Assembly: GCA_900315995.1 (NCBI GenBank)
Contig: ONBF01000001.1
Coordinates: 1 to 44,328 of the forward strand
From: an uncultured Eubacteriales bacterium
Lineage (GTDB): Bacteria; Bacillota; Clostridia; Christensenellales; RUG350
DNA: 44,328 bases
Reading direction: 5' to 3'
The notes beneath the pieces were generated by a model that worked only from the letters and a program-made list of their open reading frames with translations, was not told the origin of the DNA and made no database searches. Below, in pieces: positions 1-44,328 of the stretch (positions within the stretch are counted from its first letter, which is position 1; every line of letters starts with the position of its first letter). Position numbers and translations under genes: made by a program.

Positions 1-398
1 ACGTCGTCGGAAATGCGGAGCGTATGCGACTTTATAAGCGTCTTGCTGAAATTTCGACCGTATTCGAGCGAGATACGTTCATATCGGAACTTACAGCACT
101 GTACGGCGCGCCGAAACAGAATACCGTTAATTTGATAAACACGGCGTATCTTAAAAATATGGCTGTCAAAAAAGGCGTCAAAGATATAATAATTACCGAT
201 AATTCAACGAGCGTGGACTTTTATGAACAGGCGTGGAAAACGCCCGAAATTATGAATAATATCGGCAAAGATACAAATACGCATATGACAGCAGGGGAAA
301 CTTTTCGTATAGTTTTCGAAGTAAACGGGAAAGCGCCCGAAACGAAACTCAACGCGCTTATTAACTTTTTCGAAAAGGTGTTAAAGACAACGGCGTAA
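1..398 (+). CDS. mfd: Transcription-repair coupling factor Mfd, C-terminal fragment (5' end outside the window)
   Basis: The reading frame is open to the left edge (first full codon at position 3), so only about the last 132 residues are present. The text 'RMRLYKRLAEI', followed by 'ELTALYGAPKQNTVNLINTAYLKNMAVKKGV', matches the pattern of the C-terminal D7 (TRCF) domain of Mfd, which in known members holds the protein in an autoinhibited state until it binds RNA polymerase. Mfd strips stalled polymerase from damaged DNA and recruits UvrA. A PrsA/SurA-like lipoprotein follows, a neighbourhood common in Clostridia and supporting the call. The ATG at 24 is internal, not the start. The helicase motor and RNA polymerase-interaction domains lie outside the window. 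Confidence 0.8.
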   Translation, partial: VVGNAERMRLYKRLAEISTVFERDTFISELTALYGAPKQNTVNLINTAYLKNMAVKKGVKDIIITDNSTSVDFYEQAWKTPEIMNNIGKDTNTHMTAGETFRIVFEVNGKAPETKLNALINFFEKVLKTTA

Positions 399-483
399 CG
401 ATTATTATTCGGTTTCTTCGTGGAATTTTAATTTGTATTTCACATTATTTTATATTCAAATTATATAAATCGGTGTAAATTAA

Positions 484-512
484 TTGCTAAATAGCGTCGC
501 ATTGGCTATAAT
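484..512 (+). promoter_or_regulatory. Sigma-A-type promoter for the PrsA-like lipoprotein gene
   Basis: TTGCTA (484-489), a 17-nt spacer and a perfect TATAAT (507-512). It lies in the 161-nt gap after mfd and about 48 nt before the start codon at 560, so the lipoprotein can be expressed independently of mfd. No convincing terminator is visible after mfd. Confidence 0.7.
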
Positions 513-559
513 ATGACATATATATGCGTTGTAATTTCGAACGCATATCGGAGGCAATA

Positions 560-2164
560 ATGAAAAAGAAACTCATATGTTTGATATTGGCGATAGCATT
601 TACGGCAAGTATTCTCGCAGGATGCGACGTCTTCCCGACTAATTCTCAGCGCGACGCCGAGCAGATTGTAATCGAAGTCAATTACAAAGGTTATAAAGGC
701 ACTGTCAAGAAGTCGCGTCTTTATAACGCTTTCATTAACCTTTACAACAGTTACGGCAGCTCTTATTCCGCTGAGTATCTTATGAACTACGTTGTTGAAC
801 AGCAATCAATGAATCAGTTGCTCGTTTTGGAAGCAAAGTCGAGAGAACTCGATAAATTGACAGACGCGGAAGAAGCCAAGGCGATAGAAGCCGCTAACAA
901 GGCGTACGCCGAATTGCTCGAAACGTATAAGGAAGGTATAGAGACCGAACGTGCTTCGGGTTCTGCGACAGCGAGTACAACCGAAAGTGCGACGGCAAGC
1001 GCAACCGCGACGGCAAGACCCACGCCCACGCCTACGCCCACTCCGTCGTTCGATCCCGACGCAAGCGTTGATATGCCGACAAAAGCGATAGATGATCCCG
1101 CGCCTACGACGACTATCGATAAACTTGCGCTCGAAAGACTTATCAAAGTTATGAAAGATAACAATTACGGATACGAAGATATTCTCAAAGAGCAGAGAGA
1201 GACGGTTTATATCGACAAACTCAAAGAAACTCTTTATAAAGACGCCGAAACACTTGTGAACGACGCGGCGATTAACGCAAAATACAACGAGATGCTCGCA
1301 ACGCAAAAAGAGAATTACGCAAAAGACGATAAAGCGTACGGAACGCAGCTTAAAGGGAACGATTACGCAATAATCTATCATCCGACCGAAAACTATGGTT
1401 TTGTGAAAAATCTGCTTATCAATTTCAGCAAGGAAGCGCAGGAAGAATACGATAACGCAAAAGAGAGCGGTAACTATACGGAAGAGGCTCTCGAACTTCT
1501 CCTTGAAAAGCTTCACGGAGAAATGACTGTGGACTGGTACGGAGAAGACGGTAAAACGTCGGACGACGAAACCGCCGAAGAAAATATATCGATAAACGAA
1601 TTTATGAATAGGGTGGTAAATCTCGTCAACGCGCAAGAAACGGAAGCCGCTAAGATTCAGAAGTTTATCGATTTAATTTTTGCTTACGGCGACGATCCGG
1701 GTATGTTTAATAACGAAAACGATTACTTTGTATCTCCCGTTGACGATGAAAACAGTTGGGTTGAAGATTTCAGAAACGTTTCGCAAGTGCTTATTGCCGG
1801 TGACGGTTCCGAAAGATACGCGGAATACAAAAGCAATATTTTGCCGCTTGACGTCGCCGATAAAAAGACGGGACTTTTGTCGATGGGATATGCGGGTTCG
1901 ACGTACGGTATGCATCTTATAATGGTAACGTATATTCCCGCGCTTAACGCGGACGAGAACGGCGTGGTCGGTCTTGATACAGTAGTTAATTACTTAAACG
2001 GCAAAACGCTTAAAGACTTGATTTCCGATAACCTTAAAGAAGAACAAAAGTCGGCTGCATACAACGAGTTTGCGGCTAAACTTTACGAAGAAAATAAAGA
2101 CGACAACGTTAAAGTGTACAACGGACGTTTCAAGAACATTATCGACTCGTTCACTGTCGCTTAA
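560..2164 (+). CDS. PrsA/SurA-like foldase lipoprotein (divergent parvulin domain)
   Basis: This 534-residue protein begins with a lipoprotein signal peptide: MKKK, a hydrophobic run, and a lipobox LAGC with the lipidated Cys at residue 22. The ATG at 560 is chosen because GGAGG sits 4-8 nt upstream and the signal peptide then starts cleanly; the in-frame ATG at 524 would bury it. A SurA_N-like helical region (about 30-130) is followed by an Ala/Ser/Thr linker ending in repeated Thr-Pro (about 131-163). The C-terminal half contains 'FAYGDDPGMF' and 'MGYAGSTYGMHLIMVTYIP', resembling the 'YSDDPG' and 'YGYHIIKV' signatures of parvulin peptidyl-prolyl isomerases, with an acidic insertion. The inferred role is folding of secreted proteins at the outer membrane face. 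The isomerase activity is uncertain because the domain is divergent. Confidence 0.7.
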   Translation: MKKKLICLILAIAFTASILAGCDVFPTNSQRDAEQIVIEVNYKGYKGTVKKSRLYNAFINLYNSYGSSYSAEYLMNYVVEQQSMNQLLVLEAKSRELDKLTDAEEAKAIEAANKAYAELLETYKEGIETERASGSATASTTESATASATATARPTPTPTPTPSFDPDASVDMPTKAIDDPAPTTTIDKLALERLIKVMKDNNYGYEDILKEQRETVYIDKLKETLYKDAETLVNDAAINAKYNEMLATQKENYAKDDKAYGTQLKGNDYAIIYHPTENYGFVKNLLINFSKEAQEEYDNAKESGNYTEEALELLLEKLHGEMTVDWYGEDGKTSDDETAEENISINEFMNRVVNLVNAQETEAAKIQKFIDLIFAYGDDPGMFNNENDYFVSPVDDENSWVEDFRNVSQVLIAGDGSERYAEYKSNILPLDVADKKTGLLSMGYAGSTYGMHLIMVTYIPALNADENGVVGLDTVVNYLNGKTLKDLISDNLKEEQKSAAYNEFAAKLYEENKDDNVKVYNGRFKNIIDSFTVA

Positions 2165-2219
2165 ATTCAAGCATACAATAATGTGTTCCTACAAGAGTAG
2201 GTATTGAAGAATACAAGTG

Positions 2220-2249
2220 CCCTCTTGCCTACGTTGCAAGAGGGTTTTT
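2220..2249 (+). terminator. Intrinsic terminator after the PrsA-like gene, upstream of cysE
   Basis: A perfect 9-bp stem (CCCTCTTGC / GCAAGAGGG) with a 7-nt loop, followed by TTTTT. It lies 28 nt before the cysE start. An upstream CAAGAG (2192-2197) can pair with the CTCTTG of the stem's left arm, so the terminator might be conditional. Confidence 0.85.
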
Positions 2250-2277
2250 ATAAATAAAATCAATAACGGAGGACGCT

Positions 2278-3003
2278 ATGAAAGGCGGAATGCGATCAGA
2301 TCTCAACGCGGTAATGGAGAGAGACCCTGCCGCAAGAAGTAAATTCGAAGTGTTCTTTACGTACGCAGGCTATCGGGCGATAAGAAGGCACAGAAGAGCG
2401 CACTGGTTCTATAATCACGGTATGAAATTCATAGCGCGCTTTATAAGTCAGCGCACGAAATTTTTAACCGGCATAGAAATTCACCCTGCCGCCAAGATAG
2501 GTAGGGGAGTATTCATAGATCACGGCGAAGGCGTAGTTATCGGCGAGACAGCCGAAGTCGGTAATAACGTAATAATATATCAAGGCGTTACTCTCGGCGG
2601 AACGGGCAAGGATAAAGGTAAACGTCACCCGACTATACAAGACAACGTAATGATAAGCGCGGGGGCAAAAATACTCGGACCGATTACGATAGGCGAGGGA
2701 AGTAAAATCGGCGCGGGCAGCGTAGTATTAAAGGACGTGCCGCCGCACTCTACCGTAGTAGGCGTCCCGGGGCGCGTAGTGAGATTAAGAGGCGAGAAAG
2801 TAGAAGACCTTAACCAAAACAAACTGCCCGATCCGATACTCGAAGAATTTGCGAGACTTAACGCGCGTATTGCCGTACTCGAAGAAAAACTTTCGGTACA
2901 CAGTTGCAAATATTCGCTGAGTAACGACGTGGATAACGCTATCGACGAAGGGCGACTGACGGAGGAGCATAATGAAAATATTCAACACACTGACAAGAAA
3001 TAA
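2278..3003 (+). CDS. cysE: Serine O-acetyltransferase
   Basis: This enzyme transfers an acetyl group from acetyl-CoA to L-serine, giving O-acetylserine, the carbon precursor of cysteine. The 241-residue sequence shows the family's short N-terminal helical part and then left-handed beta-helix hexapeptide repeats (about 66-170). It carries 'EIHPAAKIGRGVFIDHGEGVVIGET' features, with Asp81-His82 as the catalytic acid/base site and the glycine-rich 'GGTGKDKGKRHP' loop. The start ATG has GGAGG about 5 nt upstream. The C-terminus is longer than in minimal CysE proteins, with a charged tail ending in HTDKK; the last 32 nt overlap cysS. Being directly coupled to cysteinyl-tRNA synthetase links cysteine supply and cysteine use. 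Confidence 0.95.
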   Translation: MKGGMRSDLNAVMERDPAARSKFEVFFTYAGYRAIRRHRRAHWFYNHGMKFIARFISQRTKFLTGIEIHPAAKIGRGVFIDHGEGVVIGETAEVGNNVIIYQGVTLGGTGKDKGKRHPTIQDNVMISAGAKILGPITIGEGSKIGAGSVVLKDVPPHSTVVGVPGRVVRLRGEKVEDLNQNKLPDPILEEFARLNARIAVLEEKLSVHSCKYSLSNDVDNAIDEGRLTEEHNENIQHTDKK

Positions 3004-4357
3004 AGAAGAATTCGTACCGATTAATAAGGGCGAAGTGCGTATGTATTCGTGCGGACCGACCGTATACAACTACGCACATATCGGTAATTTAAGGACGTAT
3101 ATATTTATGGATATTTTACGTCGCGTACTTAAATACGACGGCTATAAATTAAAAGGGGTTATGAATATAACGGACGTGGGACATCTTTTATCCGACGCCG
3201 ATGACGGCGAAGATAAGATGGCGAAAGCCGCGAAAGAGCAGAAGAAGGCGCCCGAAGAGATAGCCGAGTACTATACAAATATTTTCTTTAAGGATATAGA
3301 CAGACTTAACATAACGCGTCCCGAAATTATCGCGAAAGCCACCGACAACATAAAGGAAATGATAGACTATGTTGTCGAACTGTATAAGGCGGGTTACGCA
3401 TACGAGACGAGCGACGGTATATATTTCGACATATCGAAGTTTAAGGATTACGGCAAACTATCGGGCGCAAAACTCGACGATCAGCTTGCGGGCGCAAGAG
3501 TCGAAGTCAACAGCGAAAAGAGACATCCCGCAGACTTTGCGTTGTGGAAGAAAGCTCCGCCCGAACACATAATGAAGTGGGACAGTCCGTGGGGCAAAGG
3601 ATACCCCGGTTGGCACATCGAGTGTTCGGCTATGGGACGAAAATTTCTCGGCAGTCATTTTGATATTCATACGGGCGGCGTGGATCATATCCCGATTCAC
3701 CACGAAAACGAAATAGCTCAAAACGAAGCGCTTACAAAAGATAAAGCCGTAAACTATTGGGTGCACGGAGAGTTTATGCTTGTCGATAACGGTAAAATGA
3801 GTAAAAGTCTCGGCAATACCTACACGATAGATCAACTTATCGAGAAAGGGTATAAACCGCTTGATTTCAGGTATTTTTGTCTTAACGCGCTTTACAGTAA
3901 AAAACTGAATTTTACGTTCGAAGGTATGGACGCCGCAAAGACGTCTTATGCGCGTCTTATGCGTTTACTTGCAAAACACAAGGCTGCGCCTTTGACCGAT
4001 AAGAACGTCACGGTTTATATGAACGACTTCGAAGACGCAGTGAACGACGACCTAAACGTTCCGCTTGCTCTCGGCGTACTTTGGAATATGGTAAAGGAAG
4101 CTCCGTCGCAAGAGATATATCAAGCTGCGCTCAAAATGGATAAAGTATTCGGACTTGACCTTGATAAGTGTGACATTACGGAAGACGAAACGAAAGAAGA
4201 AATTCCGCAAAACATACTCGACCTTGTCAACGAAAGAGCCGCCGCGAAAGCTGAAAAAAACTGGACGAAAGCGGACGAATTGCGCGCGAAAATAAACGAG
4301 TTGGGCTATACCGTAAAGGATACGAAAGACGGCGCGGTGGTTACAAAGAATCAATGA
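2972..4357 (+). CDS. cysS: Cysteinyl-tRNA synthetase
   Basis: A class I aminoacyl-tRNA synthetase of 461 residues, charging tRNA-Cys with cysteine. The HIGH motif appears as HIGN (36-39) and the KMSKS loop is exact at 275-279. The zinc ligands that give Cys selectivity are visible: Cys27 in 'YSCGPTVY', Cys218 in 'GWHIECSA', and the histidine and glutamate of 'HHENE' near 243-247. Length is normal for the bacterial family. A GGAGGAG sequence just upstream of the ATG at 2972 lies inside the end of cysE, so the two genes overlap by 32 nt in different frames and are probably translationally coupled. In Bacillus, cysS is followed by mrnC and rlmB; here those genes lie 7 kb downstream. Confidence 0.97.
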   Translation: MKIFNTLTRNKEEFVPINKGEVRMYSCGPTVYNYAHIGNLRTYIFMDILRRVLKYDGYKLKGVMNITDVGHLLSDADDGEDKMAKAAKEQKKAPEEIAEYYTNIFFKDIDRLNITRPEIIAKATDNIKEMIDYVVELYKAGYAYETSDGIYFDISKFKDYGKLSGAKLDDQLAGARVEVNSEKRHPADFALWKKAPPEHIMKWDSPWGKGYPGWHIECSAMGRKFLGSHFDIHTGGVDHIPIHHENEIAQNEALTKDKAVNYWVHGEFMLVDNGKMSKSLGNTYTIDQLIEKGYKPLDFRYFCLNALYSKKLNFTFEGMDAAKTSYARLMRLLAKHKAAPLTDKNVTVYMNDFEDAVNDDLNVPLALGVLWNMVKEAPSQEIYQAALKMDKVFGLDLDKCDITEDETKEEIPQNILDLVNERAAAKAEKNWTKADELRAKINELGYTVKDTKDGAVVTKNQ

Positions 4358-5208
4358 TTGTCAACAACGAGTGGAGAGATTATGAAATAATAGCGACGGG
4401 CAACGGCGAAAAACTCGAACGCTGGGGCGTGTATACGCTTTTACGTCCCGATCCGCAAGTTATTTGGAAATCGGAAAAACCGCTTGAAGATTACAAAGGT
4501 ATAAGCGCGAGATATATAAGAAGTTCGGACGGCGGCGGACATTGGGAGTACTATAAGCCCGTCCCCGATAATTTTACTGTCAAGTGGAGAGATTTGACTT
4601 TCTCGCTTAAACTTATGGGCTTCAAGCATACGGGGTTGTTTCCCGAACAAGCTGTAAACTGGGCTCGTATGATAGATTTGATTAAAGCGTCGGGCAAGCA
4701 TATAAACGTGCTTAATTTGTTTGGGTATACGGGTGCGGCAAGCGTCGCGTGTGCAAGCGCGGGCGCGGATGTTTGTCATGTGGATTCCGCCAAAGCTATG
4801 GTTGACAGATGTCGGGACAATATGAAACTTTCGGGGCTCGACGGCGTCAGATATATCGTTGACGACTGCTTTAAGTTTTGCGAACGCGAATTAAGACGCG
4901 GAAATAGATACGACGCAATCATTATGGATCCCCCGAGTTTCGGAAGAGGTCCGAAAGGCGAAAAGTGGAAGATAGAAGACAACGTGTTCGATTTCGTAAA
5001 ACTCACTTCCGATCTTCTCTCGGATAAACCGTTGTTTATACTGATAAATTCTTATACGACGGGACTTCAACCTACAGTAATGGGTAATATACTCGAATTA
5101 ACGACAAAAGATTATAAAGGCGTTACCGAAGCCGACGAGATAGGCTTGCCTACAAACGAAGGTATAGTTCTTCCGTGTGGATGTTCGGCAATGAAGGTGT
5201 TCAAATGA
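4354..5208 (+). CDS. Class I SAM-dependent methyltransferase, RlmI/RlmK-like (RNA-type)
   Basis: A 284-residue protein whose ATG overlaps the cysS stop by the four bases ATGA. Residues about 125-200 form a Rossmann-type SAM-binding fold: 'VLNLFGYTGAASVACASAGADVCHVD' is motif I and the acidic loop, and 'YDAIIMDPPSFGRGPKGE' is the motif IV DPPS signature. This combination is typical of the RlmI-like family of putative 23S rRNA cytosine-5 methyltransferases. The N-terminal PUA domain of E. coli RlmI is missing, replaced by a short beta-rich segment. RNA base methylation is the likely activity; the exact target base is not deducible. Its position between cysS and a pseudouridine synthase fits an RNA-modification role. 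Confidence 0.8.
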   Translation: MIVNNEWRDYEIIATGNGEKLERWGVYTLLRPDPQVIWKSEKPLEDYKGISARYIRSSDGGGHWEYYKPVPDNFTVKWRDLTFSLKLMGFKHTGLFPEQAVNWARMIDLIKASGKHINVLNLFGYTGAASVACASAGADVCHVDSAKAMVDRCRDNMKLSGLDGVRYIVDDCFKFCERELRRGNRYDAIIMDPPSFGRGPKGEKWKIEDNVFDFVKLTSDLLSDKPLFILINSYTTGLQPTVMGNILELTTKDYKGVTEADEIGLPTNEGIVLPCGCSAMKVFK

Positions 5209-5909
5209 CGGTCGAAGACTTAAAAGTTATTTATGAAGATAATCAAGTTATTGTGGTAATCAAACCGCAAAACGTACCCGTGCAAGCCGATAGCAGCGAA
5301 GACGTAGATTTATTGAGCATTGTCAAAGAGTACGTCAAAGTCAAATACGACAAACCCGGCGACGTTTATATCGGACTTGTGCACAGACTGGACAGACCTA
5401 CCGGCGGCGTAATGGTTTTTGCGAGGACGTCCAAAGCGGCGGCGCGTTTGAGCGAGTCGATAAAGAGCGGCGAAATGAGTAAAAAGTATTTGGCGGTAGT
5501 TGTGGGCGAACCTTGTGAAAAGGCGGGTAAACTTGTGCATTATCTTAAAAAGAACCCTATGAACAACACCGTAATGACAGTTCCTCAGGTGACGGAAGGC
5601 GCGAAACGCGCGGAGCTCGATTACAGAGTACTCGATACTCAAAAAGGATTGAGTCTTGTCGATATTGATTTGATTACGGGAAGAAGTCATCAGGCGCGAG
5701 TACAGATGACGAGTTTGAGAACGCCGATATTCGGAGACCGAAGATACGCGGGTGAACGGTTTATCAAAGGTAATCTTGCATTGTGGGCGGTAACCGTTAA
5801 GTTCGAGCATCCCGTGTCACACGAAAAAATGGTTTTTACCGTTTATCCGCCGACGGACGAAATACCATGGAAGTATTTTGATGTGGACAGATTTTTGAGA
5901 GTGCATTGA
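5205..5909 (+). CDS. RluD/RluA-family pseudouridine synthase
   Basis: This 234-residue enzyme should isomerise uridine to pseudouridine in rRNA or tRNA. The diagnostic 'HRLDRPTGGVMVFARTSKAA' stretch carries the catalytic Asp at residue 63, and 'LITGRSHQARVQM' and 'IFGDRRYAG' are the other conserved RluA-family blocks. It is a compact member with no N-terminal S4 domain, so its target (rRNA versus tRNA) is open. The ATG at 5205 overlaps the previous stop by ATGA and has a GAAGGTG ribosome binding site; an upstream in-frame ATG at 5175 would only add ten residues inside the previous gene. It is the last gene of the cysE operon. Confidence 0.88.
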   Translation: MTVEDLKVIYEDNQVIVVIKPQNVPVQADSSEDVDLLSIVKEYVKVKYDKPGDVYIGLVHRLDRPTGGVMVFARTSKAAARLSESIKSGEMSKKYLAVVVGEPCEKAGKLVHYLKKNPMNNTVMTVPQVTEGAKRAELDYRVLDTQKGLSLVDIDLITGRSHQARVQMTSLRTPIFGDRRYAGERFIKGNLALWAVTVKFEHPVSHEKMVFTVYPPTDEIPWKYFDVDRFLRVH

Positions 5910-5948
5910 ACGTTTCGTTTAATTAATATATTTTTTAATATAATTTGT

Positions 5949-5978
5949 TTGACAAAAGGATACTATTATAAATATAAT
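5949..5978 (+). promoter_or_regulatory. Promoter for the Ppx/GppA-family gene
   Basis: Consensus TTGACA (5949-5954) and TATAAT (5973-5978) with an 18-nt spacer, about 30 nt upstream of the start codon at 6009. Confidence 0.8.
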
Positions 5979-6008
5979 TTTGCTGTAAATAGGGAGAAAT
6001 TGCGATAA

Positions 6009-6848
6009 ATGAAACAAGCGGTAATTGATATAGGCTCCAATTCGGTACGCCTGCTTCTCGTTAAAGAAAAGCGCACTTCAAAACAGATAATAACCACTCG
6101 ACTTGCCGAAGGCTCGGGAGATGAATTTATTCTTAAACCCACACCGATGGAAAGAACGGTGAACGCGGTAAAAGAATTTGTCGGGATTGCGCGTAATGCC
6201 GGCGCGGACGATTTGTTCGTATTCGCAACCGAATCGGTAAGAAAAGCGGCTAACAAAGACGAATTTTTAAGTTTACTCAAACCGCTTAAAATAAAAGTGG
6301 ACGTATTGACGGGCGAAGAAGAAGCAAAGATAGGTTATTACGGCGCAAGAGCCGAAGGAAAAACGCTCGTAGACGTAGGAGGTGCAAGCACGGAGTTTTA
6401 TGACGGCATTACGGCGCAATCGTTTCCGATAGGCACCGTTAAGATATACGACAAATGCGGATGCGATATAAACGCGATTTTGAGTTACATTGCCGAAGTG
6501 TTTGATCCCGTTCAACTTAAAGCCGATAAACTCGTTGCGATAGGCGGCACAGCCACGACGATTGCGTGTATGGAAAAAAATCTTACAATGTATGATACCA
6601 AAGAAGTAGACGGTACGGTTTTGACGAGAAGCAGTATTACGAGTTGGGCAAAAAGGATACTTGCAATGCCGCTTGAAGATAGGTATAAGATAGTCGGACT
6701 CGATAGGATGAAGGCGAAAATTATCGGCGGAGGCGCACTGCTTTTAAGTCGTATTATGAAACGTTGCGACGCGGATACGGTCGAAATAAGTGACAAAGAT
6801 AATCTCGAAGGTTATCTGATGTATAAAAACGGCGCGGTTAAGTTATAA
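6009..6848 (+). CDS. Ppx/GppA-family phosphatase (exopolyphosphatase or pppGpp phosphohydrolase)
   Basis: A 279-residue member of the ASKHA actin-like ATPase superfamily. The N-terminal 'AVIDIGSNSVRLLLV' is the phosphate-1 loop, 'FATESVRKAANKDEFL' and 'VLTGEEEAKIGYYGA' are family blocks, and 'LVDVGGASTEF' is the phosphate-2 loop with the Gly-Gly-x-Ser/Thr signature. These enzymes hydrolyse inorganic polyphosphate and/or convert pppGpp to ppGpp; sequence alone does not separate the two. It has the short, two-domain form without the C-terminal HD domain found in E. coli Ppx. It is transcribed alone from its own consensus promoter. AGGGAG sits about 12 nt before the ATG, slightly further than ideal. 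Confidence 0.88.
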   Translation: MKQAVIDIGSNSVRLLLVKEKRTSKQIITTRLAEGSGDEFILKPTPMERTVNAVKEFVGIARNAGADDLFVFATESVRKAANKDEFLSLLKPLKIKVDVLTGEEEAKIGYYGARAEGKTLVDVGGASTEFYDGITAQSFPIGTVKIYDKCGCDINAILSYIAEVFDPVQLKADKLVAIGGTATTIACMEKNLTMYDTKEVDGTVLTRSSITSWAKRILAMPLEDRYKIVGLDRMKAKIIGGGALLLSRIMKRCDADTVEISDKDNLEGYLMYKNGAVKL

Positions 6849-6867
6849 AAAAAGGTTGTAAATTTTA

Positions 6868-6896
6868 TTGACAAATGTTTTGCGGTGTTTTATTAT
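6868..6896 (+). promoter_or_regulatory. Promoter of the tRNA operon
   Basis: TTGACA (6868-6873), a 17-nt spacer and TATTAT (6891-6896), 22 nt before the first tRNA. It should drive the four tRNAs up to the terminator at 7312-7346. Confidence 0.85.
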
Positions 6897-6917
6897 AGTT
6901 AGGTATCACGCAGACGT

Positions 6918-6995
<78 letters not shown>

Positions 6996-7005
6996 AATAA
7001 GACGT

Positions 7006-7082
7006 GGCGGCGTAGCTTAGTTGGTTAGAGCGGCCGGTTCATACCCGGCAGGTCGTTGGTTCGAATCTGACCGCCGCTACCA
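7006..7082 (+). tRNA. tRNA-Met (CAT), elongator
   Basis: 77 nt with CCA encoded. The anticodon arm GCCGG-TTCATAC-CCGGC carries CAT. The acceptor GGCGGCG pairs with CGCCGCT including a G1-U72 wobble, and the T arm GTTGG-TTCGAAT-CTGAC pairs with two G-U wobbles. CAT could also be the isoleucine (lysidine) tRNA, but the D-arm and acceptor fit elongator Met at least as well; the Met/Ile2 choice is not fully settled. Confidence 0.85.
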
Positions 7083-7156
7083 TGTTAAGATAAATCACTT
7101 TGAGAGATTCAAAGAGATATATGAAGAGACGACTGTCAATATAGTTGTCAATACAA

Positions 7157-7232
7157 GGCCCCATGGTCAAGTGGCCTAAGACATCGCCCTTTCACGGCGG
7201 TAACAGGAGTTCGAATCTCCTTGGGGTCACCA
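7157..7232 (+). tRNA. tRNA-Glu (TTC)
   Basis: 76 nt with encoded CCA. The anticodon loop CTTTCAC has anticodon TTC, closed by TCGCC/GGCGG. The acceptor GGCCCCA/TGGGGTC and T arm AGGAG/CTCCT are intact. Confidence 0.95.
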
Positions 7233-7235
7233 TAC

Positions 7236-7311
7236 GGGAGCATAGCTCAGCTGGGAGAGCATCTGCCTTACAAGCAGAGGGTCATAGGTTCGAGCCCTAT
7301 TGTTCCCACCA
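7236..7311 (+). tRNA. tRNA-Val (TAC)
   Basis: 76 nt with encoded CCA, only 3 nt after tRNA-Glu. The anticodon arm TCTGC-CTTACAA-GCAGA carries TAC; the acceptor GGGAGCA/TGTTCCC includes one G-U pair. Confidence 0.95.
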
Positions 7312-7346
7312 AAAATTCCTCGTTGTAACTCAACGAGGAATTTTTT
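7312..7346 (+). terminator. Terminator of the tRNA operon
   Basis: A long perfect stem (AATTCCTCGTTG / CAACGAGGAATT) directly after the tRNA-Val CCA, followed by six T. The stretch from here to the gene at 7645 holds only a promoter (7479-7506) and a hairpin (7615-7632). Confidence 0.93.
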
Positions 7347-7478
7347 ATCCAAACCGAAGCAAGAATAACGTAGTGAATTAAAAAAGAAATTTGGAATAAA
7401 CAAATATAAAAACATAGTCGTATTCACTGTTAATAAATATAAATCATATATTATTTTGTTTTCAACTATTAATTTCAG

Positions 7479-7506
7479 TTGACTTTTTTATGAGTTTCGA
7501 TAAAAT
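7479..7506 (+). promoter_or_regulatory. Probable promoter of the BspA-like lipoprotein gene
   Basis: TTGACT (7479-7484), a 16-nt spacer and TAAAAT (7501-7506). It would give a 5' untranslated leader of about 130 nt before the ATG at 7645. The match to consensus is moderate. Confidence 0.5.
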
Positions 7507-7614
7507 ATAGAAGTAAAGTTTATCGAGAAGATAAAACGATGGTAGTAAATTAAGCCGAAATAATCGTTACGTTTTCTTGATAAAGCGATACAAAATAAAA
7601 TTTATTGGAGGGAA

Positions 7615-7632
7615 GTGCCGATATTTCGGCAC
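7615..7632 (+). other. Perfect hairpin between the ribosome binding site and the start codon of the BspA-like gene
   Basis: GTGCCGA (7615-7621), loop TATT, TCGGCAC (7626-7632): a 7-bp perfect stem. A strong GGAGGG (7607-7612) lies immediately upstream, while the likely ATG is at 7645. If folded, the hairpin shortens the effective spacing; a GTG start at 7615 is the alternative. Confidence 0.6.
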
Positions 7633-7644
7633 GAAAGAATTGGT

Positions 7645-9486
7645 ATGAAGAAAAAATTCATGTTAATTTTAGTAAGCGTTATCTTAGTAACGTGTCTTTT
7701 GTTCAGTGTAGCTTGCGGTGGAGATAATACTCCGTCGAGTAGCGGCAACGCTAACGATGCATCGAATAGTGGTACAGAAAGTACTACTGCAAGTGCTCCG
7801 TCGCAAAGCGATACCGAAAGTGCAACTGCAAGTGTTTTGTTACAAAATGATACCGCAAACGCTACTGCAAGCACTCCGTCGCAAATCGACAATAAGGATT
7901 GGACTTTTGACACGGAGAGCGGAAAGCTTGTTATTAAATATACGGGCAATATGGCTGATTATTCAGAGGTCAACTGTCCTTGGCAAGAGTATAAAAATAA
8001 CATAAAAAGCGTTGAAATAGCCGACGGTGTAACAAGTATAGGGGCTGCCGCGTTCAAAGATTGTGCTTCATTAACCAGTATAACCGTTCCTGACGGCGTA
8101 AAGAGAATAGAGGGTGATGCATTCAAGGATTGTGCTTTATTAACGAATATAAATATCCCCGATAGTGTAGAGAGTATACATATGGACGCGTTTTGGGGGT
8201 GCAACAAGTTACAATATAATGAAATCGAAAACGGATGTTATTTGGGTAATGAGAATAATCCTTATCTCGTATTAATAAAAGCAAAATCGACAGATGTAGC
8301 TTCTTTCAATATACATAATGATACGAGAATTATTTACGCTTCCGCATTGTCTGGTATGTCTATAACGAGCATCGAATTATCCCAAAATATAAAGAGTATA
8401 GGGGCTTACGCGTTCAGTGAAGATGAATCATTGGATAAGGTGTATTATGATGGTGATATCGGCGGCTGGGTTAATATATATTTCGAAGAAGTTAATGCAA
8501 ATCCTTTGTATAAAGGTGCGGAATTATATACGGAAAAAGACGGAGAAAATGATATATTGGCTGAGAATATAGTTATTGATACGCTAAATGAGATAAAGGC
8601 TAATGCGTTCATAGGATGCACGTCATTAACGAGTGTAACTATTACTGACGGTGTAACGAATATAGGTGATGACGCATTCAATGGATGCACGTCATTAACG
8701 AGTATAAAGATAGGTAACAGTGTAACGGGTATAGGTAAGTTTGCGTTCAAAGGATGCACGTCATTAGAGAGCGTAACGATAGGGAACAACGTAACGAGTA
8801 TGGAGACTTCTGCGTTTCTCGGATGCACGGAATTAACGGAAGTAAAGTACGACGGAAATATTGCGGGCTGGTGTAATATAACTTTCGATACGATGGAAGC
8901 AAATCCGCTGTATTATGCACATAAATTGTATACGGGAGTAGAAGGAAAATACGAATTGGTTGAGAATATACGTATTCCAAGTAGCGTGACTGAGATTAAA
9001 GCTTTTGCATTCTGCGAATGCACGTCATTAAAGAGTGTATATTACGAGGGAGATATAGCAGGCTGGTGTAATATAACTTTCGGTAATGGTTTTTCAAATC
9101 CGTTGATGTATGCACGTGATTTGTATATCAAGAAAATAAACGACGAATGGACAAAGGCGGAGAATATAGATATTCCCGATAAAGTAACTGAGATTAAGTC
9201 CTTTGCATTCTACGGATGTTCGGTAACGACTGTAAAAATAGGTAACGGCGTAAAAATAATAGGAAAAAGTGCGTTCTCAGGATGCAAATCATTAATCAGT
9301 GTAACGATAGGTCAAAATGTAATGAGCATAGAGAATAATGCGTTCAAAAATTGCGAGTCATTAAAGACTGTAAATTACGGAAGAGATGAGGCAAGCTGGG
9401 AAAATATAACTTTCGGTAATGATGATGCAAATCCATTAAAAGCAGCTGAAGGTGTGGAGTTATATTATAAAAGCAATAATAACTGA
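7645..9486 (+). CDS. BspA-type leucine-rich-repeat surface lipoprotein
   Basis: A 613-residue predicted lipoprotein: MKKK, a hydrophobic core and lipobox SVAC with Cys24, then a Ser/Thr/Ala-rich linker (about 28-85) with imperfect repeats such as 'TESATAS' and 'TANATAS'. From about residue 115 onward it is built of LRR_5/BspA units of the type 'VTSIGAAAFKDCASLTSITVP'. A larger unit recurs three to four times: 'GWxNITF...NPLYxAxxLY...ENIxIP...EIKxxAFxGC'; the last copy is cut off at the C-terminus after 'ANPLKAAEG'. Proteins of this family are cell-surface and often involved in adhesion or host contact; that role is an inference. ATG 7645 is preferred over GTG 7615 because the signal peptide then begins normally. 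The gene is single, between its own promoter and terminator, and is more AT-rich than its neighbours. Confidence 0.9.
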   Translation: MKKKFMLILVSVILVTCLLFSVACGGDNTPSSSGNANDASNSGTESTTASAPSQSDTESATASVLLQNDTANATASTPSQIDNKDWTFDTESGKLVIKYTGNMADYSEVNCPWQEYKNNIKSVEIADGVTSIGAAAFKDCASLTSITVPDGVKRIEGDAFKDCALLTNINIPDSVESIHMDAFWGCNKLQYNEIENGCYLGNENNPYLVLIKAKSTDVASFNIHNDTRIIYASALSGMSITSIELSQNIKSIGAYAFSEDESLDKVYYDGDIGGWVNIYFEEVNANPLYKGAELYTEKDGENDILAENIVIDTLNEIKANAFIGCTSLTSVTITDGVTNIGDDAFNGCTSLTSIKIGNSVTGIGKFAFKGCTSLESVTIGNNVTSMETSAFLGCTELTEVKYDGNIAGWCNITFDTMEANPLYYAHKLYTGVEGKYELVENIRIPSSVTEIKAFAFCECTSLKSVYYEGDIAGWCNITFGNGFSNPLMYARDLYIKKINDEWTKAENIDIPDKVTEIKSFAFYGCSVTTVKIGNGVKIIGKSAFSGCKSLISVTIGQNVMSIENNAFKNCESLKTVNYGRDEASWENITFGNDDANPLKAAEGVELYYKSNNN

Positions 9487-9544
9487 TAAGACGGACAGCC
9501 GACAAAGTTAAGGTCGGAAATGAATATCGGTATAAGGTAAACAT

Positions 9545-9577
9545 AAGGCGCGGAATAGTCCGCGCCTTTCGTTTTTT
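9545..9577 (+). terminator. Terminator after the BspA-like gene
   Basis: A 10-bp stem (AAGGCGCGGA / TCCGCGCCTT) with loop ATAG, then TCG and six T. Confidence 0.92.
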
Positions 9578-9629
9578 GAAACAGAGTGATTGAAGCAATA
9601 ACGAGAATATGGTGGAAAAAACGAATTGG

Positions 9630-9702
9630 AGTTACGGGCGAAAATGCGGAACGGTATCAGTAGCAACCGCAGTCGCCGTTTTCGCTTTGATTATACGTAA
9701 CT
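9630..9702. other. Nested inverted repeats; possible structured RNA or small repeat element
   Basis: In the 353-nt gap 9487-9839 three nested helices can form: AGTTACG (9630-9636) with CGTAACT (9696-9702), GCGAAAA (9638-9644) with TTTTCGC (9679-9685), and GCGG (9646-9649) with CCGC (9667-9670). No reading frame is apparent. It could be a structured transcript, a miniature inverted-repeat element, or chance pairing. Confidence 0.4.
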
Positions 9703-9769
9703 TTTGAGATTAAAAATATTATAAAAACAAATTATACGGCAATTATTATTAAATATGTTTTAATATAAC

Positions 9770-9798
9770 TTGTATTGTGAAACGATTTATATTATAAT
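9770..9798 (+). promoter_or_regulatory. Possible promoter of the metallophosphoesterase gene
   Basis: TTGTAT (9770-9775), a 17-nt spacer and TATAAT (9793-9798), about 40 nt before the start at 9840. The -35 box is weak. Confidence 0.5.
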
Positions 9799-9839
9799 TA
9801 ACTCAAATAGTCGAATTTTGATTTTAACAAAGGGAAATT

Positions 9840-10655
9840 ATGAGATATTACGTTGTTTCAGATCCACACGCGTTCTGCACGTTACTCAAAACGACACTCG
9901 AAAGCGTCGGATTTTTTCGTGATAAAACTCCGCATAAACTTATTATTTGCGGAGATTTGATGGACAGAGGACCGGAGACAATCGAAATGCAAAACTTCGT
10001 ACTTGATCTTATGAAAAAAGACGAAGTTATTCTGATTAAAGGCAATCATGAAGATTTGCTTGTAGACTTTATCGAAAAAGATAAATGGGCGTGGTTGCCG
10101 CATCACGTTCGCAACGGGACGATAGAGACGGCACTCGACTTGGCGGGTTGCGGCGAAGACGCGCCTATTTGTAATACGGAAGAGTTTTTGAAAAAAGTAA
10201 GCGAAAGCCCGTTTTTTAAGTATATAATTCCGAAAATGCTCGACTATTACGAAACGGAGAAATATATCTTCGTACACGGTTACATCCCTTGTTATTGTAC
10301 GGACGGAAAAGAGTACTCTTATTTCAGCGATTGGCGTAACGCGCCGTCTAAAATGTGGGAGCAAGCACGTTGGCTTAACGGTATGCTTGTAAATCGCTCC
10401 GTAAAGGAATACGGTAAAACCATTGTATGCGGACATTTTCACACTTCATACGGACACAGTATTTTTAACGAAGACGGTGCGGAATTCGGATTGGATGCAA
10501 ATTTTTCTCCGTATTACGCGGACGGGATAATTGCGATTGACGGTTGCACGGCGTACAGCGGAATAATAAATTGCGTAATTATCGAAGACGAACCGATACC
10601 CGATGTTGTTGAAGAAAATACAGTAGTTGTGAAAGACGACTACGTGCTGAGATAA
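9840..10655 (+). CDS. Calcineurin-like metallophosphoesterase
   Basis: A 271-residue phosphoesterase with the full set of dinuclear-metal motifs: 'SDPH' (7-10, where most relatives have DxH), 'GDLMDRGPE' (38-46), 'GNHE' (68-71), 'FVHGY' and 'CGHFHTSYGH'. The GDxxDRG pattern is that of the Ser/Thr protein phosphatase branch, similar to bacterial PrpA/PrpE and ApaH-like enzymes. Substrates could be phosphoproteins, cyclic nucleotides or dinucleoside polyphosphates; the sequence does not decide. AAAGGGAA lies 5' of the ATG at normal spacing. There is no signal peptide or membrane segment, so it is probably cytoplasmic. Confidence 0.85.
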   Translation: MRYYVVSDPHAFCTLLKTTLESVGFFRDKTPHKLIICGDLMDRGPETIEMQNFVLDLMKKDEVILIKGNHEDLLVDFIEKDKWAWLPHHVRNGTIETALDLAGCGEDAPICNTEEFLKKVSESPFFKYIIPKMLDYYETEKYIFVHGYIPCYCTDGKEYSYFSDWRNAPSKMWEQARWLNGMLVNRSVKEYGKTIVCGHFHTSYGHSIFNEDGAEFGLDANFSPYYADGIIAIDGCTAYSGIINCVIIEDEPIPDVVEENTVVVKDDYVLR

Positions 10656-10682
10656 ATTTTGCACGGTTGATTTTATTGATTA

Positions 10683-10711
10683 TTGACATGCGTAATCGTA
10701 AAGGTTATAAT
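10683..10711 (+). promoter_or_regulatory. Consensus promoter of the small membrane protein gene
   Basis: Perfect TTGACA (10683-10688), a 17-nt spacer and perfect TATAAT (10706-10711); GGAGGG follows near 10727, before the ATG at 10741. Confidence 0.88.
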
Positions 10712-10740
10712 TAATATATATTTTTTGGAGGGAAAATATT

Positions 10741-11226
10741 ATGGCGACTGAAAAAAAGAAATTCAACAAGAGAGTTTTTGCGGCGTTGATAATCGCTCCG
10801 TGCCTTGTTTCAATCGTCTTGACGATTATCGGCGCGATTGACGACGGATTCGGTTACGAGTGGTATATGATGTTTGCGGGTGCCGTATTCGGTGTCGGAC
10901 TGGTACTCGTTATATACGCAGTCGTTTGTAAAAACACTCCTATGAATTTGGTCGGCAGCCCGCTTCTCGCAATCGGTTTGCCGTCTGTTCTCGCAAGATA
11001 TGCGGGTATAGGTGCTTGGGTAGCGGTGCTTATCGGATTCTTGACGCTTGTTTTTTGCTTGTTTCTTGTTTTTGTGACGGGAATGAGAGTTGCGCCTCCC
11101 GCCGATAACGAAAAATCCGAATACAAGAATTACGAAGAGAGAAAAGCCGAACAAAAGGCGAAAGAAGCGGAAGAAACAAAACCGCAAGAAGAAATTGTAT
11201 TTAAGCGTTACGACGATAAAGACTGA
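10741..11226 (+). CDS. Small four-helix membrane protein of unknown function
   Basis: I do not recognise a family. The 161 residues contain four hydrophobic segments at roughly 12-32, 40-60, 67-87 and 90-113, followed by a charged cytoplasmic-looking tail rich in Lys and Glu ('EERKAEQKAKEAEETKPQEE'), probably an alpha-helix. The N-terminus is Lys-rich (MATEKKKFNKR), so both termini are likely inside. The ribosome binding site (GGAGGG) and promoter are both near consensus, which suggests high expression. It is transcribed alone. Confidence 0.7.
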   Translation: MATEKKKFNKRVFAALIIAPCLVSIVLTIIGAIDDGFGYEWYMMFAGAVFGVGLVLVIYAVVCKNTPMNLVGSPLLAIGLPSVLARYAGIGAWVAVLIGFLTLVFCLFLVFVTGMRVAPPADNEKSEYKNYEERKAEQKAKEAEETKPQEEIVFKRYDDKD

Positions 11227-11247
11227 TTGTATTTGATTGTGTTTTAG

Positions 11248-11276
11248 TCCGTTTTGTCGTCAGACAAAACGGATTT
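11248..11276 (+). terminator. Probable terminator between the membrane protein gene and mrnC
   Basis: A perfect 11-bp stem (TCCGTTTTGTC / GACAAAACGGA) with loop GTCA, but only three T follow, so termination may be partial and mrnC may receive read-through. Confidence 0.65.
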
Positions 11277-11297
11277 GCGATTAATGGCGAATTATAA

Positions 11298-11708
11298 ATG
11301 ATTCTGACTATTCCCGAAATAACCGTTCCCGTATCGTTAAAAGACGCTTATAATATGAACGCGGTAGTACTTGCGTTTATAGGAGACGCCGTACATACGC
11401 TTGCGGTAAGGGCGGAGCTTGCTTTGACTCATACGTCAAAGACCGATAAGTTGCACGCTATGACTTCAAAGAGAGTAAAAGCGGCGGCGCAAGCCGAACT
11501 TCTCGAATTTATTAAAGACGAATTTAACGAAACCGAAACGGAAATATATATGCGCGGACGTAATGCGCATACCGCGACCGTTGCGAAAAACGCAACCCTT
11601 GCCGATTACAAAAAAGCGACGGGATTGGAAGCCGTTATCGGTTATTTATATTTGACGGGACAAACGGGAAGAATTAAAGAATTATTGGAAAAAACTGCGG
11701 AGCTGTAA
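11298..11708 (+). CDS. mrnC: Mini-ribonuclease III
   Basis: A 136-residue RNase III-like catalytic domain with no dsRNA-binding domain, as in Mini-III. The 'AFIGDAVHTLAVR' signature holds the catalytic acidic site (Asp30), and 'RGRNAHTATVAKNATLADYKKATGLEAVIGYLYL' is the second conserved block, including the essential Glu of 'LEAVIGYL'. In Bacillus the enzyme trims 23S rRNA precursors. It lies directly upstream of rlmB, the arrangement seen in Bacillus, one base apart. No good Shine-Dalgarno sequence precedes the ATG; a tiny frame ATGGCG...TGA (11284-11301) overlaps it and might couple translation. Confidence 0.9.
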   Translation: MILTIPEITVPVSLKDAYNMNAVVLAFIGDAVHTLAVRAELALTHTSKTDKLHAMTSKRVKAAAQAELLEFIKDEFNETETEIYMRGRNAHTATVAKNATLADYKKATGLEAVIGYLYLTGQTGRIKELLEKTAEL

Positions 11709-11709
11709 T

Positions 11710-12432
11710 ATGGTAATATCGGGAAAGCACGCCGTCAAAGAGGCGATTAAATCGGGAGCGACTATCGATAAACTTATGATACTTACGGGAACTGTTGACC
11801 GTGAACATAAAGAAATAATCGCTCTTGCGAAAAACGTCGGAGTAAAGGTAATGTATGTCAGAAAGGAGATACTCGACAAGGAAAGCCCCAAAAATCAGGG
11901 CGTCGTCGCATATACTTCGGAATTTAAGTACAGTACGCTCGACGAAATATTCGCAATTTCCGAAAAGAAAAACGAACCGCCGTTTATCGTCGTTTTGGAC
12001 GGTATTACGGACGTGCATAATTTAGGAAGCGTATTAAGAGTTGCGGAGTGTGCGGGCGTACACGGAGTTATTATTCCGAAACATCGCGCGGCATGTGTCA
12101 ATGAGACGGTTATGCGTATCTCGGCAGGCGCGGCGGAACACGTCGCAGTCGCTCGCGTTACGAATATAAACGACGCAATAAAAACGCTTAAAGAAAAAAA
12201 CGTTTGGGTATACGCCGCCGAAGCGAACGGCGGACTGATTTATAAAACCGACTTAAAAGGCGCGATTGCGATAGTTATAGGCGGGGAAGATACGGGAGTG
12301 AAACATTTAACCGGGAAGTTGTGCGACGGAATAATATCATTACCGTTGTTCGGAGAAATCAATTCGCTTAACGCGTCGGTTGCGGCAGGCGCCGTACTGT
12401 ATGAAGCCGTAAGACAGCGTACGGGTAATTAA
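11710..12432 (+). CDS. rlmB: 23S rRNA (guanosine-2'-O-)-methyltransferase RlmB, TrmH/SpoU family
   Basis: A 240-residue SPOUT methyltransferase. The N-terminal substrate-binding part begins 'MVISGKHAVKEAI', typical of RlmB, and the three SPOUT motifs are clear: 'NLGSVLRVAECAGVHGVIIPK' (motif 1, with the catalytic Asn-Leu-Gly and Arg), 'IAIVIGGEDTGV' (motif 2) and 'ISLPLFGEINSLNASVAAGAVLYE' (motif 3). RlmB methylates the ribose of G2251 (E. coli numbering) in the peptidyl transferase P-loop. Some Firmicute paralogues modify other guanosines, so the exact site is inferred. It follows mrnC by one base. Confidence 0.92.
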   Translation: MVISGKHAVKEAIKSGATIDKLMILTGTVDREHKEIIALAKNVGVKVMYVRKEILDKESPKNQGVVAYTSEFKYSTLDEIFAISEKKNEPPFIVVLDGITDVHNLGSVLRVAECAGVHGVIIPKHRAACVNETVMRISAGAAEHVAVARVTNINDAIKTLKEKNVWVYAAEANGGLIYKTDLKGAIAIVIGGEDTGVKHLTGKLCDGIISLPLFGEINSLNASVAAGAVLYEAVRQRTGN

Positions 12433-12450
12433 CCGTATTAAAGGAGTAAA

Positions 12451-13266
12451 ATGCATTACGCTGCAAAAACCGTTGAATATATTTTCAAAAACTTTTGGAG
12501 AATACTGTTGCTTGCGATTATTCCCGCGGTATCACTCGGGCTTTTTACGCGACCCGCCGCAATATTCGATTATTATACGAACGTTGACTATTACGGCTCT
12601 AAACATGACTTTTGGGAAGTATTCGTGAAGATTTCTTTCTTCGAGTGCGTCTGGTGGAAGATACTTATCGGGTTAGTTGCGCTTGCGATAATTACGGCGG
12701 TTTCACTCGGTATTATCCTTAGACATTTCAAAGTGGGACAGTTTTCGTTCGGAAAGGCGTTGACTTACTTAAACGACAATATAATAATGGTGACGTCGGT
12801 GTTTGTCGTCGCGCTGTTTGCGATAACGCTTGCGCAGTTTTTGATAAGCGGTATTATTATGTTTGTAGCCGTATTCGCAACTTCTTTCACTCAGTACGTT
12901 GTATTTTCCGTTATCGGAATAATTATAGTGTATTTTCTTATGCTCATACTGTTTTCGATAGGTATGATGTGGAGTGCGGAACTGCTCGAAACGGGAGCGA
13001 GTTTCTTTACGGGATTCGGTCTTGCCATGCGCAAAATAAGGGGGCGTGTATTCTCGCTGTTTGTCGGCAGTATTATTCCCGTATCCGTACTTTTTGCCGA
13101 AGCGTGCTTATTCGCTTATCTTAACGTGAGTTTTGCTTTTGTAATCAATATTGTCGTTTATTTGTTTATATATATGTATTACGTAGCGTTTATAATGGTC
13201 GCTTATTATGATATAAGCGGCATAGAACGCGAAGATTTGAAGAAAGTCAATATTTGGAAGAGGTAG
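12451..13266 (+). CDS. Polytopic membrane protein of unknown function (first of a pair)
   Basis: A 271-residue protein with about six hydrophobic segments (around 15-35, 66-90, 112-140, 145-170, 196-216 and 220-250). There are no enzymatic motifs that I can name. The short loops and regular spacing look like an integral bundle rather than a transporter with known signatures. AAAGGAG sits at good distance before the ATG. The next gene begins 4 nt after the stop and encodes another membrane protein of similar architecture, so the two probably work together. Both lie between the rRNA-modifying genes rlmB and rsmI. Confidence 0.7.
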   Translation: MHYAAKTVEYIFKNFWRILLLAIIPAVSLGLFTRPAAIFDYYTNVDYYGSKHDFWEVFVKISFFECVWWKILIGLVALAIITAVSLGIILRHFKVGQFSFGKALTYLNDNIIMVTSVFVVALFAITLAQFLISGIIMFVAVFATSFTQYVVFSVIGIIIVYFLMLILFSIGMMWSAELLETGASFFTGFGLAMRKIRGRVFSLFVGSIIPVSVLFAEACLFAYLNVSFAFVINIVVYLFIYMYYVAFIMVAYYDISGIEREDLKKVNIWKR

Positions 13267-13270
13267 TTTT

Positions 13271-14230
13271 ATGAACATTAAAAATTCTTTGAAAATTGCC
13301 GCAAACGAATACAATCTTATTTTTAAGATCTTGTTATTCGACTTTATAGCTTACTTTGTAATATTCAGTATAGCCGCCGCGTTTATCGCGCCGGATGCCG
13401 TCGAGCTTGCAAACGAAATAAACGACGTTCAGATTTTCGAGCGAATTAAGACGGTCATCGATTCGATACTTGCGGGAGGATCTACGGAAGAAGCCGGAAG
13501 AGCCGTTACGGAAGGTTTCGATCGGATTTTGGAGATATTCGATGAAAACTCTTGGTTATTGACCAAAACTTATATTATTATGGCGGTCGTATATCTTTTT
13601 TTGAGATTTTTACTTAATTTGAGAAGTATACCCGTTGCCGATATTCTCAATTCGAGAATGTCGTCGAACACTAAGTTCGGATTTACGAGTAATCTTATTT
13701 CGAATATAGGCAAATCGACTAAGTTTTCGCTTGCGCTTGTCGTCGTACAGTTGCCGGTGGATATATTGATATTTACGGTTTTGTATCTTTTTATAGGACC
13801 GCTGTTCGGTATATTCGGCATATTTGCGCTGCCGCTTTGTTTTATTCTCGTTATATGCCTCGTAGCGTTTAAGGATACGCTTACGTTCTGCTGGATACCG
13901 TCCATAGTCGTCGATAACAAGAAGATATGGTCGTCTTTTGCGGAGAGTATTAAATCGGGTTTCAAAAATTTCGGAACGCTTTACGGATTAATTCTTGTTT
14001 TGAGAGTGGTTGGGTTCGCAATGTTTGCAATGGTAACGCTGTTTACTTTCGGCGCGGGTGCATTGATTGCGTTACCGCTTATCATTATAATTCAACGCAC
14101 GATAGAACTTGTATTCTATTACGATAAACGAAAGTTGAGATACTATTCCGACGCGGGTAAAGATATAGTCACGCCCGACGGAGCGGAAGTTGAAGAAATA
14201 TCCGACGTTAAGGAAAACAAAATTGGCTGA
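13271..14230 (+). CDS. Polytopic membrane protein of unknown function (second of a pair)
   Basis: 319 residues with about six hydrophobic segments: near 18-38, 95-115, 155-175, 178-200, 235-258 and 260-280. A soluble segment (about 40-92) with acidic and Ser/Gly-rich stretches separates the first two helices. The C-terminus is hydrophilic and acidic ('DIVTPDGAEVEEISDVKENK'). The start lies 4 nt after the preceding gene, with GAGG about 6 nt upstream. The last bases overlap the proposed TTG start of rsmI by 8 nt. Function not recognised; the paired arrangement with 12451-13266 is the main clue. Confidence 0.7.
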   Translation: MNIKNSLKIAANEYNLIFKILLFDFIAYFVIFSIAAAFIAPDAVELANEINDVQIFERIKTVIDSILAGGSTEEAGRAVTEGFDRILEIFDENSWLLTKTYIIMAVVYLFLRFLLNLRSIPVADILNSRMSSNTKFGFTSNLISNIGKSTKFSLALVVVQLPVDILIFTVLYLFIGPLFGIFGIFALPLCFILVICLVAFKDTLTFCWIPSIVVDNKKIWSSFAESIKSGFKNFGTLYGLILVLRVVGFAMFAMVTLFTFGAGALIALPLIIIIQRTIELVFYYDKRKLRYYSDAGKDIVTPDGAEVEEISDVKENKIG

Positions 14231-15065
14231 GTTATACGTAGTCGCGACGCCGATAGGAAATCTTGCCGATTTGAGCGAAAGAGCCGTGGAAATTCTTAAA
14301 TCGGCGGATCTTATTGCTTGTGAGGACACTCGTACGTCGAGCGTCCTTTTGTCGCATATAGGCGCAAGAGGCAAAACCGTAAGCAACCATAAGTTTAACG
14401 AAAAGGAAAAAGCGGCGTATATTGCGGAACGCATCAAAAACGAAAATTTAACGGCGGCGATCATTACTGACGCCGGAACTCCGTGCATATCGGATCCCGG
14501 ATATGAGCTTATTAAAGAAGCGAGAAATTCGGGAATTAAAATTATCGGAATTCCCGGTGCGTGCGCCGCAACCGTTGCGGTAAGCATAAGCGGTCTCAAA
14601 GTTTCGTCTTGGACGTTTGTCGGTTTTCTTCCTAAAAAGAAAGGGGAGTTTGACGCAGAACTTGAAAAAATCGCTTTAAGTGACGTCAACACTTTCGTTA
14701 TATATGAAACGCCGATAAGAATTATCGATACGATAAAAGCGTTGTACGAAAAGTTTGGTAATTGCGAACTGTTTGTCGCTAACGATTTAACCAAAAAATT
14801 CGAGCGACATTACACGGGAACAACGAGGGAAATAATAAACGAACTTGTTGTAAACGAAAAGAGCGGTAAGGGTGAATACGTTGTGGTGATGAATAAAAAC
14901 GCAGACGTAAAGCGCGTCGAAGACGAAATATCGGCGGAAGCGCGCATATTCGATCGAGTAATCAAAGGCGTCACGATTAAAGACGCAGTTAATGAATTAA
15001 GTAAAAAATTTCCGAAAAACGACCTTTATAAAGCGGGACTTAAAGTTAAAGATTTAATAAAATAA
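14223..15065 (+). CDS. rsmI: 16S rRNA (cytidine(1402)-2'-O)-methyltransferase RsmI
   Basis: A 280-residue tetrapyrrole-methylase-fold enzyme that methylates the ribose of C1402 in 16S rRNA. Diagnostic blocks: 'LYVVATPIGNLADLSERA' at the N-terminus, 'LIACEDTRTSSVLL', 'ITDAGTPCISDPGYELI' and 'FVGFLPKK'. I place the start at TTG 14223: AAGGA lies 8 nt upstream, and the N-terminus then begins just before the family-conserved block. An upstream in-frame TTG at 14190 would add eleven unconserved residues and has poor RBS spacing. The gene overlaps the preceding membrane-protein gene by 8 nt. A weak hairpin with T residues (about 15115-15135, CGACA/TGTCG) may end the transcript. Confidence 0.93.
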   Translation: MAELYVVATPIGNLADLSERAVEILKSADLIACEDTRTSSVLLSHIGARGKTVSNHKFNEKEKAAYIAERIKNENLTAAIITDAGTPCISDPGYELIKEARNSGIKIIGIPGACAATVAVSISGLKVSSWTFVGFLPKKKGEFDAELEKIALSDVNTFVIYETPIRIIDTIKALYEKFGNCELFVANDLTKKFERHYTGTTREIINELVVNEKSGKGEYVVVMNKNADVKRVEDEISAEARIFDRVIKGVTIKDAVNELSKKFPKNDLYKAGLKVKDLIK

Positions 15066-15208
15066 GTATTCGTCGCATATATTAATGCAATGCGTCGGTT
15101 GAAAATTGATTAAGTTGCGACATTTTGTCGTTATTTTACAGAGAACAACGTATATGCGGATATTTTACGCGATTTATTGAAAAAAACATAAAAACTTAAC
15201 GCATTTTA

Positions 15209-15324
15209 TTTGACTATTTGATTTTTAAGATATAAAATATTATTCTGTACTCTATGGGGGATAGGGGCGTTTTACCGTTTTTCCCGTTGAAATCAAGACC
15301 TTTCGTGTCTATGCGTTAAGAGTA
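15209..15324 (+). promoter_or_regulatory. rpoBC promoter region and possibly structured 5' leader
   Basis: The 306-nt gap before rpoB has TTGACT (15209-15214) with TATAAA (15230-15235) at a short 15-nt spacing, a tentative promoter. Downstream, GTACTCT (15246-15252) is perfectly complementary to AGAGTAC (15318-15324), closing a domain of about 80 nt that contains G-rich and C-rich runs (GGGGG, TTTTTCCC) and an AGAC/GTCT hairpin. This may be a regulatory leader RNA. The rest of the gap shows no gene. Confidence 0.45.
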
Positions 15325-15371
15325 CGCTTTCAAGAATAATTTGTTTGAAATATTTTAAGGAGAGTGACATA

Positions 15372-18300
15372 ATGTCAGAGAGAATTCACAAAGTAATGTA
15401 CGGCAAGACAGAGCGTATGAGTTTCTCTAAGATTAAAGACATAATAGATATGCCTTATCTTATCGAAGTTCAGAAAGACTCGTATCGTAATTTCGTGGAT
15501 TACGGTCTCGCGGAAGTTTTTAAGGATTTTTCTCCTATCGTTGATTTCAGCGGTCGTATGTCTTTGAGCTTTTTAGGACATACGTTTGCCGGTGAGTCGA
15601 AATACAGTGAGAAAGAATGTAAAATTCGTGACGCTACGTATGCAAGACCTTTGAGAGTAAAGGCAAGACTTACCAATACCGAAACCAATGAAGTCGTCGA
15701 ACAAGAAGTTTTTATGGGCGACTTTCCGTTAATGACCGAAAACGGTTCGTTTATCATTAACGGCGCGGAACGCGTTATCGTAAGTCAGTTGGTAAGAAGT
15801 TCGGGCGTATATTGCGGCGTTAAACAAGATAAGACCGGTAAAAAACTTTTTGATACGACGGTTATTCCCAATCGTGGCGCGTGGCTTGAATTCGAGCAGG
15901 ACAGTAACGATATACTTTGGGTTAGAGTAGACCGCACGAGAAAAATAACGGCGACCGTACTTCTCAAAGCTTTGGGATTTTCGGACGTACAGCTTAAAGA
16001 AATATTCTGTGATGACGATATGATTAACGTTACGATGGATAAAGATAACGTTAAGACGGTATCTGAGGCAAAGATTGAACTTTATAAACGTTTGAGACCG
16101 GGCGAAGTTCCGACAATGGAAGGCGTCGATATACTTATCAATAACTTATTCTTCGATTTCAAGCACTACGATTTATCGAGAGTAGGCAGATATAAATTCA
16201 ATAAGAAATTGAACCTTGCCAAACGTTTAATAGGATTAACGCCCGTGGAAGACGTCGTAAACAGCGACGGTGAAGTTATTGTCACGGCGGGTACGGAAAT
16301 AGATGAAAAAACCGCCAAAACAATACGTAATCAAGGTATCAACAAAGTTAAAGTCAATACGCCCGACGGACAGACATACACGATTATCGGTAACGAAGCA
16401 GTCGATCTCGGGGTATATCTCAAATATGCGAAAGGTATAGACGTCAATCCGAAAGAACTCGGAATACTCGAAGACGTTTATAAACCGAATCTCGATAAAC
16501 TTATTGCCGAATATAAAGACGAAGCGGCTTTGCTTGCAGCAATTTCGAGTAACGTCGATAATCTCGTATACAAGCATATCTTAATCGAAGATATAATTTC
16601 AATCGTTAATTACAATCTTGCTTTAAGACACAATACGGGCAACGTTGATAATATCGACCACCTTGCCAATCGTCGTGTACGTTCGGTAGGCGAACTTCTT
16701 CAAAATCAATTCCGCACAGGTATGACAAGGCTCGAAAGAGTTATTAAAGAACGTATGAGCGTCGCTCAGAATCCAAGCGAAGTTACTCCGCAATCTTTAA
16801 TCAATATCAAACCCGTTACGAGTGCTATAAAAGAGTTTTTCGGCAGTTCTCAGTTATCGCAATTTATGGATCAACCCAACCCGATAGCCGAACTTACGCA
16901 CAAACGTAAATTGTCGGCGTTAGGTCCCGGCGGTCTTAACAGAGAAAGAGCAAGTGTGGAAGTCCGAGACGTTCACCACAGCCATTACGGTAGGATGTGT
17001 CCTATCGAAACGCCCGAAGGTCAGAACATCGGTCTTATTTCGTCGCTTTCGTCTTATGCGAAAGTCAACGAGTACGGCTTTATCGAAAGCCCGTACAGAA
17101 AGGTTGATAAATCGACAGGCGTGGTTACGGATACGGTTGAATATCTCGATGCGGATGAAGAAGATAAATATGTAGTTGCGCAGGCTAACGAGCCTTTAAC
17201 GGAAGACGGTCACTTCTTAAACGCTCGCGTAAATTGCCGTATAAGAGAAGATATAAGAGAAGTTAACGCAAGTCAAGTCGATTATATGGACGTAAGCCCC
17301 CGTCAGCTCGTATCGGTAGCGACGTCGCTTATTCCGTTCCTTGAAAACGACGACGCAAACCGTGCGTTGATGGGTTCCAACATGCAACGTCAGGCTGTTC
17401 CGCTTGTAAGACCGGAAGCTCCCCGTATCGGTACCGGTATGGAGAGAAAGGTCGCATATGACAGCGGAGTTCTTATCAATGCTAAGGAAAACGGTGTAGT
17501 TAAATATGTTGACGCGGATAAAATAATCGTTAAAGAAAACGGCGGGGATCGTGAATATTCGCTTCAAAAATTCATAAGAAGCAATCAAGGTACTTGCATT
17601 AATCAAAATCCGATAGTAAAAGTCGGCGACATAATCAATAAAGGCGATACGCTTGCGGACGGTCCTTCGACCGACCACGGCGAACTTGCACTCGGACGTA
17701 ACATCTTGGTAGCTTTTATGAGTTGGGAAGGTTATAACTACGAGGACGCTATACTTATTAACGAAGATCTCGTAAGAGACGACGTATTTACGTCAATCCA
17801 TATAGAGAAATACGAAATCGACGCGCGAGATACGAAACTCGGCGAAGAAGTGATAACGAGAGATATTCCGAATCTCGGTGAAGACGTTCTTAAAGATCTT
17901 GACGAAGACGGTATTATAAGAGTCGGCGCGGAAGTTACGTCGGGCGATATTCTGGTAGGTAAAGTTACGCCTAAGGGTGAAACCGAACTTACTCCCGAAG
18001 AAAGACTTCTGAGAGCAATCTTCGGTGAAAAGGCAAGAGAAGTGAGAGATACATCGTTGCGTGTTCCGCACGGCGAAGGCGGTATCGTCGTTGACGTCAA
18101 AGTTTTCACGAGAGCCAATAAAGACGAGTTGTCTCCCGGAGTCAATAAACTCGTGAGAGTTCATATAGCGCAAAAGCGTAAGATAAGCGTCGGCGATAAG
18201 ATGGCGGGTCGTCACGGTAACAAAGGCGTTATAAGTCGCGTGCTTCCGAAAGAAGATATGCCGTTTATGGCGGACGGTACGCCTATGCAAATCGTACTTA

Positions 18301-19166
18301 ACCCGTTGGGCGTTCCTTCCCGTATGAATATCGGACAGGTTCTCGAAGTTCACTTGGGACTTATTGCGAGAACGCTTGATTGGAAAGTCGCTACGCCCGT
18401 ATTTGACGGAGCGAACGAATTTGATATTAAACAACTGCTTATCAATAACAATTTGCCCGACGACGGAAAAATTCAGCTGTACGACGGACGCACGGGCGAA
18501 CCGTTTGAAAACAGGGTAACGGTCGGACTTATGTATATGCTTAAATTGTGCCATTTGGTACAAGATAAGATTCACGCGCGCAGCACGGGACCGTACGCTC
18601 TCGTTACGCAACAACCGCTCGGCGGTAAAGCGCAATTCGGCGGACAGCGTTTCGGTGAGATGGAAGTTTGGGCACTTGAAGCTTACGGTGCGTCGCACAT
18701 ACTTCAAGAAATGTTGACCGTTAAGTCGGACGACGTTGTAGGACGTGTCAAAACTTACGAGTCTATCGTTAAAGGTAACAACATATCCGAACCGGGTATT
18801 CCCGAATCGTTCAAAGTTCTCGTTAAAGAGTTGCAGAGCCTTGCGCTCGACGTTAAGGTGCTTACGGAAGATAAGCAAGAAATCGCTATACAAGATCTTA
18901 TGAACGACGACAGAGATACGGACTTCACGAGAATTCAAATAAGAGAGTCCGATAAAGAAGAAATAAATCTCGGCGAAGAAGGAAGCGTAGCGGGGGGTGC
19001 GTTTGACGACGATGAACTCGGCGAAGACGAGGAGTTTGAAGACGCAATCTTCGATACTGACGACGATCTCGACTTAAAAGGCGCGGGATTCAGTTCCGCA
19101 AGCGACGTTTTCGGTGACGATTTCAGCGATGACGAAGACTTGTTTGACGACGAGGACAAGGAGTAG
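15372..19166 (+). CDS. rpoB: DNA-directed RNA polymerase subunit beta
   Basis: The 1264-residue beta subunit. AAGGAGA lies 8 nt before ATG 15372; the in-frame ATG at 15345 is rejected because it would place this site inside the gene. Conserved signatures include the rifampicin pocket '[33 protein letters not shown]', which has the wild-type sensitive residues (Asp, His and Ser at the positions equivalent to 516, 526 and 531 of E. coli). Also present are '[11 protein letters not shown]', '[13 protein letters not shown]' and '[28 protein letters not shown]' near the C-terminus. After the normal end ('LMNDD') a strongly acidic tail of about 80 residues follows, rich in Asp and Glu. No ribosomal protein genes precede it, unlike the usual rplKAJL-rpoBC order. 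Confidence 0.98.
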
Positions 19167-19177
19167 GAGGGAGCGAA

Positions 19178-22100
19178 ATGTTTGAGTTAAACAATTTTGA
19201 TTCGATACAAATAGGCGTTGCTTCGCCTGAAAAAATCAGAGCTTGGTCGCACGGTGAGGTTACTAAGCCCGAAACTATAAACTATCGTACGCAAAAGCCC
19301 GAAAGAGACGGTTTGTTTTGTGAAAAGATATTCGGACCGACTAAGGACTGGGAGTGCCATTGCGGTAAGTATAAACGTATAAGATATAAGGGCGTTGTTT
19401 GCGATAAGTGCGGCGTCGAAGTTACCCGTTCAAAAGTCAGACGCGAACGTATGGGGCATATCGAGCTTGCGGCACCCGTTTCTCATATTTGGTATTTCAG
19501 AGGCGTTCCGTCAAGAATAAGTTTGCTTCTCGGTATGTCACCTAAGGAATTGGATCAAGTTATATACTTTGTATCATATGTGGTGTTGGATAAAGGCAAA
19601 TCCGATTTCTTTAAGAAGCAAGTCATCAACGACAAGGAGTACAGAGAAGCTGTCGATAAATTCGGTGAAGACGGTTTCCGCGTCGGTATGGGCGCCGAAG
19701 CCATCAAAGAACTTCTTATGGAAGTAGACCTTGAAAAAGAGTCCAAAGAACTTCACGACATAGTAGATAAATCTACGGGACAAAAGAGAGTAAGAGAGGT
19801 TAAACGTCTTGATATAGTCGAAGCGTTCAGAAAGAGCGGTAATCGTCCCGAGTGGATGATACTCGACGTGCTTCCCGTTATTCCGCCTGAGCTTCGTCCT
19901 ATGGTTCAACTCGACGGCGGAAGATTCGCAACGAGTGACTTGAACGACTTATACAGACGTGTTATCAACCGTAACAACAGACTTAAAAAGTTAATGGAAC
20001 TCGGTGCGCCAAACATCATTATCCGTAACGAAAAACGTATGTTGCAAGAAGCCGTTGACGCGCTTATAGATAACGGCAGGCGCGGTAAAGCCGTAACGGG
20101 TCCCGGCAACAGAGAACTTAAATCTTTGTCGGGTATGCTCAGAGGTAAGCAAGGGCGTTTCCGTCAGAACCTACTCGGAAAACGTGTCGACTATTCGGGA
20201 CGTTCGGTTATCGTCGTAGGACCTGAACTTAAATTATATCAGTGCGGACTGCCGAAAGATATGGCGAAAGAGCTTTTCAAGCCGTTTGTTATGAAGCGTC
20301 TTGTAAGCGAAGGATTCAGCCACAACATCAAAAAAGCAAAACGTATGGTCGAACGCGGAGATCCTGTTATTTGGGATATTCTCGAAGACGTTATAAAAGA
20401 TCATCCCGTACTCTTAAACCGTGCTCCCACGCTTCACAGATTGGGTATTCAGGCGTTTGAGCCGGTGCTTGTTGAAGGACGTGCGTTAAAACTTCATCCG
20501 CTTGCGTGTTCGGCGTTTAACGCAGACTTCGACGGAGACCAAATGGCAGTTCACGTTCCGCTTTCGATAGAAGCGCAAGTCGAAGCAAGATTTCTTATGC
20601 TCTCGACCAACAATATTCTTAAACTTTCGGACGGAAGACCTATCGTTTCGCCGACGCAGGATATGGTTATGGGTTCGTTCTATTTGACGAAGTACCGTGA
20701 CGGCGCAAAAGGCGAGGGCAGAGTGTTCAGATCTCCCGAGGAAGCTATTATGGCTTATCAGACGGGTTCGGTCGCTATACAAGCTAAGATTAAAGTCAGG
20801 ATGACGGGTGAGTTCAAAGGACGTACGATAAGCCAAATTATAGATACGTCGGTCGGTAGAATTATATTTAATCAATCGATTCCTCAAATCTTGCACTTCG
20901 TTGATCGTACGAAAGAAGAAAACGCTTTGAAACTTGAAATCGACTGTGAAGTAGGTAAGAAGAAGTTATCCGAAATCGTAGACGCCTGCTTTAAGTATTT
21001 AGGTTCGACCGGTACTACCGAAACGCTCGATAAGATAAAGGCGGCGGGGTATAAGTACTCAACGCTCAGCGCTATGACCGCAAGTGTGTTCGATATGAAC
21101 GTTCCGACCGAAAAGAAAGAGATTATAGCAAAAGCGGAACAAGACGTTCTCGAAAAAGAAAAGCTGTACAGACGTGGTATTTTGAGTAACGAAGAGAGAC
21201 GTGCGGAAGTCATTAAAATTTGGCAGGAAGTGTCCAACAAGCTTGAAGATTTACTGAAAACCGGACTTGATCCGTTTAATCCGATTCGTATGATGGCTGA
21301 TTCGGGCGCGCGTGGTAGTATGGCGCAGATAAGACAGCTTGCCGGTATGAGAGGACTTATGGCGGACCCGACCGGTCAAACCATCGAGTTGCCGGTTAAG
21401 GCGAACTTCCGTGAAGGACTTTCCGTTCTCGAATACTTCATTTCTTCGCACGGTGCGCGTAAAGGTCTTGCGGATACGGCGTTGAAGACGGCGGACTCGG
21501 GTTATCTTACGAGACGTCTTGTTGACGTATCGCACGATGTGGTAGTCCGTGAAGAAGATTGCGGAGACAGAAACGGTTCGGTTATCACTGCTATTACGGG
21601 GACAAAAGGTGAAATAATCGAGAGTCTTGAATCAAGAATACTCGGCAGATATACCGCAAAAGACGTTGTTGATGATAAAGGTAAATTAATTTGTGCCACA
21701 GATACGCTTATCGACGAAGATATGGCAAAAGAGATTGCAAAATCGGGGGTTACTTCCGTTGTAATCAGAAGTGTACTTACGTGTAAGTCGAAGACTGGCG
21801 TATGCGTTAAGTGTTACGGCAGAAATCTCGCGAGTGGCGGAAAAGTCAAACTCGGCGAAGCTGTCGGCGTAATAGCCGCTCAGAGTATCGGCGAACCCGG
21901 CACGCAGCTTACGATGAGAACTTTCCACTCGGGCGGTATCGCAACAAGCGACGATATTACGCAAGGTCTGCCGCGTGTCGAAGAATTGTTTGAAGCGCGC
22001 AATCCGAAGAAGAGTGCCGTGCTTGCCGAGATATTCGGCGTTGTATCTATCGACGAGAGTACGGGACAACGTAACGTAATCGTTAGCAACAAAGACGATT

Positions 22101-22693
22101 CGAAGTCGTATATGTTGCCTTTCGACGCAAAGCTTGCGGTTAAGGCGGGTGACAAAGTAGAAGTAGGTCAACCGATAACGCAGGGTAGCATAAACCCGCA
22201 AGACCTTATGAGAACCGTCGGATACAAGGGCGTTCAAGACTATATACTTAAAGAAGTTATCGACGCTTACCGTTTATCCGGTGTTAATATAAGCGATAAG
22301 CATATTGAAGTAATAGTAAGGCAAATGCTCAGAAAAGTTCGCGTCGAGAAACAGGGGGATACCGATATGTTGCCCGGCGAACTCGTAGACTTGTTCAGAT
22401 ATGAAGAAGAAAACGAAAGAGTGCTTGCTGACGACGGCGAGCCTGCAACGGGTAAGCGTACACTGCTCGGTATAACGAAAGCGTCTCTTGCAACTGATTC
22501 GTTCTTGTCTGCCGCATCGTTCCAAGAAACAGCAAGAGTTTTGACGGAAGCAGCAATCAAGAACAAAATCGATCCGTTGACGGGACTTAAAGAAAACATC
22601 ATAATCGGTAAGTTGATTCCCGCAGGTACGGGTATGAAGATGTACAAGAATATGGTGTCGGTTCCGGCTCCTACGACGGCGGAAGAAGAATAA
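19178..22693 (+). CDS. rpoC: DNA-directed RNA polymerase subunit beta'
   Basis: The 1171-residue beta' subunit, starting 11 nt after rpoB with AGGAGGG upstream of the ATG. Visible landmarks: the N-terminal zinc ribbon '[19 protein letters not shown]', the catalytic Mg-binding '[16 protein letters not shown]' with Asp450, Asp452 and Asp454, and '[15 protein letters not shown]'. The trigger-loop area '[22 protein letters not shown]' and the second zinc site '[14 protein letters not shown]' are also clear, followed by '[25 protein letters not shown]'. The length is that of the Firmicute form without the large insert found in gammaproteobacteria. It ends the rpoBC operon at a strong terminator. 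Confidence 0.98.
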
Positions 22694-22696
22694 AGC

Positions 22697-22724
22697 AAAG
22701 GAGCGTTATAACACGCTCCTTTTT
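22697..22724 (+). terminator. Terminator of the rpoBC operon
   Basis: Stem AAAGGAGCGT / ACGCTCCTTT with a short loop and a run of T (22720-22724), immediately after the rpoC stop codon. No promoter is obvious in the 25 nt before metK, so metK may depend on read-through or on a promoter inside rpoC. Confidence 0.9.
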
Positions 22725-22749
22725 GAAATACATAAATAAGGAATAATAT

Positions 22750-23910
22750 ATGTACAGACTGTTTACATCTGAAAGCGTTACGGAAGGACATCCCGACAAA
22801 GTTTGCGATAATATCGCAGACGCCGTTTTGGACGAAATAATAAAACAAGACCCGCAGGCGCACGTTGCTTGCGAAGTTTGCATTTGCAAAGATAAGCTTC
22901 TTATTATGGGCGAAATTTCGGGCAATGCAACCGTTGATATGAAAAAGATTGCAAAAGATGTTATTAAAGATATCGGCTATGATAAAAGTAACGGGTTTGA
23001 TATAGATAATTGTGAAATCATAATAAGCGTAAGCGAACAATCCGCTGATATAGCGCAAGGCGTAAACGGAACGTATTTTACGACCGATGATAAATACGAA
23101 AAGACGGGCGCGGGAGATCAGGGTATGATGTTCGGGTATGCGTGCAGAGAAACGGACGAGCTTATGCCGATGCCGATAATGCTTGCGCATGCTTTGACTA
23201 AACGACTGACGGAAGTAAGAAAGAACGGTGAACTCGGTTATTTGAGACCTGACGGTAAAGCGCAAGTAACCGTTGAGTACGAAAACGATAAGCCGGTACA
23301 CATAGGCACAGTCGTAGTCAGCGCGCAACACGACGAAAACGTCGATACGGATACGCTTAAAAACGATATATTCGATAAAGTTATATCTTACGTTTTGCCG
23401 ACCGACTTATTTGACAAAGATACGGAAGTATATATTAACCCAACAGGGCGTTTCGTAATAGGCGGACCGCTCGGCGACAGCGGACTTACGGGCAGAAAGA
23501 TAGTCGTAGATACATACGGCGGATATTGTCCGCACGGCGGCGGTTCTTTCTCGGGAAAGGACGCTACGAAAGTCGATAGGAGCGCAACGTATATGGCGCG
23601 GTACGTTTGTAAAAATATAGTTGCCGCAGGGCTTGCGGACAAGTGCCTTGTCGAGATTGCTTACGCGATAGGCAGAGCAAAACCCGTATCGGTTCATGTG
23701 GATACGTTTAAGACGGGCAAGTTCGATGATTTGAAAATAAGAGATATTATCTTAAAAGAATTTGATTTGCGACCGCTTGCCATTATCGAAAAACTCAATT
23801 TGCAATCGCCCGTTTATAAAGACACTGCGTCGTACGGACATTTCGGAAATGAAAATTATGCGTGGGAAAAGACCGATATGGCAGACAGGTTAAGGAAGTA
23901 TATCGATTAA
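22750..23910 (+). CDS. metK: S-adenosylmethionine synthetase
   Basis: A 386-residue enzyme that makes SAM from methionine and ATP, the methyl donor for the methyltransferases elsewhere in this window (rlmB, rsmI and the RlmI-like gene). Signatures: '[24 protein letters not shown]' (methionine/ATP site with His14-Pro15-Asp16-Lys17), '[12 protein letters not shown]' (the ATP-binding hexapeptide region) and '[23 protein letters not shown]' (P-loop). The length is normal. A weak AAGGA precedes the ATG. No SAM riboswitch sequence is visible in the short upstream gap. The gene leads a close-packed operon with recD2 and comF. Confidence 0.97.
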
Positions 23911-23913
23911 TAA

Positions 23914-26139
23914 ATGAAACTGAGAGGAATAATCGAACACGTAATATTTCAAAATACCGAAAACGGCTATACGGTTGTTTCTCTTGACGTTCAAAATTTA
24001 CTTTATACGGTAGTCGGCACGTTTCCGCCCGTTGCCGAAGGCGACGAGATAGAGGCATCGGGCGAGCTTAAAACGAATAGCAAATACGGAGAGCAATTTA
24101 TAGCCGACGAAGTTAAAACCGTATTGCCCGAAAGCGAAGATGGGATACGCAGATACCTTGCAAGCGGATTGTTTAAGGGTATAGGCGAAAAGACGGCTAA
24201 AACAATAGTCGATACGTTCGGGGCGGCGACGCTTAAAGTTATCGAACAAACTCCCGAAAGATTAAGTGAAATCAAAGGTATAAGTCGCGTAAAGGCAATG
24301 GATATTGCCGACGCGTTTTCACGTATAAAAGGCATGCAAGATAGCATGCTTTTTCTTAAAAAATACGATATAAGCACCAATCTTGCGCTTAAAATTTTCA
24401 AGCACTACGGTACGGATACACAAAGCATTATAGAAGAAAATCCGTATTGTCTCGTGAACGATATAGATGGCGTGGGATTTTTAACCGCGGATATTATTGC
24501 GAGAAGTATGGGGATACCGTGCGACAGCGTATTCAGAATACGGGCGGGTATCGAATATATATTGACGAGCGTTGCCGCTCAATACGGAAACACATACTTA
24601 AAGCGTACGGATTGTATAGAGTCGGTTAAAAAACTTTTGAATATCGATTCAGACGAACCTATTATAAATGCGCTCGACGACTTATTGTTTTCAGACGTCG
24701 TTAAACAGTTTTCATTTGATGACGGAGTAGAGCTTATAGCCGAAACGAAAGCGTACAATACGGAAAAGAGTATAGCGCAAAAGTTGATAAGACTCAATAA
24801 CGAGTTTGACGCGTTGCATATAGACGCCGACGCGGAGATAGAAGAGTACGAAAGAACAAACGGAATTAAACTGCATAATACGCAAGCGGACGCGGTTAAG
24901 AGCGCGGTTAACAGCGGAGTCGTCGTAATAACGGGCGGTCCCGGAACGGGGAAAACCACGATTATAAAGTGTATAGTCGGAATTTTCGAGGCGCGACATA
25001 TAAAGGTTTCATTGTGCGCGCCTACGGGGAGAGCCGCAAAGCGATTATCGGAATCGGTCGGCAGAGAAGCCAAGACAATACACAGATTGCTCGATTTGAA
25101 TTATAAGAACGGTAAAGGATATTTTACTTACGACGAAAATACGAAACTCGACTCGGACGTGATTATCGTTGACGAAGTCAGTATGGCGGATATATATACT
25201 TTCAATTCGCTTATAAAGGCTATTGTACGCGGCGGCAGGCTTATTATGGTCGGGGATAAAGATCAATTACCGTCCGTATCCGCGGGTAACGTGTTAAAGG
25301 ACGTTATTGGGTCGGGAATAATTCCCGTCAATTATCTGAACAAAATATACCGTCAAGGCGAAGAAAGTTTAATCGTTACCAACGCGCATTTAATAAACGA
25401 CGGTAAAATGCCGATACTCGACAAGACTGACGGCGACTGTTTCTTCATAAGTCGTCAAACGCCCGAAGATATTCTTGCCGCGGTTAAAGAGATGGTAGTG
25501 AAAAGATTGCCGTCGTACGTTCACGCCGAGCCCAAAGAGATACAGGTATTGTCCGCTGTCAAAAAAGGCGTTTGCGGTGTGAACAATATAAATAAAGAGC
25601 TTCAACAAATACTTAATCCGCAACAAGAACAAAACATACTCCAATACGGCGAAGCAGAGTTCAGACTTAACGATAAAGTTATGCAAACCGTCAACAATTA
25701 TCAACGCGAGTGGCAGAGAGCGGACGACCTCGGCAACGTTGAATACGGCACGGGAGTTTATAACGGCGATATGGGATATATCGAATCGGTAGATATAAAG
25801 AATAAAACGTTAAGAGTTCTTTTGGACGACGGCAGATATGCGGTCTATAACGGCGAAGATATAAGAGATCTTATACTTGCATATGCAATCAGCGTCCATA
25901 AAAGTCAGGGATGTGAATTCAATTCGGCGGTAATAGTCGTTCAGGGTGGCTCTCCGCAAATAATGACGAGAAATCTTTTATATACCGCATTGACGCGAGT
26001 TAAGAAAGCGGCGGTGCTTATCGGGCGCGAACAGAACGTAAGGTATATGGTCAACAATAATTACACGGCGGAGCGACTTACGACGCTTAATAAACTGCTT
26101 GTCGCGGAAGAAAAAACGTACAACGAGTTTTTCTCATGA
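23914..26139 (+). CDS. recD2: ATP-dependent RecD-like (RecD2) DNA helicase
   Basis: A 741-residue SF1B 5'-3' helicase of the RecD2/YrrC type. The N-terminal region starts with an OB-like 'GIIEHVIFQNTENGYTVV' and contains two helix-hairpin-helix units ('GIGEKTAKTIVDTFG', 'GISRVKAMDIADAF') absent from RecBCD-type RecD. Motor motifs: Walker A 'GGPGTGKTT' (341-349), 'CAPTGRAAKRLSE' (motif Ia), Walker B 'VDEVSMAD' with Asp420-Glu421, 'GDKDQLPSVSAGNVL' (motif III) and 'ISVHKSQGCEF...TALTRVKK' (motifs V-VI). It unwinds DNA and is tied to repair and replication-fork stability. It starts 3 nt after metK and overlaps comF by four bases. Confidence 0.95.
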   Translation: MKLRGIIEHVIFQNTENGYTVVSLDVQNLLYTVVGTFPPVAEGDEIEASGELKTNSKYGEQFIADEVKTVLPESEDGIRRYLASGLFKGIGEKTAKTIVDTFGAATLKVIEQTPERLSEIKGISRVKAMDIADAFSRIKGMQDSMLFLKKYDISTNLALKIFKHYGTDTQSIIEENPYCLVNDIDGVGFLTADIIARSMGIPCDSVFRIRAGIEYILTSVAAQYGNTYLKRTDCIESVKKLLNIDSDEPIINALDDLLFSDVVKQFSFDDGVELIAETKAYNTEKSIAQKLIRLNNEFDALHIDADAEIEEYERTNGIKLHNTQADAVKSAVNSGVVVITGGPGTGKTTIIKCIVGIFEARHIKVSLCAPTGRAAKRLSESVGREAKTIHRLLDLNYKNGKGYFTYDENTKLDSDVIIVDEVSMADIYTFNSLIKAIVRGGRLIMVGDKDQLPSVSAGNVLKDVIGSGIIPVNYLNKIYRQGEESLIVTNAHLINDGKMPILDKTDGDCFFISRQTPEDILAAVKEMVVKRLPSYVHAEPKEIQVLSAVKKGVCGVNNINKELQQILNPQQEQNILQYGEAEFRLNDKVMQTVNNYQREWQRADDLGNVEYGTGVYNGDMGYIESVDIKNKTLRVLLDDGRYAVYNGEDIRDLILAYAISVHKSQGCEFNSAVIVVQGGSPQIMTRNLLYTALTRVKKAAVLIGREQNVRYMVNNNYTAERLTTLNKLLVAEEKTYNEFFS

Positions 26140-26861
26140 GAATAATCGACGTTTTGCGAAAACTTGTTTTTCCGCCGGAAATCAAGTGCGTTGTATGCGG
26201 AAAAGATTTACCCGAATGGCGTCTTTGCAACGCGTGTTTCCCGACTTTATTTTCCGAAAGGGAGGGACGTTGTGTAAAGTGCGGACGGGCAATATTCGGC
26301 GAAGGTAGATACTGTATGTCCTGTAAAGATAACGAGTATTCGTTCGAGCGGGTACTCGGCGCGTTCGATTATACGAACAGCACGGTGGGACTTATTTATA
26401 ATTTCAAATTCGGAAACGGCAAATACCTTGCAAAGTTTTTCGCGGACGAAATGGCGAAGAAAGCGGACGCGTTTAACGTGCATTTCGACTGTATAGTTGC
26501 CGTGCCCGTTACGGACAAAGTAAAGAAAAAACGCGGATTCAATCAAAGTTATTTGATGGCAAAGCGGATAAGCGAAACGCGCGGAATATCTTTGAGTGAA
26601 AATCTCGTTAAGACGAGAGATACGGAGGAACAAGCAAGGCTCGATTACAAGGCGCGAGCGACAAATTTGGAACGTGCGTTTGCGGTACCTGATAAAAAAG
26701 AATTTATCGGAAAGCGCGTTTTACTTATTGACGACGTATATACAACGGGTGCGACGAGTAACGAGTGCGCAAAAACAATATTGAAAGCAGGTGCTCTCGA
26801 AGTGTACGTTTTAGTCGCCGCAGTCACGCCGCAAAGGACGGTTGTCGAAAAACGAATATAA
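26136..26861 (+). CDS. comF: ComF-family phosphoribosyltransferase-like protein
   Basis: 241 residues; the start overlaps the recD2 stop by ATGA. The N-terminus has a zinc-ribbon-like set of cysteines ('CVVCGKDLPEWRLCNAC', 'CVKCGRAIFGEGRYCMSC') followed by the ComF core: 'FDCIVAVPVTDKVKKKRGFNQSYLMAKRI', and the PRPP-binding signature 'VLLIDDVYTTGATSNECA'. In competent Firmicutes ComF helps internalise single-stranded DNA, acting with the helicase ComFA. Here ComFA is absent next door and the neighbour is RecD2. The role (DNA uptake versus salvage) is therefore inferred. Confidence 0.9.
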   Translation: MRIIDVLRKLVFPPEIKCVVCGKDLPEWRLCNACFPTLFSEREGRCVKCGRAIFGEGRYCMSCKDNEYSFERVLGAFDYTNSTVGLIYNFKFGNGKYLAKFFADEMAKKADAFNVHFDCIVAVPVTDKVKKKRGFNQSYLMAKRISETRGISLSENLVKTRDTEEQARLDYKARATNLERAFAVPDKKEFIGKRVLLIDDVYTTGATSNECAKTILKAGALEVYVLVAAVTPQRTVVEKRI

Positions 26862-26904
26862 AACGGGGCTTATGTCAAAGACTTACGGCATCGGTTCAAA
26901 TGCT

Positions 26905-26933
26905 TTTACAAAAACGGTTTTATGTAGTATAAT
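26905..26933 (+). promoter_or_regulatory. Promoter of secA
   Basis: TTTACA (26905-26910), a 17-nt spacer and TATAAT (26928-26933), 40 nt upstream of the secA start; AAGGAG precedes the ATG at 26974. Confidence 0.75.
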
Positions 26934-26973
26934 CATTTTTATGTTATACAGATATTAATCATAAGGAGTTATC

Positions 26974-29715
26974 ATGGGATTATTTAAGAGTGCTAACGAA
27001 AAACAAGTTAATAAATTAAAAAAAATCGCAGACAAAATCGAGGCAAAGCAAGACGAGTACAAAACTTTAACCGACGAACAGCTTAAACATAAAACCGTTG
27101 AGTTTAAGGAAATGCTGAAAAACGGAGCGACGCTCGACGATATTTTGGTCGATGCGTTCGCAACGGTCAGAGAGGCAAGCGACAGAGTTCTTAAAATGCG
27201 CCACTTCTATGTACAGCTTCTCGGCGGTATCGTGTTGTTTGAAGGCAGAATTGCCGAAATGAAGACGGGCGAAGGTAAAACGCTTGTGGCAACTCTTCCC
27301 GTATACCTTAACGCATTGACGGGTCAAGGCGTACACGTCGTAACGGTCAACGAGTATCTTGCGCAACGTGACGCCGAGTGGATGGGTAAAGTTTATAATT
27401 TCTTGGGTCTTACGGTAGGTATCAACCTTGCGCAAATGTCGTTTGAAGATAAGAAGAAAGCGTATGAGTGCGATATTACGTACGGTACAAACAATGAATT
27501 CGGATTTGATTTCTTGCGTGACAATATGGCGATAACGCTTGAAAGAAAAGTACAGCGTTCGTTGAAATTCGCCATTGTCGACGAAGTTGACAGTATTCTT
27601 ATCGATGAGGCTCGTACACCTCTTATTATTTCGGGACAAGGCAGTGAATCGTCCGAGTTGTATGTAAAGGCGGATAGATTCGCAAAGACAAAGCTTAACG
27701 GACGAATAGATACGGAAGAGAGCGGAGCGCGGGCAAAACTTATGGGTGACGTTCCGCAGGACGAAGGATACGATTACGTAATAGTCGAAAAGGATAAAAC
27801 AATAAGACTTACCGAAGAAGGTGCTTTGAAAGCCGAAAGATTTTTTAACGTTGCGAATATCACCGATCCCGAGAATAACGAACTCGTACATTATATCCAT
27901 CAAGCACTCAAAGCCAATTACTTAATGAAGAAAGACCGCGACTATATAGTCGCTGACGGCGAAGTCGTAATCGTAGACGAGTTTACGGGTCGTCTTATGA
28001 TAGGAAGACGTTTTAACGAGGGATTGCATCAGGCAATAGAAGCCAAAGAACATGTGAGAGTGCAGAGTGAAAATCAAACGCTTGCTACGATTACGTTCCA
28101 GAATTATTTTAGGATGTATGATAAACTTTCGGGTATGACGGGTACGGCAAAGACCGAAGAAGACGAATTTCAAGATATATACAATTTAGACGTAGTCGTT
28201 ATGCCGACCAACCGCCCGATGATAAGAAAGGACGAACACGATCAACTATATACTACGATTGCGGGTAAGACGAGAGCCATTATCAACGATATAGAGAAGT
28301 GCAGTGAAAGCGGTCAGCCGGTGCTTGTGGGTACATCGTCCGTAGAGAAGTCGGAAGAACTTTCGAAAGAGCTTAGAAAAGCGGGTATCAAACACAACGT
28401 TTTGAACGCGAAGAATCACAGACAGGAAGCGGAAATCATTGCGCAGGCGGGCAAACTCGGCGCGGTAACCATTGCAACGAATATGGCAGGCAGAGGAACG
28501 GATATTATGCTCGGCGGCAATCCCGAATTTCTTGCTAAACGACAGATGGAGCGCGACGGTACGCCGCATGAATATATTGTGGCGGCTACGTCGTTTGCGC
28601 CGACAACGGACGAAAACATAATTAGCGCGAAGAAACTTTACAATGAGTTATATGAAAAGTTTAAGGCGGAAACGGACGCCGAAAAAGAGAAAGTTATAGA
28701 ACTCGGCGGATTGAGAATTATCGGTACGGAACGTCACGAAAGCAGACGTATCGACAATCAGCTCCGCGGTCGTGCGGGACGTCAGGGAGACCCCGGATCA
28801 ACCGTTTTCTATATTTCGATGGAAGACGACCTTGCTCGTGTATTCGGTGGGCCTACGCTTAAAGCACTCGCAATGAGACTTCATTTCGATGAGGATACCC
28901 CGATAGCGAACAGAATTATCACGCGACAAATCGAAAAGGCTCAGAAACGTCTTGAATCCCGTAACTATTCTTACAGAAAGCACGTTTTAAGTTACGACGA
29001 CGTTATGAACAAACAACGTGAACTTATATATAAAGAACGTAACGAAGTGCTTGAAGGGCACGATATAAGACCGCAAATTCTTTCTATGATAGATACCGTA
29101 GCGCACGATATAGTCGCGCCGTATATTAACTTTAAGGAAGACTACAACGGCTGGGACTATGACGCAATCAACAATGAACTCGAAAGCAAACTGCTCCCCG
29201 CAGGTTCCAATGCGGTAACGCCCGAGCTTGCGAGCCACTACAACGAAAAGATGATAATCGAAAAAGTGTCGAAACTTGCGCACGATGCGTATGAAGCGCG
29301 TATTAAAGACGCGGAAGAAAAAGGTATTGACTTCGATAAAGTAGAGCGTATGGTATTGCTTCGTTCGGTAGATAGATTTTGGATGGAACATATCGACTGT
29401 ATGGATCAGTTAAGGAAGGGTATATCGTTGCGCGCATACGGACAAACCGATCCCGTTATGGCATATAGGCGTGAGGGTTACGATATGTTTGAAGAAATGG
29501 TAGATAATATCAACAGAACAACTACTATGCAACTCCTTAAACTCGAATTCAAACCCGTAAACACAAACGAGCAGAAAGAGCGTAAAATGTTTACAAACGC
29601 ATCGGACGGAACGGGCAACGCTCCGCAACGCGTCGCTAAGAAACCGGGCAGAAACGACCCGTGTCCTTGCGGCAGCGGCAAAAAGTACAAGAACTGTTGC
29701 GGAAGGAATGAATAA
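26974..29715 (+). CDS. secA: Preprotein translocase ATPase SecA
   Basis: A 913-residue motor that drives secretory proteins through SecYEG at the membrane. Visible parts: Walker A 'MKTGEGKT' (near 96-103), DEAD-like box 'VDEVDSILIDEARTPLIISG' with Asp203-Glu204-Val205-Asp206, and the second nucleotide-binding fold with 'VTIATNMAGRGTDIMLGG' and 'RIIGTERHESRRIDNQLRGRAGRQGDPG'. The preprotein cross-linking and helical scaffold regions follow. The C-terminal SecB-type zinc motif is intact: 'CPCGSGKKYKNCCG'. The length and full motif set indicate a single, housekeeping SecA. It supplies the route for the two lipoproteins in the window. Confidence 0.98.
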   Translation: MGLFKSANEKQVNKLKKIADKIEAKQDEYKTLTDEQLKHKTVEFKEMLKNGATLDDILVDAFATVREASDRVLKMRHFYVQLLGGIVLFEGRIAEMKTGEGKTLVATLPVYLNALTGQGVHVVTVNEYLAQRDAEWMGKVYNFLGLTVGINLAQMSFEDKKKAYECDITYGTNNEFGFDFLRDNMAITLERKVQRSLKFAIVDEVDSILIDEARTPLIISGQGSESSELYVKADRFAKTKLNGRIDTEESGARAKLMGDVPQDEGYDYVIVEKDKTIRLTEEGALKAERFFNVANITDPENNELVHYIHQALKANYLMKKDRDYIVADGEVVIVDEFTGRLMIGRRFNEGLHQAIEAKEHVRVQSENQTLATITFQNYFRMYDKLSGMTGTAKTEEDEFQDIYNLDVVVMPTNRPMIRKDEHDQLYTTIAGKTRAIINDIEKCSESGQPVLVGTSSVEKSEELSKELRKAGIKHNVLNAKNHRQEAEIIAQAGKLGAVTIATNMAGRGTDIMLGGNPEFLAKRQMERDGTPHEYIVAATSFAPTTDENIISAKKLYNELYEKFKAETDAEKEKVIELGGLRIIGTERHESRRIDNQLRGRAGRQGDPGSTVFYISMEDDLARVFGGPTLKALAMRLHFDEDTPIANRIITRQIEKAQKRLESRNYSYRKHVLSYDDVMNKQRELIYKERNEVLEGHDIRPQILSMIDTVAHDIVAPYINFKEDYNGWDYDAINNELESKLLPAGSNAVTPELASHYNEKMIIEKVSKLAHDAYEARIKDAEEKGIDFDKVERMVLLRSVDRFWMEHIDCMDQLRKGISLRAYGQTDPVMAYRREGYDMFEEMVDNINRTTTMQLLKLEFKPVNTNEQKERKMFTNASDGTGNAPQRVAKKPGRNDPCPCGSGKKYKNCCGRNE

Positions 29716-29830
29716 AGGTGACGGAAGTAAATAACGTCGTAAAAGTTTTCGAGAAAAACGTTTCGCGAAAAGAGCGGATTAAATACCGCATAAATTCAGA
29801 GAAAATTTTATTGTCATAACCGGTAAGAAT

Positions 29831-30928
29831 ATGATTGAATACGAACAATTCGACGAAAGAATAAAGTCGCTTAAAAGCACGATTGCAACCATTAAAGATT
29901 CACTCGACGTAGACGGTAAGTCCGCGCGAATTGCCGAACTCAAAAAGACGCAGGAAGAAGACGGCTTTTTTAACGATATGGGCAGAGTGCAAAGCGTAGG
30001 GACCGAACTCAGAGCACTTGAAGACAAAATAGAACGTTATACAAGTTTGACATCGCAGTTTGACGACGTATGTTTGTTAATCGATTTGAGCAACGAAGCA
30101 AACGATATAAGCAACGTCGACGAAGTGGTAAGCGAACTCGACGATATAGAGAAAAAAGCGAACGAGTTGTCTCTCGAACTCCTTTTGAAAGGCAAGTACG
30201 ACGCAAACAACGCAATACTTATGCTTCACTCGGGCGCGGGCGGAACGGAAGCGCAGGATTGGACGGAGATGCTTTACCGTATGTACACGAGATACTGCGA
30301 ACGTAAGGGTTATAAAGTAACCGAACTCGATAAACTCGACGGAGACGAAGCGGGTATTAAGAGCGTTTCGTTTATGGTGTCGGGACTTAACGCGTACGGA
30401 TACTTAAAAGCCGAAATGGGCGTTCATAGGCTTGTCAGAATATCGCCGTTTGACAGTAACGCAAGAAGGCATACATCTTTTGCGTCTCTCGAAGTTATGC
30501 CCGAAATCATTAATGACGACACGATTAAGATAAGTCCCGACGAGTTGAAAATCGATACGTACAGAAGCAGCGGCGCGGGCGGACAACACGTAAACAAAAC
30601 GGAATCGGCAATACGCATTACGCACTTACCGACGGGTATTATCGTACAATGTCAGAACGAGAGAAGTCAGATTCAAAACAGAGAAGTCGCAATGAAGATG
30701 CTTATGGGTAAACTTATCGAAAAGCGTGAAAGAGAGCAGCTCGAACAAGCGCAATCCATTAAGGGCGAACTTAAAAAGATCGAGTGGGGCAGTCAGATAC
30801 GTTCGTATGTATTTCAACCATATACTATGGTTAAAGATCACAGAACGAATTACGAAACGGGTAACATAACCGCCGTTATGGACGGAGATATAGACGCATT
30901 TATAACCGAATATTTAAGGAAGTCCTGA
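29831..30928 (+). CDS. prfB: Peptide chain release factor 2 (no programmed frameshift)
   Basis: A 365-residue release factor that recognises UGA and UAA and triggers peptide release. The RF2-specific 'SPF' tripeptide appears in '[18 protein letters not shown]' and the catalytic GGQ in '[19 protein letters not shown]'. The reading frame is continuous from ATG 29831: residues 24-26 read TCA CTC GAC, where many bacteria have CTT TGA C and shift +1. So the autoregulatory frameshift is missing here. The ribosome binding site is weak. A 115-nt gap after secA holds no clear gene or terminator. Confidence 0.96.
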
Positions 30929-31977
30929 TGATATTCAAACAAGGGTATTCGATTGAAGAATTGAGAAACAAAAAAACGTTGATTATACTCGGCGTCGAAT
31001 CGTCGTGCGACGAAACAAGCGCGGCGGTAGTCGTAAACGGTATCGATGTAAAAAGCAACGTCATAGCAACGCAAATAGAAATTCATAAACGATTCGGCGG
31101 AGTTGTCCCGGAGATTGCTTCGAGAAATCATACTCTTGCAATGCGTCCCGTGGTCGAAGAGGCTTTGGCGCAAGCAAACGTGACGCTTGACGATATAGAC
31201 GCGTATGCCGTAACGTACGGCGCAGGTCTTGTAGGCGCGTTGCTCGTTGGAGTATCTTTTACAAAGGCACTCGCGTACGCCGAGCAAAAACCGCTTATTG
31301 CCGTCAATCATATTCAAGGGCATATTGCCGCGAATTATATTGCGCATAATGATTTGACGCCGCCGTATTTGTGTCTTGTCGTAAGCGGCGGACATACCGC
31401 GCTTGTAATTGTTAAAGATTATACGGATCTTGAAATAATCGGGGAGACGACGGACGATGCGTGCGGTGAAGCGTTCGATAAGGTCGCGAGAGTTTTGGGG
31501 CTTCCGTATCCGGGCGGTCCGCATATCGAACGGCTTGCGAAGTCGGGCAGAGTAACGATAGATTTGCCACGCGCTTTCAAAAATGACAAAGCGCATTATA
31601 ATTTCAGTTACAGCGGATTGAAAACCGCCGTTATCAATTATGTGCATAATGCGGAAATGCGCGGAGACGAAATAAATAAAGCAAACGTCGCGGCGTCTTT
31701 TCAGGCGGCGGCTGTCGGTGTTCTTGCGGACGCCGCGGAGCGTGCCGTCAAAGATCGTGGCGCGGATAAAATAGTCGTAGCGGGAGGCGTTTCGTCCAAT
31801 ACGTATTTGAGAGAAACTTTTGAAAAACGCTTTAAGAAAGTTTATTTTCCGCCCGTTAAACTGTGTACGGATAACGCCGCAATGATTGCTGCGGCAGCGT
31901 ATTTTAAGTTGAAATCGGGCGCGGACCCCGCACCCCTTACGTTGAACGCGGAACCTGCGCTTAAACTTTATCAATAA
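30928..31977 (+). CDS. tsaD: tRNA N6-adenosine threonylcarbamoyltransferase
   Basis: A 349-residue ASKHA-fold protein (formerly Gcp/YgjD) that, with TsaB and TsaE, transfers threonylcarbamoyl to A37 of ANN-decoding tRNAs. The N-terminal '[16 protein letters not shown]' and the metal ligands His128 and His132 in '[12 protein letters not shown]' are present, as are '[11 protein letters not shown]', '[23 protein letters not shown]' and '[11 protein letters not shown]'. The ATG shares one base with the prfB stop. The N-terminus has about 18 residues ahead of the conserved core; a later start is possible, but no better ribosome site is seen. tsaB and tsaE are not in this window. Confidence 0.96.
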
Positions 31978-32014
31978 AATTTGTTTGAATAATATCAAAA
32001 CCGCTTTAATTTAG

Positions 32015-32043
32015 TTGCTAAATCGAGGCGTTTGATATAAAAT
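32015..32043 (+). promoter_or_regulatory. Probable promoter of gapA
   Basis: TTGCTA (32015-32020, the same -35 variant as at 484), a 17-nt spacer and TAAAAT (32038-32043), 45 nt before the ATG at 32088. GGAGG lies close upstream of the start. Confidence 0.55.
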
Positions 32044-32087
32044 ATTTATGATTTTCAATTTGAATAATATTTTGGAGGATATTTGTT

Positions 32088-33158
32088 ATGTCAAAAAATG
32101 TAAGAGTTGCTATCAACGGTTTCGGACGTATCGGACGTCTCGCTTTCAGACAAATGTTCGGTGCAGAAGGTTACGAAGTTGTCGCTATCAACGATTTAAC
32201 CAGCCCGAAGATGCTTGCTCATCTTCTTAAATACGATACGATGCAAGGTCTTTACGGCGGTCAGCTCGGTCAACACACCGTCGATTTCGGCGAACCCGAA
32301 TTGAACGAAGACGGCACGGTTAAAACGGACGGCTACATTGTAGTTGACGGCAAAAAGATTACAATCTATGCAAAAGCAAAAGCAGCGGAACTTCCTTGGA
32401 AAGCACTCGATGTGGATGTTGTTCTCGAATGCACAGGTTTCTACACATCTAAGGCAAAGGCTCAGGCTCATATTGATGCGGGTGCTAAAAACGTAGTTAT
32501 TTCCGCTCCCGCAGGCAACGATTTACCCACGATCGTTTACAATGTCAACCACAAGAGTTTGACGAAAGACGATCACATCATTTCAGCGGCTTCTTGTACG
32601 ACGAACTGTCTCGCGCCTATGACAAAGGCTTTGAACGATGCGTATCCAATCCAAAGCGGTATTATGACTACCGTTCACGCTTATACGGGCGACCAAATGA
32701 TTCTTGACGGTCCGCAAAGAAAGGGTGATTTGAGACGTTCGAGAGCGGGTGCAATGAACATCGTTCCCAATTCGACGGGTGCGGCTAAGGCTATCGGTCT
32801 CGTTATCCCCGAATTGAACGGTAAACTTATCGGTTCGGCACAACGTGTTCCCACCGCTACGGGTTCGACGACTATACTTGTTGCCGTAGTTAAGGGCAAA
32901 GATGTTACGAAAGAGAGCGTTAACGCCGCTATGAAGGCGCAAGCTAACGAATCTTTCGGTTATAATACCGACGAAATCGTTTCGTCCGACGTTATCGGTA
33001 TGAAATTCGGTTCTTTGTTCGACGCGACGCAAACTATGGTGGCTAAGATTGACGACGACACTTATCAAGTACAAGTTGTTTCTTGGTACGATAACGAGAA
33101 CAGTTATACGAGCCAAATGGTTCGTACTATCAAGTACTTCGCTCAGCTTAACAAATAA
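32088..33158 (+). CDS. gapA: Glyceraldehyde-3-phosphate dehydrogenase
   Basis: A 356-residue glycolytic enzyme converting glyceraldehyde-3-phosphate and NAD+ to 1,3-bisphosphoglycerate. The Rossmann '[20 protein letters not shown]' begins the protein, and the catalytic site '[13 protein letters not shown]' places Cys170. '[19 protein letters not shown]' and '[16 protein letters not shown]' follow as expected. It is some 20 residues longer than the usual 335-340; the extra length sits around residues 62-90 ('[22 protein letters not shown]'). Such insertions occur in clostridial enzymes and lie away from the active site. It is a single-gene unit with its own promoter and terminator. Confidence 0.97.
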
Positions 33159-33178
33159 TCATTAAAGTATCAGCACGG

Positions 33179-33222
33179 CAAGAGGACGCTTTCGACAACG
33201 GGAATACGTCCTCTTGTTTTTG
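33179..33222 (+). terminator. Terminator of gapA
   Basis: A perfect 10-bp stem (CAAGAGGACG / CGTCCTCTTG) with an 18-nt loop, followed by TTTTT. Confidence 0.9.
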
Positions 33223-33273
33223 GTACGGTCGTGATTCATAACGATAATTTTTTGAAATAGTGCATAAAAATTA

Positions 33274-33301
33274 TTGACAAACCGATTGACTAAATGATAA
33301 T
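33274..33301 (+). promoter_or_regulatory. Promoter of the tRNA-Ala / tRNA-Ile / 23S / 5S unit
   Basis: TTGACA (33274-33279) and GATAAT (33296-33301) with a 16-nt spacer, about 38 nt before tRNA-Ala. It lies between the gapA terminator and the first tRNA, so this rRNA unit starts here; no 16S gene precedes it. Confidence 0.75.
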
Positions 33302-33338
33302 ATATATAGGCTGTCACAAATTTTTTGTACAGTTTCGT

Positions 33339-33414
33339 GGGGGTGTAGCTCAGCTGGGAGAGCACCTGCCTTGCAAGCAGGGGGTCAGCGGTTCGATCCC
33401 GCTCATCTCCACCA
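33339..33414 (+). tRNA. tRNA-Ala (TGC)
   Basis: 76 nt with encoded CCA. The anticodon arm CCTGC-CTTGCAA-GCAGG carries TGC. The acceptor GGGGGTG pairs with CATCTCC through two G-U pairs. It is first in the unit, before tRNA-Ile, the reverse of the common 16S-Ile-Ala-23S order. Confidence 0.95.
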
Positions 33415-33470
33415 CTTAATATTCCGATTGTCATACGTTAGGCGGAATATAAGACTTAATTCGCGCATGT

Positions 33471-33547
33471 GGGCTCATAGCTCAGCCGGTTAGAGCACAC
33501 GCCTGATAAGCGTGAGGTCGGTGGTTCGAGTCCACTTGAGCCCACCA
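33471..33547 (+). tRNA. tRNA-Ile (GAT)
   Basis: 77 nt with encoded CCA. The anticodon arm ACGCC-TGATAAG-CGTGA has GAT, and the acceptor GGGCTCA/TGAGCCC is perfect. It lies 56 nt after tRNA-Ala and about 150 nt before 23S rRNA. Confidence 0.95.
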
Positions 33548-33587
33548 AAGCCGAAAGGCAAACTTAACTGATGTTAAGGAAAGGCAC

Positions 33588-33602
33588 ATTGACAACTGCA
33601 TA
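33588..33602 (+). other. Left half of the 23S rRNA processing stem
   Basis: The 15 nt ATTGACAACTGCATA are the exact reverse complement of 36584-36598 on the far side of 23S rRNA. Such flanking helices are cut by RNase III during maturation. A short hairpin (CTTAAC/GTTAAG) sits just upstream. Confidence 0.85.
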
Positions 33603-33695
33603 GCAAAGATAGAGAAACGAGTAAAAACGAGTAATACAAAATTTCACGAGAAAATTTTGCTGAGGAATCTAAGAATAGATAAATTCGACGTATAC

Positions 33696-36540
<2,845 letters not shown>

Positions 36541-36583
36541 AGAACAACAAGACCTCAAAATAGTTTTAAGTTTACGTTCTTTA

Positions 36584-36598
36584 TATGCAGTTGTCAAT
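36584..36598 (+). other. Right half of the 23S rRNA processing stem
   Basis: TATGCAGTTGTCAAT, the exact complement of 33588-33602. It lies between 23S and 5S rRNA. Confidence 0.85.
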
Positions 36599-36665
36599 GC
36601 GACTTTAAGCCGCAGTTAAGACGAATATATGTGAGTGGCATCAGTCACGAAAGATATATCACCAT

Positions 36666-36781
36666 ACCGGTGACAATAGAGAGAGGGATCACCTGTTCTC
36701 ATCCCGAACACAGAAGTTAAGCCTCTCATCGCTGACGGTACTTGGTTGGTCACGACCCGGGAGAATAGGACGTTGCCGGTT
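36666..36781 (+). rRNA. 5S ribosomal RNA
   Basis: About 116 nt. The conserved 'CATCCCGAACACAGAAGTTAA' type core and 'GGTACTTGG...GGGAGAATAGGACG' are clear, and the ends ACCGG / CCGGT pair. It follows 23S by about 125 nt. Confidence 0.93.
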
Positions 36782-36790
36782 TCCAATTGT

Positions 36791-36822
36791 ACTAAGAACA
36801 TTTCCCATTAAGTGTTCTTAGT
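36791..36822 (+). terminator. First terminator-like hairpin after 5S rRNA
   Basis: A perfect 10-bp stem (ACTAAGAACA / TGTTCTTAGT) with a 12-nt loop, followed by a pyrimidine-rich tract with interrupted T residues. Confidence 0.7.
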
Positions 36823-36847
36823 GTACTTCTTCTTAATACTTGAACTA

Positions 36848-36888
36848 TGGAAAAGAGCATTTAATCAAAAATGCTCTTTTCCATTTTC
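36848..36888 (+). terminator. Second terminator of the rRNA unit
   Basis: A long stem (GGAAAAGAGCATTT / AAATGCTCTTTTCC) with a very short loop, followed by ATTTT. Confidence 0.85.
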
Positions 36889-36969
36889 GTCGAAAATGTA
36901 GTGAGACGAAATCGGGAACTATAAAAATCATATAGTATAATTCGTATACATTTTGTATATGATTAATGT

Positions 36970-37443
36970 ATGAACGAAAATACTAAATCTATTATATCAG
37001 ATGTTTTGATTGCGGTTTTGTCCGTGGCTATCGTCGGGCTTATCGGAAGATTATTGACCGATACAAATTCAGCATGGTTTATCGGCTTGGCAAAGCCGTC
37101 CGAATTTGTCCCGAACTTTGTGTTCCCGATAATGTGGGGGATAATATACGTTTGTTTTGCGGTAGTAATATTCCTGTTGTTACGCCGTAAGCAAATGGAT
37201 ACCTGCGTTTTGGTGACGCTCGTTTTGACGGGAGTATTTCAATGGTTTTGGAGTTTAATATATTTCAGGCTGAACAGTTTACTCGGTGGATTGATTATTC
37301 TCGTAGTTTTGTTTGCGCTCGTGATAGTTTTATTTTCAAAACTTATCCGTAAGGATAAACTCTATATATATGTGTTGACTATCTATCCGATGTGGCTTAC
37401 ACTTGCAACGTTTATCAACCTTTCACTTTGGGCTATTAATTGA
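36970..37443 (+). CDS. tspO: TspO/MBR family membrane protein
   Basis: 157 residues with five hydrophobic helices, the hallmark of the tryptophan-rich sensory protein / translocator (TspO) family. Family signatures are visible: 'WFIGLAKPSEFVPNFVFPIMWGIIY' (the 'KPxFxPPxWxFPxxWxxLY' block between helices 1 and 2), 'FQWFWSLIYFRLNSLLGGL' and the C-terminal 'YPMWLTLATFINLSLWAIN'. TspO proteins bind porphyrins and cholesterol-like ligands and are linked to tetrapyrrole and oxidative stress responses in bacteria; the ligand here is not known. The ribosome binding site is poor. A TATAAT (36936-36941) lies upstream, but with no good -35. Confidence 0.85.
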   Translation: MNENTKSIISDVLIAVLSVAIVGLIGRLLTDTNSAWFIGLAKPSEFVPNFVFPIMWGIIYVCFAVVIFLLLRRKQMDTCVLVTLVLTGVFQWFWSLIYFRLNSLLGGLIILVVLFALVIVLFSKLIRKDKLYIYVLTIYPMWLTLATFINLSLWAIN

Positions 37444-37484
37444 TAAATTTATTCAGTTGACAAATATTCGAATATGGTAAAAAC

Positions 37485-37508
37485 AAGGACTTCAAACGAA
37501 GTCTTTTT
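37485..37508 (+). terminator. Terminator after tspO
   Basis: Stem AAGGACTTC / GAAGTCTTT with loop AAAC and TTTTT. Beyond it both strands carry the convergent tRNA-Asn terminators. Confidence 0.8.
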
Positions 37509-37514
37509 GTTATA

Positions 37515-37543
37515 TAAAAAGACGCTACTTTCGTAACGTCTTG
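37515..37543 (-). terminator. Terminator downstream of the truncated tRNA-Asn
   Basis: On the minus strand, AAGACG pairs with CGTCTT around a short inner stem (TAC/GTA), followed by TTTTT. It is of the same type as the terminator after the intact tRNA-Asn. Confidence 0.7.
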
Positions 37544-37550
37544 TTCAGTA

Positions 37551-37586
37551 TGGCTCCCCCTGTTGGACTTGAACCAACGACACTGC
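37551..37586 (-). pseudogene. Truncated tRNA-Asn (3' half only)
   Basis: 36 nt identical to the 3' half of the intact tRNA-Asn at 37714-37749 except for one base (position 37570). It covers the 3' side of the anticodon stem, the variable loop, the T arm, the acceptor 3' strand and CCA. The 5' half is replaced by unrelated sequence that includes a CCCC/GGGG inverted repeat (about 37596-37619), so no tRNA can fold. It has its own terminator. The duplication resembles the attachment-site copy left by integrative elements. Confidence 0.85.
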
Positions 37587-37675
37587 TCTTCTTACCCCAA
37601 AAAACAAGTTTTTCGGGGACCCCGATATAGTGTTAATCCTCGCGCCGTTGCTTCGTATTGATAGAGTAGGGAGTA

Positions 37676-37705
37676 ATGAAAAAGACACCATTAATATGAT
37701 GTCTT
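37676..37705 (-). terminator. Terminator of tRNA-Asn
   Basis: On the minus strand, AAGACATCAT pairs with ATGGTGTCTT (one mismatch) around a TAAT-type loop, followed by TTTTT. Confidence 0.8.
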
Positions 37706-37713
37706 CTTAATGT

Positions 37714-37789
37714 TGGCTCCCCCTGTTGGACTCGAACCAACGACACTGCGGTTAACAGCCGCATGCTCTACCGACTGAGCTAAGGAGGA
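37714..37789 (-). tRNA. tRNA-Asn (GTT)
   Basis: 76 nt with encoded CCA on the minus strand. The anticodon arm GCGGC-TGTTAAC-CGCAG gives GTT; the acceptor TCCTCCT/AGGGGGA has one U-G pair and the discriminator is G. It is monocistronic. Confidence 0.95.
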
Positions 37790-37812
37790 ACGACTATTTA
37801 TTTAATAACAAT

Positions 37813-37841
37813 ATGTTATCACACAACAATATTATAGTCAA
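37813..37841 (-). promoter_or_regulatory. Promoter of tRNA-Asn
   Basis: Minus strand TTGACT (37841-37836), a 17-nt spacer and TAACAT (37818-37813), 23 nt before the tRNA 5' end. The stretch from here to about 38010 is very AT-rich and shows no gene. Confidence 0.7.
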
Positions 37842-38009
37842 GTAGTTTTAATGGTGTGAATAAATATTTTATCAATATTTATGTTTTTTCAAGTTTAGTC
37901 GGAATATTCAGAAATTTGCTTTTAGTATAAAAAACAATAATCATATTATGGTGAAAAATAAAATTATTTGTTAATTATTGCAGAGAAATAAAAAGTTTGT
38001 TACAATAAT

Positions 38010-38129
38010 AAAAGTAAAGACCTCCAAAAGAGGTCTCGTAGCACTCACTGTGCAGTCGGTCAAAGCCGACGATTTGAAATAATTTTTATTTGAACTCGTA
38101 GTGTAAATTTATAGGGAAAATAAATTTAC
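38010..38129 (-). ncRNA. tracrRNA of the type II-A CRISPR system
   Basis: The DNA at 38098-38118 is identical over 21 nt to bases 9-29 of the CRISPR repeat, so the minus-strand RNA is a perfect anti-repeat there. Next come GAGU (38097-38094), a bulge opposite the repeat's GA, and UCAAAU (38093-38088), which pairs with the repeat's GUUUGA. This upper stem, bulge and lower stem match the SpCas9 duplex design. Further downstream are a nexus-like hairpin GUCGG/CCGAC (38070-38055), a GCAC/GUGC hairpin (38053-38041) and a terminator AGACCTC/GAGGTCT (38036-38018) followed by a T-rich tract. About 120 nt if it starts near 38129. A consensus promoter lies just upstream. Confidence 0.9.
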
Positions 38130-38135
38130 AATATG

Positions 38136-38164
38136 ATAATAACAAAAATAAGAGGTTTTGTCAA
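38136..38164 (-). promoter_or_regulatory. Promoter of the tracrRNA, overlapping the cas9 start codon
   Basis: On the minus strand, TTGACA (38164-38159), a 17-nt spacer and TATTAT (38141-38136). The first base of the -35 box is the A of the cas9 ATG, and the spacer covers the cas9 ribosome binding site. Predicted transcription start is near 38129. Confidence 0.85.
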
Positions 38165-41100
38165 TGGAAAACAAAAAATATTTTATCGGACTCGACATCG
38201 GAACAAATTCTATCGGATATGCCGTTACAGACGAAGAATATAAGCCACTCAAATATAAGGGTGAAATGGTTATGGGGACGCATATTTTTGAAGAAGCGAT
38301 GGACGGACAAACTCGTCGCACTGCGCGTACGGCAAGACGTAGGTTGGATCGAAGGCAATTTAGGGTAAAATTAGTGCAAGAACTCTTTGAGAATGAAATA
38401 CATAAAATTGATCCTAAATTCTTTCAAAGAAGGGGAGAAAGTGCGTTATGGAGAGATGAAGCAGACGAGCCATATACTGTTTTTTGTGATGAGAATTATA
38501 ATGATAAAGACTATTACAAAGAATATCCGACGATACATCATCTTTTAGTAGAGTTGATGAAAAATAAAGAGCCACACGATGTTAGATTGGTTTATATTGC
38601 AATTGCTTGGCTTGTTGCTCATAGAGGTCACTTTTTACAAGAAATTGATACGGATTCAATAGATAAGATTATAGACTTCAAGTCGGTTTTTGAGCCATTC
38701 AAAGAATATTTCGCAATTAATGAATATGATTTTCCATGGGAAAAAGAGATAAATATAAAAGAGTTAGGTGAAGTATTAAAGCAAAAGACAGGGGTTAATG
38801 CCAAAAAATTAAAAGTCACCGATATGTTTTTCGGAAACAAAAAGCCATTAAATGATACAAGTGAAACGTTCCCTTATTCGAGAATTAAAATAGTTGATTT
38901 GCTTTGCGGTGGTAAAGTTAATCTTAAAGACTTATTTAATAATGATGCGTATGAAGATATAGAAGAATTAAAAAGTTTTAGTCTTAATATGTCGGACGAT
39001 AAGATTGACGCTGCATATTCAAGTCTTGGTGACGATGCAGATTTGATTAGATTGTGCAAACAAATATATGATTGGGCGCTACTTGCAGATATTCTTAGCG
39101 GATATGATTCGATTTCTGCTGCGAAAGTTGCAATATATAATCAACATTCCGCTGACCTTAAAAAGTTAAAAGCGTTTGTTAAAAAATATCTTTCAGACAA
39201 ATACAATTATATTTTCCGTTCAAAGAGAAAAGACAGCTATGCTGTTTACGTCGGTCATCTTAAATCTTTCAATTGCAAAATTGAGAATGACGATAAAGTT
39301 AAAGATGATTTTTTGGTCGCGCTCAAAAAACTTGTTAAAGAAATTAACGTAGAAGATGATGACAAGGCTTTTTATGATGATATGCTCAAAAGGCTCGAAC
39401 TCGGAACGTTTTTGCCGTTACAAGTAAGCGGGGATAATAGGGTTATACCGTATCAAGTTTATTTATTTGAATTAAAGACTATTCTTAATAACGCAAAACA
39501 GTATTTAGCATTTCTTAACGAAGTAGATGAAGATGGAATCAAAGTAATGGAAAAGCTCATTTCTATATTTACGTTCCGCGTGCCGTATTTTGTAGGACCG
39601 TTAAGAAAAGACGGCAATCCACACGCTTGGATAGAGCGTAAGAGCGACGGACGGATAACGCCTTGGAATTTTGAACAGAAAGTTGATCTTGCTACTACGG
39701 AAAAAGGCTTTATCGATAGAATGATATGTAGATGCACTTATTATCCGGGCGCATCGGTATTACCTAAAAACTCGCTATTATATGCGGAGTTTGAAGTGTT
39801 AAATGAAATTAATTGTATAAGAGTAAACGGAGAACGTATCAGTGTTGAATTAAAACAAAGAATATATGACGAGTTATTTAGAAAACATAGAAAAGTCACG
39901 TATAAAAAAATAGTAGACTTTATACATAGCGAAAATATTCAAGGCGAGATAAAGGGTATAGATAAGGAAAGCATAAAGTCATCATTGACCGCAGAGCATG
40001 ATTTCAAGCGTTTACTTGATGCAAAAGTTTTGACTCGTGCCGACGTAGAAAAAATAATTGAACATATTACGTATACTGAAGATAAAGGACGCTTATTAAA
40101 GTGGTTAAAAGATAATTATTCACAACTTGTTGAAGATGATATTAAATACATCTCAAAACTTAATTATAAAGATTTTGGCAGATTGTCAAAAGAGTTTCTT
40201 GCGGGCGAATTGTCGGGTGCTGACAAGCTTGGCGGAACGGGAGAATTGACTAGTGTAATACAAGCTATGCGAGATACAAATTGCAACTTGAACGAAATAT
40301 TAAGTGATAGATTTACGTTTAAGGCAATGTTGAAGGAAATATGTGATGAATATTACAAAGAACATCCGACGACGTTACAAGACAAAATGGATGGATTGTA
40401 TCTTTCTGCTCCTGTAAAAAGACAAGTGTTTAGGACTTTGAATATAATTTCCGATATAACGAAAGCATGTAAAGGTATGCCTGATAGAATATTTATAGAA
40501 ATGGCGCGCGGTGCGGAAAAGGACAAGAAAGTAAAGAGAACGAAAACACGTAAAGAGCAGTTAGATGAATTATACGCAAATATTAAGAACGAAGACGTTG
40601 AGAAAATGCGCAACGAGCTCAAGGCAATGGGCGAGCAAGTAGATAACAAACTGCAAAGCGAAAAACTATTCTTATATTATCTGCAACTTGGAAAGTGCAT
40701 GTATAGCGGGGAACCGATAGACATTAACGAGTTAATGCGCAGTAATCAGGCAAGATATAATATAGAGCATATTTACCCGCAATCAAAAGTTAAAGACGAT
40801 AGCATAACTAACAATAAAGTGCTCGTATTATCTACGATTAACGGAGATAAAGGTGATACGTATCCAATTGACGCAAAGATACAAAATAAGATGCGCAGCA
40901 CGTGGGATAATTATCATAAATACAAGCTTATCACGGACGAAAAATATAATAGATTAATACGTACTACGCCGTTCAGTGAAGAAGAAAAAATGGAATTCAT
41001 TAATAGACAGCTTGTTGAGACAAGACAGTCGACTAAAGCCGTTGCAAGTCTCCTTAGAGAGTTGTATCCCGATTCGACCGTAGTATACGTAAATGCAGGA

Positions 41101-42267
41101 TTGGCGTCATCGTTTAGACAAGAGTTTGATATGCTTAAGTCGCGTTCGGTTAACGATTTACATCATGCAAAGGACGCGTATCTTAATATAGTCGTAGGCA
41201 ATGTTTGGTATGAAAAGTTTACAAAGAAATTTTTCATCAAAAGAGAGTTTGACGATAATTATAACTTAAATATTGATACGATTTTTTCACAAAAACAGTA
41301 CTCGAACGGAAAGTGTATTTGGCAGGGCGATACGTCAATTGAAGACGTTAAAAATGTACTTAAAAAAGACGCGATACGTTTGACTGTGTTTAAGTATATT
41401 CGTAAAGGTGCGCTTTTTGATTTGTTGCCGGTAAGTAAAGCAAAAGGATTAGTACCGCGTAAAATTAAGAAATATAAAAATACCGAACGTTACGGCGGAT
41501 ATAGGAAGTCAACTGCTGCGTTCTTTATTCCCGTATCGTTTGTTTGTGGCAAACGAAAAGACATAATTATTATGTCGGTTGAAGGCTTGTTTGCGGATAA
41601 ATTTTTAGCGGACGACGCGTTTGCCGAGCAGTATGCACGTCAAAGTATATCCGAGTTATGCGGTGGTAAAGAAATAACCGATATAGGATTTCCTATGGGC
41701 AAGCGTGTTTTGCGCGTAAATACCGTATTGTCTCTTGATGGATATAGAGTGTGCATTACGGGTAAATCTAACGGCGGAAAGGAATTATTAGTAGCGTCGT
41801 TAGTTCCGCTTGCTATAGGTTATAATTGGGAGCGATATATCAAACGTTTAGAGCGTTTTGCAGAGAAGAAAAACAATAAGAATCTTATTATAGATGAAGC
41901 GTATGATAAGATTACGCGTGAAGAAAATGAGAAGTTATACGAAATTTTCTTGGATAAAGCAAAGAACTCATTGTTTAGAATTCGTCCTAATATGCCGATA
42001 GATACGATAGAAAACGGATTTGATAGTTTTAGAAACTTAAAAGTTGAAGAACAAGTTATGGCTTTACTCTCTATTCTTAGCGTATTTAGTCGAAGCGGTG
42101 GTACAAAAGATTTATCGTCAATTGGTGGTACAAAAGCTATGGCGTTAATGAGAATAAGTGCTTATGTTTCGAATATGAAAAAATCGTATTCTGACGTAAG
42201 AATAATCGAATGTTCAGCGTCAGGCTTATTTGAATCTTCGTCAAAGAATTTATTTGAGTATCTATGA
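38164..42267 (+). CDS. cas9: Type II-A CRISPR RNA-guided endonuclease Cas9
   Basis: 1367 residues, close to SpCas9 in size. RuvC-I 'YFIGLDIGTNSIGYAV' has catalytic Asp11; an Arg-rich bridge helix follows ('RTARTARRRLDRRQFR'). RuvC-II is 'PDRIFIEMARG' with Glu779, the HNH motif 'YNIEHIYPQSKVKDDSITNNKV' has His869, and RuvC-III 'DLHHAKDAYLNIVVG' has His1001 and Asp1004. The Asn of 'INGDKGD' aligns with SpCas9 Asn863. The HNH metal-ligand Asp before the His is Glu868 here. The C-terminal third forms the WED/PAM-interacting region, whose PAM cannot be read from sequence. ATG 38164 follows AGAGG by 8 nt; an in-frame TTG at 38158 is less likely. The gene is more AT-rich than the host's housekeeping genes and overlaps cas1 by ATGA. 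Confidence 0.97.
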   Translation: MENKKYFIGLDIGTNSIGYAVTDEEYKPLKYKGEMVMGTHIFEEAMDGQTRRTARTARRRLDRRQFRVKLVQELFENEIHKIDPKFFQRRGESALWRDEADEPYTVFCDENYNDKDYYKEYPTIHHLLVELMKNKEPHDVRLVYIAIAWLVAHRGHFLQEIDTDSIDKIIDFKSVFEPFKEYFAINEYDFPWEKEINIKELGEVLKQKTGVNAKKLKVTDMFFGNKKPLNDTSETFPYSRIKIVDLLCGGKVNLKDLFNNDAYEDIEELKSFSLNMSDDKIDAAYSSLGDDADLIRLCKQIYDWALLADILSGYDSISAAKVAIYNQHSADLKKLKAFVKKYLSDKYNYIFRSKRKDSYAVYVGHLKSFNCKIENDDKVKDDFLVALKKLVKEINVEDDDKAFYDDMLKRLELGTFLPLQVSGDNRVIPYQVYLFELKTILNNAKQYLAFLNEVDEDGIKVMEKLISIFTFRVPYFVGPLRKDGNPHAWIERKSDGRITPWNFEQKVDLATTEKGFIDRMICRCTYYPGASVLPKNSLLYAEFEVLNEINCIRVNGERISVELKQRIYDELFRKHRKVTYKKIVDFIHSENIQGEIKGIDKESIKSSLTAEHDFKRLLDAKVLTRADVEKIIEHITYTEDKGRLLKWLKDNYSQLVEDDIKYISKLNYKDFGRLSKEFLAGELSGADKLGGTGELTSVIQAMRDTNCNLNEILSDRFTFKAMLKEICDEYYKEHPTTLQDKMDGLYLSAPVKRQVFRTLNIISDITKACKGMPDRIFIEMARGAEKDKKVKRTKTRKEQLDELYANIKNEDVEKMRNELKAMGEQVDNKLQSEKLFLYYLQLGKCMYSGEPIDINELMRSNQARYNIEHIYPQSKVKDDSITNNKVLVLSTINGDKGDTYPIDAKIQNKMRSTWDNYHKYKLITDEKYNRLIRTTPFSEEEKMEFINRQLVETRQSTKAVASLLRELYPDSTVVYVNAGLASSFRQEFDMLKSRSVNDLHHAKDAYLNIVVGNVWYEKFTKKFFIKREFDDNYNLNIDTIFSQKQYSNGKCIWQGDTSIEDVKNVLKKDAIRLTVFKYIRKGALFDLLPVSKAKGLVPRKIKKYKNTERYGGYRKSTAAFFIPVSFVCGKRKDIIIMSVEGLFADKFLADDAFAEQYARQSISELCGGKEITDIGFPMGKRVLRVNTVLSLDGYRVCITGKSNGGKELLVASLVPLAIGYNWERYIKRLERFAEKKNNKNLIIDEAYDKITREENEKLYEIFLDKAKNSLFRIRPNMPIDTIENGFDSFRNLKVEEQVMALLSILSVFSRSGGTKDLSSIGGTKAMALMRISAYVSNMKKSYSDVRIIECSASGLFESSSKNLFEYL

Positions 42268-43139
42268 GTTGGCGTACGGTTGTAGTTGAGACGAGAAGTA
42301 AACTTGACTACAAAATGGGCTTTCTCGTCGTTAGAAATGAAAAAATCGAGAGAATTTATCTTGATGAAATAGCTATTCTTATGATAGAAAATCCCGCCGT
42401 GTCATTGACAGGGTGCTTATTGAATGAACTTATTAAAAAGAAAATAAAAGTTATATTTTGTGATGAAGTTCATTCTCCTATATCTGAACTTTTGCCGTCG
42501 TACGGCTCTTACGACACTTCGCGCAAGATAAAGTCGCAGATAGCGTGGGGAGATGATATTAAAAGTTTAGTGTGGACGGAAATAGTTGCTGAAAAAATTC
42601 GTAATCAAGCATTATTTTTGGATGAACTTGGCAAAAGTGACGAGGCTCGTCATTTAAGAAACTTTGTTGACGAATTAACAGTCGGAGATAAGACGAATCG
42701 AGAAGGGCACGCGGCAAAAGTATATTTTAATGCATTGTTCGGGCAAAGTTTTACAAGGACTTCCGATAACGCAATGAACTCAGCATTAAATTATGGATAT
42801 AGTATACTTTTGTCGGCGTTTAATAGAGAAATAGCTATGCATGGGTATCTTACGCAGCTTGGGCTTGCGCATGATAACATGTTTAATTATTATAATTTAA
42901 GTTGTGACCTTATGGAGCCGTTCAGGATACTTGTCGATAGATTTGTGTTTCATTCAAATTTTCAAGAATTCGGAACGGACGAAAAGCATAAACTCTTGGA
43001 ATTGGTTAAAACAACGATAACTATTGACGACGCACGTCAATCATTACTCAACGGTATTAAAATATATGTAAGAAGTGTATTTATGGCACTTAACGATTCA
43101 GATGTGTCGAAATTAAAATTCTATAGAGAGAACGAATGA
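42264..43139 (+). CDS. cas1: CRISPR-associated endonuclease Cas1 (type II)
   Basis: A 291-residue integrase that, with Cas2, inserts new spacers at the leader end of the array. The metal-binding residues fit the family: Glu148 in 'TNREGHAAKVYFNALFG', His203 in 'LGLAHDNMFNYYN' and Glu218 in 'CDLMEPFRILVDRFV'. The N-terminal beta domain ('RTVVVETRSKLDYKMGFLVVRN') is typical of subtype II Cas1. The start overlaps the cas9 stop by four bases and the stop overlaps cas2 in the same way, so the operon is translationally coupled. Confidence 0.96.
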   Translation: MSWRTVVVETRSKLDYKMGFLVVRNEKIERIYLDEIAILMIENPAVSLTGCLLNELIKKKIKVIFCDEVHSPISELLPSYGSYDTSRKIKSQIAWGDDIKSLVWTEIVAEKIRNQALFLDELGKSDEARHLRNFVDELTVGDKTNREGHAAKVYFNALFGQSFTRTSDNAMNSALNYGYSILLSAFNREIAMHGYLTQLGLAHDNMFNYYNLSCDLMEPFRILVDRFVFHSNFQEFGTDEKHKLLELVKTTITIDDARQSLLNGIKIYVRSVFMALNDSDVSKLKFYRENE

Positions 43140-43456
43140 GTTATAGGTTTATGCGAGTAATGGTATTTTTTGATCTGCCGACGGAAACGACGGAAAATAG
43201 AAGGGAATACGCAAGATTTAGACGATCGCTTATTAAAAGTGGTTTCATAATGATGCAAGAATCCGTTTATTGTAGAATGCTTATTAATCAGCAAGCAGGA
43301 CAAATGGTAATTAATACTATTCGTCAAAATCGTCCGCCGCATGGTATTGTGCAAGTTATGATGATTACCGAGAAACAGTTTTCTAAGATAGAAATGATTA
43401 CGGGAAGTTATCAAACGGAAGTATTGACGGGAGACGAAAGGTTGGTTTTTATATGA
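43136..43456 (+). CDS. cas2: CRISPR-associated protein Cas2 (type II)
   Basis: 106 residues with the ferredoxin-like start 'RFMRVMVFFDLPTETTENRREYARFRRSLIKSGF' and Asp13 at the end of strand 1. It is the dimeric structural core of the Cas1-Cas2 spacer integration complex. 'MMQESVYCRMLINQQ' is the conserved second block. It overlaps both neighbours by ATGA. Length is normal. Confidence 0.95.
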   Translation: MSYRFMRVMVFFDLPTETTENRREYARFRRSLIKSGFIMMQESVYCRMLINQQAGQMVINTIRQNRPPHGIVQVMMITEKQFSKIEMITGSYQTEVLTGDERLVFI

Positions 43457-44118
43457 AACTTGCATATCCGCAATTACAAAGCGTATTAGATACGGAGATA
43501 GCGGGCATTAATACGCTTGTTATCGAAAACAAAGATTTTTTTGTTCAATTTCTTAACGATATAGTTGCGCAAATTGACGGTATGACCGGACAGGCTGTTC
43601 TTTCGCTTGACGGAGATATTATTGAAATATCAAAATATGTGGAGGTGCTTGATAGATTTGTACCTTTTGAAATTAATAAAAAGAACTTGCTTAATAAAAT
43701 CTTGCATTCTTTTGAGAAAACGTCACTTGATGAAGAACATTTCGAGGCAACGCAAAAATTGTTGATTGAGATAGAAAATTATATGGATGATATTGCATTT
43801 GCTGAATCTTGTGATATAATGTGTACAAAGGTTTCAATATCTAACTTAATTCGTTCGGTAGGTATTGAAATTAGAGATGAGTACGAAAGTTTGGGCGAAA
43901 AAGTGCTTGATTATATGGAAATGGTCAGAGCATATGACCATGAAAAGTTATTTATATTCGTAAACTTTCGTAGTTATATGCCCGACGATAAGTTAGATTT
44001 GTTTATAAAAAGTGCATTATCGAAATGTCTTAAATTTATTTTAATAGATTCGGCGGGATATGAAATTTTGCCGAGTGAAAAACGTATTACGATAGATAAA
44101 GACCTTTGTGAATTTTGA
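43453..44118 (+). CDS. csn2: CRISPR-associated protein Csn2
   Basis: 221 residues; the gene that defines subtype II-A. Csn2 forms a tetrameric ring that slides on DNA ends and is needed for spacer acquisition with Cas1, Cas2 and Cas9. The sequence shows the compact alpha/beta start 'MKLAYPQLQSVLDTEIAGINTLVIENKDFFVQFLNDI' and 'EKLFIFVNFRSYMPDDKLDLFIKSALSKCLKFILIDS' near the C-terminus, which fits the short canonical (S. pyogenes-like) form. Csn2 families diverge strongly, so the subfamily is inferred from length and position. ATGA overlap with cas2. Confidence 0.88.
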   Translation: MKLAYPQLQSVLDTEIAGINTLVIENKDFFVQFLNDIVAQIDGMTGQAVLSLDGDIIEISKYVEVLDRFVPFEINKKNLLNKILHSFEKTSLDEEHFEATQKLLIEIENYMDDIAFAESCDIMCTKVSISNLIRSVGIEIRDEYESLGEKVLDYMEMVRAYDHEKLFIFVNFRSYMPDDKLDLFIKSALSKCLKFILIDSAGYEILPSEKRITIDKDLCEF

Positions 44119-44128
44119 AAAATTAACA

Positions 44129-44156
44129 ATTGTTCCCTAATATTTTACTCTCAAAC
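44129..44156 (+). repeat. Degenerate inverted copy of the CRISPR repeat in the leader
   Basis: The plus strand reads TTGTTCCCTA... CTCTCAAAC. It aligns to the reverse complement of the repeat with a 5-nt deletion and about five mismatches. The last ten bases ACTCTCAAAC are perfectly complementary to the first ten of the repeat. Confidence 0.75.
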
Positions 44157-44157
44157 G

Positions 44158-44177
44158 AAGGAGAGTAGGCTCCTTTT
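44158..44177 (+). terminator. Hairpin in the CRISPR leader, possible terminator of the cas operon
   Basis: Stem AAGGAG / CTCCTT with a six-base loop and TTTT (two T in the stem). It could end the cas9-cas1-cas2-csn2 transcript. A second stem TGAGT/ACTCA follows at 44181-44194. The T tract is short. Confidence 0.5.
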
Positions 44178-44211
44178 AATTGAGTTTTGACTCAGTTGCG
44201 TATATTTTGAG

Positions 44212-44328
44212 GTTTGAGAGTAGTGTAAATTTATAGGGAACTAAAACATACACGGGGCGGCAGGTTTGCGCGACCGTGTTTGAGAGTAGTGTAAATTTAT
44301 AGGGAACTAAAACGAGATTGACCGAGAG
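44212..44328 (+). CRISPR. Type II-A CRISPR array, leader end (continues beyond the window)
   Basis: Two identical 36-nt repeats at 44212-44247 and 44278-44313, beginning GTTTGAGAGTAG and ending GGGAACTAAAAC, with a 30-nt spacer (44248-44277) between them. A second spacer starts at 44314 and is cut by the edge after 15 nt. Repeat length, the GTTTGAGAG start and the AAAAC end are typical of II-A. The leader lies to the left, so these are the newest spacers. Spacer 1 is GC-rich (20 of 30 bases), unlike the local DNA. Confidence 0.97.

Follow-up and report, generated by a model that had tools for sequence, protein, structure and literature searches.

A tracrRNA promoter at the translation start of cas9 in a type II-A CRISPR locus and its relatives, with possible interference with cas9 transcription

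The type II-A locus and its tracrRNA gene

The window (the whole stretch of DNA that was analysed, 44,328 nucleotides from an uncultured Eubacteriales bacterium) carries a type II-A CRISPR-Cas locus in which cas9, cas1, cas2 and csn2 are accompanied by an array with 36-nt repeats, and a predicted tracrRNA gene lies upstream of cas9 on the opposite strand. The window ends right after the second repeat of the array.

38164-42267, plus strand: cas9 (type II-A; NCBIfam TIGR01865, 852 bits)
42264-44118, plus strand: cas1, cas2 and csn2 (TIGR03639, TIGR01573 and TIGR01866)
44212-44313, plus strand: start of the CRISPR array, two 36-nt repeats (GTTTGAGAGTAGTGTAAATTTATAGGGAACTAAAAC) flanking one 30-nt spacer
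38013-38129, minus strand: predicted tracrRNA of about 117 nt, which starts near 38129, 7 nt past the -10 box, and ends in the terminator
38103-38129, minus strand: predicted 10-bp hairpin in which the 5′ end of the tracrRNA pairs with the anti-repeat
38098-38118, minus strand: anti-repeat core, the plus strand of which is identical to repeat positions 9-29 (21/21)
38017-38037, minus strand: intrinsic terminator of the tracrRNA

By structure and complementarity the predicted RNA is a tracrRNA, because it combines an anti-repeat, a terminator, the usual tracrRNA hairpins between these two elements, and a promoter of its own. Its predicted fold is stable compared to those of shuffled sequences (z of -5.3). 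In an Rfam scan no family scored above threshold for the tracrRNA, and only a tRNA passed the threshold.

Hairpins comparable to the one predicted at the 5′ end of the tracrRNA are found in 26 loci (the window and 25 relatives, for example L003, L004, L042, L043 and L071), and the types of base pair vary widely at equal positions while the pairing is kept, a descriptive comparison that was read from single-sequence folds. In L042, L073, L071 and L005 the anti-repeat has a G where the complement of the repeat has an A, a change after which the base can still pair with the repeat (as G-U) and within the hairpin (as C-G). The hairpin does not simply follow from a palindromic repeat, because the repeat complement alone lacks this fold in 12 of 13 cases (0 to -1.7 kcal/mol, with -4.9 kcal/mol in the remaining case), while the tracrRNA 5′ ends reach -3.2 to -10.4 kcal/mol. 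The duplex with the crRNA is far stronger than the hairpin (-24 to -44 kcal/mol compared to -3 to -10 kcal/mol), so the crRNA would be expected to win at equilibrium, and the hairpin is possibly a protective cap, or a lid for the crRNA to displace.

The promoter predicted to transcribe the tracrRNA is interleaved with the translation start of cas9, which has its ATG at 38164-38166.

38164-38136, minus strand: whole tracrRNA promoter, TTGACA-17-TATTAT with an extended -10 (TGn), matching the consensus at 11/12 positions
38159-38164, minus strand: -35 box TTGACA, the first base of which pairs with the A of the cas9 ATG
38158-38142, minus strand: 17-nt promoter spacer
38136-38144, minus strand: extended -10 element TGT-TATTAT, with the hexamer at 38141-38136 and the TG at 38144-38143
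38150-38155, plus strand: cas9 Shine-Dalgarno sequence AAGAGG, within the -35/-10 spacer of the tracrRNA promoter

The first-pass annotation of this DNA had described such a minus-strand promoter, with a -35 box that shares the A of the cas9 start codon (the base at 38164) and a spacer that covers the cas9 ribosome binding site, and all of these elements were confirmed; the extended -10 TG was absent from that description. Its assignment of the promoter to a tracrRNA directed away from cas9 is likewise borne out by the anti-repeat, hairpins and terminator that lie downstream. When the 1.3 Mb genome is searched with the strict pattern TTGACA-N14-TGN-TATNAT, 7 matches are obtained compared to 0 for a reversed control, and among the 7 only the copy at cas9 occupies an antisense gene start.

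Position of the tracrRNA promoter among relatives

Cas9 searches of whole genomes, among them a phylum-wide search that contributed one new locus, and of one genome collection provided 78 readable upstream regions, the window included; Streptococcus loci were compared through published papers only. The Cas9 proteins of the sampled loci are mostly 33-50% identical to that of the window. A tracrRNA landmark lies 50-130 nt before cas9 in 60 of the 78 regions, and these 60 are taken as the loci with a divergent tracrRNA. Promoters were scored by consensus matches, and a minus-strand promoter was counted when it reached a score of at least 10 of 13 within -60 to +10 of the cas9 start. Such a promoter is present in 58 of the 60 loci, compared to 1.0 expected from dinucleotide shuffles, and at a score of at least 11 the observed count is 46 loci, compared to an expected 0.12 from shuffles of the same kind.

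The first base of the -35 box falls at offsets of 0 to -8, between the Shine-Dalgarno sequence and the start codon, in 36 of the 60 loci, and in these interleaved loci the Shine-Dalgarno sequence lies in the promoter spacer, as it does in the window. The -35 box is placed upstream of the Shine-Dalgarno sequence in another 22 loci (21 at -15 to -32 and one at -50). The offsets from -9 to -14, at which the -35 box would coincide with the Shine-Dalgarno sequence, are empty, as if both signals had been retained. In nearly all relatives the -35 box reads TTGAC[A/T/G], and the conserved feature can be stated as TGTCAA or AGTCAA at 0-8 nt or 15-32 nt from the cas9 start. The suggestion in the first-pass annotation that the overlap might be conserved therefore holds for the closeness of the two signals, but not for the exact motif TGTCAATG, which is ruled out as the conserved unit because an offset of 0 occurs in only 4 of the 60 loci. 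The offset is uniformly -2 in the Cas9 clade nearest to the window and 0 in the window itself. Mapped on a tree of Cas9 proteins, the layouts switch 5 times, compared to 17 times with shuffled labels, a difference whose weight is limited by the quick construction of the tree and by the presence of near copies.

Two more distant loci, L032 (Veillonella) and L083, have the tracrRNA landmark 178-224 nt upstream of cas9 and do not have the compact layout, which indicates that type II-A systems can do without the closeness. A Cas9 subclade consisting of L072, L075, L076, L077 and L079 has a different conserved tracrRNA motif (CCTTATTTGCACTC on the plus strand), and it still has a minus-strand promoter-like site near the cas9 start.

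Placement of the cas9 promoter

Plus-strand promoters with a score of at least 9.5 are found around or upstream of the tracrRNA terminator in 53% of loci, and the mean plus-strand score in this zone exceeds that of shuffles by 1.57 (s.e. 0.20); promoters of the same score are found inside the tracrRNA body in 0% of loci and between the anti-repeat and the ATG in 2%. A site of this strength is missing from the expected zone in 47% of loci. The first-pass annotation had looked for a cas9 promoter just before cas9 and had reported no equally good promoter on the plus strand between 38090 and 38160. The absence of a good one is upheld, since the sole candidate there, TTTATA-18-TATGAT, matches at 9/12 positions and lies in a zone that is hardly enriched in relatives, but the search had been made in the wrong place, given that the plus-strand promoters of the relatives cluster upstream of the terminator. 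A cas9 promoter located between the tracrRNA and cas9 is thus unsupported, and the most likely location, as judged from consensus matches and from the relatives, is upstream of the entire tracrRNA gene.

37978-38006, plus strand: probable cas9 promoter, TTGCAG-17-TACAAT with an extended -10 TG, weak by consensus (9/13)

Because the plus-strand promoters cluster upstream of the terminator, the tracrRNA gene would be nested in antisense orientation in the cas9 5′ UTR, with the two promoters convergent, and the conflict between the two genes would consist of convergent promoters whose transcripts overlap in antisense over about 115 nt, and not just of an occupied start. A polymerase making cas9 mRNA from upstream has to traverse the tracrRNA promoter, and on this point the first-pass annotation is supported. 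The mean best promoter score is 11.1 for the minus strand and 9.5 for the plus strand in the terminator zone, an asymmetry in consensus strength which favours the tracrRNA but is only indicative, because the two scores have different maxima and were taken over different zones.

Within the predicted leader of the cas9 mRNA, the sense strand of the anti-repeat forms a 21-nt copy of the CRISPR repeat core (38098-38118, plus strand), through which the leader could pair with the tracrRNA and compete with the pre-crRNA.

Proposed interference, alternatives and known systems

The reading we prefer, to which we assign a probability of roughly 0.6, is that the locus has a compact and conserved form of the region upstream of type II-A cas genes, where cas9 is weakly transcribed and meets interference from strong initiation at the tracrRNA promoter. 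The tracrRNA would be transcribed away from cas9 by a strong promoter on the minus strand that is interleaved with the ribosome-binding site of cas9, while a weaker plus-strand promoter just past the tracrRNA terminator would transcribe the mRNA of the cas operon, with a 5′ UTR of about 150 nt that would be antisense across the entire tracrRNA gene. The promoters would face one another with predicted starts approximately 115 bp apart, and a polymerase at or leaving the tracrRNA promoter would be expected to hinder a polymerase coming from the cas9 promoter, both by sitting-duck interference and by collision; the complementary tracrRNA and cas9 leader may in addition pair. The net result would be abundant tracrRNA, low Cas9 and anticorrelated outputs. 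The predicted geometry, with opposed promoters and overlapping transcripts derived from consensus-based sites, fits convergent-promoter interference, and tracrRNA and Cas9 production probably compete for a single stretch of DNA here and in approximately 57 relatives.

The chief rival explanation is neutral compaction, in which the tracrRNA gene and cas9 have been packed together until their signals touch and the overlap itself regulates nothing. The closeness could be a by-product of such packing: the offsets range from 0 to -32 (apart from the locus at -50), exact overlap is rare, and interleaving requires no special sequence because GGAG can lead directly into GTCAA. We nevertheless regard neutral compaction as the less probable account, though one with a substantial claim, because the closeness has been retained in nearly all of the divergent loci despite the low identity of most of their Cas9 proteins to that of the window, and because the opposed cas9 promoter, which is placed by the same evidence, leaves some interference hard to avoid. 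A different form of competition would arise if cas9 were transcribed from the TTTATA-18-TATGAT site itself (38108-38137), which overlaps the -10 box of the tracrRNA promoter, so that polymerases would compete at overlapping opposed promoters. The site matches at 9/12 positions and its predicted start would put the Shine-Dalgarno sequence in a short leader, but the near absence of enrichment between the anti-repeat and the ATG in relatives makes this arrangement improbable. Autoregulation by Cas9 with a long tracrRNA acting as a natural single guide (tracr-L), as in S. pyogenes, which would make the overlap incidental, is more improbable still: the tracrRNA 5′ end does fold on its own anti-repeat in a manner that resembles the upper stem of a single guide, and repression of Pcas by tracr-L is established (PMC11417352), but the predicted tracrRNA begins at the base of the hairpin with neither a guide nor a lower stem, the sole second copy of at least 11 nt of the upstream extension in the window is nearly pure A+T (AAATATTTTATC) and lies 302 nt upstream of cas9, far from the probable cas9 promoter, and a search for a guide target found no convincing match near that promoter and none that is consistent in relatives, so that the locus is not classed with the natural single guide systems.

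The closest known case to the proposed convergent interference is the P2cas layer of Streptococcus agalactiae, in which the cas operon is driven by a distal promoter, P2cas, that lies at the tracrRNA 3′ end. Where P1cas has been deleted, P2cas is both required and sufficient, and it can be the sole cas promoter (PMC12216829); antisense RNA over the tracrRNA 3′ end has been recorded there by dRNA-seq (PMC4448216). Both systems are type II-A with a divergent tracrRNA and a distal cas promoter that transcribes antisense through the tracrRNA, the last of these being a prediction in the present locus. S. agalactiae differs in having a second, autorepressed promoter, P1cas (deleted in some strains), which is repressed by tracr-L, and in the control of P2cas by CovR, whereas here there is hardly room for a P1cas-like promoter because the tracrRNA promoter sits at the cas9 start. 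In the present case most or all cas transcription across a broad clade seems to come from the distal promoter, and the tracrRNA promoter has been relocated into the cas9 translation start. The tracr-L/Pcas system of S. pyogenes SF370 (PMC11417352) is also type II-A with a divergent tracrRNA upstream of cas9, but no guide extension or target match was found here, and the coupling would be achieved by promoter geometry and not by Cas9.

Convergent promoters and antisense transcription are described as causes of interference in bacteria (PMC6593788, PMC4731013). Such convergent promoters share with the present locus a face-to-face arrangement, here approximately 115 bp apart and with one promoter stronger, but differ in that here the antisense product would repress the gene of a protein for which it also serves as functional cofactor. 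In the Faecalibaculum rodentium FrCas9 locus (PMC8931148), the tracrRNA is similarly located upstream of cas9 and opposite to the cas genes, its direction having been determined by small RNA-seq in E. coli. The individual parts of the locus are ordinary type II-A parts. The geometry, with a tracrRNA promoter at the cas9 start, was not found described in the literature searched, which was non-exhaustive and included few subscription journals.

Overproduced Cas9 is costly, and the known brake on it, tracr-L, is one that has been worked out in streptococci. Promoter geometry and antisense transcription may serve as a brake in a broad set of other type II-A systems, and cas9 genes cloned from such loci without the upstream region would lose it, if it acts as presumed. 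A more tentative extension, which we consider rather doubtful, is that a large Clostridia-type type II-A clade controls the dose of Cas9 without tracr-L, by means of a cofactor gene nested antisense in the cas9 leader, a promoter in the cas9 ribosome binding site and an anti-repeat capped by a conserved hairpin of its own; if this is true, then tracrRNA production, cas9 transcription and crRNA loading would be linked in that clade.

The DNA upstream of the locus contains two near-identical copies of the 3′ part of a tRNA-Asn gene (CTCCCCCTGTTGGACT[T/C]GAACCAACGACACTGC) about 160 bp apart, of which the copy at 37716-37750 belongs to an intact tRNA-Asn and the copy at 37555-37590 is a fragment of the kind that a duplication, or an integration event at a tRNA gene, leaves behind. 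Genes for tRNA-Ala and tRNA-Ile are adjacent at 33339-33547, a few kb before the CRISPR locus, in an arrangement like that of an rRNA operon spacer.
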